Both the position numbers and the translations under genes were made by a program. A DNA stretch of 64,000 bases from Rhodospirillales bacterium (GTDB lineage Bacteria; Pseudomonadota; Alphaproteobacteria; Rhodospirillales; Casp-alpha2): NCBI GenBank assembly GCA_018662225.1, contig JABJGO010000009.1:1-64000 (forward strand). The letters are read 5' to 3'. Positions 1 to 64,000 of this stretch are shown here, in pieces. The notes beneath the pieces were generated by a model. The model saw nothing but the letters and a program-made list of their open reading frames with translations. It was not told the DNA's origin and searched no databases. Numbering within the stretch: position 1 is the first letter of the stretch; every line of letters starts with the position of its first letter.

Positions 1-470
1 ACGTCCTCCCCCACATAACCGGCTTCGGTCAGGGTGGTGGCATCGGCCATGGTGAACGGAACATCCAGAATACGGGCCAGCGTCTGCGCCAGCAGTGTCT
101 TGCCGCAGCCCGTCGGGCCAACCAGCAAAATGTTTGATTTTGCCAATTCTACATCATCAGCTTTCTGGCCGTGGCTCAATCGTTTGTAATGGTTATGGAC
201 AGCCACCGATAAAACGCGTTTGGCATGCGTCTGGCCGATCACGTAGTCATCAAGCACGGTCGCTACATCATGCGGTGTAGGAACGCCGTCGCCGGATTTT
301 ACAAGGCCGGTTTTGTGCTCTTCGCGGATAATGTCCATGCACAATTCAACGCATTCATCACAGATGAATACAGTTGGTCCGGCAATGAGTTTGCGTACCT
401 CATGCTGGCTTTTGCCGCAAAACGAGCAGTACAACGTGTTTTTTGAATCACCACTACCGCTTTTGCTCAT
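1..470 (-). CDS. clpX: ATP-dependent Clp protease ATP-binding subunit ClpX (5' part; 3' end outside window)
   Basis: ClpX is the AAA+ unfoldase that feeds substrates into ClpP. Only the first 156 residues lie in the window. They hold the N-terminal C4 zinc-binding domain (Cys15, Cys18, Cys37, Cys40), which binds adaptors and substrates, and the start of the AAA+ domain with Walker A GPTGCGKT at residues 118-125. The start ATG at 470 is preceded by a GGAG ribosome site about 6 nt upstream. The gene follows clpP on the same strand after about 190 nt, the usual tig-clpP-clpX order, so it may have its own promoter in that gap. The truncation is only the window edge. Confidence 0.97.
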
Positions 471-663
471 GTGCACTCCATAACGAATCTTCGTCTTAAC
501 TTACTTATGTTAAACACTGCCACAGGCAATGAACAAGCCTTTGTCATCGGCGACTATGCAGATGTCAAAGACAAAATATGCCAATTCATACAAGAATTAA
601 CACTTCCCTGCCCTCACACTGTGATTAAACCGGTTAAGGTTCCCCTAACGATGAGTGGTTAAA

Positions 664-1326
664 TCAGTCTTTCGATGCGGTGTCACTGGACGCGGTGCCA
701 TCGTCATCATCGGGCGCTGGCCGCGTTGCTACAACCTCATCGATCAAGCCGAATGATTTGGCATCTTCCGGGTTCATGAAGTTATCGCGTTCCAGGGCCT
801 CGGCAATTTTGTCGATGTCCTGACCTGTGTGTTCCACATAAATCTGGTTCAACCGTTCACGAAGCGACAGGATTTCCTTGGCATGTATTTCAATATCCGT
901 TGCCTGTCCACGGAAACCACCAGATGGTTGATGAACCATGATCCGAGCATTGGGCAGCGCATAGCGTTTACCAGCCGCACCAGCGGTCAGCAAAAGCGAC
1001 CCCATGCTGGCGGCCTGACCGATACACACGGTGGAAACTTCGGGGCGGATATAGTGCATGGTATCGTAGATCGCCAACCCGGATGTCACGATGCCACCCG
1101 GCGAGTTGATGTAGATGGCGATGTCCTTGGTTGGATTTTCTGATTCCAAAAACAGCAACTGAGCACAAATCAGGCTCGACATCTGATCTTCCACGGCACC
1201 TGTCATGAAGATAATACGTTCCTTCAACAGGCGGGAGTAAATGTCATAGGCCCGCTCGCCCCGGTTTGTGGTTTCCACCACCATAGGGACGAGGGTGTTC
1301 ATGTATGTGTCGATGGGATCAAACAT
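664..1326 (-). CDS. clpP: ATP-dependent Clp protease proteolytic subunit ClpP
   Basis: This is the serine peptidase of the ClpXP/ClpAP cytoplasmic proteases, which forms a 14-mer barrel. The 220-residue product has the full triad: Ser107 in GQAASMGS, His132 in MVHQPSGG and Asp181 in ERDNF. The chosen ATG at 1326 has an AAGGAAG ribosome site and gives the family's usual length. The reading frame stays open upstream into tig for another 59 codons, but that part is Arg/Lys-rich and is a shadow of the tig tail. A short Asp/Ser-rich C-terminal tail follows the protease domain. It lies 37 nt after tig and is probably cotranscribed with it. Confidence 0.98.
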
Positions 1327-1363
1327 TTTGCTTCCTTGCACCAGATAATGGATACCGTGTCTG

Positions 1364-2818
1364 TTAGGCTTTATCGGACTTAGCGGCTTTTTTCTTGGCT
1401 GCCGGTTTCTTTTTGGCAGGCTTTTCCGCGTCGTCTGCTGTTGCAGCAACCTTTTTTGCCGGTTTCTTAGCGGCTTTTTTCTTCGTCGGTTTTTTCGGCT
1501 CATCAGGTTCTTTGAGAAGCTCTTCCATCGTTACTGTACGAGGCTCAAGCTGGGCAAGTTCCAAAATGAAATCGATGACTTTGTCTTCGTATACAGGGGC
1601 TGAGACCGATTCCATGGCTTGCGGATTGCCGCGATAGAATTCCAGAACCTGCTGTTCCTGGCCCGGGTACTTCTGGGCTTCCTGGAACAGGCGTTGATTG
1701 ATCTCGTCCTGGCCCACTTGGATGTTGTTGACACGACCGACTTCTGACAGCAACAGGCCAAGGCTTACACGACGTTCGGCGATTTCACGGAAATCAGCCT
1801 TGTGTTCGTCTTCGCTCTTGTCCTTGTCTTCGTCGTCCAGTTCTTCAGCGTCTCGTTGCTGTTCATACTGTGCCCAGATGCTGTTGTATTCGTCATCCAC
1901 CATACCTTGAGGAATATCGAAATCGTGCTGTGCTGACAGTTCATCAAGCAGGTTACGCTTCAACCGCATACGGGTCAGGTCGCCGAATTCGCGCTGACGG
2001 TCTTCGCTAACGGCTTCACGCAGTTCGGCCAATGTTTCCTTGCCAAATTTTTTGGCCAGTTCATCGTCGACTTCTGCGGGCACGCTTTCGCGGATTTCCT
2101 TAACGGTCACATCGAACACGGCGTCTTTGCCAGCTAGTTCTTCAGCACCATATTCATCAGGGAATTTGACATTCACTTCAACCTTGTCGCCAGCTTTGTA
2201 GCCAACCAGCTGATCTTCGAAGCCGGGGATGAAGCTGCCCGTTCCCAGTTCAAGCTCGTAATCTTCAGCTGTTCCGCCGGGGAACAGTTCGCCGTCAACC
2301 TTGCCGGCAAAATCGATAGACAGAACATCGCCTGTTTTGCTCTTGCGGCTGCCCGAAATCGGTTTGGATGATTTCTGCATGGATGCCAGACGCTCAATGG
2401 CTTCGTCGATTTCTTTTTCTTCGACGGCAACGGTGAGCTGCTCCAGCTTGATCTTGGAAAAATCACAAGGCGTGATTTCCGGGATGATATCAAACTCGAT
2501 TGAGTATTCCAGATCGCCACCGTCTTCGAAGGACTTTACTTCGATCTTGGGCTGGCTGGCAGGACGCAAATCCCGCTCTGTGATCGCGGTGCTGGAGGAT
2601 TCGTTGACAGTCTTTTCCAGAATCTCGCCACGAAGCGACTCGCCATAGCGCTGACGCACCAGGGATACGGGAACCTTGCCAGGGCGGAAGCCCGGCATTT
2701 TGATGGTCTTTGCCACTTCTTTCAAACGTGTGTCCATCGTTTCAGCAATATCCGACGCGGGGACGGAGATTGTGAATTCGCGGCGTAAACCTTCTGATTT
2801 GACTTCTGTTACCTGCAT
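1364..2818 (-). CDS. tig: Trigger factor, ribosome-associated chaperone and peptidyl-prolyl isomerase
   Basis: Trigger factor binds ribosomal protein L23 at the exit tunnel and shields nascent chains. The 484-residue protein has the N-terminal ribosome-binding domain with the signature around residues 44-50 (GFRPGKVP), an FKBP-like domain near 160-245 ([14 protein letters not shown]) and the helical C-terminal substrate domain. It is longer than E. coli Tig (432 aa) because of a low-complexity Lys/Ala/Pro tail from about residue 440, with repeated PAKK and AAKK units. Such tails are common in alphaproteobacteria. A TTGAGGA site precedes the ATG. It is the first gene of tig-clpP-clpX and lies downstream of a tRNA-Leu. 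Confidence 0.98.
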
Positions 2819-2901
2819 GATTCCTCAACCGTAAAAAGAGCTCACTAAGAGCAATGTACGCCATTAGGTCTGGCGTCAATAACTGGGTGCATTCCAAAAC
2901 T

Positions 2902-2986
2902 TGGTGCGGGCGAGAGGACTTGAACCTCCACGACTTGCGTCACAGGTACCTAAAACCTGCGTGTCTACCAATTCCACCACGCCCGC
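2902..2986 (-). tRNA. tRNA-Leu (anticodon UAG), CCA encoded
   Basis: The minus strand folds as a class II tRNA. The acceptor stem GCGGGCG (5' G at 2986) pairs with CGCCCGC, followed by discriminator A and an encoded CCA at 2904-2902. The D-loop contains TTGGTAGAC. The anticodon stem CAGGT/ACCTG encloses the 7-nt loop TTTAGGT, giving anticodon UAG. A long variable arm and a T-loop GGTTCAAGTCC follow. A tRNA-Leu directly upstream of tig is a conserved alphaproteobacterial arrangement. The 80-nt gap to tig may hold the tig promoter. Confidence 0.96.
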
Positions 2987-3132
2987 AACCGAACTAACCT
3001 ATGCGCGGTGCCGCACAATATACATTTAGACTGGACAGTCAATGCACTGAAAACCGACTGGAACAAAGGATTTGGGAGCCCCATCCATCTTCCATTCATT
3101 TGCTAACGTCACCATTACATCGTCTTGTTGTT

Positions 3133-4614
3133 CTAATCGTGCAAGCCCCGCACCTGTTTTAAGATTTCAGGCAGGCATTCGCACAGGTCTTCGGCGATTA
3201 AACCAGCCCCGATTCGGGCCGATGCTGCACCGTGAACCCATGCCCCCGCGGCGGCAGACTCAAATGCTGGCATGCCTTGCGCCATTAATGCGGTAATAAT
3301 CCCGGCCAACACATCCCCGGCCCCGGCGGTGGCCAGATCCGGTACTGCATTCGTGTTTACAATGATTCGGCCATCGGGTGAGGCGATGACCGTGTCGGGC
3401 CCTTTCAACAAAACGACGGCGCCGCTTTTAAGGGCCGCTGCTCGGGCGCTGAAGATTTTGTCGCCATCTCGCTCGAATAATTTTTTAAATTCTCCTTCGT
3501 GGGGCGTCAGTACACAGGGCGCCTGTATCGCATCAAACAGAACTTGCGGGTTGCTCTGGAAGGCCGAAAGACCATCCGCATCCAGGACGACGGATTTTTT
3601 CGCGCCAAGCGCCCGTAATGCCAGATCCCTGGTCTCGTCCGTCACGCCTGCACCGGGGCCAATCAAGACGGCATTCTTTCGTTCGTCTGCCAACAATTGC
3701 TCAAACGCTGGTATATCGGCGTAGGGCTCGACCATGGTGCCCGGATCACCGGCTGCATAGATGGGAAATGCGGACGGTACCGTCGCGATGGACGAAAGAC
3801 CGGCCCCCATTCGCCGTGCCGCCCGCGCCGCCAGCCTGGCCGCACCGGTCATCTTCTCGCCGCCCACAACAAGCACATGTCCGCGCGAATATTTGTGACC
3901 GCTATTGTCTGGCGTGGGAAACAGGTCACGCCAAATTTGAGGCGTGTTTTCCATTACCTGTGGTTTCAGGTCATCCAGCACAGTTTCCGGTATGCCAATG
4001 TCTGCCACCACCACCTCACCCATATGATCCGCACCGGGATAGAGCACGTGTCCATATTTTTTTCGAAAAAACGTTATCGTCACCTGGGCTTTTAAAGCCG
4101 CGCCTAGAATTTCGCCGCTGTCCCCCTCGATCCCGCTGGGTAGATCCACAGCAACCACCGGGCACCCAGCCTGCATTATGCGATCAAACAATGCCGCCAG
4201 TTTCTCGTCGATTGGACGGGTCAGGCCAGCACCAAACAATGCATCAACCACGATGCTGTCTGGCGTTACCGATACGGCGTCTATTTCATGCAGGGTGGAT
4301 GACGTGGTGTTAAGCCACAGTTGCGCATGGTGCCCGGCATCACCGCTCAAGCTCTCTATCTGTTCCAGCAAATACACCTGCACCGGCCAGCCAGCGAGTT
4401 CCAGATACCGGGCGGCGACGAAACCGTCACCACCGTTGTTGCCGGGACCACATAAAACGCAGACAGGCGTCACTGACCACCGCGACATGATGGCGTCTGC
4501 TACCGCATGACCGGCGGTATCCATCAGTTGTATACCGCTCACACCCTGTTCGGTGGCGAGCTGGTCGGCCCGGTACATTTCATCAACGCTTAAAATTTCT
4601 GATGGAATTGTCAT
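3133..4614 (-). CDS. nnrD/nnrE: Bifunctional NAD(P)HX epimerase / ADP-dependent NAD(P)HX dehydratase
   Basis: This enzyme repairs hydrated NADH and NADPH. The N-terminal epimerase domain (about residues 1-215, YjeF_N) carries GPGNNGGDG at 56-64. The C-terminal ribokinase-like dehydratase domain (about 225-493, YjeF_C) carries the catalytic TAGAGDVLAG with Asp434. The ATG at 4614 is chosen because it has a GGAAA site and matches the family start (MTIPSEILSVDEM). An in-frame ATG extends upstream to 4698 through a 12-bp tandem duplication but has no good ribosome site. The gene is monocistronic and divergent from the imu cassette. No Moco or Nnr partners lie next to it. Confidence 0.95.
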   Translation of the reverse strand: MTIPSEILSVDEMYRADQLATEQGVSGIQLMDTAGHAVADAIMSRWSVTPVCVLCGPGNNGGDGFVAARYLELAGWPVQVYLLEQIESLSGDAGHHAQLWLNTTSSTLHEIDAVSVTPDSIVVDALFGAGLTRPIDEKLAALFDRIMQAGCPVVAVDLPSGIEGDSGEILGAALKAQVTITFFRKKYGHVLYPGADHMGEVVVADIGIPETVLDDLKPQVMENTPQIWRDLFPTPDNSGHKYSRGHVLVVGGEKMTGAARLAARAARRMGAGLSSIATVPSAFPIYAAGDPGTMVEPYADIPAFEQLLADERKNAVLIGPGAGVTDETRDLALRALGAKKSVVLDADGLSAFQSNPQVLFDAIQAPCVLTPHEGEFKKLFERDGDKIFSARAAALKSGAVVLLKGPDTVIASPDGRIIVNTNAVPDLATAGAGDVLAGIITALMAQGMPAFESAAAGAWVHGAASARIGAGLIAEDLCECLPEILKQVRGLHD

Positions 4615-4673
4615 AAAGATTTCCATTTGACGATTAATCGAGTGCCGGTACGGATTCAGATCGCACAGTTCCG

Positions 4674-4697
4674 CCACAGACTCCACCACAGACTCCA
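4674..4697. repeat. 12-bp tandem duplication between nnr and imuA
   Basis: The unit CCACAGACTCCA occurs twice head to tail (4674-4685 and 4686-4697) without mismatch. It lies just upstream of the chosen start of the NAD(P)HX repair gene, in its 5' leader or open frame. It is one of four 12-bp tandem duplications in this window. Confidence 0.9.
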
Positions 4698-4761
4698 CAC
4701 TCGTTTTATATCATGCCGGAAATCCCCTGCCCTGTCTTGACGAATGCGTTGTTTCAATATA

Positions 4762-4776
4762 GAACAAAAAGAGAAC
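4762..4776 (+). promoter_or_regulatory. LexA (SOS) box of the imuA-imuB-dnaE2 operon
   Basis: The sequence GAAC-N7-GAAC (GAAC at 4762-4765 and 4773-4776, spacer AAAAAGA) is the direct-repeat LexA operator of alphaproteobacteria (GTTC-N7-GTTC on the other strand). It lies 28 bp upstream of the imuA start, where it would cover the promoter. This placement is the classic one for the damage-inducible imuAB-dnaE2 cassette. Confidence 0.88.
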
Positions 4777-4804
4777 ATTAGTTTGTGAACATATAGAGGT
4801 TTCC

Positions 4805-5689
4805 ATGCCAAATTCACCGCAATCACCGCCAAATGCCTTGCTTTTAGCCGAATTACGTCAGCGTATCCGTCATCTGGAAACACCCCAGCCGTGGCTGACG
4901 GGAGACGACCATATTGCGAGCACGACATGTGCCCTGGATATTCCCGATATTGATCAGGTTCTGCCGGGTGGCGGGCTTTACCGGGGCGCACTGCATGAAA
5001 TTGCAGCAACCGGATCGGTAAACGGTACAGGCCATATGGATGCCACGGCCACCGGGTTTGCGGCTTTTCTATCCGCTCGTTTTGCCGGTAACGATGGCCA
5101 TGTGCTGTGGTGCCGCCGCGAAGGCAGCAAGGATTCCAACAGCCGTGGCCGCTACGGCCCCAATATCTATGGTCCCGGTCTGGCCGCACTGGGGCTTGAT
5201 ATCCGGCGTCTGATCGTTGCCCGTGGATTGTCACGTGAAGAGGTTCTGTGGGCCATGGAAGAAGGGTTGGCCAGCCGTGCCTTGTGTGCGGTGCTGGGCG
5301 AGCCCGGTCATCTGGACCAGACCGCCCTGCGGCGACTGCAACTGGCGGCGGAAAGCTCTCTTACCCCGGCGTTGTTATTGATGCCCGAACCGGCCATGCC
5401 CACGGCCAGCCCGGCCCATACCCGGTGGCGGATCAAGCCCATGCGGACCAGGGTTTCCCATCACACTTTCCCGGCCAGCGCGCCGCACTGGCAGGTGGAA
5501 ATGCTGAAATGTCGAGGAATTCAAGTGCAAGATCACCAGTGGACCATCACCCGCAAGAAACCGGATACAGGTTATGAAGCAGACAGTCATGAGACGCATC
5601 GTTTCGTTGTGGCTGCCGGACTTTCCCGTGGATCGCGCCCGGCTGAAAAAACGGGCGCAATTACAACCCCCTTCCGACGCAGCGCTTAA
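4805..5689 (+). CDS. imuA: ImuA, SOS mutagenesis accessory protein (RecA/SulA-like)
   Basis: ImuA is the first gene of the imuA-imuB-dnaE2 translesion-synthesis cassette. It is a RecA-fold-related protein needed for damage-induced mutagenesis in Caulobacter-type bacteria. The 294-residue product has the typical core: LPGGGLYRGALHEI near 54-67, a degenerate P-loop region, HVLWCRRE near 99-106, and the YGPGLAALGLD motif near 125-135. An AGAGG site 5 nt before the ATG supports the start. Its 3' end overlaps imuB by about 100 nt, so the two are translationally coupled. Control is by the upstream LexA box. Identity rests on motifs plus context. Confidence 0.92.
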   Translation: MPNSPQSPPNALLLAELRQRIRHLETPQPWLTGDDHIASTTCALDIPDIDQVLPGGGLYRGALHEIAATGSVNGTGHMDATATGFAAFLSARFAGNDGHVLWCRREGSKDSNSRGRYGPNIYGPGLAALGLDIRRLIVARGLSREEVLWAMEEGLASRALCAVLGEPGHLDQTALRRLQLAAESSLTPALLLMPEPAMPTASPAHTRWRIKPMRTRVSHHTFPASAPHWQVEMLKCRGIQVQDHQWTITRKKPDTGYEADSHETHRFVVAAGLSRGSRPAEKTGAITTPFRRSA

Positions 5690-7160
5690 CGCTCCCTTTG
5701 CGACCACAATTCAGGACCGGGGAACGGTGCGCATTGCTGCGGCCTGTCCCAGTGCCCGGGCGCAAGGGGTGGCTGCGGGCTTACCGCTGGCCGATGCCCG
5801 CGCCCGGTTGCCGAACCTGATCGCACAGGACGCTGATCCGGATGGCGATGCGGTGGCGTTACAGCAATTGGCGCGGTGGTGCGCGCGCTACACACCATGG
5901 ACATCGCTTGAAGATGGCACCACTCCATTCAGCACCCCATTCAGCACTGGGGCTGGCTTGTGGCTGGATATCACCGGCTGTGCGCATCTGTTGGGGGGTG
6001 AGGAAGACCTGCTGCATGATCTGCTCGGGCGATTATCGGGTGCTGGCTACACGGCACGCGCCGCCGTGGCGAACACCCCCGGTGCGGCCTGGGCGCTGGC
6101 ACGACACGCTGCGAACAACCAGAATACCTGTGACGGCTTGCCGGTCGCGGGGCTGCGATTACCGAGCGCCATGCTGGATGATCTACACCGCTTGGGATTA
6201 CGCACCATCGACGATGTGGTGGCCGTGCCCCGAGTATCGCTGGCGACCCGGTTCGGCACTACCCTCACCCGGCGGCTGGACCAGTTAAGCGGTGTCATGG
6301 GTGAGCCGCTGTCCCCGCTCACGCCCGCCCCTCCACGCCGGGCCCGGTTGGCCTTTGCCGAGCCCATTGGCACGCGGGATGATATGGATGCGGGGCTTGC
6401 TCATCTGCTGGATGAATTATGCCCCATCATGGAAAAGGCCAGCGAAGGGGCCCGCCGTCTCGGCCTGCTGTTCTGTCGTATGGACGGCACCACCGCTGAG
6501 GCCAGCATCGGCACCAGCACGGCCAGCCGTGACCCGGTTCATCTGGCCCGTTTGTTCGTGGAAAAACTGGACGCCATTGATCCCGGTTTCGGAATCGAGG
6601 TTATGATCCTCAACGTGCTTGAAGCCAGCACCTTGCGCGCCCAACAGATGGAAACGATAACACCGGAACACAAAGACCTGGCACCATTAGTCGATCGTCT
6701 TGCCAACCGATTAGGCTCCACCAACGTGGCCCGCCTCACCGCCCGGGCCAGCCACATGCCGGAACAGGCCTGTGCAGACGTATCGGTCATGGCGCAATCG
6801 AAGATGGACGCCCTCACCCACCCGGATGCCTTGGGTGGTGACCATCGCCCACGCGCGGAACGCCCCATCCACCTGTTGCCCCAGCCTGAACCCATCGACG
6901 TGATGGCCCCCCTGCCCGATCATCCGCCGGTGTTGTTCAAGTGGCGGCAAACACACCACCGCGTTGCCCGCGCCGATGGCCCGGAACGGCTGGGCCCGGC
7001 ATGGTGGCTGGAAATGATGCGCACCGACCCCCGCGCCCGGGAGCCTCGCGACTACTACGCGCTGGAAGACGAAAACGGCGGCCGCTACTGGGTTTACCGC
7101 GAAGGCCCCTACCGCCCCGGCCATACACCGAGGTGGTACCTGCACGGGGTGTTTGCGTGA
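5589..7160 (+). CDS. imuB: ImuB, catalytically degenerate Y-family polymerase-like protein
   Basis: ImuB is the hub of the mutasome: it binds the beta clamp and recruits DnaE2. The 523-residue protein is a Y-family polymerase homologue that begins MRRIVSLWLPDFPVDR. The palm motif reads LWLDITGCAHLLGG in place of the active DE motif, consistent with ImuB having lost catalysis. An HhH/fingers region (around 185-225) and a little-finger domain follow. The C-terminal part ends near YWVYREGPY, typical of the family. The ATG at 5589 is preferred; one at 5574 is possible. Residues near 113-120 contain a duplicated PFST encoded by a 12-bp tandem repeat. The stop overlaps the dnaE2 GTG. Confidence 0.93.
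   Translation: MRRIVSLWLPDFPVDRARLKKRAQLQPPSDAALNAPFATTIQDRGTVRIAAACPSARAQGVAAGLPLADARARLPNLIAQDADPDGDAVALQQLARWCARYTPWTSLEDGTTPFSTPFSTGAGLWLDITGCAHLLGGEEDLLHDLLGRLSGAGYTARAAVANTPGAAWALARHAANNQNTCDGLPVAGLRLPSAMLDDLHRLGLRTIDDVVAVPRVSLATRFGTTLTRRLDQLSGVMGEPLSPLTPAPPRRARLAFAEPIGTRDDMDAGLAHLLDELCPIMEKASEGARRLGLLFCRMDGTTAEASIGTSTASRDPVHLARLFVEKLDAIDPGFGIEVMILNVLEASTLRAQQMETITPEHKDLAPLVDRLANRLGSTNVARLTARASHMPEQACADVSVMAQSKMDALTHPDALGGDHRPRAERPIHLLPQPEPIDVMAPLPDHPPVLFKWRQTHHRVARADGPERLGPAWWLEMMRTDPRAREPRDYYALEDENGGRYWVYREGPYRPGHTPRWYLHGVFA
5925..5948. repeat. 12-bp in-frame tandem duplication inside imuB
   Basis: CCATTCAGCACC (5925-5936) is followed directly by CCATTCAGCACT (5937-5948), with one mismatch. 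It encodes the repeated PFST in a loop of ImuB. Because the unit is 12 bp the frame is kept, so it looks like a recent slippage-type duplication. Confidence 0.88.
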
Positions 7161-10100
7161 GCCAATATGCCGAACTCATGGTGGCGTCCAACTATTCCTT
7201 TCTGCGCGGTGCTTCACACCCGGAAGAACTGGTAGCCACAGCCGCCCTGTTGGGAACGCGCGCGCTGGCGATCACCGATCGGGACAGCGTGTCGGGGATT
7301 GTGCGCGGGCATTCGGCGGCCAAGGCGGTGGGCTTACAGTATATCCCGGCGGCGCGGCTTGATCTGATGGATGAGCTTTCCCTATTGGTTTACCCCACAA
7401 CCCTGAACGCCTACGGGCAGTTGTGCCAGTTGTTGTCACGAGGTAAGCAGCGTGCGCCCAAGGGGGAATGTCAATTGTGGCTGGATGATGTGCTGGCGGA
7501 TGGGGTTTGTGATGAATGGCGCGTGATTGTGCTATCGCCCCCTGATCTGACTGAGGTGTTTAGAAAGGTCTTAGGGCAGATTGTGGCACGGATGCCGGAG
7601 CGGACCTATGTGGCCGGGCAGTTTCTTTATACCGGTGACGACAACCGCCGACTGGCCGCACTGGATGAATTGGCCCGGATCGCAAGCGCCCCCATGGTGG
7701 CGGTGAACGACGTACATGCCCATACCCCGGCCCGGCGACCGTTGCAGGATGTGCTGAGCTGCATTCGGGCAGGCTGCACCATCCATGACGCCGGATACCG
7801 GTTACATGCCAACAGTGAGCGGCACCTGAAAGCACCATCTGAAATGGCGCGGCTGTTCCATGCCTACCCGGACGCCATAGGCCGCACAGTTGAGATCGCG
7901 GATGCCTGTACGTTCTCGCTGGATCAGTTGCGCTATGTGTATCCGTCGGATCCCGTGCCGGGCGGACGCACCCCGCAACAGGAACTGGCGCGTCTCACGA
8001 TGAAAGGTGCAGGCAATCGTTATCCCGGTGGTATGCCGGACAAGGTGCGTAAACAGATAGATCACGAGCTTGGCTTAATTAATGAGCTGGGCTTCGCACC
8101 CTATTTTCTTAGCGTTTATGATCTGGTGGATTTTGCCAATGGTCGCGGCATCCTGTGTCAGGGGCGCGGCTCGGCTGCCAATTCGGCTGTGTGTTATTGC
8201 TTAGGGATCACAGCGGTGGACCCGGCGCGGATTGATCTGTTGTTTGAGCGGTTTGTCAGTGCCGAACGGGATGAACCGCCGGACATCGATGTGGATTTCG
8301 AAAGCGGGAGGCGCGAAGAAATCATCCAGCACGTATATGAGAAATACGGCCGGGACCGATCCGGCATGACGGCTACGGTGATCACGTACCGCACCAAAAG
8401 TGCCTTGCGGGAGGCGGGCAAGGCATTGGGCTTGAGTGTGGATACCGTGACGGCGTTGCAAAAAGTGTTCTGGCGGCGCCGTTGGGACGAGGTTGGTGAT
8501 GATGACATTGCCGAGATGGGAATTGATCCCGCGTCCCATGACATCCGGTTGTTGTTAAAAATCGCCGGTGAGTTGCGCGGGTTTCCTCGCCATTTGTCCC
8601 AGCACACCGGTGGCATGGTGATGACCCAGGGGCCGCTTAGCGCCATGGTGCCCATCGCCAACGCCGCCATGGAAGATCGCACGGTGATTGAGTGGGACAA
8701 AAACGATCTGGATGCGTTGGGGATTCTGAAGGTGGATATTCTGGGTCTTGGTATGCTCACCTGCATCGAAAAGAGCCTACAGTTGATCGGACAACACCAT
8801 GGTCGTGATCTGACATTGGCCACCATTCCACCGGAAGATCCCGACGTATACGAGATGCTGTGTCAGGCGGATAGTGTGGGTGTGTTTCAGGTGGAAAGTC
8901 GAGCCCAGATGAGCATGTTGCCGCGCCTGAAACCACGTTGCTTTTATGATCTGGTGATTGAGGTGGCTATCGTGCGACCGGGGCCCATTCAGGGTGACAT
9001 GGTGCATCCTTATCTGCGCCGCCGTGATGGACGCGAACAGGCAAACTATCCATCCGCCGCATTGGAGCATGTTCTGGGTAAAACGCTGGGCATCCCCCTG
9101 TTTCAGGAACAGGCCATGAAGATTGCTATCGTGGGGGCTGGTTTCAGCCCGGCTGAGGCCGATGCATTGCGCCGGGCGCTGGCCACGTTCAAACGGTTTG
9201 GTGACGTGCACAAATTCCGCGAACGGTTCGTGGACGGTATGCTGGCCAATGGTTATGAGCAGGGTTTTGCGACGCGGTGTTTCCGCCAGATCGAAGGCTT
9301 TGCAGATTACGGGTTTCCTGAAAGCCATGCGGCCAGTTTCGCTCTGCTGGTATATGTGTCGTCGTGGCTGAAATATCACTACCCGGCCGTATTCGCCTGT
9401 GCATTGTTGAACAGCCAGCCCATGGGCTTTTATGCCCCGGCCCAGATCGTGCGTGATGCCCGCGATCATGGGGTCACCGTGCGCCCGCCCGATGTGAACC
9501 ATAGCCAGTGGGATTGCAGCCTTGAAGGTGGTGGCGAGGTGCTGCGGTTAGGGCTTCGTCAGATCAAGGGGTTGGCGGAGGTCGATGCCGAGGCCGTGCT
9601 GACCGCCCGCCCCGTTAAACAGGTCGGTGATCTATGGGGGCAGGGTGTCAGCCGGGGCGCGCTGGAAAAATTGGCGCGGGCTGACGTGTTTAGCAGTTTA
9701 GGGTTGGATCGGCGCGCGGCGCTTTGGGGTGTTCGGGCTTTGTCCCCGGCACCGCCACCGCCCTTGCTCACAAATCCGGCCAGCGTGCCATACGAGAAAC
9801 CGGTACAGCTTCCCCTCATGGGATTGGGTGAGAATGTGGCCGATGACTACCGCACCATGCGATTATCATTGAAGGCGCACCCATTGGAATTGCTGAGACC
9901 TGATATGGTGCAGGATGGCTACCACCCCTGTAGCGCGTTGGCTCATATCCCCGATGGTAAGCCGGTCAAAGTGGCCGGGCTGGTGATCACCCGCCAGCGA
10001 CCGGGTAGCGCCAAGGGTGTCATGTTCGTAACGTTGGAAGATGAAACCGGCAATGCCAATCTGGTGGTGTGGAATACAGTTTACGAGGCATGTCGAGCCA

Positions 10101-10270
10101 TTGCGTTGGGCAGCGTCCTTATGGGGGTGTCAGGCACCCTGCAACGGGAAGGCGCTGTGATCCATGTGGTGGCAGAACAGTTATGGGACGAGAGCCACCG
10201 GCTGGCCGCTCTGGACGCGCCAGACGCGCCACAGATGCCACTTGATATCAAATCCCGCAATTTCCACTGA
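7157..10270 (+). CDS. dnaE2: Error-prone DNA polymerase DnaE2
   Basis: DnaE2 is the C-family polymerase alpha subunit that performs error-prone lesion bypass with ImuB. The 1037-residue protein starts with a PHP domain (ASNYSFLRGASHPEE), continues with the polymerase core (catalytic PDIDVDF with Asp376 and Asp378; ILCQGRGSAANS just before), and ends with an HhH/OB region. The start is the GTG at 7157, which overlaps the imuB stop (GTGA) and gives the conserved SQYAELMVASNYSFLR start. The frame is open further upstream but that part shadows imuB. The replicative dnaE is separate, at 51.2-54.7 kb. Regulation is by the SOS box at 4762. Confidence 0.96.
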   Translation: MSQYAELMVASNYSFLRGASHPEELVATAALLGTRALAITDRDSVSGIVRGHSAAKAVGLQYIPAARLDLMDELSLLVYPTTLNAYGQLCQLLSRGKQRAPKGECQLWLDDVLADGVCDEWRVIVLSPPDLTEVFRKVLGQIVARMPERTYVAGQFLYTGDDNRRLAALDELARIASAPMVAVNDVHAHTPARRPLQDVLSCIRAGCTIHDAGYRLHANSERHLKAPSEMARLFHAYPDAIGRTVEIADACTFSLDQLRYVYPSDPVPGGRTPQQELARLTMKGAGNRYPGGMPDKVRKQIDHELGLINELGFAPYFLSVYDLVDFANGRGILCQGRGSAANSAVCYCLGITAVDPARIDLLFERFVSAERDEPPDIDVDFESGRREEIIQHVYEKYGRDRSGMTATVITYRTKSALREAGKALGLSVDTVTALQKVFWRRRWDEVGDDDIAEMGIDPASHDIRLLLKIAGELRGFPRHLSQHTGGMVMTQGPLSAMVPIANAAMEDRTVIEWDKNDLDALGILKVDILGLGMLTCIEKSLQLIGQHHGRDLTLATIPPEDPDVYEMLCQADSVGVFQVESRAQMSMLPRLKPRCFYDLVIEVAIVRPGPIQGDMVHPYLRRRDGREQANYPSAALEHVLGKTLGIPLFQEQAMKIAIVGAGFSPAEADALRRALATFKRFGDVHKFRERFVDGMLANGYEQGFATRCFRQIEGFADYGFPESHAASFALLVYVSSWLKYHYPAVFACALLNSQPMGFYAPAQIVRDARDHGVTVRPPDVNHSQWDCSLEGGGEVLRLGLRQIKGLAEVDAEAVLTARPVKQVGDLWGQGVSRGALEKLARADVFSSLGLDRRAALWGVRALSPAPPPPLLTNPASVPYEKPVQLPLMGLGENVADDYRTMRLSLKAHPLELLRPDMVQDGYHPCSALAHIPDGKPVKVAGLVITRQRPGSAKGVMFVTLEDETGNANLVVWNTVYEACRAIALGSVLMGVSGTLQREGAVIHVVAEQLWDESHRLAALDAPDAPQMPLDIKSRNFH

Positions 10271-10322
10271 AATGGTTTCGAGTTCGCTATTCACACATCA
10301 TGCCGGATGGTATCACCCCATC

Positions 10323-11336
10323 ATGACCAAGGCCCTTGAGCATGGCGGCAACCTGAGTGCTGCACGCGACCAGTTTGGTGACCCGACAGGTGGCTGGATC
10401 GACCTGTCCACTGGCATCAATCCCTGCGCCTATCCCGTGCCCAATATTGCGCCAGATGCATGGCAACGCCTGCCGGAGCAACGGGCTATGGGCAACCTGA
10501 TTGATGCGGCCAGGGGATACTATGCTCTCCACCAAAATATGCACATGGTTGCTACGCCCGGTACCCAGGCCCTTATTCAAGCATTGCCTTTTCTGACGCC
10601 AGCAGCACATGTGGCCATCATAACGCCAACGTATGGCGAGCACGCCCATGTGTGGCGTACCTGTGGCCATGCAGTGTCTGAAGTGCGGGCACTGGACGGC
10701 GTACCCGGTGACTGCAGCGTCAGTGTCGTCGTCAATCCTAACAATCCTGACGGCCGCACCTATAGCGCCGGTGAGCTTTTAACACTGGCAAACACCATGC
10801 AGACACGCGGTGGATTTTTGGTGGTGGATGAGGCTTTTTGCGATGTGACGCCGGGCTTAAGTCTCGCCGCACATGACACACCAGATGGCCTGATCATCCT
10901 TAAATCCTTCGGCAAGTTCTTTGGTCTTGCTGGCCTGCGATTAGGCTTTGCCGTGGGTGATCCTGTCCTTGTGAACACACTCGGCCAACGCTTGGGGCCA
11001 TGGGCTGTATCTGGCCCGGCACTGTCGATCGGCGCTGTGGCCTATGATGATACGTCATGGATCGCTGAAACACGCAATAACCTGAGCCGTGATCGCCAGC
11101 GCCTTGAAACCTTACTGCGCGACCACGGTATGGTTATCCCCGGTGCCACGGACCTTTTTGTTCTGGCCGAAACGGCAACGGCAATGGTAACGGCAGCCCC
11201 GCTCTATGCCCATTTGGGTGCCGCCGGTGTTCTGGTCAGGTCTTATGCTGCCTATCCCACATGGTTACGTTTTGGTTTGCCCGGAACAGAACAGCACTGG
11301 GCACGGCTGGAACATGCGCTACACTCTTTCTCCTGA
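10323..11336 (+). CDS. cobD: CobD/CobC-like threonine-phosphate decarboxylase (PLP aminotransferase fold)
   Basis: The 337-residue product is a fold-type I PLP enzyme. It has the N-terminal HGGNLSAA and LSTGINPCAYP signature typical of L-threonine-O-3-phosphate decarboxylases, which make aminopropanol phosphate for cobalamin. Asp169-Glu170 sits in VVDEAF and the PLP lysine is Lys198 in LKSFGKFFGLAGLR. Histidinol-phosphate aminotransferase is the main alternative, but the N-terminal motif and short length favour CobD. The ATG at 10323 fits family starts; an in-frame ATG at 10272, just after the dnaE2 stop, would add 17 residues. Neither has a strong ribosome site. No other cobalamin gene is nearby. 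Confidence 0.8.
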   Translation: MTKALEHGGNLSAARDQFGDPTGGWIDLSTGINPCAYPVPNIAPDAWQRLPEQRAMGNLIDAARGYYALHQNMHMVATPGTQALIQALPFLTPAAHVAIITPTYGEHAHVWRTCGHAVSEVRALDGVPGDCSVSVVVNPNNPDGRTYSAGELLTLANTMQTRGGFLVVDEAFCDVTPGLSLAAHDTPDGLIILKSFGKFFGLAGLRLGFAVGDPVLVNTLGQRLGPWAVSGPALSIGAVAYDDTSWIAETRNNLSRDRQRLETLLRDHGMVIPGATDLFVLAETATAMVTAAPLYAHLGAAGVLVRSYAAYPTWLRFGLPGTEQHWARLEHALHSFS

Positions 11337-11361
11337 TCCATTCCAATTTTGAGTACCCCTC

Positions 11362-12003
11362 ATGAACATCTCCAAGACACATAAAGACGTGGACATCATC
11401 AAACGGGAAACCGTGTTCGATGAATATTTTCAGATGATCCGTTATCATGTGAAGCACCGTAAGTTTGATGGTGAGTGGAGCGAAACCTTATCGCGTGAAG
11501 TATTTCAACGCGGCGCAGTAACCGCGGTTCTGCCCTATGATGCGAAGCTCGACCGGTTGGTCTTGATTGAACAGTTCCGCACCGGTGCCTGGGCGGCCCT
11601 TGAAGATGATAAAGTATTCCCCATGGCCACGTCATCACCGTGGCTGGTTGAGGTTGTCGCCGGTGTGGTGGAAGAAGGCGAAGCGCCTGAAGACGTGGCA
11701 CGGCGTGAGTTGGAAGAAGAAGCTGGCTGTGTGGCCCTTGATATGGAGCATATTTATACCTGTCACGTGTCACCCGGTGCGGTGAACGAGCCGCTTGCCA
11801 TATTCTGCGCCCATGTGGACAGTGAGAATATTGGTGGCATTCATGGTCTGGACGAGGAAGGCGAAGATATTCGGGTCTTTACGGTCAGCCCGGACGAAGC
11901 CCTGGCCATGTTAAGTGATGGTCGTATTCTGAATTCAACCACCATTATTTCGTTACAGTGGTTCGCCTTAAATCACGAAAAATTGCGCGCGCGCTGGGGT
12001 TAA
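11362..12003 (+). CDS. Nudix hydrolase, ADP-ribose pyrophosphatase (NudF) type
   Basis: The 213-residue protein contains a complete Nudix box from Gly-Val-Val-Glu through REL-EEEAG (about residues 101-122), the Mg-binding loop that hydrolyses nucleoside diphosphates linked to X. The length, the upstream EQFRTGAW and the late CHVSPGAVNEPLAIF match the ADP-ribose/ADP-sugar pyrophosphatase branch, so ADP-ribose to AMP plus ribose 5-phosphate is the likely reaction. The gene lies 25 nt after the cobD-like gene on the same strand and before cysteine synthase. Substrate choice is inference from the family. Confidence 0.88.
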   Translation: MNISKTHKDVDIIKRETVFDEYFQMIRYHVKHRKFDGEWSETLSREVFQRGAVTAVLPYDAKLDRLVLIEQFRTGAWAALEDDKVFPMATSSPWLVEVVAGVVEEGEAPEDVARRELEEEAGCVALDMEHIYTCHVSPGAVNEPLAIFCAHVDSENIGGIHGLDEEGEDIRVFTVSPDEALAMLSDGRILNSTTIISLQWFALNHEKLRARWG

Positions 12004-12084
12004 ATTCGCCAGCTCACTTGTGCTATGGCGCGCGAGTGAATATATGATGGGCACTGATTTTACACTTATTTGATGGTGATCCAT

Positions 12085-13089
12085 ATGGAAGTACGCGACG
12101 GATTTGTTGATGCGGTCGGAAATACCCCGCTGATCAAGTTGAAACGAGCATCAGAGGAAACCGGCTGCACCATTCTGGGCAAGGCCGAGTTTCTCAATCC
12201 GGGCAGTTCGGTCAAGGATCGTGCGGCACTTTCCATTGTTCAGGATGCCGTCGCCCGTGGCGCGTTACAGCCGGGTGGTCTGATCGTTGAAGCCACCGCT
12301 GGTAATACCGGCATCGGGCTGGCATTGGTTGCCAATGCCATGGGGTATCGCACCCGAATCGTCATCCCTGATACTCAAAGCCAGGAGAAAAAAGACACCC
12401 TGCGTTTATTTGGTGCCGATCTGGTAGAATCGCCTGCCAAACCGTTTTCTGATCCGGGTAATTATCAACACATCGCCCGACAAATGGCAGAAGACCTGGC
12501 CGCGACGGAACCGAACGGCGTGATTTTCGCTGATCAGTGGAACAACCTTGCCAATCGCATGGCGCACTATAATACCACCGGCCCTGAAATCTGGGAGCAG
12601 ACCGACGGCAAGGTGGATGGCTTTATCTGTTCCATGGGAACGGGCGGCACGATATCTGGCACTTCAATTTTCCTGCGCGAACAACGCAAAGACATCACCA
12701 TTGGTCTGGCTGATCCCATGGGGGCAGCAATGTACAGCCACTTCGCTCATGGTGAGCTTAAATCCGAAGGTAATTCCATCACCGAGGGGATTGGCTTGGG
12801 CCGGGTAACGCCCATGATTGAAGACATCACCGTGGACAATCCCTATCAGGTGACGGATCAGGAAGCCATTCCGATTATCTTCAATTTGTTGAAGGAAGAA
12901 GGCCTGTGTCTGGGCGGATCAAGTGGCATCAATGTCGCCGGCGCCATCAAGCTGGCCAAGGACATGGGGCCGGGCCACACCATCGTGACCATCCTCGCCG
13001 ATGCCGGTAACCGGTATCAAAGCAAGTTGTTCAACCCCGAATTCCTGCGCTCCAGGGATCTGCCTGTACCGGAATGGCTGGATAACTGA
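12085..13089 (+). CDS. cysK: Cysteine synthase A (O-acetylserine sulfhydrylase family)
   Basis: This is a PLP enzyme that makes L-cysteine from O-acetylserine and sulfide. The 334-residue product has the PLP lysine Lys44 in NPGSSVKDR, the substrate loop TAGNTG at 71-76, and the phosphate-binding GTGGTISG. The C-terminal LADAGNRYQSKLFNPEF matches the longer alphaproteobacterial CysK branch. The ATG at 12085 is chosen because it has a GGTGA site and matches homologue starts (MEVRDGFV). An in-frame ATG at 12073 is the alternative. The neighbouring sulfurtransferase suggests a small sulfur-metabolism group, though the spacing (about 80 nt) allows a separate promoter. Confidence 0.93.
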   Translation: MEVRDGFVDAVGNTPLIKLKRASEETGCTILGKAEFLNPGSSVKDRAALSIVQDAVARGALQPGGLIVEATAGNTGIGLALVANAMGYRTRIVIPDTQSQEKKDTLRLFGADLVESPAKPFSDPGNYQHIARQMAEDLAATEPNGVIFADQWNNLANRMAHYNTTGPEIWEQTDGKVDGFICSMGTGGTISGTSIFLREQRKDITIGLADPMGAAMYSHFAHGELKSEGNSITEGIGLGRVTPMIEDITVDNPYQVTDQEAIPIIFNLLKEEGLCLGGSSGINVAGAIKLAKDMGPGHTIVTILADAGNRYQSKLFNPEFLRSRDLPVPEWLDN

Positions 13090-13122
13090 TTTCGGGACAA
13101 GTTCGGGCTTGGCGCGTCTTTG

Positions 13123-13155
13123 CGGTGTGAGTATTCTCCAAGCTTATTCACACCG
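13123..13155 (+). other. Hairpin between cysK and the sulfurtransferase gene
   Basis: CGGTGTGA (13123-13130) and TCACACCG (13148-13155) form a perfect 8-bp stem with a 17-nt loop, 16 nt upstream of the next start codon and just before its GAGGCG ribosome site. There is no T-run, so it is not an intrinsic terminator. It could be an operator or an mRNA processing or stability element. Confidence 0.5.
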
Positions 13156-13171
13156 TTGAGGCGCCATCACC

Positions 13172-14029
13172 ATGTACGCAAATCCCGACTCACTTGTATC
13201 CACAGAATGGCTGGCTGAGCACATCGACGCGCCAGATGTCCGTATGGTCGATGCCACATGGTTTATGCCGGGTGGTGATCGGAATGCGCGAACGGAGTAC
13301 GAAGCCTGCCATATTCCGGGGGCCGTGTTTTTTGATATCGATGAGATTGCCGATACGGACAGTCCCCTGCCCCACATGTTACCAAGCCCGGAGAAGTTTT
13401 CGTCACGCGTGCGCAAACTGGGGTTGGGCGACGGTGTGCGCATGGTTATCTATGATGCCAATGGCGGTTATATGGCCGCACACCGGGTATGGTGGACGTT
13501 CCGGACATTTGGCCACGAAGGTATTTCGGTATTGGATGGTGGACTGCCTAAATGGACCCAAGAGGGGCGTGCCGCCGAAGACATGCCGCCCGTGCCACGA
13601 GAGCGTCACTTCACCGCCCGCCAAAACAATTTTCTGGTTCGGTCCCGTGATCAGGTGCTGGCTAATTTGGGCAGCAAACGCGAACAAGTGGTGGACGCTC
13701 GTTCGCCTGGCCGTTTTAGCGGTGCCGATGCAGAGCCCCGTGCCGAGCTGTCATCCGGTCACATCCCGGGTAGCTACAACGTGCCGTTTAATACGTTGGT
13801 GAACATGCAGGATTTCGGCACCCTTAAATCCGCCGGTGATATAAAGGCGGCTTTTGAAGCTGCCGGCGTGGACGTGACAAAACCCATCATCACCACATGT
13901 GGTAGCGGTGTTACCGCATCCGTCTTGGCCTTTGCCCTGCATTTGATTGGTGCACCCGATGTGGCAGTCTACGACGGATCGTGGACCGAATGGGCCAGTG
14001 ATCCAGCCAATCCTGTGGCAACGGACTGA
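13172..14029 (+). CDS. sseA: 3-mercaptopyruvate sulfurtransferase (tandem rhodanese)
   Basis: The enzyme transfers sulfur from 3-mercaptopyruvate to acceptors such as cyanide or thiols. The 285-residue protein has two rhodanese domains (about 1-135 and 155-285). The active-site loop is CGSGVTA with Cys243, which is the mercaptopyruvate sulfurtransferase form rather than the CRxGx[R/T] loop of thiosulfate sulfurtransferase. Supporting signatures are HIPGAVFFDID and HIPGSYNVPF. A GAGGCG site precedes the ATG. It follows cysK, so the pair may link cysteine synthesis to cysteine degradation. Confidence 0.93.
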   Translation: MYANPDSLVSTEWLAEHIDAPDVRMVDATWFMPGGDRNARTEYEACHIPGAVFFDIDEIADTDSPLPHMLPSPEKFSSRVRKLGLGDGVRMVIYDANGGYMAAHRVWWTFRTFGHEGISVLDGGLPKWTQEGRAAEDMPPVPRERHFTARQNNFLVRSRDQVLANLGSKREQVVDARSPGRFSGADAEPRAELSSGHIPGSYNVPFNTLVNMQDFGTLKSAGDIKAAFEAAGVDVTKPIITTCGSGVTASVLAFALHLIGAPDVAVYDGSWTEWASDPANPVATD

Positions 14030-14035
14030 TCCGTC

Positions 14036-14617
14036 ATGCCATCCAACATGATCAACAGTGTCATTACATCGCTGGAGATGCGCGCCCGGCCCACGTCGCC
14101 GACGCCGACCTTACCGGCAGAGAAGATCGCCATTCTGCGCGCAGAAAAACCTACCGTTTCGTTTTACCGGTATCTTTACAACACCATCGGTGAAGACTGG
14201 TTATGGTGGGAACGTCGGGTGATGGATGACGAGACATTGTCCACTATCATCACCGATCCCCGCATAGAAATTTTCATTCTATATGTGCGTGGTGTGCCGG
14301 CTGGCTATTGCGAGCTCGATTGCCGCACGTCGGGTGAGGTGGAATTGGTTTTCTTTGGCCTTATGCCTGAATTCATTGGCCGTGGGTTGGGGAACTATTT
14401 CTTACGGTGGGCTATCGATCAGGCCTGGACGCACGATCCGGATCGGGTGTGGGTTCATACCTGCACCGAAGACCACGTGAACGCCCTGCCCATCTATCAG
14501 AAAATTGGTTTTGAGGCCGTGGGTCAGGAAACCATTGAGATCGTCAACCCGCGCCTGTTGAAGGAATTCGGTGGCGAGATTGATATCTCTACATACCCGA
14601 AAGCAGCAAACGATTAA
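14036..14617 (+). CDS. GNAT-family N-acetyltransferase
   Basis: The 193-residue protein has a GNAT acetyl-CoA-binding core: the beta4 strand ELVFFGLMPEFIGRGLG at about residues 102-118, containing the Q/R-x-x-G-x-G/A-type motif as IGRGLG, and the C-terminal NALPIYQKIGFEAVG typical of the fold. The substrate cannot be told. It starts 7 nt after sseA and is probably in the same transcript; an in-frame ATG 12 nt later is an alternative start. A strong terminator follows. Confidence 0.85.
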   Translation: MPSNMINSVITSLEMRARPTSPTPTLPAEKIAILRAEKPTVSFYRYLYNTIGEDWLWWERRVMDDETLSTIITDPRIEIFILYVRGVPAGYCELDCRTSGEVELVFFGLMPEFIGRGLGNYFLRWAIDQAWTHDPDRVWVHTCTEDHVNALPIYQKIGFEAVGQETIEIVNPRLLKEFGGEIDISTYPKAAND

Positions 14618-14619
14618 AA

Positions 14620-14652
14620 AAAACGCCGGGGCTTTGCAGCCACCGGCGTTTT
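14620..14652. terminator. Bidirectional intrinsic terminator between the acetyltransferase gene and aapP
   Basis: AAAACGCCGG (14620-14629) pairs with CCGGCGTTTT (14643-14652) around a 13-nt loop. Both strands end in T-runs: TTTTAATTT on plus and eight T on minus. It therefore closes the plus-strand gene and the minus-strand aap operon. Confidence 0.9.
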
Positions 14653-14673
14653 AATTTAGGTCTGATCAGATTA

Positions 14674-15444
14674 TCAATGATCGAGAATCTGGCTCAGGAA
14701 CAGTTTGGTGCGGTCAGATTGCGGATTATGGAAGAACTCTTCCGGTTCATTCTGTTCAATAATCTCGCCCTGATCCATGAAGATAACCCGGTGAGCAACC
14801 TTGCGCGCGAAACCCATTTCGTGGGTCACACACAGCATCGTCATGCCGGTTTCAGCCAGATCAATCATCACGTCGAGCACTTCCGAAATCATTTCCGGAT
14901 CAAGTGCCGATGTGGGCTCGTCAAATAGCATGATTCGCGGTTTCATGCACAAAGACCGTGCAATAGCCACACGCTGTTGCTGTCCACCGGAAAGCTGGCC
15001 GGGAAATTTGTTGGCCTGGTCGGGGATCTTCACCTTCTCCAGAAATTCCATGGCCGTTTCTTCGGCTTCTTTCTTTGGCGTTTTACGTACCCAGATCGGT
15101 GCCAGTGTACAGTTTTCCAACACAGATAGATGTGGGAACAGGTTGAAGTGCTGGAAGCACATGCCCACCTCTCGTCGAACGGCATCGATGTGTTTCAGAT
15201 CATCGGTCAACTCGATACCATCCACGATGATGTCGCCCTGCTGATGTTCTTCCAGACGGTTGATGCACCGGATTAGCGTAGACTTGCCTGAACCGGAAGG
15301 TCCGCAGATGACAAGCCGTTCACCGGCATTGACGGTCAGGTTGATGTCTTTTAGTACATGAAAATCACCATACCATTTGTGCATGCCATTGATCTGGACT
15401 GCGATTTCATCTGATATGTCCTTGGTCGCCGCTTGTTCGTTCAT
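14674..15444 (-). CDS. aapP: General L-amino acid ABC transporter, ATP-binding protein AapP
   Basis: This is the cytoplasmic ATPase of the polar/general amino-acid uptake system. The 256-residue protein has Walker A GPSGSGKS near 51-58, the ABC signature LSGGQQQRV near 156-164, Walker [13 protein letters not shown], and the switch His in CVTHEMGFA. These are all hallmarks of the GlnQ/AapP subfamily. It is the last gene of aapJ-aapQ-aapM-aapP, the conserved alphaproteobacterial order, starts 16 nt after aapM and is closed by the terminator at 14620-14652. Confidence 0.95.
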
Positions 15445-15459
15445 AATGCGGTCTCCTTT

Positions 15460-16593
15460 TTAGCGTTTGTGGCCGGTATGCAGCTTTCTCTCAAGATAAA
15501 GAGAGTAACGCGACATAGCGAAGCAACTGATGAAGAAAAATATGGCGGTATAGAGGTACACTTCGTGTGCCAGACCATTCCATTTAGGATCGGCCAGCGA
15601 TGACCGCATGATTCCCAGAACATCCAGCAGGCCAATAATCAGCACCAGGGTGGTGTCTTTATAGAGCCCGATGAAGGTATTCACGATACCCGGAATGGAA
15701 ACCTTTAACGCCTGTGGCAGAATGATAAGCCGCATGGCTTGCCAGTATGTCAGGCCCATAGCGTCTGCGGCTTCGAATTGCCCCTTCGGCATGGATTGCA
15801 GACCACCACGAATAACCTCGGCCATATAGGCCGAAGCAAAAAACGTGACCATGATCAAGACCCTGAACAATAGATCGAACTCTACGCCCGGTGGCAGGAA
15901 GTAATTGAGCATGACTGAAGCCACGAACAGCAAGGCGATCAACGGTACACCACGTATAAATTCGATGAACATTGTGCATACCATGCGCATGACCGGTAAT
16001 TTTGAATACCGCCCCAATGCCAACAGAATACCAATAGGCAGCGAACAGGTAATGCCGGTCAGGCCGATGACCAGGGTCAGCATAACCCCACCGAACAGGT
16101 GTGTTGAAACAGGTTCCAGGCCCATGCCACCCACAACAAGGAAGTAGGCGATTACAGGATAAGCCATTGAAAACTTCATCATGTGTTTACGGGCTGGGAA
16201 ATTATCGAACAGGATCGGTCCCAAGGCCACAAACAAAAGGATGAAGGCCAGATTTAGTCGCCACCGCTCAGCATCGGGATAGAACCCGTAGATCGAGAGA
16301 TTGAACCGTGAAACAATCACGGCCCAACAGGCGCCTGAGTCAATCGCTTGGCAGGCCTCCCGGCTATCAGCAGAGATGACAGCATCTAGGACAAGCCACG
16401 ATCCTGCACTGGTAACCACCGTATAGACTATGTAAACGGAGATAAGTGTTAAGACCGTACTTAATGGGGATGAAAAAAGATTATCTTTCATCCATCTGAT
16501 CGGCCCCGTGGTTCCCGGTGGCGGTGCCAGGTCCGGATGAGATCCCGGTTCATATGCTCCTGAGGCAGGAACTGTATCTGTAGCTGTACTCAT
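15460..16593 (-). CDS. aapM: General L-amino acid ABC transporter, permease AapM
   Basis: The 377-residue inner-membrane permease has a long N-terminal part with extra membrane segments, as in the AapM/BztC branch. The C-terminal permease core carries the EAA-type loop (EAADAMGLTYWQAMRLIILPQA) that contacts the ATPase. A short conserved PIRWMKDNLFSS region near residue 31 is typical of AapM. It lies between aapQ (9-nt gap) and aapP. Confidence 0.94.
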   Translation of the reverse strand: MSTATDTVPASGAYEPGSHPDLAPPPGTTGPIRWMKDNLFSSPLSTVLTLISVYIVYTVVTSAGSWLVLDAVISADSREACQAIDSGACWAVIVSRFNLSIYGFYPDAERWRLNLAFILLFVALGPILFDNFPARKHMMKFSMAYPVIAYFLVVGGMGLEPVSTHLFGGVMLTLVIGLTGITCSLPIGILLALGRYSKLPVMRMVCTMFIEFIRGVPLIALLFVASVMLNYFLPPGVEFDLLFRVLIMVTFFASAYMAEVIRGGLQSMPKGQFEAADAMGLTYWQAMRLIILPQALKVSIPGIVNTFIGLYKDTTLVLIIGLLDVLGIMRSSLADPKWNGLAHEVYLYTAIFFFISCFAMSRYSLYLERKLHTGHKR

Positions 16594-16602
16594 GACACTC
16601 TC

Positions 16603-17799
16603 CTACCTTTCCACCAGTTTGATACGGCTGTTGTACCAGTTCATAAATGCCGAAATCATCAATGACATGGCCAGATACAAGACCAACACAATGGTCATGC
16701 ACTCCATTTCCCTGCCCGTCTGGTTCAACGAGACGCCGCCAATGGTACCCATGATATCCATATAACCAACGGCAATGGCGAGGGATGAATTTTTCGTCAA
16801 ATTCAGATACTGGCTTGTCAGTGGTGGGATGATTACCCGCAAGGCCTGCGGAATGATCACGAGTTGCGTGCTTCGCCCTGAGGAGATGCCCAGCGCATGG
16901 GCAGCTTCCGTTTGCCCGTAATCAATGGCGACGATACCGGCGCGCACGATTTCGGCAATAAAACAGGCTGTGTAAACGGATAATGCCAACCATAAAGCCA
17001 GAAATTCAGGCTTCAGCGGCATGCCACCTTTCAGATTAAACTTGCCCTGCGTTGCCGGTATCCATTCAAGTGGCATACCGGATATAAAATAAACAACGAC
17101 TGGCAGTCCGATAATAAAACCGAGAGATGCCCAGAACACCGGCAGGGCCTTACCTGTATCGTCCTGCACCTTGTGCGCGTGACGGGCAAAAAGAAATGCC
17201 CCAATGATGCCAGCCACAAATGAAATGGTGACGAATATGAAGGCATCTCCAAATTCAGGCGCTGGAAAATAGAGTCCGCGATTTGACAGGAAAAACGTGT
17301 CGGCCAGGTTCATCGCTGCCTTGGGATGTGGTAAGACGTTCACCACAATACCATAGATCAACACAATGTGCAGCAGGACCGGTACGTTGCGAATAAACTC
17401 GATGACGCAATAAACCATCCTGTTGGCGACAAAGTTGTTAGACAGGCGCACAACGCCCATGAAGAAGCCGAGCAAAGTGGCCGTAATGATACCAAATATG
17501 GCGACCATCAGCGTATTAAGAATACCGACGATCATGGCCTGGAAGTTTGAGCTTTGCGATGTATACGCGATCATCGTCTGACTGATGTCATAGTTCGATG
17601 CTTCCCACAGGAAAGCAAAATTGTAGTTTTTACCGATTCTTTCCAGATTGGTCGCGGCGTTTGAAATGAGGAACGCAAAAAATGCGAACAATACGGCAAC
17701 TGTTATTATCTGAATGATGACCGACCGGGATTCCTTGTTGCGCCATAGGCGCAGAAGGGAAAACCCCTGATCTGTCGAGGACACTGTTGCTGTCGACAT
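16603..17799 (-). CDS. aapQ: General L-amino acid ABC transporter, permease AapQ
   Basis: The 398-residue inner-membrane permease pairs with AapM. It shows the expected extended topology and the EAA loop EAAHALGISSGRSTQLVIIP. The conserved segment NYNFAFLWEASNYDIS near residues 59-74 is characteristic of AapQ/BztB. It starts about 200 nt after aapJ, the largest gap in the operon, which contains a stable hairpin. A GGGAG ribosome site lies upstream of the ATG. Confidence 0.94.
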   Translation of the reverse strand: MSTATVSSTDQGFSLLRLWRNKESRSVIIQIITVAVLFAFFAFLISNAATNLERIGKNYNFAFLWEASNYDISQTMIAYTSQSSNFQAMIVGILNTLMVAIFGIITATLLGFFMGVVRLSNNFVANRMVYCVIEFIRNVPVLLHIVLIYGIVVNVLPHPKAAMNLADTFFLSNRGLYFPAPEFGDAFIFVTISFVAGIIGAFLFARHAHKVQDDTGKALPVFWASLGFIIGLPVVVYFISGMPLEWIPATQGKFNLKGGMPLKPEFLALWLALSVYTACFIAEIVRAGIVAIDYGQTEAAHALGISSGRSTQLVIIPQALRVIIPPLTSQYLNLTKNSSLAIAVGYMDIMGTIGGVSLNQTGREMECMTIVLVLYLAMSLMISAFMNWYNSRIKLVER

Positions 17800-17959
17800 G
17801 ACTGCTTATTACTCCCCTGTGTATGTCTCCCTGGGTGCCGTTCTTGATGCATGATTTTTAACTGCATCATTGGTGGTTGCTATATGCAACCCGGCGAAAC
17901 GTCGAACTTTGTCCGTACGTTATGACAATACTTTAAAAATACAGGTGTAAGAAGTGGAG

Positions 17960-17985
17960 CGGGCGGCTACATCAGTAGCCGCCCG
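17960..17985 (-). other. Intergenic hairpin between aapJ and aapQ
   Basis: CGGGCGGCTAC (17960-17970) and GTAGCCGCCCG (17975-17985) form a perfect 11-bp stem with a 4-nt loop, 15 nt after the aapJ stop. No T-run follows on the minus strand. The position, after the binding-protein gene and before the permeases, is where ABC operons often keep an mRNA-stabilising or partially terminating hairpin that makes the binding protein more abundant. Confidence 0.75.
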
Positions 17986-17999
17986 ACCAACTCTAACTC

Positions 18000-19019
18000 T
18001 TAACGGACAGGTGGAGAATACATCAATCCACCATCGGTCCACTGAGCATTCAGACCGCGCTGAAGCGCAATCGCAGTGCTCGGACCAATGTTCCGGTCAA
18101 AGTTTTCGCCATAGTTGCCCATGGTCTTGATTACACGAACAGCCCAATCTTTATCAAGGCCGAGCAGTTCACCGAAGTTGCCTTCAGTTCCCAGAACACG
18201 GTTGATGGAAGGATTGTCTGTGCCTTTTGCCAGCTTGTCCACGTTAGCCTGTGTAATGCCGAGCTCTTCAGCAGCCACAACAACGTTCAGGACCCAACGT
18301 ACAACGTCGGCCCACTGATCATCACCCTGGCGCACTGCTGGGCCGAGTGGCTCTTTTGAAATGATTTCAGGCAACACGGTGTGTGCGCCAGGATCATCAA
18401 AAGTTGCACGGGTAGCAGCAAGACCGGATGCATCCGTGGTGTACACGTCACAACGACCAGCAAGATAGTTGGTCTGGCCTTCTTCGTTGGTTTCAATGGC
18501 GACTGGCTCGTAAGAGATGCCATTGGCACGGAAGAAGTCAGCAAGATTCAGTTCGGTTGTTGTACCGGTCTGAATGCAGACAGATGCGCCGTCCAATTCC
18601 TTGGCGCTACTGACGCCCAGGCTGTTTGGAACCATGAAGCCCTGACCGTCATAGTAGTTAACGCCCAGGAAAGTCAGTTTAAGGTCAACGTCACGGCTCA
18701 TGGTGATTGTGGTGTTGCGGAACAGTGCATCACCTTCGCCAGAGTTCAGAGCGGTGAAACGAGTTTTACCGGTGGTCGGTACAAACTTGACCTTCTCACC
18801 AGAGCCCAATACAGCAGCGGCAAGGCCACGGCAGTAAGAAGCGTCAAAACCGTCCCAGCGGCCATTTTCGTCGGTAAACGCGAAACCGGTAAGACCGGTG
18901 GTCACGATGCAGTTCAGTTCACCGCGTGCTTTAACGTCGTCCAGCGTGCCTGCTGATACACCAGCAGAAACAATGGCCGCCGCAGCAAACGCAGCAATAC
19001 CAGAAATAGTTTTAATCAT
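18000..19019 (-). CDS. aapJ: General L-amino acid ABC transporter, periplasmic binding protein AapJ
   Basis: This periplasmic solute receptor captures amino acids for AapQMP. The 339-residue precursor has a signal peptide (about 23 residues, ending VSAG-TLDDVK). The mature protein is a type II binding fold with family motifs such as GFDASYCRGLAAAVLG, SGEGDALFRNTTIT and VRQGDDQWADVVRW. A GGGAG site precedes the ATG. It is the promoter-proximal gene of the aap operon. Its leader contains a hairpin (19067-19092). Confidence 0.95.
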   Translation of the reverse strand: MIKTISGIAAFAAAAIVSAGVSAGTLDDVKARGELNCIVTTGLTGFAFTDENGRWDGFDASYCRGLAAAVLGSGEKVKFVPTTGKTRFTALNSGEGDALFRNTTITMSRDVDLKLTFLGVNYYDGQGFMVPNSLGVSSAKELDGASVCIQTGTTTELNLADFFRANGISYEPVAIETNEEGQTNYLAGRCDVYTTDASGLAATRATFDDPGAHTVLPEIISKEPLGPAVRQGDDQWADVVRWVLNVVVAAEELGITQANVDKLAKGTDNPSINRVLGTEGNFGELLGLDKDWAVRVIKTMGNYGENFDRNIGPSTAIALQRGLNAQWTDGGLMYSPPVR

Positions 19020-19066
19020 TGATTTAGTGCTCCCTGATAACTTTTTTTAAGTGTGTTATTTGACAA

Positions 19067-19092
19067 AGTACGTTGTGTTTTATCAACGTACT
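19067..19092 (-). promoter_or_regulatory. Hairpin in the aapJ 5' leader
   Basis: AGTACGTTG (19067-19075) and CAACGTACT (19084-19092) form a perfect 9-bp stem with an 8-nt loop, about 48 nt upstream of the aapJ start codon. It is either a DNA inverted repeat serving as an operator or an mRNA leader structure. I do not recognise it as a known riboswitch. Confidence 0.55.
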
Positions 19093-19291
19093 CCTTTAGG
19101 GGTAACATAGTTTATGCAAGCAACTCAACCCTTTAGAAATGGGTTTCGTTTCATCGGGTGAATTCGTGATATTTGAGGACAAGGACCAACCCGCCCCCAG
19201 GTCACATCAAGCCGGATTTTCTTTTACAGTGTACTGAATTCGCGTCATAACTCGGCTGTGGTATACAAAGACTAAACACCGGGGCATTGAA

Positions 19292-20476
19292 ATGACGATC
19301 AAGAATGATAAACCGCGGGACATGGACACGACCTTAATCCACGCGGGACGCGACCCGCAAAGATTTGAAGGCGCCGTAAATACACCTATCTTTCATGCCT
19401 CGACTATTTTATTTCCCGACGCACAGAGCATCAGAACTGAAAGCCATCCTTCGGGCAACGAGTACGGCCGAAACGGTACGTCCACCACCCGCGCGCTGGA
19501 AGAAGCCGTTTCCGCACTAGAAGGAGGGGAACGGACAGTAACCTACCCGTCCGGTGCCGGTGCCGTTGCGGGGGCTTTTTTGACGGTGTTGAAGGCAGGC
19601 GATCATTTTTTAATCGCCGATAACGTCTATGGTCCGTCACGCCGTTTTTGTAATCAGGTATTGAGCAGTCTGGGTGTGGATTGTGAATTCTACGATCCTG
19701 CACTTGGTGGCGACATCGTCACACTGTTCCGGCCTGAAACCCGAGCCCTTTTTATGGAATCACCGGGTACGGCCACGTTCGAGGTTTGCGATGTACCGGC
19801 TATGTGTCAGGCAGCCAGGGAAAAAGGCATCATTACTATCCTTGATAACACTTGGAGCGCCGGGCTCTATTTCCGAGCCTTCGAGCATGGTGTGGACATG
19901 ACCGTACATGCCGGGACAAAGTATGTTGGTGGCCATGCCGATGTGATGTTGGGCATGGTAACCACTAGTGAAAAACTGTACCCAAAACTGAAGCAGACAG
20001 CCAAAAACCTTGGCGCGTGTGCTGGCCCCGAAGTTTGCTACCTGGCTTTGCGGGGCTTGCGGACGCTGAGCCTCCGTTTACCCCGCCATTTCGATACTGG
20101 TCTGAAACTGGCGCAGTGGCTGGACACCCGTGAAGAAGTCGAAACTGTGTTGCACCCGGCATTGCCATCATGCCCTGGTCACGAAATCTGGAAACGGGAT
20201 TTCACTGGCGCGTCTGGCCTTTTCGGCGTCGTGCTGAAAGATTACTCCACCGCAGCCGTGGATGCATTGCTCGACAACACGCCCCTGTTTGGTTTGGGCT
20301 ATAGTTGGGGTGGGTATGAAAGCCTGATAATTCCGACGGATCTCGGAAAATTACGTACCGCAACCACATGGCATCATAAAACACCCGTGATCCGGATCCA
20401 TGCCGGCTTGGAAAGCTACGACGATTTGCGGGCTGATCTGGAAGTGGGACTGGATTGTCTCAGGTCTACAAATTAA
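19292..20476 (+). CDS. metC: Cystathionine beta-lyase
   Basis: This PLP enzyme cleaves cystathionine to homocysteine, ammonia and pyruvate in methionine synthesis. The 394-residue product belongs to the Cys/Met metabolism PLP family. It has the tyrosine/substrate motif EYGRNGTSTTRALE, the aspartate DNTWSAG, and the PLP lysine in HAGTKYVGGHADVMLG (near residue 210). SWGGYESL near the C-terminus is characteristic of cystathionine beta-lyase rather than gamma-synthase. The ATG follows a GGGG-type site. Its TAA overlaps the convergent znuB stop by 4 bp. Confidence 0.94.
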   Translation: MTIKNDKPRDMDTTLIHAGRDPQRFEGAVNTPIFHASTILFPDAQSIRTESHPSGNEYGRNGTSTTRALEEAVSALEGGERTVTYPSGAGAVAGAFLTVLKAGDHFLIADNVYGPSRRFCNQVLSSLGVDCEFYDPALGGDIVTLFRPETRALFMESPGTATFEVCDVPAMCQAAREKGIITILDNTWSAGLYFRAFEHGVDMTVHAGTKYVGGHADVMLGMVTTSEKLYPKLKQTAKNLGACAGPEVCYLALRGLRTLSLRLPRHFDTGLKLAQWLDTREEVETVLHPALPSCPGHEIWKRDFTGASGLFGVVLKDYSTAAVDALLDNTPLFGLGYSWGGYESLIIPTDLGKLRTATTWHHKTPVIRIHAGLESYDDLRADLEVGLDCLRSTN

Positions 20477-21279
20477 GGCGCGCTCCGGACCGATCGGTTG
20501 CCAAAACATACCGCCAGAACAAATAATCCGATCGCTGCGACGACGATAGATGGTCCGGCGGGGGTATCCAATTCGTATGATGCCCATAGCCCGGCAATCA
20601 CCGATATAACACCAATCACAGAGGCCAGTATCGCCATTTGTTCTGGTGACCGGGATAACTGACGAGCCGCCGACGCCGGTGCAATTAACAGGGCGACAAT
20701 CAGCAAGACACCCACCACCTTCATGGCAGCCGCTACGACCACGGCCAGCATCATCAAATGAACCAGCTTGGTACGTGTCACATTGACGCCTTCCACGCTA
20801 GCCACCTCTTCATTGACCACCACGGACAGCATGGGGTTCCAGAACATTACCATAACCGCCATAACAGCGGTTCCGCCGCCATATATCAGCCACAAGTCAT
20901 GGGGTGTCGCCGCCAACACATCACCAAACAGATAGGCAAACAGATCAACCCGAGCTGTTTCCACAAATGATAGCAACACAAGCCCTGTGGCCAGAGCGCC
21001 ATGGGCGACGATGCCTATCCCGGCATCAAGCGTTGAGCGCTTTGATCGATCCATGACGTACAACAATAGAGCGACGATAACGCTCACCCCAAGGACTGTT
21101 ATCCAGGGCAGAACGCCCAACACGATCCCCAGTACCACACCCAGCAGCGATGAATGCGCTAATGCCTCGCCAAAATAAGCCATGCGTCGCCACACCACGA
21201 AAGCTCCCAACGGACCGGCCACAATGGCGACCCCTGCCCCCGCCAAGGCAGCACGGAGCATAAAATCTGGAATTCCCAT
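20473..21279 (-). CDS. znuB: Zinc ABC transporter permease ZnuB
   Basis: This is an integral-membrane subunit of the high-affinity zinc importer (ABC-3 family). The 268-residue protein has about seven or eight hydrophobic segments and the family start region GPLGAFVVWRRMAYFGEALAHSSLLG, where residues line the metal path. The start is ambiguous. The ATG at 21279 fits homologues and has GGAGA 10 nt upstream. The ATG at 21294 overlaps the znuC stop and would add five residues. It is the last gene of zur-znuC-znuB and is presumably zinc-repressed. Confidence 0.93.
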   Translation of the reverse strand: MGIPDFMLRAALAGAGVAIVAGPLGAFVVWRRMAYFGEALAHSSLLGVVLGIVLGVLPWITVLGVSVIVALLLYVMDRSKRSTLDAGIGIVAHGALATGLVLLSFVETARVDLFAYLFGDVLAATPHDLWLIYGGGTAVMAVMVMFWNPMLSVVVNEEVASVEGVNVTRTKLVHLMMLAVVVAAAMKVVGVLLIVALLIAPASAARQLSRSPEQMAILASVIGVISVIAGLWASYELDTPAGPSIVVAAIGLFVLAVCFGNRSVRSAP

Positions 21280-21283
21280 TAAT

Positions 21284-22105
21284 TCAGTCTCCATGAGTAT
21301 GTGCGCCTGTATCGCCTTGGTAGGTATGAGAATGATCAAGTGGAACAGGGGCTCCGCCAGAATCATGCGTATGGTCATGATGGTGGTGATAAATGGCCAG
21401 CTGTGCCGCCACTTCGGCGCCAAAGATATTCTCGAAGGCCGGGTCGCGGGTGACGGCTTCCGGTTTACCCGCACAACACACATGATGGTTTAGGCAAATG
21501 ACCCTGTCCGTCGCCGCCATCACCAGATGCAAGTCGTGTGAAACCATGAGAATACCGCAGCCCCGACTATCTCGTATTCGGGTAATCAGATTGTAGATTT
21601 CCGCCTGCCCATTTATGTCGACGCCTTGTACCGGCTCATCCAGAACAAGCAGATCTGGATCACGCAACAAAGCGCGAGCCAGCATAACCCGTTGCAACTC
21701 GCCCCCGGAAAGATCGTGCATGCGTGCATCGATCAACCCTTGAGCACCGACTTCGGTCAGTACAGCCGTGCGCTTTCCCCGCTGGCGGTTCGGCCCACGG
21801 CCAACACCAAATTTCAAAAACCGCCCGACACTCAGCGGTAGCGATGTCTCGATACTAAGGCGTTGCGGCACGTATCCGATGCGCAGCCCCGATTTTGCCG
21901 CCACGCGTCCGGCGTTGGGTTTCAGCACACCCAACAGGACGCGAACCAGTGTTGTCTTGCCGGACCCGTTCGGACCGATCAGAGTGACGATCTCACCCGA
22001 TTCCACGTGGGCGGATACCTGGCTGAGGATAGATTGTCCTCCGATTTCCACCGCCACGCCGTCTGCATCCAACAACATGTTGTTCTCTGTCATCTGCCCT
22101 ATCAT
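21284..22105 (-). CDS. znuC: Zinc ABC transporter ATP-binding protein ZnuC
   Basis: This is the ATPase of the zinc importer. The 273-residue protein has Walker A GPNGSGKT (44-51), signature LSGGE (132-136), Walker B ending Asp156-Glu157, and the switch His190. The C-terminal tail (240-273) holds ten histidines in HHHHDHTH-like clusters, a likely zinc-sensing or storage tail often seen in ZnuC. The ATG at 22105 overlaps the zur stop (ATGA), so translation is coupled. No znuA lies in the window, so the binding protein must be encoded elsewhere. Confidence 0.94.
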
Positions 22106-22593
22106 GATTCTTGGCCTGTTGCGCGTTGGCAATCCGCGCATTCGCCGACGGCCTCAACGTTCACATGGCTTAGTCTGAAATTTCCGGCTTGCGCCATTTC
22201 TGAAATGGGCCCCCACATGGGGTTGTCCGGTATTTCGGCGGCCGTGCCGCATACGTGGCAGATAAGAAAGGTACCGTCATGGTGCTCGCCGGGGCGGTTA
22301 CACCCTACATACGCATTTAATGATGCAATGCGGTGAACAAGCCCCTGTTGAATGAGAAATTCAAGCGCCCGATAAATTGTCGGCGGGGCCGAATTGTGGC
22401 CTTCAGTCTTTAAGGTTTTCAGCAACTCATACGCCCCCAGAGGGGAATGGCCCTGCCAAACCAACTCCAGCACCCGACGACGAATGGGGGTGAGTCGTGC
22501 TTTGTGGCTCTGACACACCACATCAGCCGCATCCAATGCAGTCTGGATACATGTGCTGTGGTCGTGTCCTTTGTGCAAAAATGGTGAGGTCAT
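22102..22593 (-). CDS. zur: Zinc uptake regulator Zur (Fur family)
   Basis: Zur is the zinc-responsive repressor of zinc uptake genes. The 163-residue protein has the Fur-family winged helix ([25 protein letters not shown]) and the structural zinc site CHVC and CADC, with the metal-binding region [10 protein letters not shown]. Three in-frame ATGs exist (22623, 22605, 22593). The last is chosen because a Zur box covers 22608-22622, which puts the promoter there, and a GAGCGG site lies just before 22593. It is autoregulated by that box and coupled to znuC. Confidence 0.92.
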
Positions 22594-22607
22594 GGCACCG
22601 CTCATAT

Positions 22608-22622
22608 TGTTATAATATAACA
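22608..22622 (-). promoter_or_regulatory. Zur box / operator of zur-znuC-znuB
   Basis: TGTTATAATATAACA is a 7-1-7 palindrome (TGTTATA-N-TATAACA) matching the alphaproteobacterial Zur consensus built on TGTTATAnTATAACA. It overlaps the A/T-rich promoter directly ahead of zur. Since hisI starts 75 bp away on the other strand, the site could also affect that promoter. Confidence 0.88.
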
Positions 22623-22697
22623 TTTCTATAACACTAATCTGTATTTTACCAGCCTGCGGTATTGGCTATCCGGTCCCACACGTTTTAGACTGCGCGC

Positions 22698-23114
22698 ATG
22701 AATAACGAAAACACCCTGCCCGACCAAACCATTTCTGATGTCATCAGCGCCGTGACGTTTGATGCCAATGGTCTGGTACCTGTCATCGCCCAGCAACATG
22801 ACACAGGTGAAATCCTGATGATGGCGTGGATGAATGCCGATGCCTTGCGCGAGACGCTTGCCAGTCATCAGGTTTGTTACTGGTCCCGGTCCCGCCAGAG
22901 CTTGTGGCGGAAAGGCGAGAGCTCTGGGCAGATACAGGCTTTGGTCGACCTGCGGTGGGACTGTGATGGTGACACTCTGTTGGCGATGGTGGACCAAACC
23001 GGCGTGGCCTGTCACACCGGGCGTCGGAACTGTTTTTTCAATGCTGTGCGCGATGACAAACTGGCGACTATTGCGCCGGTGGAAATTGATCCAGGCTCTT
23101 TATATGACACGTGA
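22698..23114 (+). CDS. hisI: Phosphoribosyl-AMP cyclohydrolase HisI
   Basis: HisI catalyses step three of histidine synthesis, opening the adenine ring of PR-AMP. The 138-residue protein contains the metal-binding DCDGD (Asp88, Asp90, Asp92 with Cys89) and the cysteines of GVACHTGRRNCF (Cys105, Cys112), plus YWSRSRQSLWRKGESSG. It is the stand-alone cyclohydrolase and is not fused to HisE. It is divergent from zur, and its end overlaps the next gene's possible GTG start. No other his genes are nearby. Confidence 0.96.
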   Translation: MNNENTLPDQTISDVISAVTFDANGLVPVIAQQHDTGEILMMAWMNADALRETLASHQVCYWSRSRQSLWRKGESSGQIQALVDLRWDCDGDTLLAMVDQTGVACHTGRRNCFFNAVRDDKLATIAPVEIDPGSLYDT

Positions 23115-23119
23115 TCGCC

Positions 23120-23572
23120 ATGTCAGTGCCGATTGAAATCTACGTTGATGCAGATGCCTGCCCGGTAAAGGACGAGATCCTGAAGGTTGCGACACGTCAC
23201 GGCCTCAAGACCTATATGGTTAGCGATGGCGGTATTCGCCCGTCACAGGATCCCATGGTGCAAATCGTTGTGGTGACGCAAGGCGCCGATGCGGCTGACG
23301 ACTGGATTGCCGACAACATACAGCCGGGTGACATTACCATCACCAATGATATCCCGCTGGCTGACAGATGTATCAAGAATGGCGCTACAGCAATCAAGCC
23401 GAACGGGCACGCCTTTACAGAGGATTCAATTGGAATGGCGTTGGCTACACGCAATCTGATGTCTGATCTGCGCGAAACGGGCCAGATTACGGGTGGTCCT
23501 GCTCCGTTTTCAAAGCAGGACCGATCCCAATTTCTACAAGCGTTGGATAAAGCTATCCAGTCGAGTCGCTAG
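23120..23572 (+). CDS. UPF0178 / YaiI-YqxD family (DUF188) protein
   Basis: The 150-residue protein matches the YaiI/YqxD family, a PIN-like nuclease fold of unproven function. It begins with IYVDADACPVKDEI, has the conserved acidic DDWIADNIQPGDITITNDIPLADRC segment (residues about 65-90), and ends with the FSKQDRSQFLQALD motif. The ATG at 23120 is chosen; a GTG at 23111 overlapping the hisI stop is possible. It is probably cotranscribed with hisI. Its TAG overlaps the convergent helicase stop by 4 bp. Confidence 0.9.
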   Translation: MSVPIEIYVDADACPVKDEILKVATRHGLKTYMVSDGGIRPSQDPMVQIVVVTQGADAADDWIADNIQPGDITITNDIPLADRCIKNGATAIKPNGHAFTEDSIGMALATRNLMSDLRETGQITGGPAPFSKQDRSQFLQALDKAIQSSR

Positions 23573-24876
23573 GCAGCTTTTCGGCTGTTTTTGCGTTTCC
23601 ACTGCTGCGGTTTACGGGGACGGTTCGCACCACCCTTGTTACCGCCGCCGCCATTACCGGACGGACGGCCACCATTCCCATTACCGCCACCACCACGACC
23701 TTTTTTCTTAGTCGTGCCGGGATCATTGGCTGCAATTTCACAATGGAATGGGTGGTCATCGAAGACCGGTACGCTTTGACGGATATTCTTTTCGATATCG
23801 ATCAGGTAAGCCTTTTCCTCTACATCACAAAATGAAATAGCGGTACCAACGGCTCCGGCCCGGCCAGTACGACCGATACGGTGCACGTAGCTATCTGGCT
23901 CGTTCGGCAGATCGAAATTGATCACATGGGTTACGCCATCGATATCAATCCCACGCGCGGCAATATCGGTGGCAACCATGACCCGTACACGACCACTGCC
24001 GAATTCCTTAATGGTCCGTTCACGCGCATTTTGGCTTTTGTTGCCGTGAATAACGCCAGTGGTCACGCCTTTTTGTACCAGGTGGCGAGCCACCCGGTCG
24101 GCACCATGCTTGGTGCGTGTGAAAATCAACGCGCGTTCGATGTTCTTGTCTTTCATCAAACCACCCAACAGGGCACGTTTATCAGATTTCTGAACAAATA
24201 GAATGCGTTGGTCGACTTTTTCGATGGTCGTCGCCACGGGCGCTACCTCAACGCGGACAGGGTCATTCAACAGGCTTTCGGCTAGTCCCTGTACGGTCTT
24301 TGCCATGGTGGCAGAAAACATAGCTGTCTGGTGCTGCTTGGGCACCATGGCAGCAATACGTTTCACATCAGGCGAAAAGCCCATATCCAGCATGCGGTCT
24401 GCTTCGTCCAGAACGAAAAACTCCACACCATTCAGATGCATGCATTTTTGATTGATGAGATCCAGCAGACGTCCGGGGGTTGCTACCAGAACATCGACAC
24501 CACGTGATACGGTGCTGATCTGGCCGCGGATGGAAACGCCGCCATAAACAACGGCGCTGCGTAGCCCCATGTGCTTGCTGTAGGTCTTGATACAGGTGTA
24601 AATCTGGCCGGCCAGTTCGCGAGTCGGTGCCAAAATCAGTGTGCGGGTGCTGCGTTTGGGGGGGCTGTCACCACCGGTTTTCGCCAGCAGGTGCAGGATG
24701 GGCAGCGAGAACGCCGCCGTCTTGCCGGTACCCGTTTGGGCGATGCCCATAATGTCACGACCGTCCAGCATAGGCGGGATAGCGCGTTCCTGAATTGGGG
24801 TCGGTGAATCATATCCTTCTTCCTCGATGGCACGAAGGATGGGTTGGGCCAAATTAAGGTCCGTAAACTTTGTCAT
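23569..24876 (-). CDS. rhlE: DEAD-box RNA helicase (RhlE type)
   Basis: This is an ATP-dependent RNA helicase of the kind acting in ribosome assembly and RNA decay. The 435-residue protein has the Q motif (SPTPIQERAIP, 24-34), motif I AQTGTGKT (46-53), motif II DEAD (157-160), motif III SAT, and the C-terminal RIGRTGRAG. The last about 60 residues are a Gly/Asn/Arg-rich tail ending in basic residues, typical of RhlE. The ATG at 24876 follows an AAGAAGAAG stretch and gives the family start; an upstream in-frame ATG lacks support. Confidence 0.94.
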   Translation of the reverse strand: MTKFTDLNLAQPILRAIEEEGYDSPTPIQERAIPPMLDGRDIMGIAQTGTGKTAAFSLPILHLLAKTGGDSPPKRSTRTLILAPTRELAGQIYTCIKTYSKHMGLRSAVVYGGVSIRGQISTVSRGVDVLVATPGRLLDLINQKCMHLNGVEFFVLDEADRMLDMGFSPDVKRIAAMVPKQHQTAMFSATMAKTVQGLAESLLNDPVRVEVAPVATTIEKVDQRILFVQKSDKRALLGGLMKDKNIERALIFTRTKHGADRVARHLVQKGVTTGVIHGNKSQNARERTIKEFGSGRVRVMVATDIAARGIDIDGVTHVINFDLPNEPDSYVHRIGRTGRAGAVGTAISFCDVEEKAYLIDIEKNIRQSVPVFDDHPFHCEIAANDPGTTKKKGRGGGGNGNGGRPSGNGGGGNKGGANRPRKPQQWKRKNSRKAA

Positions 24877-24965
24877 GTATTTCTTCTTCTTGTTATGAAG
24901 CACAATGGCCTCAGGCTCACCTGCGTCACACGCAAGTTGCCTATTCATTAAATATGCAGGGACTT

Positions 24966-25091
24966 ATGTCCGACGTTGATTATTTTAATCAAAGACAGCG
25001 AAGGCCCAGGGTTCGAAAATGGCAGGATATTAAACCCGCACCACCGACAGCGGCTATGAAATTAGCCAGTCTGTCTGACGAAACGCCCTGA
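24966..25091 (+). CDS. Possible 41-aa basic protein, unknown
   Basis: I do not recognise this product. An open frame of 41 codons begins MSDVDYFNQRQ and has a good AGGGA ribosome site 5 nt before the ATG, plus a basic N-terminal half (RQRRPRVRKW) followed by a Pro/Ala-rich part. It lies alone between the rhlE start (divergent) and the PilZ-like gene. Conservation cannot be judged here. It could be chance coding in a 344-nt gap (24877-25220) that otherwise shows nothing I can name. Confidence 0.35.
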   Translation: MSDVDYFNQRQRRPRVRKWQDIKPAPPTAAMKLASLSDETP

Positions 25092-25220
25092 AGTCGGATA
25101 GAAAGAAAGGCCGGATGTGCCGGCGAAGCGATCGAAAACTCGACGCGCTGGGAGTGTCGTTGGCAGGTAAATGCGCTTACACGGCCAAAAAGTCAAGTGA
25201 TGAGTATACAAAGATGCTTT

Positions 25221-25586
25221 TTAAGCGGCGCCCGACTGATCGTCGAGGATGTGGGAACGCACAAGAAAGCTCTCCAATGCGCTTCTATCGCGGTCAGCTT
25301 TATGGATAAATTTGACCGATACCTCGGTATCGTTTGCACTAACGGCTTCGCCCCGCAAAAAAACACGCACCATATCTTCGGTGCCGCACCCAATACCCGT
25401 AACCAAAAAAGCGTCACCTTCGTGTATATTGGCCAGATCGGTTGGTTTGGCGCTAAAACCATCAAGCGTCCAGCGCGTGGCCTCATGAATAACACCATTG
25501 ATTTGAAAACGCAGATGACCGCGGTCTGACTGTGTCTGACGCGATCGTCGCTTGCTGGTAGATTTGTTTTGTTTTTGAGCGCGCAT
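25221..25586 (-). CDS. Small protein with PilZ-like domain (hypothetical)
   Basis: The 121-residue product has a strongly basic N-terminus (MRAQKQNKSTSKRRSRQTQ) followed by a beta-rich domain. EATRWTLDGFSA near residues 35-46 resembles the (A)TDWSLGGF motif of PilZ c-di-GMP receptors. The other PilZ motif, RxxxR, is only loosely present in the basic leader. A GAGGAT site 7 nt before the ATG supports the start. It is divergent from modA. c-di-GMP binding is an inference; a diguanylate cyclase lies at 56.7 kb. Confidence 0.6.
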   Translation of the reverse strand: MRAQKQNKSTSKRRSRQTQSDRGHLRFQINGVIHEATRWTLDGFSAKPTDLANIHEGDAFLVTGIGCGTEDMVRVFLRGEAVSANDTEVSVKFIHKADRDRSALESFLVRSHILDDQSGAA

Positions 25587-25681
25587 TGATCATATCCTCG
25601 TTGCGAAATCGATTCTTCAGTTTCAAACATATTTATTAACAAAACCTTTACAGAAAGTGTGATCCCTATAATCTCGGCATC

Positions 25682-26497
25682 ATGTTCAAGAAGATTCGAT
25701 ATGTATCTGTTTTCCTTGCTCTTTGCGGTGTGCTGGCGACCACAAACGTGGTTGAATCTGAAGAGATCACTATATTTGCTGCGGCAAGCCTTACAGATGC
25801 TGTTACCGAAATCGGAAATGGATTTTCGGCCGATTATGAAGGGCAAACTGTGCGCTATGTCTTTGCGGCCAGCTCCACCCTTGCCCGCCAAATCATCGCC
25901 GGTGCCCCGGCCAATATCTTCATTTCTGCCAATCAAGCCTGGATGCACGCGACTGTGTCTGCTGGCGTTATCACCGGTGATACGGTTGAGCCCGTGGCCG
26001 GTAATCAGCTGGTTTTGGTTACCGCACCTGAAATGGTGAATTTCCTGCCTGCCAATCTCCCCACGACGGTTGGTCCCGGTTTTCCCCTCGCGCCGTTATT
26101 GGCAATCGATGATCAGTCCCGGCTGGCCATAGGAGATCCCGCCCACGTACCTGCGGGACAATACGCCCGTCAGGCATTGGAACGCCTGGGATTATGGCAG
26201 GGTGTTTCGAACCGTTTGGCCCCCATGCCCCACGTCCGGGCGGCCCTCAATCTGGTGGTTCGTGGCGAAGCGGCTTTGGGTATTGTCTATGCCAGCGATC
26301 TCAGCCTGACCCCGACGGTACGTGTCGTGGCCACTTTTCCAACGGACGCCCATTTGCCGATCACTTATCTGGCGGGCGTTGTGAAATCTGATCAAATGGA
26401 CGCCGCCTACTCGTTCCTTTCGTACCTTACATCGCCCGAGGCCGTTCAGGTGTTTAAGCGACATGGTTTTTCGTCAATACTGGCGAGCCCTGGTTAA
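25682..26497 (+). CDS. modA: Molybdate ABC transporter, periplasmic binding protein ModA
   Basis: ModA binds molybdate or tungstate in the periplasm. The 271-residue precursor has a signal peptide (about 26 residues) followed by ITIFAAASLTDAV, the oxyanion-binding strand with its serine; the second serine-containing segment is VFAASSTLARQI. A YLAGVVK segment sits near the C-terminus. The first gene of modABC, it has no recognisable ribosome site, and a TATAAT hexamer lies at 25667-25672, so its mRNA may be leaderless. No ModE gene or Moco riboswitch is visible. Confidence 0.95.
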   Translation: MFKKIRYVSVFLALCGVLATTNVVESEEITIFAAASLTDAVTEIGNGFSADYEGQTVRYVFAASSTLARQIIAGAPANIFISANQAWMHATVSAGVITGDTVEPVAGNQLVLVTAPEMVNFLPANLPTTVGPGFPLAPLLAIDDQSRLAIGDPAHVPAGQYARQALERLGLWQGVSNRLAPMPHVRAALNLVVRGEAALGIVYASDLSLTPTVRVVATFPTDAHLPITYLAGVVKSDQMDAAYSFLSYLTSPEAVQVFKRHGFSSILASPG

Positions 26498-26509
26498 TAA
26501 TAGGCTCGT

Positions 26510-27208
26510 ATGGAATTTTTCACCCCAACAGAGACAGACGCGATTGTGCTCAGTATCCAGGTCGCCCTGGTTGCTGTGGCGTCCAGCCTACCTTTGGGCA
26601 TTGCTGTGGCATGGGTTCTGGTCCGGTTTCAGTTTCCGGGAAAAATTATGCTGGATGCGATCGTTCATATGCCGATGATCCTGCCCCCTGTTGTGGTGGG
26701 GTATGTGTTGCTTATCCTCATGGGGCGGCACGGAATAATTGGTGAATTTCTCTACGACACCTTAGGGATCAGTTTTGCCTTTACCTGGCAGGGAGCCGCG
26801 CTGGCGGCTGCAATCATGGCATTTCCGTTGATGGTGCGGGCCATTCGCTTGTCTATGGATTCTGTTGATACAGGCCTTTATGCGGCGGCTCGCACGTTGG
26901 GGGCTGGGCCTGTCCATGTGTTTTTTACCATTACGTTGCCGCTTGCGATGCCCGGTATTGTTACCGGATGCCTGTTGGCTTTCGCCCGCTCAGTTGGGGA
27001 GTTTGGCGCAACAATCGCCTTTGTATCCAGCATCCCCGGTGAAACGCAAACCATGCCACTGGCCCTATACGCGTTGATCAATACCCCCGGTGGTGATGCC
27101 GGGGCCTTGCGGTTGGTTGTCGCGGCTATTGTTATCTCCCTCGTCGCGTTGATCTTCTCGGAAATACTGGCCAGGCGGATGGCTGCAAGATCGTCAGGTG
27201 CCAAATGA
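26510..27208 (+). CDS. modB: Molybdate ABC transporter permease ModB
   Basis: This is the inner-membrane channel of the molybdate importer. The 232-residue protein has five or six hydrophobic segments and the ModB loop EFGATIAFVSSIPGETQT followed by LALYALINTPGGD, which contacts ModC. The start lies 12 nt after modA, and the stop overlaps modC (ATGA), so the three genes form one operon. Confidence 0.95.
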   Translation: MEFFTPTETDAIVLSIQVALVAVASSLPLGIAVAWVLVRFQFPGKIMLDAIVHMPMILPPVVVGYVLLILMGRHGIIGEFLYDTLGISFAFTWQGAALAAAIMAFPLMVRAIRLSMDSVDTGLYAAARTLGAGPVHVFFTITLPLAMPGIVTGCLLAFARSVGEFGATIAFVSSIPGETQTMPLALYALINTPGGDAGALRLVVAAIVISLVALIFSEILARRMAARSSGAK

Positions 27209-28362
27209 TCGATATTTCCATACGGCATCAATTAGGCGATCTTTCTTTGCAAACCGATATCCAGGCAGGACCGGGGATCAATGCCCTGTTTGGCCGCTCA
27301 GGGTGTGGTAAAACTACGTTGATCAATATAATCGCAGGGCTGTGCACGCCAAACGAGGGCCATATCATCATCGGTGACAGGGTTCTGTTTGATAGCGGAG
27401 CCGGGATCAATATGGCGCCAGAACACAGGCGGATGGGTTATGTGTTTCAAGATGCACGGTTGTTTCCACACCTGAGCGTGGTGCAAAACCTGACCTATGG
27501 GATGGACTTGCTTTCTCCGGGTGACAGACGGCATACCGTGGAAGAAATCTCGAACCTGCTTGAACTGGGAGCTCTGTTACCCCGCCAGCCAACGACGTTA
27601 TCGGGCGGAGAACGGCAACGCGTTGCTATTGGCCGGGCTCTATTATCCGGCCCCGCCATGTTGTTGATGGATGAGCCGTTGGCCTCACTGGATGCCATGC
27701 ACAAGGCCGAGATCATGCCCTTTATCGAACGGTTGCGCGATGAACTTGCGCTGCCTGTATTCTACGTGAGCCACGACCTGGATGAGGTTATCCGCCTAGC
27801 CGACAACATGATTGTCATGTCCAACGGTACCGTGGCGGTTCAGGGGTCTGTGGAGCAGACAATGGCCCGGCTTGACGTACAAGCATTTACAGGCCCGCAT
27901 GAGGCGGGGGCTGTGGTTATCGCAACCGTACAAAACAACGCCGAGACTGATGGGTTGACCGAATTACTGTGCGAAGCCGGTCGGATCGTTGTTCCTGGTA
28001 TCGATATTGAACCCGGTACATCCATACGACTTCGGATCAGGGCCCGGGATGTATCCCTTGCTACCACGGTGCCCGTGGGAAGCAGTGTTCTGAATGTTTT
28101 TGAAGGCACCGTTGTTGACGTGAAAGAAGTGAATGGAGAACCACATGCTGATGTGCTGGTCGATGTGGGTGTTCCATTGATTTCCCGAATAACCCGTAGA
28201 TCGGCTAAGAATCTGGATATCAAGCCTGGCAAGACCGTTTACGCATTGGTAAAAGCAGCAGCCATCGACAAGCCTTCCGGTCAGATGCCCGGCCAGAGAA
28301 CCAGCGAGGGAACCAGCGAGGGAACCAGCGAGGAAACCAACGGCTCACCGTTCATTGATTAA
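27205..28362 (+). CDS. modC: Molybdate ABC transporter ATP-binding protein ModC
   Basis: This is the ATPase of the molybdate importer. The 385-residue protein has Walker A GRSGCGKT (30-37), signature LSGGERQ (132-138), Walker B MDEPLASLD (Asp156-Glu157), and a C-terminal TOBE/Mop domain (about 290-360) that senses molybdate. The tail has a TSEG repeat encoded by three 12-bp copies, which lengthens the protein beyond the TOBE domain. The ATG overlaps the modB stop. Confidence 0.95.
   Translation: MIDISIRHQLGDLSLQTDIQAGPGINALFGRSGCGKTTLINIIAGLCTPNEGHIIIGDRVLFDSGAGINMAPEHRRMGYVFQDARLFPHLSVVQNLTYGMDLLSPGDRRHTVEEISNLLELGALLPRQPTTLSGGERQRVAIGRALLSGPAMLLMDEPLASLDAMHKAEIMPFIERLRDELALPVFYVSHDLDEVIRLADNMIVMSNGTVAVQGSVEQTMARLDVQAFTGPHEAGAVVIATVQNNAETDGLTELLCEAGRIVVPGIDIEPGTSIRLRIRARDVSLATTVPVGSSVLNVFEGTVVDVKEVNGEPHADVLVDVGVPLISRITRRSAKNLDIKPGKTVYALVKAAAIDKPSGQMPGQRTSEGTSEGTSEETNGSPFID
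28298..28333. repeat. Three tandem 12-bp repeats at the 3' end of modC
   Basis: GAACCAGCGAGG occurs three times in direct succession (28298, 28310, 28322), the third followed by a decayed partial copy. It encodes the TSEG repeats of the ModC tail. The unit keeps the frame, so copy number could vary without breaking the gene. Confidence 0.93.
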
Positions 28363-28453
28363 TGGCCGATTTATCAAAGAAAACAAGGCGCGTTAATACA
28401 ATCTAAACCATGCTAGGGTGTAATGAAATCAGGGTCCAAAAAGGAGTCCTCAC

Positions 28454-28738
28454 GTGGCCGAAGATCAAGCAGTAGAAGACCAACCAGCAACAGATGACGG
28501 AGCCATCTACGAGGTAGCGGTAGATGTAACGGCCGTACTCGGCACGTCAATGATGGCAATTAGTCAAATCCTGAAACTTGGCCGTGGTGCTGTTGTGGAG
28601 CTGGATCGCCGGGTCGGTGAAGACATAGAGCTTCACGCCAACAGCCAATTGATTGCGCGTGGTGAAATCGTTGTCCTCGATGACCAACTTGGTGTGACGG
28701 TTACCGATATTGTGAAACGAAGCGGCTCGGCAGGCTAG
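28454..28738 (+). CDS. FliN-like protein (flagellar motor switch / SpoA domain), stand-alone
   Basis: The 94-residue protein matches the SpoA domain of FliN, the C-ring protein of the flagellar switch. YEVAVDVTAVLGTSMMAISQILKLGRGAVVELDR is the domain's first half, and LIARGEIVVLDDQLGVTVTDIV is its end. The N-terminus is short and acidic. The start is a GTG with AAGGAGT 6 nt upstream. No other flagellar or type III secretion gene is nearby, which is unusual because fliN normally sits in a fli operon. A 68-codon gene follows at 59 nt. A weak CtrA-like TTAA-N7-TAAA lies about 50 nt upstream. Confidence 0.85.
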   Translation: MAEDQAVEDQPATDDGAIYEVAVDVTAVLGTSMMAISQILKLGRGAVVELDRRVGEDIELHANSQLIARGEIVVLDDQLGVTVTDIVKRSGSAG

Positions 28739-28797
28739 TCAAGCGACCCCCAAGACTGAACGTATAAACACGCAAGAAATCACGGAGCAACACACAC

Positions 28798-29004
28798 ATG
28801 ACCACCGCTAGTGAAATTTACCGTACCGCCAACCTGCTTATTGAAACTTACGGCGAAATGGCTGTGGTAGGGGCCGCTATCAAAGCGGATCATTGCCAAC
28901 GTACCGGTGACGACACAGGGCGCGCCGTTTGGTTACGCGTGGCCAGCGCTGTTGAAGACATTATGGATGATGAAACAATTCCGTACGGCGCAACCATTAA
29001 CTAG
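28798..29004 (+). CDS. 68-aa hypothetical protein
   Basis: I do not recognise a named family. The product is helical and acidic: a first helix around YRTANLLIETYG, a second around AAIKADHCQRTGD, and a tryptophan in RAVWLRVASAVEDIM. This layout is reminiscent of short alphaproteobacterial proteins that sit alone. A CGGAG site lies 11 nt before the ATG. It is downstream of the FliN-like gene on the same strand and may be cotranscribed. Composition and a plausible ribosome site support a real gene. Confidence 0.72.
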   Translation: MTTASEIYRTANLLIETYGEMAVVGAAIKADHCQRTGDDTGRAVWLRVASAVEDIMDDETIPYGATIN

Positions 29005-29016
29005 GTACGCATCGCC

Positions 29017-29394
29017 TTAAGTCCGTCGATTTACAGTTACATAGACGGCACAGTCTGAATAACCGTCATTATAGAAATGATAAGTCCGGTCACCCAACGC
29101 AAGACGTTTGGGGTCATAAAGATTCCAATTGGCCGTGGCAATTCCAGTAATGGCCCTACCCTCCTTGCCAATGAAGCCAATGATGTAGCGGAACTGCCGT
29201 TTTTGGCTGAACTCTCTGCGTTGACAAGCCATAGAAAGTGTCCGGTTGTAATTCCCCACCTTCCAATGAGCCGACGTCGAATACCCCAAGATCGCCAGAT
29301 CTGAACGCGTGATGGCATGTGCATTCTGGTACGGGATGGTAAACAACCCAACCAATAGCAATAAACCGGTCAATTTTCGTGCGATGTGTCTCAT
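29017..29394 (-). CDS. Small secreted hypothetical protein
   Basis: The 125-residue product has a clear signal peptide: basic start, hydrophobic core LTGLLLLVGLFTI, and a likely cleavage at NAHA-ITRSD. The mature part of about 98 residues has two cysteines (in SMACQRRE and SDCAVYVT) that could form a disulfide, and several aromatic residues. I do not recognise the family. The ATG at 29394 is chosen because the signal peptide begins there; an upstream TTG would add 14 residues. The ribosome site is weak. It converges with the 68-aa gene. Confidence 0.65.
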   Translation of the reverse strand: MRHIARKLTGLLLLVGLFTIPYQNAHAITRSDLAILGYSTSAHWKVGNYNRTLSMACQRREFSQKRQFRYIIGFIGKEGRAITGIATANWNLYDPKRLALGDRTYHFYNDGYSDCAVYVTVNRRT

Positions 29395-29599
29395 GCCAAT
29401 ATGATAGAGAATCTCGAATCCCTTGGGAAGAGGCAATATTCAGTCGTGTGCGCCTGGTCAGTATTCGAGGTGTAAGGGAATATTTGGTTGATACCGGGGG
29501 GTAGGCTCTGATTAGGCTGGAAAGTTGGTAATGATGTCATTGAAAATACAACCAAACCCCAGACACACTAAAGCACTCGCTGTTTAACGAGCCACTTGA

Positions 29600-29617
29600 G
29601 ACAGGAAGTTTCCTGTC
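29600..29617 (-). other. Inverted repeat after the coiled-coil hypothetical gene
   Basis: GACAGGAA and TTCCTGTC (29600-29607 and 29610-29617) form a perfect inverted repeat one nucleotide after the stop codon of the minus-strand gene. As RNA it would form a hairpin with a 4-nt loop once the inner pair is opened. No T-run follows, so it is at best a weak terminator. Confidence 0.45.
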
Positions 29618-29618
29618 C

Positions 29619-29900
29619 CTAAACTTCTACATCGACCGCATTACCCCGATCTGACGAACTACCAGTGTCTGCACTATTCGGATCACCATGCTGCCCGATC
29701 GAGATACTTGCACTCGAACGAGAATCAGCTAAATCCTCTTGCGCTTCACGCTGGCGTTCGGCACGAACATCACGTTCACGGGCACGCAACACTTCTGTTG
29801 CTTCTTCAAACTGGGCTTGTTGATGGATAGCCGTTTGAAAAGCCGCTACTGCAACGCTCGGTAACCGCGGATCGACCGCCTTCTGGACATTGTTTAACAT
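29619..29900 (-). CDS. Charged coiled-coil hypothetical protein
   Basis: The 93-residue product has no family I recognise. An alanine-rich N-terminus (VAVAAFQTAIHQQAQFEEA) is followed by a highly charged helix with E/R/A repeats at about 36-58, predicted coiled coil. The Ser/Asp/Gly-rich C-terminus is probably disordered. No signal peptide or membrane segment is present. A GGTCGGGGA stretch precedes the ATG closely. It stands alone on the minus strand, with an inverted repeat after its stop. Confidence 0.6.
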   Translation of the reverse strand: MLNNVQKAVDPRLPSVAVAAFQTAIHQQAQFEEATEVLRARERDVRAERQREAQEDLADSRSSASISIGQHGDPNSADTGSSSDRGNAVDVEV

Positions 29901-30022
29901 TTCCCCGACCTTCTGCCGAAGTACGAAACGTAGCTACATTGCTACAGCGACTATAATAACTATACTCGCTATCAAATGCAAGGCACTTGTCTGTGGTTTA
30001 GGATAATTTACCCTTCCAATAG

Positions 30023-30057
30023 AAAAACCTCCTGTGTGGTATCCACAGGAGGTTTTT
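30023..30057. terminator. Intrinsic terminator downstream of the zinc-ribbon gene
   Basis: AAAAACCTCCTGTG (30023-30036) pairs with CACAGGAGGTTTTT (30044-30057) around a 7-nt loop. The stem is a perfect 14 bp with T-runs on both strands. It lies 30 nt after the stop of the minus-strand zinc-ribbon gene. Confidence 0.92.
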
Positions 30058-30087
30058 AATTCTGGTCGGCGTAAGGCTGGCAAAGAC

Positions 30088-30255
30088 TTATGCAGCTTGT
30101 CCTTCACGCCAGGCAGCCGTTCCCTTACAGTTGGCGCAAACGCGCTCACCATAATGGGTGGATTGGAATTCTTCGCTGCACATCAGGCACTTACGGCCTT
30201 TTTTCTGGCTTGAATAATCTGCAGTAGGTTTCTTTGTGTCTCGTGAAGACGACAT
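30088..30255 (-). CDS. Small C4 zinc-ribbon protein (55 aa)
   Basis: The product is a basic 55-residue protein with two CxxC pairs, CLMC and CANC, separated by 14 residues (EEFQSTHYGERV), which is a compact C4 zinc ribbon. The tail KGTAAWREGQAA follows. Similar small zinc-ribbon proteins of unknown role occur across alphaproteobacteria. The ATG at 30255 is chosen because an AAGGAG site stands 7 nt before it; the open frame extends upstream without support. A strong terminator makes it monocistronic. Confidence 0.82.
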   Translation of the reverse strand: MSSSRDTKKPTADYSSQKKGRKCLMCSEEFQSTHYGERVCANCKGTAAWREGQAA

Positions 30256-30744
30256 TTGGCGGCTCCTTAGAAGTAGGTAAAACACGTTGTCACACTGTTC
30301 CGACGAGACCGCTAACCACCCGGGTAAGCCACTCTGTCGTTTACCGCACCAAGCCAAACCGCGCATTTGCGATCAATGTGGTGGGTAGTAGCGCGTAACA
30401 AGCCTTTCACCAAACGTTAAAAAACATCGGATCGTTCCAACTCAAAAACCTGAAACAGGAATAGCGTGGAACATCGGATGACCAGTTTGTAGCACAGTCG
30501 ATTTAAAAATGCAGCAATTATTTGTGCATCGCAGCATTTTTCCTATATTTACCAATTTCATCATAAATACAAAGAGTTACTATGAAATTTGATCAACGAT
30601 AAGGAGACTTTAGCACATGTCTTTCAAAATTATTACAACTTTTTACAGTAATTTTTGAGTCTATATTTTGCGGAACAGTGAACAGAACGCCAGAAATACG
30701 ATCTAATGCTGGTATAAACCCTGATCATCGCCCATGATTCTCCC
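30256..30744. other. 489-nt gap: no clear gene, A/T-rich, one tiny ORF with a ribosome site
   Basis: The part from about 30500 on is markedly A/T-rich. AAAAATGC (30505-30512) and GCATTTTT (30534-30541) could form a terminator-like hairpin. A 13-codon frame (30617-30658, MSFKIITTFYSNF) has AAGGAG 10 nt upstream. AACATCGGAT occurs twice (30423 and 30470). It probably holds promoters for the zinc-ribbon gene and the DsbA-like gene; I can identify no tRNA or known ncRNA. Confidence 0.4.
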
Positions 30745-31434
30745 ATGCAGATCGAAATTATTGCGGATATTACCTGTCCCTGGTGTTTTGTAGGCTTGAA
30801 ACGACTACGTATAGCATTGGAACAGCGCCATGAGGTGCCCACAACGATCCTTTGGCGCCCATTCTTACTTAATCCGGATCTACAAAACGGAACAATTGAT
30901 CGGCTTCCATACCTGAGCCGTATGTTCGGTAGCGAAAGCCGTATTCAGCAGTTCTACGAAGCGATCGATTCCGCTGGGCTAACAACCGGAATTCCCTTCT
31001 CTCCCGACGTAGACTTCACTCCTAGTTCTATCAATGCCCATCGCCTCATTTCATTGGCTAAATCAACTGGCCAACATGCCCAAGTAGCTGAAGAAATATT
31101 CTATGCCTATTTCGTCGATGGCCGCGATATTGCTGATATTGGTGTACTAAGCGCCATTGCCGCAGAAACAGGCATGGATAGCAGCAGCGTTCAGACGTTT
31201 CTCAGTAGTGATGAGGCACGCGATTCAGTGTTTGAGGAGAATGCCCGTATTCACCGCCTGGGCATCAACGGAGTGCCGTCTTTCGTTATTGCAAACAATC
31301 ACGTGGTTTCCGGGGCGCAGGAAGTGCAGACCCTTGTTCATATTCTGGATTTTGCCACCAGGACAGAGGGGCTGGGCGCTGATGGCCCGGCAATGACAAC
31401 AACCATGTTGTCTCACGGCGTGGGGATGCCCTAA
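30745..31434 (+). CDS. DsbA-family thiol oxidoreductase (FrnE-like)
   Basis: The 229-residue protein has a thioredoxin fold with the active site CPWC (Cys11, Cys14), an inserted helical domain, and the cis-proline loop GVPSFVI near residue 176. There is no signal peptide, so it is cytoplasmic, as in the FrnE/2-hydroxychromene-2-carboxylate isomerase-like branch. The start MQIEIIADITCPWC is the family form. Its stop shares 4 bp with the convergent lpxI-lpxB stop. Confidence 0.9.
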   Translation: MQIEIIADITCPWCFVGLKRLRIALEQRHEVPTTILWRPFLLNPDLQNGTIDRLPYLSRMFGSESRIQQFYEAIDSAGLTTGIPFSPDVDFTPSSINAHRLISLAKSTGQHAQVAEEIFYAYFVDGRDIADIGVLSAIAAETGMDSSSVQTFLSSDEARDSVFEENARIHRLGINGVPSFVIANNHVVSGAQEVQTLVHILDFATRTEGLGADGPAMTTTMLSHGVGMP

Positions 31435-33452
31435 CCCCCGGAATTCGCCCCATCAACACGTTGTTGTCTCATGACCCGCAAGACCGCCGATGCCGCCGCA
31501 CTTTCGTTGTCACGGTGGGCTATGGTGAGCTTCTGCAGGGCTGACTTATATCCCGATATCTGTGCCGCGCGCAGGTCCGGGTTTTCCAGCAATGCGCTCA
31601 ATGCCGGCGCGATGTTATCAATAGTACAGTCTTCAAGAAGATATTCTGGCGTCACCATACGGTCTTCCAACAGATTAACCAGCGACGCAAACCGGGCTGT
31701 TACAAATCGTCGGGCGAACCATGCCGTCAGCTTATTGAGGCGGTAAGCGATTATTGCCGGCACCCCTGCTTGTGCGAGTTCCAAAGCCACGGTCCCGGAC
31801 GCAGCAAGGGCCACATCACTGGCAGCGAGCCCATCCAGCTTATCTTCATCATCATTGGTAATGGTTACCGATATCGAGACATTACGCATCGCCGCCCGAA
31901 TCATGGCATCTGTATTTTCTACCGTTGGGAATAAAAAGTGGCGGGGCACAATGGATGGAGGTAACTGGTCAATGACCTCAAGAAACAGGGGCAGCAACCG
32001 GCTAACCTCACCCTTGCGACTGCCGGGCAGGACGGCCACAACCTGGGCACCTGGGTCAATAGCGTGACGTTCACGAAACGCCCGCCCGTTACCAAGCGCA
32101 TTCTGTTCCACGATGGGGTGGCCAACAAAGGTGCATGGTAGGTCCTCCGCTTCGAAATAAGGTGGCTCGAATGGAAGGATGGCCAACAAATGATCGAGAA
32201 AGCCGGCTATTTTTTTGGCCCGCCCCGGTCGCCATGCCCAAACGCTGGGCGCGACATAATGCACCAGCGGAATGCCTTTTCCCCTCAGGCGTTTTGCCAC
32301 GCGAAAACAAAAATCGGGCGAATCAATGGTTACCACGACATCGGGTTTAGATGCTTCAGCGGCCTGGGCGGTTTGACGGATACGTTTCAGAATATTGGGT
32401 AATCTGGGCAAAACCTCGGCAACCCCCATTACGGACAGGTCCTCCATGGGGAAAAGACTGTACAACCCTTCGTGTTTCATGCGTTCGCCCCCAACGCCGC
32501 CCAGTCGGATATTCGGTATTGCATGTTTCAGCCCACGAATGAGAGCTGCCCCCAGTTGATCTCCTGATGGCTCACCTGCGATCACAAACACCATGGGGGC
32601 AGATTGCGGTACCGCGATATGGCTTTGGGCCAGGTCCATAACATGTACGAATATCCCGGCTTCATCGGCTTTTTGCTGTACCAATCTACGATCTATGATC
32701 AACGAGCGGTCGGCCTCGATGACGATGCCAGCCAACCCGGCAGCCGCGGCCATGGTGATCGTTTCAGGGCCAATGGTCGGTAAATCCACACGGGTTTCTT
32801 GTTGGGGTTTAGCCATTTTCGCCAGAATGCCAGACCTCCTGGATAGCATGTCTAGCTCAGCATGGTCCCGCAACAAGGCATCGGTACCGCGCTCGTCTTC
32901 CAATGCAACGACGTGGCCGGACCGGGCAATAGCGGCCTGGCCTTTGTCTTGCTGTCCCAAAAGCAACGCAGCGGAAACCGCTGCATGAATATCATCGGTA
33001 TAGGATGAAAGATCAATCTGACCCGACGACACAAACCCGGGCTTTGCCAGAAGATCAGCAACCAGGTCATTGGGGCTTACGACCCGGAAACCCTCTTGAG
33101 ACTCGAGCATGCGTATAATCGATTGCAGCAAGCCATCGTCACCAGCGCCGTAGCTGCGGGCTTTCAGAAGAAATTTTATACCCCACCAATCCGGGCGAAG
33201 CTGGAACATGGTTGGCCTACGGATGGCACCGGCCAAAACCAGATCTTTTACACCGTTGTCATTGAGGTGTTTAAGTATTTTGGCACCGGCACCCATACGA
33301 ACCCATTCATGGGGTGCGTCTGCCACGGTCTGTTGCGGGGTTTGCCCTTCGAATGCGATGACAAAATATGGCCGACCAGATGCCTCGCACGCATCAATAA
33401 TCATGATGGGTAACTGGCCCTTACCAGCCAGGATTCCGAGTTTAGGCAGCAT
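31431..33452 (-). CDS. lpxI-lpxB: LpxI-LpxB fusion: UDP-2,3-diacylglucosamine pyrophosphatase plus lipid-A-disaccharide synthase
   Basis: One open frame of 673 codons joins two consecutive lipid A enzymes. Residues 1 to about 280 match LpxI (MLPKLGILAGKGQLP start, GAGDDGLLQ, LPTIGPET), which hydrolyses UDP-diacylglucosamine to lipid X and UMP. Residues 287-673 match LpxB (FVIAGEPSGDQLG, then DSPDFCFRVAKRL, YVAPSVWAWRPGRA and LPGSRKGEV), which condenses lipid X with the UDP form. The junction is a linker of about seven residues with no stop, and the internal Met287 (nt 32594) has no ribosome site. The two are normally separate, adjacent genes in alphaproteobacteria. The ATG at 33452 overlaps the lpxA stop by 11 nt. 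Confidence 0.93.
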   Translation of the reverse strand: MLPKLGILAGKGQLPIMIIDACEASGRPYFVIAFEGQTPQQTVADAPHEWVRMGAGAKILKHLNDNGVKDLVLAGAIRRPTMFQLRPDWWGIKFLLKARSYGAGDDGLLQSIIRMLESQEGFRVVSPNDLVADLLAKPGFVSSGQIDLSSYTDDIHAAVSAALLLGQQDKGQAAIARSGHVVALEDERGTDALLRDHAELDMLSRRSGILAKMAKPQQETRVDLPTIGPETITMAAAAGLAGIVIEADRSLIIDRRLVQQKADEAGIFVHVMDLAQSHIAVPQSAPMVFVIAGEPSGDQLGAALIRGLKHAIPNIRLGGVGGERMKHEGLYSLFPMEDLSVMGVAEVLPRLPNILKRIRQTAQAAEASKPDVVVTIDSPDFCFRVAKRLRGKGIPLVHYVAPSVWAWRPGRAKKIAGFLDHLLAILPFEPPYFEAEDLPCTFVGHPIVEQNALGNGRAFRERHAIDPGAQVVAVLPGSRKGEVSRLLPLFLEVIDQLPPSIVPRHFLFPTVENTDAMIRAAMRNVSISVTITNDDEDKLDGLAASDVALAASGTVALELAQAGVPAIIAYRLNKLTAWFARRFVTARFASLVNLLEDRMVTPEYLLEDCTIDNIAPALSALLENPDLRAAQISGYKSALQKLTIAHRDNESAAASAVLRVMRQQRVDGANSGG

Positions 33453-34242
33453 CTTCCAAACGCGGTTGGCAAATAGAGCGGGATGAGTCTGCTTGAATAA
33501 AGTCGACGATCTCCATGACAGGTTCGTTATCATGGAACTCTTCGGCGACATCCGCCAAGCGCTCCACCAATGTGCCTTCTGGCGCGAACATCAACCGGTA
33601 GGCTTTGCGCAGATTGTGAATAACGTCTCGTGAGAAATTCCGGCGTTTCAATCCAATAATGTTCAAGCTGGACAAGTGAGCGCGATTACCCATGACCGAT
33701 CCATACGGGATCACATCATTCTCCACGCCGCTCATACCGCCAATCATGGCGTGCTTACCCACTCTGACGAATTGGTGGATGGCCGATAGACCGCCAACGA
33801 TCGCCCATTCGTCTACAACGACGTGGCCGGCAAGGGTGGCATTGTTAACCAGGATTACGTTGTCTCGTATCTCGCAATCATGGGCAACATGGGCGCCAAT
33901 CATCATCAAGCAATTGTTGCCAACAGAGGTCAGTAATCCGCCGCCTTCGGTTCCTGGATTAATAGTCACATGTTCACGAATGATATTGTTGCAACCAATT
34001 TCCAACCGGGAGTGCTCGCCCTTGAATTTTAGATCCTGCGGCGGATGGCCAATCGAGGCAAATGGAAATATTCGTGAATTGGCACCGACGCTGGTATCGC
34101 CTGCAACGACAACATTTGATACCAGTTCCACGCCATCGCCCAGTGTTACCTCGCTTCCCACGACGCAAAATGGGCCGATTTGTACGTCCTGCCCGAGTTG
34201 GGCGCCATCTTCGATAACGGCACTGCTGTGAATGTTGCTCAT
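33442..34242 (-). CDS. lpxA: UDP-N-acetylglucosamine acyltransferase LpxA
   Basis: LpxA starts lipid A synthesis by 3-O-acylating UDP-GlcNAc. The 266-residue protein is a left-handed beta helix of hexapeptide repeats from about residue 1 to 190 (IHSSAVIEDGAQLGQDVQIGPF start, with HVAHDCEIRDNVILVNNATLAGHV containing the catalytic His), followed by a helical C-terminus. It starts at the fabZ stop (1-nt overlap) and overlaps lpxI-lpxB. Confidence 0.97.
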   Translation of the reverse strand: MSNIHSSAVIEDGAQLGQDVQIGPFCVVGSEVTLGDGVELVSNVVVAGDTSVGANSRIFPFASIGHPPQDLKFKGEHSRLEIGCNNIIREHVTINPGTEGGGLLTSVGNNCLMMIGAHVAHDCEIRDNVILVNNATLAGHVVVDEWAIVGGLSAIHQFVRVGKHAMIGGMSGVENDVIPYGSVMGNRAHLSSLNIIGLKRRNFSRDVIHNLRKAYRLMFAPEGTLVERLADVAEEFHDNEPVMEIVDFIQADSSRSICQPRLEDAA

Positions 34243-34718
34243 TACTGCTCCACAATCATGGCCGAGAACACGGCCTCGGCCTTCAAGGTTCCGTCAACGT
34301 ATGCTTCGCCTTTGAACTTCCATACGTTGCCGCGTGAGCGAATCTTTTCTACATGCAGTTCTACCACATCTCCGGGCACAACGGGTTTGCGAAATTTGGC
34401 GGAATCAATCGTCATGAAGTAAACCATCGGGTCTTTGCTGTCTTCTGTGCGGTCGTAACCTGCAACCACAGTCACGCCGGCCGTCTGGGCCATAGCCTCA
34501 ACCAGCAAAACGCCCGGCATGATTGGTTGGCCGGGGAAATGACCCTGAAAGAAATTTTCGTTGATGGAAACATTTTTGATTCCCACGGCCTTTTCCGACG
34601 GGACAATATCTCGCATGCCATCAATCAGCAGAAAGGGGTAACGATGAGGGATCATTTTCATGATGTCATTTACATCCAGAACCTCAATCATACCCTCCGC
34701 ATTCACACCATCATTCAT
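34242..34718 (-). CDS. fabZ: 3-hydroxyacyl-ACP dehydratase FabZ
   Basis: This hot-dog-fold dehydratase acts in fatty acid elongation, and its 3-hydroxymyristoyl-ACP substrate is shared with LpxA and LpxD. The 158-residue product has catalytic His60 in GHFPGQPIMPG and Glu74 in LLVEAMAQ, and the start MKMIPHRYPFLLID near residue 20. Its 5' end overlaps the lpxD stop by 4 nt. Confidence 0.97.
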   Translation of the reverse strand: MNDGVNAEGMIEVLDVNDIMKMIPHRYPFLLIDGMRDIVPSEKAVGIKNVSINENFFQGHFPGQPIMPGVLLVEAMAQTAGVTVVAGYDRTEDSKDPMVYFMTIDSAKFRKPVVPGDVVELHVEKIRSRGNVWKFKGEAYVDGTLKAEAVFSAMIVEQ

Positions 34719-35743
34719 TTGGTCTTTCCCTTCTTTTTACCTAATCGCTCTACGGCCGATACGCTACGCAACCAGTTCTTCATGGGTTGTGCGGGCAAGC
34801 CACCTACCGTGTGGCCGGATTCAATATTACGCATGACCCCGGATTTAGCCGCAATTTGCACGCCATCACCAATTTTCAAATGACCGGCTATGCCTGCCTG
34901 ACCACCGATAACCGTCAAGTTGCCAATCTCTGTACTGCCAGACACACCGCTTTGGGCGACAATTATGCACCCTTGTCCCAATTGTACGTTGTGACCGATC
35001 TGGACCTGATTATCGATCTTGGTACCCGCACCAATAATAGTGTCAGGTCCTGTGCCACGGTCCACTGTTGAGTTTGCCCCGATTTCCACGTGATCGCCAA
35101 TGACAACACGGCCTAACTGAGGCACTTTCTCATGCCCACTGGCCCCCATGGCAAATCCAAAACCGTCCTGACCGATACGAACGCCAGGATGTAAGATGAC
35201 CGCATCCCCCACATCGCAGCATTGCAGCGTTACATTGGCGGCAATTTGGCATCCCACGCCCACATGGACACCTTGCTCAATGACGGTGTTCGGGCCAATT
35301 CGGGTATTCGCGCCGATGACAGCCCCATTTCCTACGAACGCGCCGGCATCAATCTGAACACCATCACCAACTGTGGCGCTGTCCGATACGGTGGCTGTAG
35401 CGTGAATACCTGATAATAAAGCCGACGCGGGATAAAACGCGGAGGCAATGCGCGCATAGCCGTGATACGGCTGTGGTGTAATCAGCAAGGCCATGCCTGC
35501 TGGTGCGCGGTCAGCCAGGGAAGGATCGACAAGACAGACGCCAGCGCTTGTTTGTGTAAAGGCTGCTATATATTTTTTATTATCAAGGAAGCTGACGTGT
35601 TGTGCACCGGCCGTTGACAATGGCGCCACATCGGTGAATTTGCGTCCTTTGGCATCGCTGTCGGATATTGCCGCGCCGGAAATCTCTGCGAGTTCGGCCA
35701 GATCAAATGGGCCAGCTAACTGGAAAAATCGTTCGTCTGCCAT
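34715..35743 (-). CDS. lpxD: UDP-3-O-(3-hydroxyacyl)glucosamine N-acyltransferase LpxD
   Basis: LpxD adds the second acyl chain in lipid A synthesis. The 342-residue protein has the N-terminal uridine-binding domain (about 1-100, ending in TPQPYHGYARIASAFYP), then hexapeptide repeats. The catalytic His lies in the FAMGASGHEKVPQLGRV segment and a short basic helix closes the protein. It starts 3 nt after the skp-like gene and is translationally coupled to fabZ. Confidence 0.97.
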   Translation of the reverse strand: MADERFFQLAGPFDLAELAEISGAAISDSDAKGRKFTDVAPLSTAGAQHVSFLDNKKYIAAFTQTSAGVCLVDPSLADRAPAGMALLITPQPYHGYARIASAFYPASALLSGIHATATVSDSATVGDGVQIDAGAFVGNGAVIGANTRIGPNTVIEQGVHVGVGCQIAANVTLQCCDVGDAVILHPGVRIGQDGFGFAMGASGHEKVPQLGRVVIGDHVEIGANSTVDRGTGPDTIIGAGTKIDNQVQIGHNVQLGQGCIIVAQSGVSGSTEIGNLTVIGGQAGIAGHLKIGDGVQIAAKSGVMRNIESGHTVGGLPAQPMKNWLRSVSAVERLGKKKGKTK

Positions 35744-35746
35744 TTG

Positions 35747-36316
35747 TCACTGCCCAGGCTGCGGTACCGTGACAGAAGGTAGAGCCGCGTTAAGGCGAGT
35801 AATCAGCTCAGCGGTAAGATCCAGACTCGAGTTCACGAATATGATCTGCTCCCGTGGCAGAATGAGGCCCAGATTCCGTTCTTTGGCGATGGTGGTAATC
35901 ACTTCATTTAAAACGACCTGCACTTCCGCTGTTGCCTGGTCGCGGACAAGTTTAAGGTCGTCCCGTCGGCGTTCTGTCATGCGTTGCACATCGGCCACAC
36001 TGGCTTCAAATTTCCGACGTTCGGCCGCAAATGCTTCTGCACCCAGGATGGTTCGCTGACGGGCCAGTTCTTCACTGGCCGCTCGTAACTCTTCGTTTTC
36101 GGTCTGGACCTGTGCCTGATATGTAGCGCGAACAGAGCTTACCTGTTCACGAATGCCCTGCATTGCCGTGGAGCTTTTGCGGAGGAGCTTCATATTGATG
36201 ACGGCAATCCGCAGGGATTTGTCTTCAGGTGCCGTCGTATCCTGGGCGAAAGCCATCGAGAGCGGGGCCAACAGCATGGCCGAAACAACTACCAAACGTG
36301 CAATCTTAGTCAACAT
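35747..36316 (-). CDS. skp: Periplasmic chaperone Skp/OmpH family
   Basis: Skp escorts unfolded outer-membrane proteins to BamA. The 189-residue precursor has a signal peptide (cleavage near AFA-QDTT), then RIAVINMKLL, a coiled-coil tentacle region from about 45 to 130 rich in Q/E/R, and a beta-strand core. An ATG at 36316 with a GGAGAG site fits; the frame is open further upstream but there it overlaps the bamA end. It lies between bamA and lpxD, the standard order. Confidence 0.93.
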   Translation of the reverse strand: MLTKIARLVVVSAMLLAPLSMAFAQDTTAPEDKSLRIAVINMKLLRKSSTAMQGIREQVSSVRATYQAQVQTENEELRAASEELARQRTILGAEAFAAERRKFEASVADVQRMTERRRDDLKLVRDQATAEVQVVLNEVITTIAKERNLGLILPREQIIFVNSSLDLTAELITRLNAALPSVTVPQPGQ

Positions 36317-36335
36317 AAGTATGGACTCTCCCGTC

Positions 36336-38627
36336 TTAGAACGTCGTACCGAGGTTAATCCGGAACATTTCATTATCGTCATAACTTTCTTCAGCAATGG
36401 GGACAGCCAGGTCCATTCCTATAGGGCCGAACGGTGAGTCCCACCCCAATCCGATGCCCACAGAGGCGCGGAGACTGCCGGAATCCTCAATATTGGAATT
36501 TGGATTGGCCATCTCACTCGTGGTACCAAAATCGGTAAATACCCGGCCTTCGACCCCCAGTTCATCAGCAATGCCGGTGGGGAAACGTAGCTGTGCGCGT
36601 CCTGTATACATCCATTCACCACCCAACGAGTCATTGGTAGAGGTGTCACGTGGGCCAATGCCGCTCGATGCGAATCCGCGTAAGTTATAACCACCCACAA
36701 AGAACCGGTCCGTCAAATTGACGTCCTCACCCAAGCCTTCAATGACGCCAACCTTGCCGGATATAGACAGAACGTAATCGTCAGCGAGTTCGAAATATTG
36801 AGCCGCCGAGACCGTGTTGCGAAGGAAATGTTTGGTGCCACCCAGGCCAGCCAGGTCATTCACCAGAACAACGTTGTAACCTTCTGACGGCTTAACCCGG
36901 CGATCGCGTTTGTCATATGACAGGGTATGACTGAGTTGTGACAAGGTTTCCTCGCCTTCCTGAGATTGAATGAAGATTGAGGCATCATCATCCACATTCG
37001 TCACCTTCTCAAAACTCAGCGAGTAACCCCATTTCTGGTAGAGATCTTCAGTGATGGCATATCCGCTGCGAAGGCCAAACCCGGTTTCTTCTGAATCGTA
37101 AGAACTGGTATCCTGGACGTCCTTCGTCAGCCTGAACACATCAAAGCCAGCCTGTACTTCGCGATCCATAAAGTATGGTTCCGTGAATTTCAGGTTGAGC
37201 TGAGAAGCCTCCGCCGCAATACGGAATGTCAGCGCCAGTGTTTGTCCATGGCCCATCAGGTTTCGTTCCGTTACGCCGACTTCTGCCAAGGGCCCGATGT
37301 CGGAAGAAAACCCGGCACCGATACTTAGCGAGCCGGTTGATTTCTCTGCAACGGAAACGTTGATAACGGATTTGTCAGGGGAACTGCCTGGTGTTCGCTC
37401 TACCGAAACTTTTTCGAAATAGTTCAGGTTTTGTATGCGTTGTCGTGATCGGCGCATTTTCGCGGAATTAAAGGCATCGCCTTCTACCAACCGCATTTCG
37501 CGGCGGATGACCTTATCGATCGTGCGCAGGTTGCCGACAATATCAATGCGTTCCACGAAAACACGTGGCCCTTCATTGATCTCAAATGTTAAATCAATTT
37601 TTCGTTCAGCACGATCTCGGTTCAACTTGGGGCGCACATCGACGAAAGCATATCCCAGGGTACCAACCTCATCGCTCAGGCGGTCTGTAGCATCATCCAC
37701 CAGATCCGAGCTGTACCATTCACCACTTTCCAGTTTCAGCAAGGGGACCAGAGTATCGGCGTCCAGGTCGCGTAAGCGTGCATCAATGACCACGTCACCA
37801 AATGTATAACGCTCGCCCTCATCCACCGTGAATGTGATGAAGAAATCCTTCTGATCTGGTGTTAATTCCGCGACCCCTGAAATCACCCGAAAGTCAGCAA
37901 AGCCTTCGTTCAGGTAAAACTGACGCAATAACTCGCGGTCCAGTGTCATGCGGTCAGGGTCATAAACATCGTCGGATGAGAGCACCCGATACCAGCGTGA
38001 TTCCTTGGTTTGAACAATGTCGCGCAGATCATCATCATCAAATTCGCTGTTGCCCACAAAACGAATATTCTTGATTTCTGTTGGGTCGCCTTCAGAAATT
38101 TCAAAAACCAGATCGACGCGGTTTTGCGACAGTTGAATAACCTTGGGCTCGACCGTTGCCGAAAACCGACCTCTACGACGGTAAACCGTGATAATGCGTT
38201 GAACATCATTCTGAATTTTCGTGCGGGTATAGATCACGCGCGGGCGGAGCGTCACTTCTGCATCAATGATCTCATCATTGATGATTTCATTTCCTTCAAA
38301 GGCGATGCGATTGATGATCGGGTTTTCGACCACAGACACGATGAGCTTATCGCCTCGGCGGGAAAAACCCACATCCGCAAACAGTCCGGTAGCGAACAGG
38401 CTTTTCAGCGATCTGTCGATCTTGGCGGCACTGAATTCATCGCCTTCATAGATCAACAGATAGGAGCGAATGGTATCGGGCTCGATCCTGTTTGCTCCTT
38501 CGAACTCGATGCTTTTGACGATCGGGGTCGTCTGTGCAAGTTCAACAGGAAATTGGTCCGCGCCTATAGTGGGAGCGGTGAGAAGCATAAAGGCTGTGAA
38601 CAGCCCGATTCCAAGGATGTGTTTCAT
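36336..38627 (-). CDS. bamA: Outer membrane protein assembly factor BamA
   Basis: BamA folds beta-barrel proteins into the outer membrane. The 763-residue precursor has a signal peptide (to about residue 22), five POTRA domains from about 35 to 430 (repeats such as IRNIRFVGNSEFDDDDL), and a C-terminal 16-strand barrel that contains VRGF-like NLRGFASSGIGPR and ends in phenylalanine (NLGTTF). The ATG at 38627 has a GGATAGG site and leads directly into the signal peptide; an upstream TTG overlapping the rseP stop would add 11 residues. Confidence 0.96.
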   Translation of the reverse strand: MKHILGIGLFTAFMLLTAPTIGADQFPVELAQTTPIVKSIEFEGANRIEPDTIRSYLLIYEGDEFSAAKIDRSLKSLFATGLFADVGFSRRGDKLIVSVVENPIINRIAFEGNEIINDEIIDAEVTLRPRVIYTRTKIQNDVQRIITVYRRRGRFSATVEPKVIQLSQNRVDLVFEISEGDPTEIKNIRFVGNSEFDDDDLRDIVQTKESRWYRVLSSDDVYDPDRMTLDRELLRQFYLNEGFADFRVISGVAELTPDQKDFFITFTVDEGERYTFGDVVIDARLRDLDADTLVPLLKLESGEWYSSDLVDDATDRLSDEVGTLGYAFVDVRPKLNRDRAERKIDLTFEINEGPRVFVERIDIVGNLRTIDKVIRREMRLVEGDAFNSAKMRRSRQRIQNLNYFEKVSVERTPGSSPDKSVINVSVAEKSTGSLSIGAGFSSDIGPLAEVGVTERNLMGHGQTLALTFRIAAEASQLNLKFTEPYFMDREVQAGFDVFRLTKDVQDTSSYDSEETGFGLRSGYAITEDLYQKWGYSLSFEKVTNVDDDASIFIQSQEGEETLSQLSHTLSYDKRDRRVKPSEGYNVVLVNDLAGLGGTKHFLRNTVSAAQYFELADDYVLSISGKVGVIEGLGEDVNLTDRFFVGGYNLRGFASSGIGPRDTSTNDSLGGEWMYTGRAQLRFPTGIADELGVEGRVFTDFGTTSEMANPNSNIEDSGSLRASVGIGLGWDSPFGPIGMDLAVPIAEESYDDNEMFRINLGTTF

Positions 38628-38656
38628 CCTGCCTATCCAAAAATTCACTAAACGAT

Positions 38657-39778
38657 TCAACCAATTAGGTTTTTGAAAAACTCAATGACCCCGAAATGCT
38701 CAAGATCGTTCCAAGTCACAAATACAAAGATCAGAGTTAGCAGAATCAGACCAAAACCGAAACCGTATTCTTGCGCTTTTGCACCTAAAGGTTTTCCGCG
38801 AACAAACTCTGCCGCATACATAACCAGATGCCCACCATCCAGCATGGGAATAGGAAACAGGTTAATCAGTCCCAGATTCACCGATAATGCGGCCATGAAT
38901 ACGATCAGACTGATGATCCCGCCTTCGGCCATATCACCGGAAATTTGCGCAATTCTGAGCGGGCCGCCCAACTCCTCTGTGCCGCGATTACCGCTGATCA
39001 TATCGCCCAGATACTGCAAAATGCCGGTAATCATGCCCACGGTTCGCGTGACACCAAATCCGGCAGCCTCAAAAAAACCGGACCGCTCGTAGTGCACCTG
39101 TTCTGGATCAGGTGAAACGCCAAGCTGGCCGTAAGATACACCGTCGTCGCCCACAATACCGCGTGGCCGTACAGATACGGTTACATTTTCGCCGCCACGC
39201 TGAATATACAGGTCAATGGATGTTTCCGGATGCTCGCGAACAATGCGCTGAAGATCGCTGAACAACGTTATTTCTTCGTCATTGATCGCAACAATCGTAT
39301 CGCCAGACAGAACCCCCGCCTGATCAGCCGGACTATCGAGCATAACCTGGCCCACGCCTGCTTGGGGAACAGGCGTTCCCACCACCCACGCCAGCAGGAA
39401 AAACACCACGATGGCGAAGATAAAGTTCGCAAAAGGCCCAGCGGCCACAATAGCCACCCGCTTCGCGAGGCTTTTGTGGGCAAAGGAAACGCCTTTTTCT
39501 TCGTCCGTCAGGTCTTCACCCACGTCATCATCAGCCTCGCTATCGCTTTGGCCGAACATTTTTACGTAACCACCGAGGGGGATCGCGCTGATTTTCCAAC
39601 GTGTGCCAGCTTTATTATACCAGCCGAACAACTCGGGCCCAAAACCAATCGAAAAAACTTCCACGCGGACACCGCTTTTAACAGCAACCCAGTAATGGCC
39701 CCATTCGTGCACATAAACCAAAATCGTCAACACGATCAAAAACGGAATGATATCAGATAGTTCCATAAATTCAGCCAT
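38657..39778 (-). CDS. rseP: Site-2 zinc metalloprotease RseP
   Basis: This inner-membrane intramembrane protease acts in envelope stress signalling. The 373-residue protein has the catalytic HEWGH (24-28) in the first transmembrane helix, a PDZ domain at about 125-215 (GQVMLDSPADQAGVLSGD), and the third zinc ligand motif LDGGH (313-317) between the last helices. It stands between dxr and bamA, as in most proteobacteria. A clear ribosome site is not seen; a second ATG lies four codons in. Confidence 0.96.
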   Translation of the reverse strand: MAEFMELSDIIPFLIVLTILVYVHEWGHYWVAVKSGVRVEVFSIGFGPELFGWYNKAGTRWKISAIPLGGYVKMFGQSDSEADDDVGEDLTDEEKGVSFAHKSLAKRVAIVAAGPFANFIFAIVVFFLLAWVVGTPVPQAGVGQVMLDSPADQAGVLSGDTIVAINDEEITLFSDLQRIVREHPETSIDLYIQRGGENVTVSVRPRGIVGDDGVSYGQLGVSPDPEQVHYERSGFFEAAGFGVTRTVGMITGILQYLGDMISGNRGTEELGGPLRIAQISGDMAEGGIISLIVFMAALSVNLGLINLFPIPMLDGGHLVMYAAEFVRGKPLGAKAQEYGFGFGLILLTLIFVFVTWNDLEHFGVIEFFKNLIG

Positions 39779-39819
39779 TTACCAGGGCGCCAGAAGGCGG
39801 GTCAAAACGAATCACTATG

Positions 39820-41091
39820 TTATATAGGCACGAATTTAGATTTAATTAAGGCAGCAGCTTCATTTCGAGCCTGTAAATCAGTCGTCAACACGTCTTCGAG
39901 CGCGCTAATGGCCTGATTTTCACACCGTGAGAGCACACCTTCTACCACATTGGCGATATCAAGAAAGCCAATTGCGCCTTTCAGAAAGCTTTCAACTGCA
40001 ACTTCATTGGCAGCATTCAACACACATGGGGTATTGCCGCCTTGCTCCATGGCTTGACGGGCAAGTTGAAGACAGGGAAAACGCGTTGTATCCGGCGCTT
40101 CAAAGGTCAAAGTCCCGATATCGCTCAACCGCAATCGGGGCGACGGCGTGGTCATGCGGTCCGGCCATGCCATGGCATAGGCAATGGGCGTACGCATATC
40201 TGGGGCCCCCATTTGCGCCAGAACCGACCCATCCACGTATTCGACCATGCTGTGTACGACCGATTGGGGGTGAACCAGAATTTCGATTTGGTGCAATGAC
40301 ACCGGAAACAGGTAATAGGCCTCGATCAGTTCCAGCCCTTTATTCATCATGGTGGCTGAATCGATGGATATTTTGGCCCCCATGCTCCAATTCGGGTGGG
40401 CCAGTGCCTGTTCACGGGTAACTTTCGACATATCGTCCAATGAACTGGTTCGAAACGGTCCACCGGATGCCGTCAAAATGATTTTGGCAACGGTTTCCGG
40501 TTGGTCGAAATCAAACACTTGAAAAATGGCGTTATGTTCTGAATCCACGGGTAGCAATGTGGCGTTGTTGTCTTGAACGTAACGCATGAACAGATCGCCT
40601 GCTGAAACCAGGCATTCTTTATTGGCCAGCCCGATCGAGGCCCCGCGTTGTACAGCGCGTAGTGTGGGCTCTAAACCGGCCGAGCCCACAATCGCAGCCA
40701 TAACCAAATCAGCATCAAGGGATGCAGCCTCCAGCACGCCGGTCCGACCACTTGCAACCGCAATACCGGTTCCTGACAAGGCATCCTTCAATAATCCATA
40801 GCTCGCGTCATCGGCCACAACCGCCAGTTCCGCATTGAGGCGCCTGGCTTGCTCGGCAAGCAATGTCACATTGGTATTGGCGGTGAGTGCCTTGACCTGG
40901 AAATGTTCAGGGGAGCGCTCGATAAGATCAAGGGTGTTACACCCGACAGACCCGGTGGACCCCAGGACCGTTACACTGCGTGGCTTGCAATTTCGATCAA
41001 CCGACGGTGCTGTCGCATGTAGGGGCGTAACATTCTGCTCCATTCTTTGGTCCATTCTTTGGCCCATTTGCGGGTCTGCTGAGGGCTTCAT
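39820..41091 (-). CDS. dxr: 1-deoxy-D-xylulose 5-phosphate reductoisomerase
   Basis: Dxr makes MEP in non-mevalonate isoprenoid synthesis. The product of 423 residues has the NADPH loop GSTGSVG (44-50), the metal/substrate motif LPVDSEHNAIFQ, the flexible loop SGGPFRT, and MGAKISIDSATMMNKGLE. The N-terminus is about 35 residues longer than usual and contains a repeat (GQRM-DQRM) encoded by a 12-bp duplication. The ATG at 41091 overlaps the cdsA stop (ATGA); another at 41097 is possible. Confidence 0.96.
   Translation of the reverse strand: MKPSADPQMGQRMDQRMEQNVTPLHATAPSVDRNCKPRSVTVLGSTGSVGCNTLDLIERSPEHFQVKALTANTNVTLLAEQARRLNAELAVVADDASYGLLKDALSGTGIAVASGRTGVLEAASLDADLVMAAIVGSAGLEPTLRAVQRGASIGLANKECLVSAGDLFMRYVQDNNATLLPVDSEHNAIFQVFDFDQPETVAKIILTASGGPFRTSSLDDMSKVTREQALAHPNWSMGAKISIDSATMMNKGLELIEAYYLFPVSLHQIEILVHPQSVVHSMVEYVDGSVLAQMGAPDMRTPIAYAMAWPDRMTTPSPRLRLSDIGTLTFEAPDTTRFPCLQLARQAMEQGGNTPCVLNAANEVAVESFLKGAIGFLDIANVVEGVLSRCENQAISALEDVLTTDLQARNEAAALIKSKFVPI
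41040..41063. repeat. 12-bp in-frame tandem duplication in the dxr N-terminal extension
   Basis: CCATTCTTTGGT (41040-41051) is followed by CCATTCTTTGGC (41052-41063), and a third partial copy starts at 41064. On the coding strand it gives MGQRMDQRMEQN. It lies outside the conserved enzyme fold, so variation would be tolerated. Confidence 0.9.
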
Positions 41092-41762
41092 AACCATAAC
41101 CCACTATGGTCCTGAAACGCCCATCTGGCAACGCCTGCACCAATGGCTGCAGCAGCCAGACCATCGATGCGGTCTAGCACGCCGCCATGGCCTGGAATTA
41201 TGGAACCTGAATCCTTTACGCCGAAATGACGTTTCGCGTGGGATTCGATCAAATCGCCGATCTGCGACACGACGGCCAACGCAATACTGATCATGACAAT
41301 ACGGACTGCGGAGTCAGAAGCTCCGAAATAGCGATAGGCCAGATATCCAATACCAGCCGCCGTCACAATACCGCCGATAAGGCCCGCCCACGTCTTTTTT
41401 GGGCTGATACGTGGTGCCAGTTTCGGCCCGCCAATGGTGGAGCCCGCCAGATAAGCCCCGCTATCGGTTCCCCATACCAGCGCAAATAACCAGCACACAA
41501 CAATCAACCCGGTATCATCCGACTGCCTGAGCCATATGAGACACAACCCACATATAATCAAATAGGTCACGCCCGTGATCAGCCACACCAATTTTTTTGA
41601 TTTATCAGCCTCATGGGCGCACATGCTGAACCATTCGATGATACCGATCAGGATCACAATGGCGACAAGGGCCTGGAACCAGACTCCGCCCAAATACACG
41701 AGCCCCAATGCAACGGGCGCCATGACAAGTGAGGAGAGTACGCGGAGTAGAAGTGGTGGCAC
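41088..41762 (-). CDS. cdsA: Phosphatidate cytidylyltransferase CdsA
   Basis: CdsA makes CDP-diacylglycerol from phosphatidate and CTP. The 224-residue membrane protein has about six hydrophobic segments, shorter than E. coli CdsA (285 aa). The CdsA signature is near the C-terminus: HFGVKDSGSIIPGHGGVLDRIDGL with its metal-binding aspartates. RISPKKTWAGLIGG is also conserved. The start is a GTG at 41762 with an AAAGGA site. It stands between uppS and dxr. Confidence 0.94.
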   Translation of the reverse strand: MPPLLLRVLSSLVMAPVALGLVYLGGVWFQALVAIVILIGIIEWFSMCAHEADKSKKLVWLITGVTYLIICGLCLIWLRQSDDTGLIVVCWLFALVWGTDSGAYLAGSTIGGPKLAPRISPKKTWAGLIGGIVTAAGIGYLAYRYFGASDSAVRIVMISIALAVVSQIGDLIESHAKRHFGVKDSGSIIPGHGGVLDRIDGLAAAAIGAGVARWAFQDHSGLWL

Positions 41763-41776
41763 GGGCCGTCCTTTGA

Positions 41777-42514
41777 TTAGCCGCTGGTCGCGCCAAATCG
41801 GCGCTCGCGGTTCTGAAAGGCACCGAGGGCCTGATTGAACTGCGCCTCATCGAACTCCGGCCAATGACAATCGAGGAACATAAGCTCGGTATACGCCATT
41901 TGCCATAACAGGAAATTGCTGATGCGTTGTTCACCACTGGTCCGGATCAGTAAATCCGGTGCGGGAATCTCGCCCGTGGCCAGATTGGTCGAAATCATTT
42001 GCTCATCCACATCTTCGGGAGAAATTTCACCCGCCGCCACACGCGCAGCAATGGCCTGAACAGCGGTAACAATGTCATCCCGGCCGCCGTAACTCAATGC
42101 CAGCACAAGGGTCAATCCGGTGTTGTCAGCCGTATGGCACTCGGCATCTTCGATCAAGGCAACAATATCATCGCCCAGCGCGGCACGATTGCCGATGACG
42201 CGGAAACGCACATTGTTCTTGTGTAACTCAGCAATTTCCTTACGCAGGTAGTATTTCAGCAATCCCATTAAGTCGCTGATTTCTTCTGCCGGTCGTTTCC
42301 AGTTCTCAGATGAGAACCCAAATAAAGTCAAATATTGAACACCGGATTCCGTCGCGGCCCGGACGACGGCCCGTACAGAGTCTGCTCCACGCCGGTGGCC
42401 TTCAATACGTGGTAATCCCCTCGCCCTCGCCCAGCGACCGTTACCATCCATAATGATGGCCACGTGTACCGGCGCGGGCGCTGGATCAGAAGTTTTGAGG
42501 CTTACCGTGGTCAT
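41777..42514 (-). CDS. uppS: Undecaprenyl diphosphate synthase (cis-prenyltransferase)
   Basis: UppS extends farnesyl diphosphate with isopentenyl units to the C55 carrier lipid. The 245-residue protein starts with HVAIIMDGNGRWA (catalytic Asp23), has GHRRGAD, LTLFGFSSENWKRP, and the C-terminal DLLIRTSGEQRISNFLLWQ diphosphate-binding motif. It starts 9 nt after frr and ends 14 nt before cdsA, in the conserved order frr-uppS-cdsA. Confidence 0.97.
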   Translation of the reverse strand: MTTVSLKTSDPAPAPVHVAIIMDGNGRWARARGLPRIEGHRRGADSVRAVVRAATESGVQYLTLFGFSSENWKRPAEEISDLMGLLKYYLRKEIAELHKNNVRFRVIGNRAALGDDIVALIEDAECHTADNTGLTLVLALSYGGRDDIVTAVQAIAARVAAGEISPEDVDEQMISTNLATGEIPAPDLLIRTSGEQRISNFLLWQMAYTELMFLDCHWPEFDEAQFNQALGAFQNRERRFGATSG

Positions 42515-42523
42515 GGTTCAGGG

Positions 42524-43093
42524 TCACACCTGCATAATTTCAGTTTCTTTGTTGGAAAGAGTCTCGTCAATTTTGGCAATGCTGGCATCCGTCAGGTCCT
42601 GGATTTCCTGATCATAATCCCTGTGTTCATCCTGTGATATATCGCCATCTTTCTCAGCTTTCTTCAAACCATCCATGGCATGTCGACGCACATTTCGTAT
42701 GGCGATACGGGCTTCTTCTGAATACTTGCCAGCCACTTTGGCCAATTCGGCACGGCGATCTTCTGTCAACGCGGGAATCGGCACACGAACGGTCTGGCCA
42801 TCGATTTGCGGGTTCAACCCCAAACTCGATTCGCGGATAGCCTTGTCGACGGCATTAACCAGCGACTTGTCCCATACCTGTACCGTGAGCAATCGCGGCT
42901 CCGGTACACCGATGGTCCCGACCTGATTCATAGGCGTAGGGCTGCCGTAGGCATCAACCGAAATTGGCTCTAACAGGCTTGTCGCTGCGCGACCGGTACG
43001 CAACCCACCAAATTCCTGATGCAGGACTTCAATGGCACCGTCCATACGGCGGCCAGTGTCCTTCTTTAAGGCTGAAAAATTGAAATCTGACAC
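42524..43093 (-). CDS. frr: Ribosome recycling factor
   Basis: RRF splits the post-termination ribosome with EF-G. The 189-residue protein shows the family signatures: [30 protein letters not shown] at the start, [25 protein letters not shown] in the middle, and RRELAK-type [29 protein letters not shown]. The start is a GTG at 43093 with a strong GGGAGA site; an open frame runs upstream but is not supported. It follows pyrH by about 100 nt. Confidence 0.97.
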
Positions 43094-43194
43094 TTTATTC
43101 TCCCTGAAATCTTCTTGGCTAATAATACCCGGCAATTCACCGGGAGCCAACAATTCCGCCTGTGTGTTATTAGGGGCGGGTTATTTTGTGCACG

Positions 43195-43923
43195 CTATTT
43201 TACGGTGGTACAATGGCCTTGACCACAGACCACATCGGCAAACGATCCCTCGGCGTGGATTGCAAAGACCAAAATTGGAATATCATTTTCGCGTGCCAGC
43301 GCTATTGCTGATGTGTCCATGACTTTCAGGTTCTGACTAAGCACATCCTGATAGCTGAGTTCTTCATACCGTTCTGCGGTTGGATCGAGATGTGGATCAG
43401 CGCTGTACACACCGTCGACCTGTGTGCCTTTCAACAGCGCATCACAATTCATTTCTGCCGCCCGTAGTGCTGCGGCGGTGTCTGTTGTGAAAAACGGGTT
43501 CCCTGTACCGGCAGCAAAGATAACGATTCGCCCCTTTTCCATGTGCCGCTCAGCACGGCGGCGAATATAGGGCTCGCAAACCATGGACATAGGGATCGCG
43601 GACATGACCCGGGTTGGTGCGCCCTTTGCCTCTAGCACGCTTTGTACGGCCAATGCGTTAATCACGGTGGCCAACATGCCCATGTAATCGGCTGTGGTGC
43701 GCTCAATGCCTTGCGCCGCACCGGATACCCCGCGAAATATATTTCCGGCACCGATGACCAGGCTAATATCCACGCCCATTTTATGAACTGCAGCGATTTC
43801 TGTACAAATGCGATCGACGGTATCCGGATCCAACCCGTACTCCCGTTCGCCAAGCAGACCTTCGCCGGATAATTTCAGGAGAACGCGTTTGTAGACCGGT
43901 TGTGCAGCCATATTTTTATCCAT
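43195..43923 (-). CDS. pyrH: UMP kinase PyrH
   Basis: PyrH phosphorylates UMP to UDP. The 242-residue amino-acid-kinase-fold protein has [14 protein letters not shown], the glycine-rich GAGNIFRG and the nucleotide motif [20 protein letters not shown], and [13 protein letters not shown] second ATG lies four codons in. A strong terminator stands upstream, between tsf and pyrH, so transcription of pyrH-frr onwards probably has its own promoter in 43924-43997. Confidence 0.97.
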
Positions 43924-43997
43924 TACTGTTATTTAACCACGGCAGAATCAGTGGTTAAGCGTTTATAGCACGCTTGGACGAACAGGTATTCAGAAAT

Positions 43998-44025
43998 GGA
44001 AAACGCGCCCGAAGGCGCGTTTTCC
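43998..44025. terminator. Intrinsic terminator downstream of tsf
   Basis: GGAAAACGCGCC (43998-44009) pairs perfectly over 12 bp with GGCGCGTTTTCC (44014-44025). On the minus (tsf) strand the loop reads TTCG, an especially stable tetraloop, and the stem ends in a T-run. It lies 9 nt past the tsf stop and separates rpsB-tsf from pyrH. Confidence 0.9.
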
Positions 44026-44033
44026 TAAATCCG

Positions 44034-44960
44034 TTAACCGCCGGCGGCGGCGGCCACTTCAGCCGCGAAATCCGATTCGTCCTTCTCAATCCCCTCGCCC
44101 AGTTTGTAGGCAACAAAGCGATCAACAACAACCGGAGCGCCAGCGTCTTTGGCGGCACCTTCAAGAACCTTCTCGACCCGAGTTTCACCGTCAATGGCGA
44201 ATACCTGATCCAGTAGACAGATTTCTTCGTAGTATTTGCGAATACGGCCTTCGACCATTTTCTCAATAATTTCTTCGGGCTTTCCGCTTTCGCGGGCCTG
44301 ATCAGAAAGCACGGTGCGTTCGCGTTCAACCAGTGCCGGATCAAGATCATCACGAGAGATCGATGCCGGGTTGGATGCCGCAATATGCATGGCGATCTGT
44401 TTGCCAAGGCCACTCAGCACATCTGCGTCGCCTGAAGATTTCAAGGCTACCAGAACGCCAATTTTTCCAATGCCCGGTACCAGCTGGTTGTGCAGGTAAG
44501 CAGACATTGTGCCTTCGTCCACGGAAACAACTTCTGCACGTCGCAGAGACATGTTCTCGCCAATCGTGGCGATCAGGTGTGTCAGCTGTTCTTCAACGTT
44601 GCGTTCTTCACCGGGGTAGCTTGCGGCTTTGATTTTATCCATGTCGCCACCCTGTTCCAGAGCAACCTTGGCGACGGTCAGCACAAACTGCTGAAAGGTT
44701 TCGTTACGACCAACGAAATCCGTTTCAGCGTTGATTTCAACCATGGCTCCAGCATTACCATCCACATGAACGCCGATCAGGCCTTCGGACGCTGTACGAC
44801 CAGCTTTCTTGGCCGCAGCGCCAAGGCCCTTTGTACGGAGCCAGTCTACAGCCTGTTCCAGGTCACCATCTGTTTCGGATAGTGCTTTTTTACAATCCAT
44901 CATGCCTGCGCCAGATGTCTCGCGCAGTTCTTTCACTAAAGCAGCCGTTATTGCAGCCAT
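44034..44960 (-). CDS. tsf: Elongation factor Ts
   Basis: EF-Ts recycles EF-Tu by exchanging GDP. The 308-residue protein has the N-terminal UBA-like domain ([21 protein letters not shown]), the Tu-contact motif [10 protein letters not shown], and the C-terminal coiled-coil and core domains ending in an alanine-rich tail. A GAGG site precedes the ATG. It follows rpsB by 76 nt, as in most bacteria, and is closed by the terminator at 43998-44025. Confidence 0.97.
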
Positions 44961-45036
44961 TTCAAGACCTCATATCATTCATAAGTTCAGATGCCGCTCT
45001 CATGAGCGACACAGTACAATTGGTTACCCGGTAAAC

Positions 45037-45882
45037 TTAGGCTTCCTTGGGGGCTTCAGCAGGTGTTTCTTCTGCAACAGCAGCTTCCGCTACAACCGCT
45101 TCAGGAGCAGCTTCTTCTACAACAACCTCTTCCACAGCAGCCTCAACCGGTACTTCTTCGGCTTCGCCCAGATCGACACCACGATCCGTCATGGATTCCT
45201 GAATACCGTCCAGCACAGCGCCGGAAAGCAATTCACAATACGTGTCGATTGCGCGGATGGCGTCATCGTTGCCCGGTACGGGGTACGCGATGCCTTTTGG
45301 ATCGCTGTTTGAATCGATCACACCGACCACAGGGATGTTCAGACAACCAGCTTCGTTAACCGCAATGGCTTCCTTATTGGTGTCGATAACGACCAGAATA
45401 TCCGGTAGACCGCCCATATCCTTGATACCGCCAAGGGCACGTTCCAGCTTGTCACGCTCGCGGGTCATGTTCAAAAGTTCTTTTTTGGTCATACCGGCCA
45501 GTTCGTCACCAGCCAGCAGCTTTTCCAGTTCGTGCAAACGACGGATAGAATTGGAAATTGTCTGCCAGTTCGTCATCATACCACCCAACCAGCGATGGTT
45601 GACGTAGTACTGACCACAGCGCTGTGCGGCTTCGGCGACGCGGTCAGCGGCCTGGCGCTTGGTGCCAACAAACAGAACGCGACCACCACCGGCCACAACA
45701 TCACGAACGGCTTTCATCGCCGCGTGAAGCATGGGGACAGTCTGCTGTAGATCGATAATGTGAACTTTGTTGCGATCGCCGAAGAGGTACGGAGCCATCT
45801 TCGGGTTCCAACGACGGGTGCTATGACCAAAGTGTACGCCAGCTTCAAGCAATTGGCGCATAGTAAATGTTGGCAGTGCCAT
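45037..45882 (-). CDS. rpsB: 30S ribosomal protein S2
   Basis: S2 is a small-subunit protein. The 281-residue product has the N-terminal signature [19 protein letters not shown], the core [14 protein letters not shown], and [16 protein letters not shown]. It carries a C-terminal extension of about 40 residues rich in Glu/Ala/Val, longer than in E. coli, which is usual in alphaproteobacteria. A GGAA site precedes the ATG. It is first in the rpsB-tsf unit, behind a structured leader. Confidence 0.98.
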
Positions 45883-45907
45883 GTTTTAGTTCCTATTCCG
45901 GTTATGC

Positions 45908-45972
45908 CTCCGCAGACGAAGAGTTCATCACATGATGAACACCGGAGCGACGGTCCGACGAATTTGCGTCGG
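45908..45972 (-). promoter_or_regulatory. Structured 5' leader of rpsB (two hairpins)
   Basis: Within 90 nt upstream of rpsB, two inverted repeats are visible. GTTCATCA (45923-45930) and TGATGAAC (45933-45940) lie inside a longer stem that adds CTCCG (45908-45912) and CGGAG (45943-45947). CCGACG (45955-45960) pairs with CGTCGG (45967-45972). As RNA these form two successive hairpins close to the ribosome site, as expected for a ribosomal-protein autoregulatory leader. I cannot match it to a named family. Confidence 0.55.
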
Positions 45973-46073
45973 CGCCGCATGTCTGCGTGCGAATTAGGGC
46001 GATGTTTACTGCTCTCTCTCCCATATTGCAAGGAGATATTGAGGGTTTTCTTTACGGTTCCATTACCGGGCTA

Positions 46074-47459
46074 TTACCGGGCCAGGCGAACAAATCTGAA
46101 CGCCAGCAACGTACCGGTAACGACCAGTCCGCCAGCCAGTCCAGTAAATATACCGGTAAAGCCGTACCCCATCGGAAACGTGAATATGTAGCCGCCACCA
46201 ATGCCCAGCACCCAGTATCCAAACGCAGCCAGCCACAACGGCACAATGGTGTCCCGAATACCGCGTAACGCGCGTGATGCAATAGCCTGAAGGCCATCAA
46301 AGACCTGAAAAATACTGACCACATAGATCATGCTGCGGAAAGTATCTGAAATGAACTCAAAACCGGGGTCGTCTGTTTCCAGAAAAATCTCTACAATTTG
46401 CCGGCTGAAATTCAGGGGTATGAACATCAATAAGATGAGAAAACCGACACCAATGACCATGCTGACAACGCCTGACTGGCGCGCTGATTCCATACTACCG
46501 CGCCCAATGCCAAAGGCCACACGGACCATGGCGGCCTCTGCCAATCCCAACGCGGCCATAAATGGCACACCAAACCAGCTCTTCATAATTTCATAGCTAG
46601 CCAGAATATCTGCACCCAGCGTGCCGCAAATGACTGAGACGGTGAAAAACAAACTCGCTTCCAAAGCAACAATGCCAGCGACCGGAATGCCAAGCTTGAT
46701 GATGTCACGGCACACAGCGCCATCGAACCGTATGCGCCCCCGAAACAGACCATACCCACGAAGCGCCGGGGTCAGATAAACATACCCCACCAATGAAATG
46801 AACATGGCCCATGCAACCAGGGATGTGGCCCAACCGGCCCCCGCGACCCCAAGCTCAGGAAAACCAAATCGGCCATGGACCAACGCGACCGTGAGCACAT
46901 AGTTCAGCCAAACGGCGGAAACCGTAATCACCATAATCACACCTGTCTTGGCGATGGCCGTGGTGAAGTTGCGGAAACTGGTGAACCACAGGGTTGGCAA
47001 AATCATCAAGCTGATGGGAGGCAGGTATTGTTCTGCCAACGCGACAACTTCGGGGGCCTGTCCCAGTATCGTCAGAACAGGTCCGAAATTCCACACCAGT
47101 ATGGTGGCCGGAATACCGATGGCGGTTGCGATCAACAAGCCTTGCCGTGTGGCATGGCCGCCGGCGGGCTTATCCCTCGCCCCTTCTGCATTCGCCACAA
47201 GTACACCAACCACGGACAGCAAGCCCATGATGACAACAACCAGTTCCATGGTGAAATCACCAGCGATACCGACCGCGGCCAGTTCCTGATACCCCAACCG
47301 GCCCACCACGATTTTTGTGGTGATGAACATGGCCATTTCGGCCAAGTAAGCGGCCACCAACGGCATGGCAATCTTCAGCAATATGGAAGTTTCTTCCTTT
47401 TTGCTGGGAACCGAAGGCGCTGTGGTATGGCCTAATTCATCCGGTGTGGGCGTGGTCAT
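46074..47459 (-). CDS. MATE-family efflux transporter (NorM type)
   Basis: The 461-residue protein has twelve hydrophobic segments in two similar halves, the MATE layout of cation-coupled multidrug exporters. Conserved spots include AYLAEMAMFITTKIVVGRLG at the start, the VANAEGARD loop, and GLAEAAMVRVAFGIGRG in the second half. The substrate is unknown. The ATG at 47459 is chosen; a TTG five codons upstream is possible. It lies downstream of the SDR gene with an 82-nt gap and upstream of the rpsB leader. Confidence 0.9.
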   Translation of the reverse strand: MTTPTPDELGHTTAPSVPSKKEETSILLKIAMPLVAAYLAEMAMFITTKIVVGRLGYQELAAVGIAGDFTMELVVVIMGLLSVVGVLVANAEGARDKPAGGHATRQGLLIATAIGIPATILVWNFGPVLTILGQAPEVVALAEQYLPPISLMILPTLWFTSFRNFTTAIAKTGVIMVITVSAVWLNYVLTVALVHGRFGFPELGVAGAGWATSLVAWAMFISLVGYVYLTPALRGYGLFRGRIRFDGAVCRDIIKLGIPVAGIVALEASLFFTVSVICGTLGADILASYEIMKSWFGVPFMAALGLAEAAMVRVAFGIGRGSMESARQSGVVSMVIGVGFLILLMFIPLNFSRQIVEIFLETDDPGFEFISDTFRSMIYVVSIFQVFDGLQAIASRALRGIRDTIVPLWLAAFGYWVLGIGGGYIFTFPMGYGFTGIFTGLAGGLVVTGTLLAFRFVRLAR

Positions 47460-47541
47460 TGGACACTTGCTCAAGATTGGGGTCGATCAGAACTGCACCG
47501 TTTTCATGGATTGGTGTGAGAAGCAAGCAGTGCATGAGGGA

Positions 47542-48300
47542 TTAGGGGCTGACCCAACCGCCACTGGCATCCAAAATAGCGCCGGTAACATAGGATGATT
47601 CATCCGAAATCAGCCACATGGCTACATCTGCTATTTCACGAACTTCACCCGGGCGTTTCAAGGGCACTTGCGCCATGACCCAGTCTAGCCATTCAGGATG
47701 TTCAACCATCCATTTCTTATTCATCTCGGTCATGGTTGCTCCGGGGCGCAGGCAGTTGACCCGAATGCCTTCGGCCGCCTGCTCGCGCGCGAGACCGACG
47801 GTAAACACATCCACCGCTCCTTTTGAAGCCGCATAGTCCACGTAGGACCCCGCCCCGCCATGCTTGGCCGCCGCCGATGAGACGTTGACGATTACACCAC
47901 CACCTCCGCCATGTCGTTTTGCCATGCGTCGAATAGCCGCACCGGCACATATGAATGGCCCCAGCACGTTGACTTCCATCAGTCGCTTCGTTTTAGCCAC
48001 GTCCAGTTCATCAACGGGACCGGTGCTGCCCGATGTTCCCGCATTGTTGATAAGGGCTGTTACCGGACCGAGTTGTTCATCAACACTGGCAAACATGGCC
48101 TCGACTTCATCAGAAGAAGACACGTCGGCCTGTACAGCGATCGCTTTTCCGCCCGCATTCATGATGTCATCAACCACGACCTGCGCTTGGTCTGCGCCAC
48201 TGGCATAATTCACAGCAACGTCCCACCCCTTGGTTGCAGCCACTCGGCAAATCTCCGCCCCGATCCCCCGACTGCCGCCGGTTACAAGCAAAACAGACAT
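47542..48300 (-). CDS. Short-chain dehydrogenase/reductase (FabG-like SDR)
   Basis: This NAD(P)-dependent classical SDR has 252 residues. It contains the Rossmann glycine motif TGGSRGIG (7-14), NNAG (85-88), catalytic Ser141/142, Tyr156 and Lys160 (YAASK), and PGATMTEM. Substrate is not readable from sequence; 3-hydroxyacyl or sugar alcohols are possible. It is third in an apparent minus-strand group with the hydroxyacid oxidase (21-nt gap) and the dioxygenase, so it may act on a related hydroxy or keto compound. Confidence 0.9.
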   Translation of the reverse strand: MSVLLVTGGSRGIGAEICRVAATKGWDVAVNYASGADQAQVVVDDIMNAGGKAIAVQADVSSSDEVEAMFASVDEQLGPVTALINNAGTSGSTGPVDELDVAKTKRLMEVNVLGPFICAGAAIRRMAKRHGGGGGVIVNVSSAAAKHGGAGSYVDYAASKGAVDVFTVGLAREQAAEGIRVNCLRPGATMTEMNKKWMVEHPEWLDWVMAQVPLKRPGEVREIADVAMWLISDESSYVTGAILDASGGWVSP

Positions 48301-48321
48301 ATAAACTCCCTTAACTGAAAA

Positions 48322-49473
48322 TCAGATCAAAAATTTGGGCAAATCGGACACACGCATGCATCCAATCTGGGCCAAGGTTATCTCAAACTCGGCCTTCAAC
48401 ACGTTCATCACATGATCCGCCCCTTTTGGCCCCATGGCAGCCATAGCAAACATAAAGGCCCGGCCCAGTAAGACGAAGTCTGCCCCACTGGCCATCATAC
48501 GGGCTACATCAAGGCCTGATCGAATACCACCATCAGCCAACAGCGCTATTTCAGGGCCAACCGCTTCACGCATTTGCGAGATCAGTTGTGGTGCCGTCAA
48601 TGCAGCATCCAGTTGCCGCCCGCCATGATTGGAAATGATAATGGCATCGGCACCAATGCTTTTTGCCAACTGGGCGTCAGACGGATCCAGCAAACCTTTG
48701 ACCACCAGCTTGCCTGGCCACAAATCACGAAACCGTTTCAGGCGATCTTGTGTCACCGGCACATTCACCAGATCGGCCAAATATTCCGCTGTTGAATCGA
48801 GGCTGGCATTCACGGGCATATAAGGTGTGAATGTGCGGAACTGAGGCACGCCTGCGGCCGCACTCGCCAAGGCCCAGGCAGGACGCTGAACGATTTGGCA
48901 AATTGTCTGCCAATCGAAATGTGGCGGCACCGATAAACCATTCTTCATGTCGCGACCGCGCCTTGTGGTGGTCGGAATATCCACCGTCACTACCAGGACC
49001 TCAGCCCCGGCAACGCCCGCGCGCTCAATAATCGACTGATTAACATCATCGTCCTTGGTGATATAGATCTGAAACCAGTGGCAGGTTCCCGCCGCCGCAG
49101 CGATGTCTTCCACACTGGACGTGGCAAAACCGCTTAACGTAAAGGGCAGATTATGGTTCTTGGCGGCAACGGCCAGGTGCTCAGGCGATTTAGGCCAGAT
49201 CAGCCCACTAAACCCAATGGGCGCTACCCCGAAAGGTGCGTCGTAAACATGCCCGAACAAGGCATGACTACAATCCGGGTTATCTGTGCTTTCCCGCAAA
49301 TAGTGCGGGCTAAATTTGATATCGGCCATGGAAGACCGGTTTGATTGCAAGCACGCCTCGTCACCAATTCCACCCACCAGATAATCATAGGCGAACTTCG
49401 GAATGCGTTTTTTCGCGATTCGCTCCATATCTGAGACGCACGGGAATTTCTGATCAAGAGTCACGACTTGCAA
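48322..49473 (-). CDS. FMN-dependent alpha-hydroxy acid oxidase/dehydrogenase (LldD-like)
   Basis: The 383-residue TIM-barrel flavoprotein matches the lactate dehydrogenase/glycolate oxidase family. It has FAYDYLVGGIGDEACL at the start, VAPIGFSGLIWPKSPEHLA, WFQIYI, and the active-site ISNHGGRQLD with catalytic His283 and Arg286, then LLADGGIRSGLDV. It oxidises a 2-hydroxyacid to the 2-keto acid. Lactate, glycolate and mandelate are all possible. It lies between the SDR and the dioxygenase genes. Confidence 0.92.
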   Translation of the reverse strand: MQVVTLDQKFPCVSDMERIAKKRIPKFAYDYLVGGIGDEACLQSNRSSMADIKFSPHYLRESTDNPDCSHALFGHVYDAPFGVAPIGFSGLIWPKSPEHLAVAAKNHNLPFTLSGFATSSVEDIAAAAGTCHWFQIYITKDDDVNQSIIERAGVAGAEVLVVTVDIPTTTRRGRDMKNGLSVPPHFDWQTICQIVQRPAWALASAAAGVPQFRTFTPYMPVNASLDSTAEYLADLVNVPVTQDRLKRFRDLWPGKLVVKGLLDPSDAQLAKSIGADAIIISNHGGRQLDAALTAPQLISQMREAVGPEIALLADGGIRSGLDVARMMASGADFVLLGRAFMFAMAAMGPKGADHVMNVLKAEFEITLAQIGCMRVSDLPKFLI

Positions 49474-49519
49474 AACATCCGGTTGGTTTCCAGGGAAGCT
49501 CTTTTACTCAACGGTGGCG

Positions 49520-50686
49520 TCAACTGTACGCGCCGCGCAGTAGCGGATCAATGGACCGATCCTGTTGCAGTCGATCTGCGGTGATCCGAAGGGTGCTGTG
49601 GAAATCACCGCGCTCTACCTGTATCCACTGTAACCAACGGCGGCCATTGACGGTCAAGTCCGTGCGGCCGTGCAAAATACGGTGGTTATCAAACACCGCG
49701 ATATCGCCGGGCTGCAGCGTTAAGTGGATCATGCGGTCCGGGTCTTCGGCCAACTGCAACAATCGTTTCATGCCGCGGTAATAGGCCGGTATCTGATCCG
49801 GTGATATAGACGCCGGTGCGGCAACCCGATCATTGATACGAATGCCGGTGACGTTGTGGAACTCATCCACCGATATGACCGGGAATTCCGCAATCAGGTC
49901 GACATCATCGGCAAAATGTCGTCTGAACATCTGTCGATTTTGGGCCAACGCCGCAAAACCCTCGGGGTCTTCGGTCCGTAAAACATCGGCAATTTCAAAG
50001 CCGTCCATAAAGATGGACGAGCCGGCCCCGGTGACGTCGGTCTCAACACAATGGAAAAGCAGGATGCCGGATGGAGAGGCCCGATAGGGTTCATCCGTGT
50101 GAGCTTTCAGGGCAACTGTTCTGTTGCCAACGCTTTGTTTGCTGTGATCCACGACCAGATCCTGCACCCGGCCAAAATTGCTTTCCTGGATATAACCGAC
50201 CTTGCCAGCGAATGCCTCCAGCGTCCCCGCCTCAGCGGAAGCCCCTTTCAGGAAGCAAAGTCCGCAATCTCGCACATGGTGCAGCATTTCAAGAAACGAG
50301 CTGTCGCCTGAATTGACGGCATCAAATGACATGCTGGCGGGGGTTGCCCGAAAATCATCATCCCATAATGTGGGCACAAAGGCCCGAGCACGACGTGCAT
50401 CGTCATCATAGGCATGCCGTGACAACCAAAGAGCCGTGAACTGGCTTTCGTGACCATCGGTCCAGGTAATCTGTAAATCGCCGCTACCTATATCGACAAC
50501 TTCGGGCGCAACATTCAAATCGAGTTCGGAAAGGCGCAACGAACGACGCCCCGTTGATGGTTCACCACAATCGGTACAGCGACAGTTGTCGCGTAACCAA
50601 ATATGATGAAATTGCGATGACCGACCATCTGACCATGTGAGTATGGTCGAGGCCGTATCCATATCTGCGCGGGTGAGTGTCTTCAT
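49520..50686 (-). CDS. Gamma-butyrobetaine dioxygenase-like Fe(II)/2-oxoglutarate oxygenase
   Basis: The 388-residue protein has two domains. The N-terminal zinc-binding (DUF971-like) domain keeps Cys35, Cys37, Cys40 and His79, the same spacing pattern as in the human butyrobetaine hydroxylase. The TauD-like catalytic domain carries the iron facial triad His196-x-Asp198 (AHTDEPY) and His339 (ILHGR), with Arg350 for 2-oxoglutarate. Carnitine synthesis or degradation of a trimethylammonium or similar betaine is possible. The true substrate is unknown. It is the first gene of the SDR/oxidase group. Confidence 0.9.
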   Translation of the reverse strand: MKTLTRADMDTASTILTWSDGRSSQFHHIWLRDNCRCTDCGEPSTGRRSLRLSELDLNVAPEVVDIGSGDLQITWTDGHESQFTALWLSRHAYDDDARRARAFVPTLWDDDFRATPASMSFDAVNSGDSSFLEMLHHVRDCGLCFLKGASAEAGTLEAFAGKVGYIQESNFGRVQDLVVDHSKQSVGNRTVALKAHTDEPYRASPSGILLFHCVETDVTGAGSSIFMDGFEIADVLRTEDPEGFAALAQNRQMFRRHFADDVDLIAEFPVISVDEFHNVTGIRINDRVAAPASISPDQIPAYYRGMKRLLQLAEDPDRMIHLTLQPGDIAVFDNHRILHGRTDLTVNGRRWLQWIQVERGDFHSTLRITADRLQQDRSIDPLLRGAYS

Positions 50687-50747
50687 GGGAAGTCAATGTA
50701 TCGGAAGCGCGACGTTTGGCGAGTGAAAACGTTTTGTCCCAACGTGT

Positions 50748-50777
50748 TCACATATTCACGCGTCACATATTTACGTG
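50748..50777. repeat. Short imperfect 15-bp direct repeat
   Basis: TCACATATTCACGCG (50748-50762) is followed by TCACATATTTACGTG (50763-50777) with two mismatches and another TCAC after it. It overlaps the last codons and stop of the GFA gene. It may be a decayed tandem duplication. Confidence 0.6.
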
Positions 50778-51184
50778 TCACTGGTACCCTTACGACGCAG
50801 ATCATCAGCCAGTTCTACCCAATCCACATGTTCATCCCAGTGCACGTGTCCTTGCGGTTTGATATCGGCATGCTGCTCATCCAGCGTGGCCAGATAGAAA
50901 TGGATTTCATCTGGGTAGCGTGTGGCGGTAAAAGCCATGGGCGTGCCACAGGTAGAACAGAATAAACGGCGCACGCCTTCTGATGACGCATAGGCTGCCG
51001 GTTGTTCGCTGGTAAAGCTGTAGGCCTCGTTTGGTACGCCAATAAACGTGGTGAAGGCCGACGCTGTATTTCGCCGACAGCTTTCACAATGGCAATGAGC
51101 GCACCAGTTTACCGGGCCGCTGAACGCGTATGTTATAGCGCCACACAAGCAACGCCCTGTCTTGGCTGCATCGTCTCCTGCCAT
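50771..51184 (-). CDS. GFA-family protein (glutathione-dependent formaldehyde-activating-like)
   Basis: The 137-residue protein has the GFA zinc-binding fold: CLCG (Cys12, Cys14), CAHCHCESC (Cys28, Cys31, Cys33, Cys36) and CSTCGTP (Cys76, Cys79). Only some family members act on S-hydroxymethylglutathione, and small GFA proteins mostly have unknown substrates. It sits between dnaE (3-nt gap, same strand) and the dioxygenase gene, so it is likely transcribed behind dnaE. Confidence 0.88.
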   Translation of the reverse strand: MAGDDAAKTGRCLCGAITYAFSGPVNWCAHCHCESCRRNTASAFTTFIGVPNEAYSFTSEQPAAYASSEGVRRLFCSTCGTPMAFTATRYPDEIHFYLATLDEQHADIKPQGHVHWDEHVDWVELADDLRRKGTSDT

Positions 51185-51187
51185 GCT

Positions 51188-54100
51188 CTATCGCTCCACT
51201 TCCTGCACATCCAGAACCCCTTGCAGGGACCGCACCGCCATCAAGACCTGCGGCGATACCATATAACGATCCTTCAAGGGGATAATGACGTCTTCCTCAT
51301 TCCAGGCGCCTTCCTTGTCGCGAATTCTAGCCACGATCTCCACTTTGCCTTTCCCCTTTCCCCCGTAGGACAAAACTTCTTTCAAGGGTGACAAGGGGTG
51401 TTCGGAATCCACAATCACACGCATGGTCGCCGTGGTGTTCTTCGCCCGTTCGTCCAGCGGTTCCATAAGCTGAACCGTAAAACGCGGCATTTCGCCTTCG
51501 AACTGTACCGTCGCCTTCACGAACAACGATTGCCCGATCTCAAGAATGTCACGGGCCTGATTAAGCGTTTCAGAGAACACCGTGATTTCAAATACCCCGG
51601 TGGGGTCCGACATTTGCACGAACGCATACCGGTTGCCCTTAGCCGACACGCGTTCTTTTTTTCCGATGACTGTACCCGCAATAGTGACAGCACCATCTTC
51701 GCCAGCCGCCAGGATATCAGCCACCGGACGAACACGAAGGCGTTTCAGAACACTGTCATAAGCATCCAGCGGGTGGGCCGACAAATAAAACCCGATGGCA
51801 TCAAACTCTTCACGCAACTTATCCATGGGCGACCAGTCAGCGATATTGGGTAACTCAATCGCAGGAACCTCGGCCCCTTCACCACCAAACAATCCCATCT
51901 GGTCATCGGTACGTTCGCTCATGGCCAAACTGGCATGACGCATGATCAGTTCAACATTGGTATTCAACTGGCGTCGGTTATAGCCAAAGCAATCGAGCCC
52001 CCCTGCCCTGATCAGGTTTTCGATTTGCCGTTTGTTGGTGTGACTGGTATTTAGTCGATTGATGAAATCGCTCAGGTCTTCGAATGGGCCATTTTCGTCA
52101 CGTTCTGCCACCATTGACGACATCGCGGCTTCGCTCACATTTTTAACCGCCCCAAGGGCGTATCGGATCGCACTGGTTCCATCGCTGTTTTTTTCAACGG
52201 CAAACATGGGCTTGGATTTGTTTACATCTGGCTGAAGCAACTTGATCCCTAGGCGGTCCAGTTCCTGGCGAAAGATATTCAGTTTATCCGTGTTGCCCAA
52301 ATCGAGGGTCATGGATGCGGCCATAAATTCAACCGGATACTGGGCTTTCATATAAGCGGTTTGGTAGGCAACCAAAGCGTAAGCCGCCGCATGTGATTTG
52401 TTGAAACCATAGCCGGCGAACTTATCCACCAGATCAAAAATTTCATCAGCCCGCTTTTCAGGCACACCCTTTTCACAAGCACCTTTCACAAAAATGGCCC
52501 GTTGTTGATCCATTTCCGCCTTGTCTTTTTTGCCCATGGCCCGACGTAGTATATCGGCACCGCCCAGAGTATAGCCCGCCAGCACCTGGGCGATCTGCAT
52601 GACCTGTTCCTGGTAAATGATGATACCGCCGGTTTCAGTCAGGATGCCTTCCAGACTGGGGTAGAGATAATCGGGCTCCTCAACACCGTGTTTCCGGTTG
52701 ATAAAGCTGGGGATGTTGTCCATGGGCCCCGGTCGGTACAGGGCCACCACAGCAATAATATCTTCAAACGTATCGGGCTTCAGGTTCCGCAACACATCGC
52801 GCATGCCCGCACTTTCCAACTGGAATACACCAGTGGTTTCCCCGCGCCCCATCATGGTAAAGCTATCTTCATCATCGAGTGGGATTTTGGATACATCTAC
52901 GTCTGAGCCGTCGCCCCGTTCACGCACCAGCTTTTCCGCCGTGGAAAGTACGGTCAGGGTCTTGAGACCCAGAAAATCAAACTTCACCAAGCCCGCCGAT
53001 TCGACGTACTTCATGTTATAGCCGGTTACCGGCATGTCGGAACGCGGGTCCCGGTAAAGCGGAATCAAGTTGTCCAACGGCCTGTCGCCAATCACCACGC
53101 CAGCCGCATGGGTCGACGCATGCCGGTTCAGGCCTTCCAGTTGCAGCGCAATTTTGATCAACCTGTCCACATCCGCATCTTCACGGATCAGACGGCGAAG
53201 CTCCTGCTCACTGGTTATGGCTTCGCTCAGCGTGACGGGGTTTGCCGGGTTATTGGGGACCATCTTACAGATACGGTCAACGTACCCATAAGGCATCTCC
53301 AGAACCCGCCCCACATCGCGAAGTACGGCGCGGGCCTGTAATTTACCAAAGGTGATGATCTGGGCCACGTGGTCGCGACCATATTTTTCCTGCACGTAAC
53401 GAATGACCTCGTCACGGCGGTCCTGACAGAAATCTATATCGAAATCCGGCATGGACACACGTTCAGGGTTTAGGAACCGCTCGAACAGCAATCCCCAACG
53501 CAATGGATCCAGATCCGTAATCGTGAGCGACCAGGCCACCACTGATCCGGCGCCGGAACCACGCCCCGGCCCAACCGGAATGCCCTGTTCCTTGGACCAG
53601 TGGATGAAGTCCCAAACGATCAGGAAGTATCCGGGGAATCCCATATCCGAGATCACCTTAAGCTCAAAATCCAGGCGTTCTCTGTACGGCTTTGCGGTTT
53701 CTTCTTTTTCCGCCTCGCTCATGCCTTCTGTATACACATGGTCAGTAAGGCGCTGGTCCAGACCAGCAATAGAGTGAGCACGCAACTCATCCACTTCATT
53801 GCGGCCTTCACCACAATCAAAAGGCGGTAGCAGCGGATCAATCTTGTTCACCTTGAAGGCGCAACGCTGGGCAATGACCAACGTGTTATCGATCGCTTCG
53901 GGCAGGTCATCAAACAGTCGACGCATTTCGCGAGCGGATTTGAAGTAATGTTCAGGAGTCAGTCGGCGACGGTCTGCTTCTGCCACGTGCCGCCCTTCGG
54001 CAATGCAAACCAGCGCATCATGCGCCTCATACATATCACGGTTGGGGAAAAAGACCTCGTTGGTTGCCACGAGTGGTAAATCCATGTCGTAGGCAAATGC

Positions 54101-54706
54101 CAGGAAGGCCTCTTCTGTTTCCTGTTCCGCCTCGGTACCGTGGCGTTGCAACTCAACATACAGGTGGCCTTTAAAGGTTTCGGTCAACCTCTCCATGAGA
54201 GCCGTCGCCTCAACCTTGCGGCCAAACCGCAATAACTCACCCACCGGGCCTTCCGCCCCGCCGGTCAAAACGATCAGGCCATCGTTATATTGGGCTAGAT
54301 GATCGAACGTCACATGCGGATCATGTGCATCATCCGTTTCCAGATAGGCGGCACTCAACAGCTTCAGTATATGGCCATACCCTGTCTCATTTTTGGCTAG
54401 GAACACCAGAGGTTGGGTAATGGAATCATCCTGGCCGAATGCAGCCGCCACAGCGGTGTTAGCTTTGGATTTTTCGCCTTCAACCCGGACCGACAACTGA
54501 ATACCGATGATGGGTTGTATGCCACTGCCTACAACAGCACCGGAAAATTCCATGGCACCAAATAGATTGTTGCTGTCTGTTACGGCGACCGCGGGCATGT
54601 GGGCATCCCGGCATAGACTGCCAAGGTCCTTCAGACGCACAGCCCCTTCCGACAGGGAATAGGCGGAATGCACTCGTAAATGGACGAAATCAGCATGCTT
54701 GGTCAT
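51188..54706 (-). CDS. dnaE: DNA polymerase III alpha subunit DnaE (replicative)
   Basis: This is the catalytic core of the replicative polymerase. The 1172-residue protein starts with a PHP domain (FVHLRVHSAYSLSEGAVR). The C-family palm follows with GPGRGSGAGSVVAW and catalytic Asp421 and Asp423 in MPDFDIDF, then the thumb and fingers (FNKSHAAAYALVAYQTAYMK). C-terminal HhH and OB domains end the protein. The ATG at 54706 gives the family start; an upstream ATG five codons away is unlikely. The second polymerase, DnaE2, is at 7.2-10.3 kb. Confidence 0.97.
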   Translation of the reverse strand: MTKHADFVHLRVHSAYSLSEGAVRLKDLGSLCRDAHMPAVAVTDSNNLFGAMEFSGAVVGSGIQPIIGIQLSVRVEGEKSKANTAVAAAFGQDDSITQPLVFLAKNETGYGHILKLLSAAYLETDDAHDPHVTFDHLAQYNDGLIVLTGGAEGPVGELLRFGRKVEATALMERLTETFKGHLYVELQRHGTEAEQETEEAFLAFAYDMDLPLVATNEVFFPNRDMYEAHDALVCIAEGRHVAEADRRRLTPEHYFKSAREMRRLFDDLPEAIDNTLVIAQRCAFKVNKIDPLLPPFDCGEGRNEVDELRAHSIAGLDQRLTDHVYTEGMSEAEKEETAKPYRERLDFELKVISDMGFPGYFLIVWDFIHWSKEQGIPVGPGRGSGAGSVVAWSLTITDLDPLRWGLLFERFLNPERVSMPDFDIDFCQDRRDEVIRYVQEKYGRDHVAQIITFGKLQARAVLRDVGRVLEMPYGYVDRICKMVPNNPANPVTLSEAITSEQELRRLIREDADVDRLIKIALQLEGLNRHASTHAAGVVIGDRPLDNLIPLYRDPRSDMPVTGYNMKYVESAGLVKFDFLGLKTLTVLSTAEKLVRERGDGSDVDVSKIPLDDEDSFTMMGRGETTGVFQLESAGMRDVLRNLKPDTFEDIIAVVALYRPGPMDNIPSFINRKHGVEEPDYLYPSLEGILTETGGIIIYQEQVMQIAQVLAGYTLGGADILRRAMGKKDKAEMDQQRAIFVKGACEKGVPEKRADEIFDLVDKFAGYGFNKSHAAAYALVAYQTAYMKAQYPVEFMAASMTLDLGNTDKLNIFRQELDRLGIKLLQPDVNKSKPMFAVEKNSDGTSAIRYALGAVKNVSEAAMSSMVAERDENGPFEDLSDFINRLNTSHTNKRQIENLIRAGGLDCFGYNRRQLNTNVELIMRHASLAMSERTDDQMGLFGGEGAEVPAIELPNIADWSPMDKLREEFDAIGFYLSAHPLDAYDSVLKRLRVRPVADILAAGEDGAVTIAGTVIGKKERVSAKGNRYAFVQMSDPTGVFEITVFSETLNQARDILEIGQSLFVKATVQFEGEMPRFTVQLMEPLDERAKNTTATMRVIVDSEHPLSPLKEVLSYGGKGKGKVEIVARIRDKEGAWNEEDVIIPLKDRYMVSPQVLMAVRSLQGVLDVQEVER

Positions 54707-55014
54707 GCATAAGGATTCCACACTACGGTGCCGGAGTCTTGCGGGATTCTGCCCTCGGCTTGTGAATTCTGGGGATAAGGTTTGGATTCAACACATTGTC
54801 GGGCCCTGTTGAATGCCCAAAACCCAACACGTATTCTGAAACAACGCCCCAACGGTTCGAATAATGGCGAATCCCTTAGGGCCGTGACGCCAGCTATGAG
54901 TTGATTGCATACCTGTGGTGCAAACATGGCATTGGTGCATTTCTGACAATTACCTTACATATCACTTCATGAACAAACATCTGTTCACCTCATTTACCGA
55001 AAAGGACTAAAATC
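54707..55014. other. 308-nt intergenic region between dnaE and a 53-aa gene; two inverted repeats
   Basis: This divergent gap must hold promoters for dnaE and the small gene. TTGCA-N9-TGCAA lies at 54905-54923 and GAACAAACATCTGTTC (GAAC-N8-GTTC) at 54971-54986, the latter 28 nt upstream of the small gene's ATG. Neither matches the alphaproteobacterial direct-repeat LexA box. I see no RNA gene. Confidence 0.4.
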
Positions 55015-55176
55015 ATGGCACTCGTAAAATTCATCAAAAATATTGTTTCTCCTTCTGCCAACGAAGAATTGGCAAAACTCGATGCACACCTACTGGCAGA
55101 TATTGGTTTCAGCACCGCTTATGCGCGCACCAATTGTGTTCGCATGCCTGCTGATCTGGGTATTCGCCTGGTTTAA
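55015..55176 (+). CDS. 53-aa DUF1127-like small protein, copy 1
   Basis: The 53-residue frame reads MALVKFIKNIVSPS, then LAKLDAHLLADIGFSTAYAR and ends DLGIRLV. The core resembles the short DUF1127/YjiS family (L-x-L-x-x-L-x-DIG-[FL]-[ST]), which in alphaproteobacteria acts in RNA and nutrient-stress networks. That assignment is inference from the motif. A second gene of exactly the same length lies at 56221 and shares 29 of 53 residues. AAAAGGAC stands before the ATG and a terminator 24 nt after the stop. Confidence 0.8.
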   Translation: MALVKFIKNIVSPSANEELAKLDAHLLADIGFSTAYARTNCVRMPADLGIRLV

Positions 55177-55200
55177 TTCAGTACCCTCAAGAAATTTATC

Positions 55201-55233
55201 AACGGCCCGGTGTATTTGATCCGGGCCGTTTTT
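55201..55233 (+). terminator. Intrinsic terminator of small gene copy 1
   Basis: AACGGCCCGG (55201-55210) and CCGGGCCGTT (55221-55230) form a perfect 10-bp stem with a 10-nt loop, followed by TTTTTGTTTTT. It lies 24 nt after the stop and also faces the 3' end of the convergent glucosaminidase gene at 55246. Confidence 0.93.
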
Positions 55234-55245
55234 GTTTTTGGTGCT

Positions 55246-56046
55246 CTAATCGCCAACCATTAACTGGCGATTAGTACGGATCATGGCTTGAATTTCTCGC
55301 ACGTACGCATCACCACGCTCGGAATACGATTCAAGACCAACAGCCAGTTCTATCCCTGTGGCTGTCCGGCCTTGCTGGCGTGCTTGCCACCTGATTTTAC
55401 GTAACCGGTTATAGGCCCGGGTGCTATTGATATTCATGAGGTAGGCTCGGACGGAATCGTTAACTGAACGGTAAGCGGCGACCTCGTGGTTTTTATCCTC
55501 ATCGCGCCTGTCGGGAACCAGGCCGCAGCCTGCCTGGAAGCACCACTGCCCGAACATATTGTTGCCCATTTGTGAAAATCGTGACTGCCCCCAGCTTGAT
55601 TCATTAGCACTCTGGCCCAGAACGAGCGTAAGCGGAACAGCGTCAACGCGTTTCAAGAGTTGCGTCCACTCTTTCCCTGTCCAATCCACACCGTAGTCAG
55701 AGGCCACGTTGGTTAGCCAATTGGCGTTCTTGCCATTTTTTTTCATGACCAGTATTCGTGACCTTAACGCCAGAACGAGATCGTTTTCAGCTTCAATCAC
55801 AGGGCGCATAAAGTCGAAAAATGCCTTTTTTCTGGCTTTGATAGCCATGCGGTCATCCAGCACCAAATCATCCGCATCGTGGAACCCGATGCCATTCGTG
55901 GCGGTGTATTCGTAACCCAGGTAGCCCATGCTGCCCGCCGTGATCACGAGCGCTAGTCCAACACCAACCACCAACCGGTCCGCACACCGCATGGCGCAGC
56001 AAATATAATGTCGGCATTTAAAAATTAGATCTGCGGACGTCACCAA
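55246..56046 (-). CDS. Bax-like glucosaminidase-domain protein
   Basis: The 266-residue protein has a probable N-terminal membrane anchor (LVVGVGLALVITAG, residues 25-38) and a C-terminal glucosaminidase domain of the Bax type: VLGQSANESSWGQSRFSQMGNNMFGQWCF with likely catalytic Glu149, and YNRLRKIRWQ. Such enzymes cleave peptidoglycan glycan strands in the periplasm. The GTG at 56046 has GGGAG 8 nt upstream and is chosen; an ATG at 55992 would start at the anchor. It lies between the two 53-aa genes, convergent with one and divergent from the other. Confidence 0.85.
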   Translation of the reverse strand: MVTSADLIFKCRHYICCAMRCADRLVVGVGLALVITAGSMGYLGYEYTATNGIGFHDADDLVLDDRMAIKARKKAFFDFMRPVIEAENDLVLALRSRILVMKKNGKNANWLTNVASDYGVDWTGKEWTQLLKRVDAVPLTLVLGQSANESSWGQSRFSQMGNNMFGQWCFQAGCGLVPDRRDEDKNHEVAAYRSVNDSVRAYLMNINSTRAYNRLRKIRWQARQQGRTATGIELAVGLESYSERGDAYVREIQAMIRTNRQLMVGD

Positions 56047-56220
56047 GGTTGCTCCCTTAATTCTTTAGCAAGCAGCTATGCCGCCATCACATATCTGAAA
56101 TGTAATAATGGCATTAGTGAAAATACACAAACCGTCGTACATGTTGGTTAACAGCGTTGCTTGTTCAAAGACTCATGCAGCCTATTCACACTCAACATAT
56201 TTGCCAAAAGGATTAATGCC

Positions 56221-56382
56221 ATGAAATTGATAACAGCACTCAAAAACTTCGTTGCCCCATCTGCTGCCGCCGACCTGGCAAAATTTGATGCCCACCTGCT
56301 GGCAGATATGGGATTTAACACAACCAATGCCCGGACCGCCGTTATTCGCACCCCTCTTGAGGCCGGTGTTCGTCTGGCCTGA
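56221..56382 (+). CDS. 53-aa DUF1127-like small protein, copy 2
   Basis: The product begins MKLITALKNFVAPS, continues LAKFDAHLLADMGFNTTNAR and ends EAGVRLA. It is a paralogue of the 55015 gene with identical length and no gaps in the alignment. Its leader also matches: TTCAC and an AAAAGGATTAA ribosome region at the same distance from the ATG. The frame is open upstream, but this ATG is fixed by the paralogue. Function is unknown; the DUF1127-like core suggests an RNA-binding or regulatory micro-protein. Confidence 0.8.
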   Translation: MKLITALKNFVAPSAAADLAKFDAHLLADMGFNTTNARTAVIRTPLEAGVRLA

Positions 56383-56430
56383 TGCCGGCATTGCCTAAGA
56401 CGCCTAAGATGATGGTTATGTAAGACAATG

Positions 56431-56458
56431 ACGGTCCGCCTATTCGGTGGGCCGTTTT
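56431..56458 (+). terminator. Intrinsic terminator of small gene copy 2
   Basis: ACGGTCCGCC (56431-56440) pairs with GGTGGGCCGT (56446-56455), with two G-T pairs and a 5-nt loop, followed by TTTGTTTAAT. The stem base ACGG/CCGT is the same as in the terminator of copy 1, in keeping with an ancestral duplication of the whole unit. Confidence 0.85.
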
Positions 56459-56617
56459 GTTTAATAGATATACGAACCCAAAAGCGAGATTTCCGATGCC
56501 TGATGAAGAACACCCATTGAACGGTCCACACCCGACTGATTGAGTACGACGGTCTGCTGTTTTAACACTATTCCATGTGCATCCATTGTAATTGCTTGCT
56601 TTTTCGGTGATTAAGCA

Positions 56618-56629
56618 TTCGAATTCGAA
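56618..56629. promoter_or_regulatory. 12-bp palindrome upstream of the GGDEF gene
   Basis: TTCGAATTCGAA is a perfect palindrome 37 nt upstream of the GTG start of the diguanylate cyclase gene. It could be an operator half or chance. I know no regulator with this consensus. Confidence 0.35.
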
Positions 56630-56666
56630 ATGGAAGCTAAAACAGAGTGTGTTGAGGACGGTGGCC

Positions 56667-57569
56667 GTGAATAAGCCTGTGGCGCAAGAAACTATATTGA
56701 TTGTTGATGATGAAAAAACAATCCGTACGGTATTATCCTGTTTTCTCAACGATATCGCCAATGTGCATACGGCTTCTGATGGCAAAATGGCCGTAGCGGC
56801 TGCCGTTGAACTCATGCCGAATTTAATTCTTCTCGATATTTCCATGCCGGACATGGATGGGTATGAAGTCTGTAGGCGACTAAAGGAAATTCCGCAAACA
56901 TCCCAGATTCCGATTATCTTCATAACCGGAAATGATAGTTCGGATGATGAAGAGCGTGGACTTGCAATGGGCGCAGTGGACTTCATCAAAAAGCCATGTT
57001 CGCCCTCAGTTGTCCGTTTCCGGGTCACAAACGTTTTACGGCTGCATCAAATACAACGTGAACTGGAGCATCTTGCTGCAACCGATCCCTTGACCGGAAC
57101 CAATAACCGTCGCCAGTTCATGATGGTAGGGCAGACCGAATTTCTCCGAAGTCGGCGGTATAAAAACCCACTCAGCATTCTGATGATGGATATCGATGAT
57201 TTTAAATCTATCAACGACAATTATGGTCATGGCACCGGTGATGAAGCCTTGAAGATGGCGGTGAATACGTTCACCTCGGCACTGCGCGCAGAAGACACGC
57301 TGGGCAGACTTGGCGGTGAGGAATTTGCGGCCCTCCTGCCAGAATCAGGTATCGAGAGCGCCTGCGTGCTAGCCGAACGGCTACGTGCTGCCATTGGTGC
57401 CGCAGTGCTGGATACGTCAGAAGGCAGTGTGAGTTTTACCGTGAGCATCGGTGTTAGTGAATTGAAAGATGACGACGACGATATTCTTTCCGTGCTGGGC
57501 CGGGCTGACAAATTGTTATACGCCGCCAAGGAAAACGGTCGTGATCGAGTCGAATACACTGGACGATAA
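56667..57569 (+). CDS. Response regulator with GGDEF domain (PleD-like diguanylate cyclase)
   Basis: The 300-residue protein joins a receiver domain (about residues 7-125, phosphoacceptor Asp57 in LLDISMPDMDG, Lys109 in the KKP motif) to a GGDEF domain (about 140-300). The active site is GGEEF (216-220) and an RxxD inhibitory site (RAED, 207-210) precedes it by five residues, so it should make c-di-GMP and be feedback-inhibited. The GTG at 56667 is chosen by a GAGGA site 8 nt upstream. No partner kinase lies next to it. Confidence 0.93.
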   Translation: MNKPVAQETILIVDDEKTIRTVLSCFLNDIANVHTASDGKMAVAAAVELMPNLILLDISMPDMDGYEVCRRLKEIPQTSQIPIIFITGNDSSDDEERGLAMGAVDFIKKPCSPSVVRFRVTNVLRLHQIQRELEHLAATDPLTGTNNRRQFMMVGQTEFLRSRRYKNPLSILMMDIDDFKSINDNYGHGTGDEALKMAVNTFTSALRAEDTLGRLGGEEFAALLPESGIESACVLAERLRAAIGAAVLDTSEGSVSFTVSIGVSELKDDDDDILSVLGRADKLLYAAKENGRDRVEYTGR

Positions 57570-57670
57570 GTGACCTGTTAAAGACCATTGTCACGGCGAC
57601 AATACTTTCGTTGACATGCAAGGGGAACGGGCTAAGTCATTCATCACATTAATTTTATCGGGATTTTTTT

Positions 57671-58414
57671 GTGAAGACTCATCGCCCCCACTCCGATTCA
57701 TTAAAACAACAAGAGGCTCACGCCGGCTTTTTCTCTGGATGCCTCGATATTTTACCAATGGCCGTAGGTGCAGCCCCGTTTGGCGTTATCATCGGTGCCA
57801 TGGCGATTCAAGCCGGTCTTGAACCGTGGGAAATCGTCTTTATGGGGGCTGTTGTGTTTGCCGGTGCGGCCCAGTTCATTGCCCTTGATATGTGGACCAG
57901 TGCCCTGCTACCGGGATCTGTGGCTTTGGCCATTATCGGCACCACGCTCATGGTCAATCTGCGTCATATCCTCATGGGGGCCGCCGCCGCTCCACACATT
58001 CGTGGCATTACGCCCTGGGTCCGGTATCCATATCTTTACGTGATGGCTGATGAGACTTGGGCCATGACCATCAGGCGAGCGCGCGTGAACAACGATCTCG
58101 GGCCCGCATACCTAGCCGGTTTAGCCTTGCCGTTTTATTTGAACTGGTTGGTCTGGAGTTACGTTGGCACCCAGATCGGGGATGTGATCAACGATCCGGC
58201 GGTATACGGGTTTGATTTCGTATTCACCGCTGTTTTCGTAACCCTCATATTCGGTTTCTGGAAAGCGGACAGGCATTTGCTACCCATCATTGTCAGCGCC
58301 ATGATCGCATTGCTTGCCCGCGAAGTATTACCCGGGACCTGGTATATCTTTGCCGGCAGCGTCGCTGGTGTTCTGACGGCTATCATAACATACCGAGAAC
58401 CGAGCCATGAATGA
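57671..58414 (+). CDS. azlC: AzlC-family branched-chain amino acid exporter subunit
   Basis: The 247-residue inner-membrane protein has the AzlC/YgaZ features: LPMAVGAAPFGVIIGAMA in the first helix, VFAGAAQFIALD, and MVNLRHILMGAA. With AzlD it exports branched-chain amino acids (LIV-E family) by analogy. The start is GTG at 57671, with GGGAT upstream. The 3' end overlaps azlD by 8 nt. Confidence 0.9.
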   Translation: MKTHRPHSDSLKQQEAHAGFFSGCLDILPMAVGAAPFGVIIGAMAIQAGLEPWEIVFMGAVVFAGAAQFIALDMWTSALLPGSVALAIIGTTLMVNLRHILMGAAAAPHIRGITPWVRYPYLYVMADETWAMTIRRARVNNDLGPAYLAGLALPFYLNWLVWSYVGTQIGDVINDPAVYGFDFVFTAVFVTLIFGFWKADRHLLPIIVSAMIALLAREVLPGTWYIFAGSVAGVLTAIITYREPSHE

Positions 58415-58739
58415 CATGAGTCTGTTTCAGGAACTATACAGTGATGCGGGCGTTGCCCCGTGGTTAGTCATGGTTGGCATGGCGGTGGTTACGTCGGCCA
58501 CAAGGTTTTCGGGGTACTGGGCCTTGGGTAGGCGGCGATTGAGCGCCCGTACTGAATCAGTTCTGGCTGCCGTGCCTGCATCCGTGTTGACGGCGATTGT
58601 CGCCCCCATGGTATTGGCGACCGGGTTTTCGGAAAGTCTGGCAGCATTGATCACAATCGCATTGGCATGGCGATTTCCAACATTGGTCGCTATTGCGGGT
58701 GGTGTGGCAAGTGTGGTGGTGCTCAGAAACCTGATCTAG
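58407..58739 (+). CDS. azlD: AzlD-family protein, small subunit
   Basis: The 110-residue hydrophobic protein has four predicted helices and the AzlD pattern: VTSATRFSGYWALGRR, VPASVLTAIVAPMVLATG and a hydrophobic C-terminus. It is the partner of AzlC in branched-chain amino acid export. It overlaps the azlC end, so translation is coupled, and its TAG overlaps the lolD stop by 4 bp. Confidence 0.88.
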   Translation: MNDMSLFQELYSDAGVAPWLVMVGMAVVTSATRFSGYWALGRRRLSARTESVLAAVPASVLTAIVAPMVLATGFSESLAALITIALAWRFPTLVAIAGGVASVVVLRNLI

Positions 58740-59428
58740 ACATCGACAAGAGTCCCATGTTCCAGCCGCACAATGCGGTCCATGGATCGAGCCAGTTCCG
58801 GATTGTGGGTCGCAATAACGCAGGCCAGTCCGGCACTTTTCGCAATCTTCACCAAAAGCGCAAAAACCTCACCCGACGTATCAGGATCCAGGTTACCCGT
58901 GGGTTCATCGGCCAGCAGAACACGCGGGGCATTGGCCAACGCACGCGCCATGGCCACCCGTTGTTGTTCACCACCCGACAAACGGGCCGGCCGATGTTTG
59001 GCCCGTTCGGAAAGCCCCATTAGCTTCAACAGCTTAGCGGCGCGGGTGCGGGCTTCTGATTTTTTCAGGCCGGTGATCATTTGCGGTACAATGATGTTTT
59101 CAAGCGCCGAGAATTCCGGCAATAAATGATGGTGCTGATAGACAAAACCCAGATACTCACGGCGGATACGAGTGCGCTCATCATCGTTCATGGTGGCACA
59201 TTCTTCGCCGCACACAACAACACGGCCAGCATCCGGTTGTTCAAGCAGGCCAGCAATATGTAACAGGGTGGATTTGCCCGATCCTGACGGCCCCACAAGG
59301 GCCACCATTTCCCCGGCTCGTACAGACAGGTCGACCGATCGCAACACTTCCAGTTTGGTCCGCCCCTGACGGAAGGTGCGCTTTACCCCTTGCAGGGAAA
59401 ATACAATATCGTTTTGTACCTCACTCAT
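58736..59428 (-). CDS. lolD: Lipoprotein-releasing ABC transporter ATP-binding protein LolD
   Basis: LolD powers release of lipoproteins from the inner membrane to LolA. The 230-residue protein has Walker A GPSGSGKS (46-53), the MacB/LolD Q-loop region GFVYQHHHLLPEFSALENI, signature LSGGEQQRV, and LADEPTGNLD. The ATG at 59428 overlaps the end of the permease gene by 8 nt; an upstream in-frame start overlaps that gene and is not used. Confidence 0.94.
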   Translation of the reverse strand: MSEVQNDIVFSLQGVKRTFRQGRTKLEVLRSVDLSVRAGEMVALVGPSGSGKSTLLHIAGLLEQPDAGRVVVCGEECATMNDDERTRIRREYLGFVYQHHHLLPEFSALENIIVPQMITGLKKSEARTRAAKLLKLMGLSERAKHRPARLSGGEQQRVAMARALANAPRVLLADEPTGNLDPDTSGEVFALLVKIAKSAGLACVIATHNPELARSMDRIVRLEHGTLVDV

Positions 59429-60665
59429 ATCGCAGGGCCTCAGCCGGATCGGTACGGGCGGCGCGCCATGATGGGTAGAGCGTTGCCAAAATGGATAGCC
59501 CCAAGGCCATGAGTACGATAGCGGTGACTTCAACTGGATCAACAACGGCGGGTAGCTGTGACAGAAAGTAAATTTCGGCGGCAAACAGATCGCTACCGGT
59601 CAGGCCTTGAATCCACTGGCGGATGGTTTCGATATTGGCGGCAAATGATAATCCGGCGACGAAACCGCCCAATGTGCCTATCACCCCAATGCTGGTCCCA
59701 CTGATAAAGAAAATTCGCATGATGGTGCCACGCGTAGCCCCCATGGTGCGCAGGATGGCAATATCGCTGCCCTTGTCCTTCACCAGCATGATCATGCTGG
59801 AAATGATGTTGAAGGCAGCCACCACAATGATCAGGGTCAGAATCAAAAACATCACATTCCGCTCTACCTGAATGGCGTTGAAGAAACTGGCGTTGGCCCG
59901 CTGCCAATCATGGATGCGCATGGACGGTCCGGTAACTTTGGCGATATCGCGGGTCATGGATGGCGCGTCCTGGGGATTGTCCAGGAAAACCTCCAGGTTG
60001 CTGATCCCTTTTTTCATGGAGAAATAAACTTGCGCGGCTTCAAGAGGCATGAACACAAAACCTGAATCGTACTCGTACATGCCCACGTCAAACAACGCCA
60101 CAACCTGGTACGACTTCATGCGCGGCACCGTGCCGAAGGCTGTAACCGTGCCTTTGGGTGAAATCAGATTAACGTTGCCGCCCACCGGCACCCCTAATTT
60201 GCGGGCTAACCTTCTGCCGATAACGATGCTATTATTTCCTTCGAAGCTGCTTAGGTCGCCAGCGACGATGTTGCTTGCCACCAGTTCGCGTCCGCGCAGG
60301 TCACTGGGTTCCAGTCCCCGCACAACTGCACCTTGTGACACTCCGTTGTGGGTAGCCATGACCTGGCCTTCGACCAGCGGACTGACAGCAATAACACCGG
60401 GAACGGCTTGAAGTCGCTCGCGTAATGGCTCGTAATCGGTGAGAGAGCGTGATTGCGCTGAGACGTTCAGGTGGCCATTGATGCCGAGAATACGGCTCAG
60501 CAGTTCTTCTCGGAACCCGTTCATAACCGACATAACGATGATCAGGGTGGCAACGCCAAGTCCGATTCCCAGCAAAGAAAACCATGCAATAACCGAGATG
60601 AAGCCTTCCTGACGGCGGGCCCGCAGGTACCGCATGGCTAACATCCATTCAAAGGCTGAGAACAT
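59421..60665 (-). CDS. lolC: Lipoprotein-releasing ABC transporter permease (LolC/LolE type)
   Basis: The 414-residue inner-membrane protein has the one-plus-three helix layout of LolC/E: EWMLAMRYLRARRQEGFISVIAWFSLLGI at the start, a periplasmic domain from about 50 to 270, and MVKDKGSDIAILRTMGAT before the last three helices. Alphaproteobacteria typically encode a single LolC/E protein (often called LolF) that pairs with itself. It precedes lolD and follows proS by about 20 nt. Confidence 0.93.
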   Translation of the reverse strand: MFSAFEWMLAMRYLRARRQEGFISVIAWFSLLGIGLGVATLIIVMSVMNGFREELLSRILGINGHLNVSAQSRSLTDYEPLRERLQAVPGVIAVSPLVEGQVMATHNGVSQGAVVRGLEPSDLRGRELVASNIVAGDLSSFEGNNSIVIGRRLARKLGVPVGGNVNLISPKGTVTAFGTVPRMKSYQVVALFDVGMYEYDSGFVFMPLEAAQVYFSMKKGISNLEVFLDNPQDAPSMTRDIAKVTGPSMRIHDWQRANASFFNAIQVERNVMFLILTLIIVVAAFNIISSMIMLVKDKGSDIAILRTMGATRGTIMRIFFISGTSIGVIGTLGGFVAGLSFAANIETIRQWIQGLTGSDLFAAEIYFLSQLPAVVDPVEVTAIVLMALGLSILATLYPSWRAARTDPAEALRYE

Positions 60666-60684
60666 GGATATCCTTTCTGTGCCG

Positions 60685-61998
60685 TTATGCCGTCATGCGG
60701 GAAAGAGCTGATTCGATACTCAAATCTTCCCGTTCACCAGTGGCGCGGTTTTTCAATTCCACCATGCCGTCTTTCAGGCCGCGTGGACCGGCGATGATCT
60801 GCCATGGCAAACCGATCAGGTCCATGTCGGCGAACTTGCCGCCGGCTCTGATTTCCCGGTCATCCATGAGAACCTCCACACCGGCCGTCTGTAGATCATT
60901 ATAGATACCGTCACAGGCGGCATCGCAGGCCTCGTCACCGGTTTTCAAATTGATCAGGCCGACCTTGAACGGCGCAATGCTTTCCGGCCAGATAATGCCG
61001 TCATCATCGTGGGATGCTTCAATCACGGCACCAACCAGGCGAGATACGCCAACACCGTATGAGCCCATCGACACAGTGGCTTCACCGCCTTCCGCCGTGG
61101 TTACCTTGGCCCCCAACGGTTCGGAATAATTGGTGCCGAAATGGAATATGTGGCCCACTTCGATGCCGCGCGCGGTGATCAGATCATCACCAAGCGCCGC
61201 TTCTTGTTCCGGATCCCGCATTTCATCTGTTGCGGCGTATTTGGATGTGAACGTATCAACCATCGGCTGGAGATCACTGTCATAGTCCACGTCTGTACCG
61301 ACCCAGTCCATGCTGATGTAATCTCGGTGACAGGCGATTTCGCTTTCCCCTGTATCAGCGAGGATCAGGAACTCGTGGCTCATATCACCACCGATTGGAC
61401 CTGTATCCGCCTTCATGGGAATGGCTTTCAGACCTAACCGGTCATAGATACGCAGGTAATTCACAAAAAACTTGTTATAGGAAACGCGACCGGCGGCGTC
61501 ATCTATATCGAATGAATAGGCATCCTTCATCAAGAATTCACGCCCCCGCATGACACCAAACCGTGGCCGCACTTCGTCTCGGAATTTCCACTGTATATGA
61601 TACAGCATCTTCGGAAGCTCTTTGTACGACTTGGCCGCATCGCGGAAAATTTCGGTAATCTGTTCTTCGTTGGTGGGTCCGTACAGCATATCACGACCAT
61701 GGCGGTCCTGAATGCGTAGCATTTCCGGCCCATAGGCATCATAGCGCCCACTTTCCCGCCATAAATCAGCCAGCTGGATTGTTGGCATCAACATTTGCTG
61801 ACAGCCCATGGCGGCCTGTTCTTCTTCGACTACGCGCTGAATATTCATCAGCACTTTGTGCCCCATCGGCAACCACGAGTAGATACCCGCACTGGATTGG
61901 CGGACCATGCCAGCGCGCAGCATCAAACGATGCGAGACAATCTGTGCTTCGGAAGGGTTTTCTTTCAGCGTGGGCAAGAAATAACGTGATAGGCGCAT
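60685..61998 (-). CDS. proS: Prolyl-tRNA synthetase (short, type without insertion domain)
   Basis: ProRS charges tRNA-Pro. The 437-residue class II synthetase has motif 1 near [19 protein letters not shown], motif 2 around [25 protein letters not shown], motif 3 [16 protein letters not shown], and a C-terminal anticodon-binding domain (from about 335). It lacks the 180-residue editing insertion of E. coli ProRS, the usual alphaproteobacterial form. It is upstream of lolC-lolD in the same direction. Confidence 0.96.
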
Positions 61999-62103
61999 GG
62001 AACTACTTTCTAAGACTAACGGAACGGTTCAAATCAATAATGCCGGACTTTATGAAACCCCCCGCTTATTGTCCATGCATGAGATGGGATGAATGCGGTT
62101 ATT

Positions 62104-64000
62104 TCAAGGCGTTTGCATGGCTACTGTGGCCAGTGATTTCAGCATATTTCGCACCCCGGCCAGACGGGCTTCCACGTCATCCCACTTGCGCATAAAGACC
62201 AGCTTGTGATCGGGCCGCAATTTAACGGTGCCCCGATGCTCCTGAATCAGGCTGACCAAGCCTGCTGGATTGGCGAAGTCGTCGTTTCGAAAACTGATGA
62301 CAGCCCCTTTGGGGCCAGCGTCAACTTTCTCAACATTTGCTTCCCGGCACAGGGCTTTAATGGCGACGGTTTGTAACAGATTTTCGGTTTCTTCGGGCAG
62401 TGGTCCAAACCGGTCGATCATTTCGGCGGCCAGCCCATCAATCTCGTCACGATCACTAAGCTTGGCGATACGGCGGTACAGCCCCATCCGCACCGGCAGG
62501 TCGGCTATGTAGTAATCCGGAATCAGCACGGCCAGCCCCACATTGATCTGAGGGCTCCAGTCATCGCTGGTAGGATCATCGCTGACCAGCCCACGGGCTT
62601 CGGCTACGGCTTCTTCCAGCATTTGCTGGTAAAGCTCGAAACCAACCTCACGGATATGCCCCGATTGTTCATCACCCAACAGGTTGCCCGCGCCCCGGAT
62701 ATCCAGATCGTGACTCGCCAGTGAGAATCCAGCCCCCAGATGATCCAGTGTCTGCATGACTTCCAGGCGTTTTTCCGCCGCTGGCGTCAGCTTCATGCCG
62801 GGTGGTAGCGTGAGATAAGCATAAGCCCGGGTCTTGGACCGCCCCACGCGACCGCGCAACTGATACAACTGCGCCAACCCGAAGCGGTCTGATCGGTGAA
62901 TAATGATGGTATTCACCCGCGGCATGTCGAGGCCGGATTCAATAATATTAGTGGCCAGCAGCAAATCAAACCCGCCGTCATAAAATGACGTAACAGCATC
63001 TTCTAATGCGCTCGGTGGCATTTGGCCGTTGACCACGGTTATGGTGATTTCCGGCACCAGTTCACGGATTTCCCGTTCTATCTTTTCCAGATCAGCGATG
63101 CGGGGGCATACATAGAATGTCTGACCACCCCGGTATCGTTCGCGCAGGATCGCCTCTCGAATGACCACTGGATCAAAGGGCAATACATAAGTTCGCACCG
63201 CCAACCGGTCCACAGGTGGTGTGGCGATCAGGCTCAGGTCCCGGATACCAGACAGCGCCAGTTGCAACGTGCGGGGTATGGGGGTCGCACTCAACGTCAC
63301 CACATGCACATCGGCTTTAAGTTGTTTCAGGCGTTCTTTATGGGCCACCCCGAAGTGTTGTTCCTCATCAATGACCAGCAGCCCCAAATCACGAAACGCC
63401 ACATCTTTAGCCATCAAGGCATGGGTACCGATCACAATATCGACGGTGCCCTCTTCCAGTCGTCGCTTGGTTTCCTTGGCGTCCTTGGCAGAAACCAGAC
63501 GAGATAGCTGCCGGATTTCCACAGGAAACCCTTTAAACCGTTCAACGAAATTTTCGTAATGCTGACGGGCCAGCAATGTGGTGGGCACGACAACGGCAAC
63601 CTGTTTACCTTCCATTGCCACCACGAATGCCGCCCGTAACGCGACCTCGGTTTTACCAAAGCCCACATCCCCACAAACCAAACGATCCGTATTGCCACCA
63701 CTGGATAAATCACCGATCACCGCATCGATAGCCCGTTGCTGGTCTTCCGTTTCGACAAAGGGGAATCGGGCACAGAACTCATCGAATATTCCGGTTTGGG
63801 GATTAAGGGGCGCTGAGGTTTTGAGTGCCCGAGCGGCGGCAACGCGGATCAGTTCAGCCGCCATTTCCCGAATGCGGTCTTTCAGTTTGGATTTACGGGC
63901 CTGCCATGCGGCACCACCCAGACGGTCCAGTTGAGCGCCTGCGTCTTCTGACCCGTAACGCGAAATCAGCTCAATGTTCTCAACGGGCAAGAATAACCGG
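62104..64000 (-). CDS. mfd: Transcription-repair coupling factor Mfd (C-terminal part; 5' end outside window)
   Basis: Mfd removes stalled RNA polymerase and recruits UvrA. About 630 C-terminal residues lie in the window. They include the RNA polymerase-interaction edge (PVENIELISRYG), the translocase with Walker A GDVGFGKTEVALRA, the DEEQ box (VIDEEQHFGV), TATPIPRTLQLALSG, the motif VI region QLRGRVGRSKTRAYAYL, and the C-terminal inhibitory domain. The frame runs through the window edge, so no start is present. It ends about 100 nt upstream of proS. Confidence 0.96.
   Translation of the reverse strand, partial: RLFLPVENIELISRYGSEDAGAQLDRLGGAAWQARKSKLKDRIREMAAELIRVAAARALKTSAPLNPQTGIFDEFCARFPFVETEDQQRAIDAVIGDLSSGGNTDRLVCGDVGFGKTEVALRAAFVVAMEGKQVAVVVPTTLLARQHYENFVERFKGFPVEIRQLSRLVSAKDAKETKRRLEEGTVDIVIGTHALMAKDVAFRDLGLLVIDEEQHFGVAHKERLKQLKADVHVVTLSATPIPRTLQLALSGIRDLSLIATPPVDRLAVRTYVLPFDPVVIREAILRERYRGGQTFYVCPRIADLEKIEREIRELVPEITITVVNGQMPPSALEDAVTSFYDGGFDLLLATNIIESGLDMPRVNTIIIHRSDRFGLAQLYQLRGRVGRSKTRAYAYLTLPPGMKLTPAAEKRLEVMQTLDHLGAGFSLASHDLDIRGAGNLLGDEQSGHIREVGFELYQQMLEEAVAEARGLVSDDPTSDDWSPQINVGLAVLIPDYYIADLPVRMGLYRRIAKLSDRDEIDGLAAEMIDRFGPLPEETENLLQTVAIKALCREANVEKVDAGPKGAVISFRNDDFANPAGLVSLIQEHRGTVKLRPDHKLVFMRKWDDVEARLAGVRNMLKSLATVAMQTP

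Follow-up and report, generated by a model that had tools for sequence, protein, structure and literature searches.

The first 64,000 nucleotides of contig JABJGO010000009.1 of a Rhodospirillales bacterium (GenBank assembly GCA_018662225.1), hereafter the window, contain two small plus-strand genes, W1 and W2, with a minus-strand gene for a putative cell-wall hydrolase between them. This arrangement raises the question of what the twins encode, what controls them and whether the hydrolase belongs to the same unit. Our sequence comparisons make it likely that each twin is a monocistronic micro-gene, that the two are paralogues within a divergent, lineage-specific family of DUF1127-like genes, and that in this Rhodospirillales-type bacterium both are part of the LsrB/VtlR regulon.

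The twin genes and their family

The open reading frames and profile searches, together with the signals around them, define the following features.

55000..55006, plus strand: ribosome site AAAAGGA of W1, 8 nt 5′ of the ATG
55015..55176, plus strand: W1, 53-aa DUF1127-like small protein
55201..55240, plus strand: intrinsic terminator of W1, a 10-bp GC-rich stem followed by a T-run
55246..56046, minus strand: neighbouring Bax-like glucosaminidase, with a more likely start at ATG 55990-55992
56206..56212, plus strand: ribosome site AAAAGGA of W2, 8 nt 5′ of the ATG
56221..56382, plus strand: W2, 53-aa DUF1127-like small protein
56430..56462, plus strand: intrinsic terminator of W2, a hairpin followed by a T-run

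Most of what an earlier note had read from the bare sequence stands: the two frames of 53 codons each, the ungapped identity of 29/53 residues, the common AAAAGGA ribosome region and the similar GC-rich terminators beginning with ACGG, which fold into stable hairpins of about -19.7 and -19.8 kcal/mol with T-runs 3′ of both. Its remark that the first gene is too short for most gene callers was mistaken, since W1 has 162 nt, the same length as W2, and the minimum gene length of Prodigal is 90 nt, so that common gene callers can accommodate it. Rfam at a permissive threshold gave no match within the surrounding 10 kb.

A family profile was searched in 48 genomes from the GTDB family of this bacterium and then in 384 genomes from elsewhere in the class, mostly fragmented assemblies. 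Homologues were found in 5 of the 48 (E 1e-8 to 1e-33), and no full-length relative was detected among the 384. The window's own genome holds three copies and the sister genome G001, of the same genus, two; G005, G009 and G013 have one or two each, and its promoter led to a further, more distant relative of 53 aa in G020. The twins do not make up the entire family in this genome, the third copy lying on contig C22 (L086:8589-8747). W1 is closest to this C22 copy (39/53 residues, 74%) and W2 to the syntenic copy of the sister genome (38/53); the twins are therefore not a recent tandem pair. The idea that a complete micro-gene unit had been duplicated holds in the sense of a paralogous family, and the unit even includes a common promoter.

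The earlier note had made its reading depend on conservation of the frames in relatives. They are kept there, constant in length and with conserved ribosome sites, and pS is well above pN in every pair examined (0.46/0.12 for W1 versus the C22 copy), so that the family members are to be regarded as translated, selected genes. With high confidence, W1 and W2 can thus be considered real, conserved genes under purifying selection.

A common promoter element

Comparison of the upstream regions (260 bp) of nine family genes uncovered an element, GCATNNNTGNNNTG-N7-GGCATTNGTG, which occurs with identical spacing upstream of eight of them, at -108 to -133. It consists of a dyad YATGC-N7-GCATR, a TG-N3-TG motif, the GGCATTNGTG block and the TA of a -10 hexamer at position 50. 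In the window it takes the following form.

54895..54911, plus strand: predicted LysR-type recognition dyad of W1, TATGA-N7-GCATA
54907..54937, plus strand: LsrB/VtlR-type box and conserved GGCATTGGTG of W1, 0 mismatches to the family pattern, matrix rank 1
54956..54961, plus strand: predicted -10 of W1, TACATA, in fixed register; inferred transcription start about 54968
56077..56093, plus strand: predicted LysR-type recognition dyad of W2, TATGC-N7-ACATA
56089..56119, plus strand: LsrB/VtlR-type box and GGCATTAGTG of W2, 1 mismatch, matrix rank 2
56138..56143, plus strand: predicted -10 of W2, TACATG, in the same register as that of W1; inferred start about 56150

The single mismatch of the W2 element falls in the GCAT core. 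At up to three mismatches the window contains four matches, as compared with 0.51 expected, and none of 100 shuffles reached four. Sites at 22545 and 46196 have three mismatches each to the family pattern.

The published VtlR/LsrB box reads GCAT-N3-TG-N3-T (PMC7486931). W1 matches it exactly and W2 with one mismatch, in a register deduced from the predicted -10. In the abcR1 promoter of S. meliloti (PabcR1), the box lies at -61 to -49 and the -10 is CTATAT (PMC8844928); when the -10 hexamer of W1 and W2 is set as -12 to -7, their box also falls at -61 to -49. We conclude with high confidence that the two genes share one predicted promoter architecture, which is, at the level of sequence, a match to the LsrB/VtlR box through which abcR1 and DUF1127 genes of Rhizobiales are activated. 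Since both genes have the same predicted control, the differential expression of the twins that had been suggested finds no support; it is the C22 copy that is devoid of the element.

The element was also compared with other promoters. Ten of 12 DUF1127 genes from Rhizobiales plasmids carry it at -125 to -128. On average, 4.1 of the five dyad pairs are matched over 22 sites, as compared with 1.25 expected, and 22 of the 23 sites accepted have the TA at position 50; these counts do not represent independent events, owing to the common ancestry of the genes. The Rhizobiaceae sites were located with the W-family matrix, which favours similar sequence and is not fully independent; the dyad and the -10 lie outside this matrix, and constant distance was not imposed in locating the sites. 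An independent matrix, trained only on ten Rhizobiales DUF1127 promoters and two lsrB-adjacent sRNA promoters, ranked W1 first (18.4) and W2 second (8.1) on both strands of the window. The third-best score, 4.2, belongs to a site at 63465.

With the extended pattern, the own genome yielded six matches versus none in the reversed control, and the genomes of the family 48 versus 6 (sum over the table). Best matches to the family pattern in the own genome include W1, W2 and a site before the gene of a 33-aa hydrophobic micro-protein on contig C85 (C85:34717-, L143; also L138 and L135), which has orthologues in G001 and G013. These micro-protein genes carry the element, a ribosome site and a terminator, and their products, with the consensus MFxIGPAxxxTNRVLGSFIGAIALxTxxLxxFx, have no match in Pfam. 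A canonical DUF1127 gene on C39 has the family pattern upstream as well, with more mismatches than W1, W2 and the C85 site. We discarded a site on C65 that resembles the promoter but has a dyad match of 2/5 and neither a -10 nor an ORF. Separately, a related upstream motif, GCATTGCTGCAGTGCAACA, was seen at canonical long DUF1127 genes of other genera (L102, L103, L108, L112, L116, L119).

The best score upstream of the C22 copy is -18.6 with the independent matrix, and the gene is divergent from another LysR gene. This copy may have changed its regulator; lacking the element, it indicates that family membership does not imply LsrB control.

An LsrB orthologue and an AbcR-like sRNA candidate

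The own genome encodes a 298-aa LysR protein directly after trxB (L155:2461-3354; contig C3, about 13527-14420). Its best match in the PDB is 9HH1 (E 2.4e-94; next 2.8e-32), which is LsrB of A. tumefaciens (PMC11975290). Judged by this match and its position, the protein is an LsrB/VtlR orthologue in a non-Rhizobiales genome. LsrB has been called unique to Rhizobiales (PMC11975290), a statement that this predicted orthologue contradicts; the title of an earlier paper describes LsrB as highly conserved among alpha-proteobacteria.

Directly after lsrB follow the element and a CTCCC-rich sRNA candidate, CTCTCCCAGACGTGAAGCCTCCCTGTTTAAACTC, with a terminator (C3:14573; L222, about 1365-1575), and the same succession is found in the sister genome (L223). 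The core of the sRNA candidate is present in 27 of the 48 family genomes, with a matching element 5′ of it in all 12 loci read. Rfam returned sub-threshold SorX/mmgR-like matches only, and the sRNA is therefore called AbcR-like by position and promoter. The arrangement recalls trxB-lsrB-abcR as described for A. tumefaciens and S. meliloti (PMC8844928 for the latter), with which it has in common the trxB-lsrB order, the LsrB-type box at the same register and a CTCCC-rich sRNA with terminator directly downstream. In Brucella, VtlR activates AbcR2 and three DUF1127 proteins (PMC12595884). The present module differs from that of Rhizobiales in that the sRNA remains below the Rfam gathering score, in that the predicted target set includes the W family and the 33-aa micro-protein, and in the regulator itself. 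The four cysteines of A. tumefaciens LsrB, C144/C273 and C236/C244, have been linked to thiol-based sensing (PMC11975290). LsrB of the own genome and that of the sister genome contain no cysteine at all; in the alignment, all four Agrobacterium positions are replaced, including the C144 and C273 conserved in the redox-sensing type. This rules out the Rhizobiales thiol redox switch as the inducing signal.

Could another LysR-type regulator bind the dyad and control the twins instead? The genome has 27 LysR-type matches, dyads of the ATGC-N7-GCAT type fit LysR proteins in general, and both the C22 copy and a canonical DUF1127 gene on C30 adjoin other LysR genes. We nevertheless find this unlikely, given that the composite element, with dyad, TG-N3-TG and -10 register, recurs behind lsrB at the AbcR-like sRNA in own and sister genomes, abcR being a known LsrB target, and recurs again at the DUF1127 genes of Rhizobiaceae. 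Alternatively, the W1 and W2 transcripts may act mainly as small regulatory RNAs, their ORFs being secondary, a doubt also raised for atu1667. The units are indeed sRNA-sized, with strong terminators, and sRNAs are other targets of the same promoter type. Conserved ribosome sites, frames of constant length and a third-position-biased change in all pairs make this explanation improbable, and we retain that of protein-coding members of an LsrB/VtlR regulon.

Relation to DUF1127

The family consensus is MKxVKFxKNxVAPSANEELAKLDAHLLADIGFNTANARTNxIRxPAEAGVRLV. Against Pfam DUF1127 (PF06568; gathering cut-off 23.3 bits), W1 reached 22.4, spanning profile positions 17-32 only, and the C22 copy 21.5, both below the cut-off; W2 had no match to this profile. 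The LxxLxDxxLxDIG core is present in W1 and W2 (LAKLDAHLLADIG and LAKFDAHLLADMG). In the HMM comparison called for by the earlier note, hhalign against aligned canonical DUF1127 sequences, taken from relatives and Rhizobiaceae, gave 95.5-95.6%, as compared with 4.5% for the best of 200 column shuffles. The DUF1127 hallmark, an arginine-rich and strongly basic protein with about 14% arginine (PMC12501420), is not found in W1 and W2, in which the arginine-rich half is absent. Arginine makes up 5.7% of both (5.7-7.5% in the family) versus 9-23% in the DUF1127 comparison set; their net charges are +1 and +2 (+1 to +3 in the family). Keeping the DIG core, but missing the Pfam cut-off and the arginine-rich half, W1 and W2 are therefore best described, on these profile comparisons, as distant DUF1127 relatives, "DUF1127-like" as first proposed, rather than members.

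The nearest known counterparts are the small DUF1127 proteins (SDPs) of Agrobacterium, Brucella and Rhizobium (atu1667, BAB1_0914, BAB2_0512, BAB2_0574), which like the W family are of about 50 aa, occur as several paralogues and have an LxxLxxRxLxDIG core. The Rhizobiaceae genes read here also share with it the LsrB/VtlR-type promoter, at about -127 from the ATG. The W family departs from the SDPs in lacking their arginine-rich N-terminal W-R-K-Y-R part, in having a C-terminus of its own (NARTNxIRxPxExGVRLV), in falling below the Pfam cut-off and in coming from a non-Rhizobiales lineage. YjiS of Salmonella and E. coli and CcaF1 of Rhodobacter have the DUF1127 core motif and size class in common with the W family but are arginine-rich; YjiS is reported to bind protein and CcaF1 RNA. 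The DIG core and the 95.6% profile match might suggest that W1 and W2 work as canonical RNA-binding DUF1127 proteins like CcaF1. This appears hardly probable, since RNA binding of CcaF1 is linked to its arginines, and the W family has 5.7-7.5% arginine and a net charge of +1 to +3, as against up to 23% arginine in DUF1127.

The neighbouring hydrolase

The minus-strand glucosaminidase seen earlier between the twins scores 53.9 bits with Pfam Glucosaminidase (cut-off 30.2) and 124.6 with the NCBIfam model 'protein bax', below the equivalog cut-off of 193. It is an extra paralogue, a second Bax-like protein of the own genome being encoded on C32, and its close relatives come from the sister genome and from a small number of other alphaproteobacterial assemblies. 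Synteny of twins and hydrolase holds within the genus and is replaced by unrelated neighbourhoods around the family relatives of G005, G009 and G013. In the sister genome G001, the order Bax-W2-GGDEF-AzlC is kept with one gene inserted; the contig ends inside bax, and synteny there covers the W2 side. The inserted gene (L080:1053-2546), which separates the W2 orthologue from that of the GGDEF response regulator, is glycerol-kinase-like by its DQGTTG motif. The dnaE neighbours in G005, G009, G011 and G020 include no twin gene.

That the twins and the hydrolase form a functional cell-wall module is very improbable: apart from the gene order kept in G001, the family relatives of G005, G009 and G013 stand among other genes, no LsrB-type element was found with the independent matrix upstream of bax or of its relatives L032-L034, no W-family gene was detected in L032-L035, and W1 and W2 are each equipped with a promoter and a terminator of their own. 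The hydrolase is probably a genus-level neighbour, and not part of the micro-gene unit.

Proposed mechanism and implications

According to the mechanism that we propose, LsrB would act as a LysR-type activator: bound to the dyad at about -61 to -49, it would recruit RNA polymerase, and both transcripts would start 47-71 nt 5′ of the ATG. The 53-aa products, presumably mostly helical, may then act as adaptors that bind a protein partner, for example a sensor kinase, and adjust nutrient metabolism; contact would be made through the conserved LDAHLLADIG core rather than through an arginine-rich surface. That they are adaptors like the small DUF1127 proteins of Agrobacterium is a doubtful analogy. 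The AlphaFold2 model of W1, built from the family alignment, is a helix of low confidence (pLDDT 57), and the adaptor role therefore rests on distant homology only. It is tempting to speculate, with somewhat better reason though still tentatively, that DUF1127-derived micro-proteins shed their arginine-rich surface and kept the LsrB promoter, and that a cysteine-free LsrB senses a non-thiol signal and also drives the previously undescribed 33-aa hydrophobic micro-protein.

How the small proteins of the very large DUF1127 family act is a matter of dispute, with RNA binding and protein binding through the arginines as the opposing views. The W family would be a natural branch that retains the promoter and the DIG core without the arginine-rich half, and may thus serve to separate the two views; should it complement a small-DUF1127 mutant, the arginines would be dispensable. 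The cysteine-free LsrB likewise turns the signal sensed by LsrB into a testable question. Contrary to the published restriction of LsrB to Rhizobiales, the trxB-lsrB-sRNA-DUF1127 circuit would be present outside that order. A stress and nutrition circuit described chiefly in bacteria that associate with plants and animals thus probably runs in a distant lineage, with unusual small proteins.
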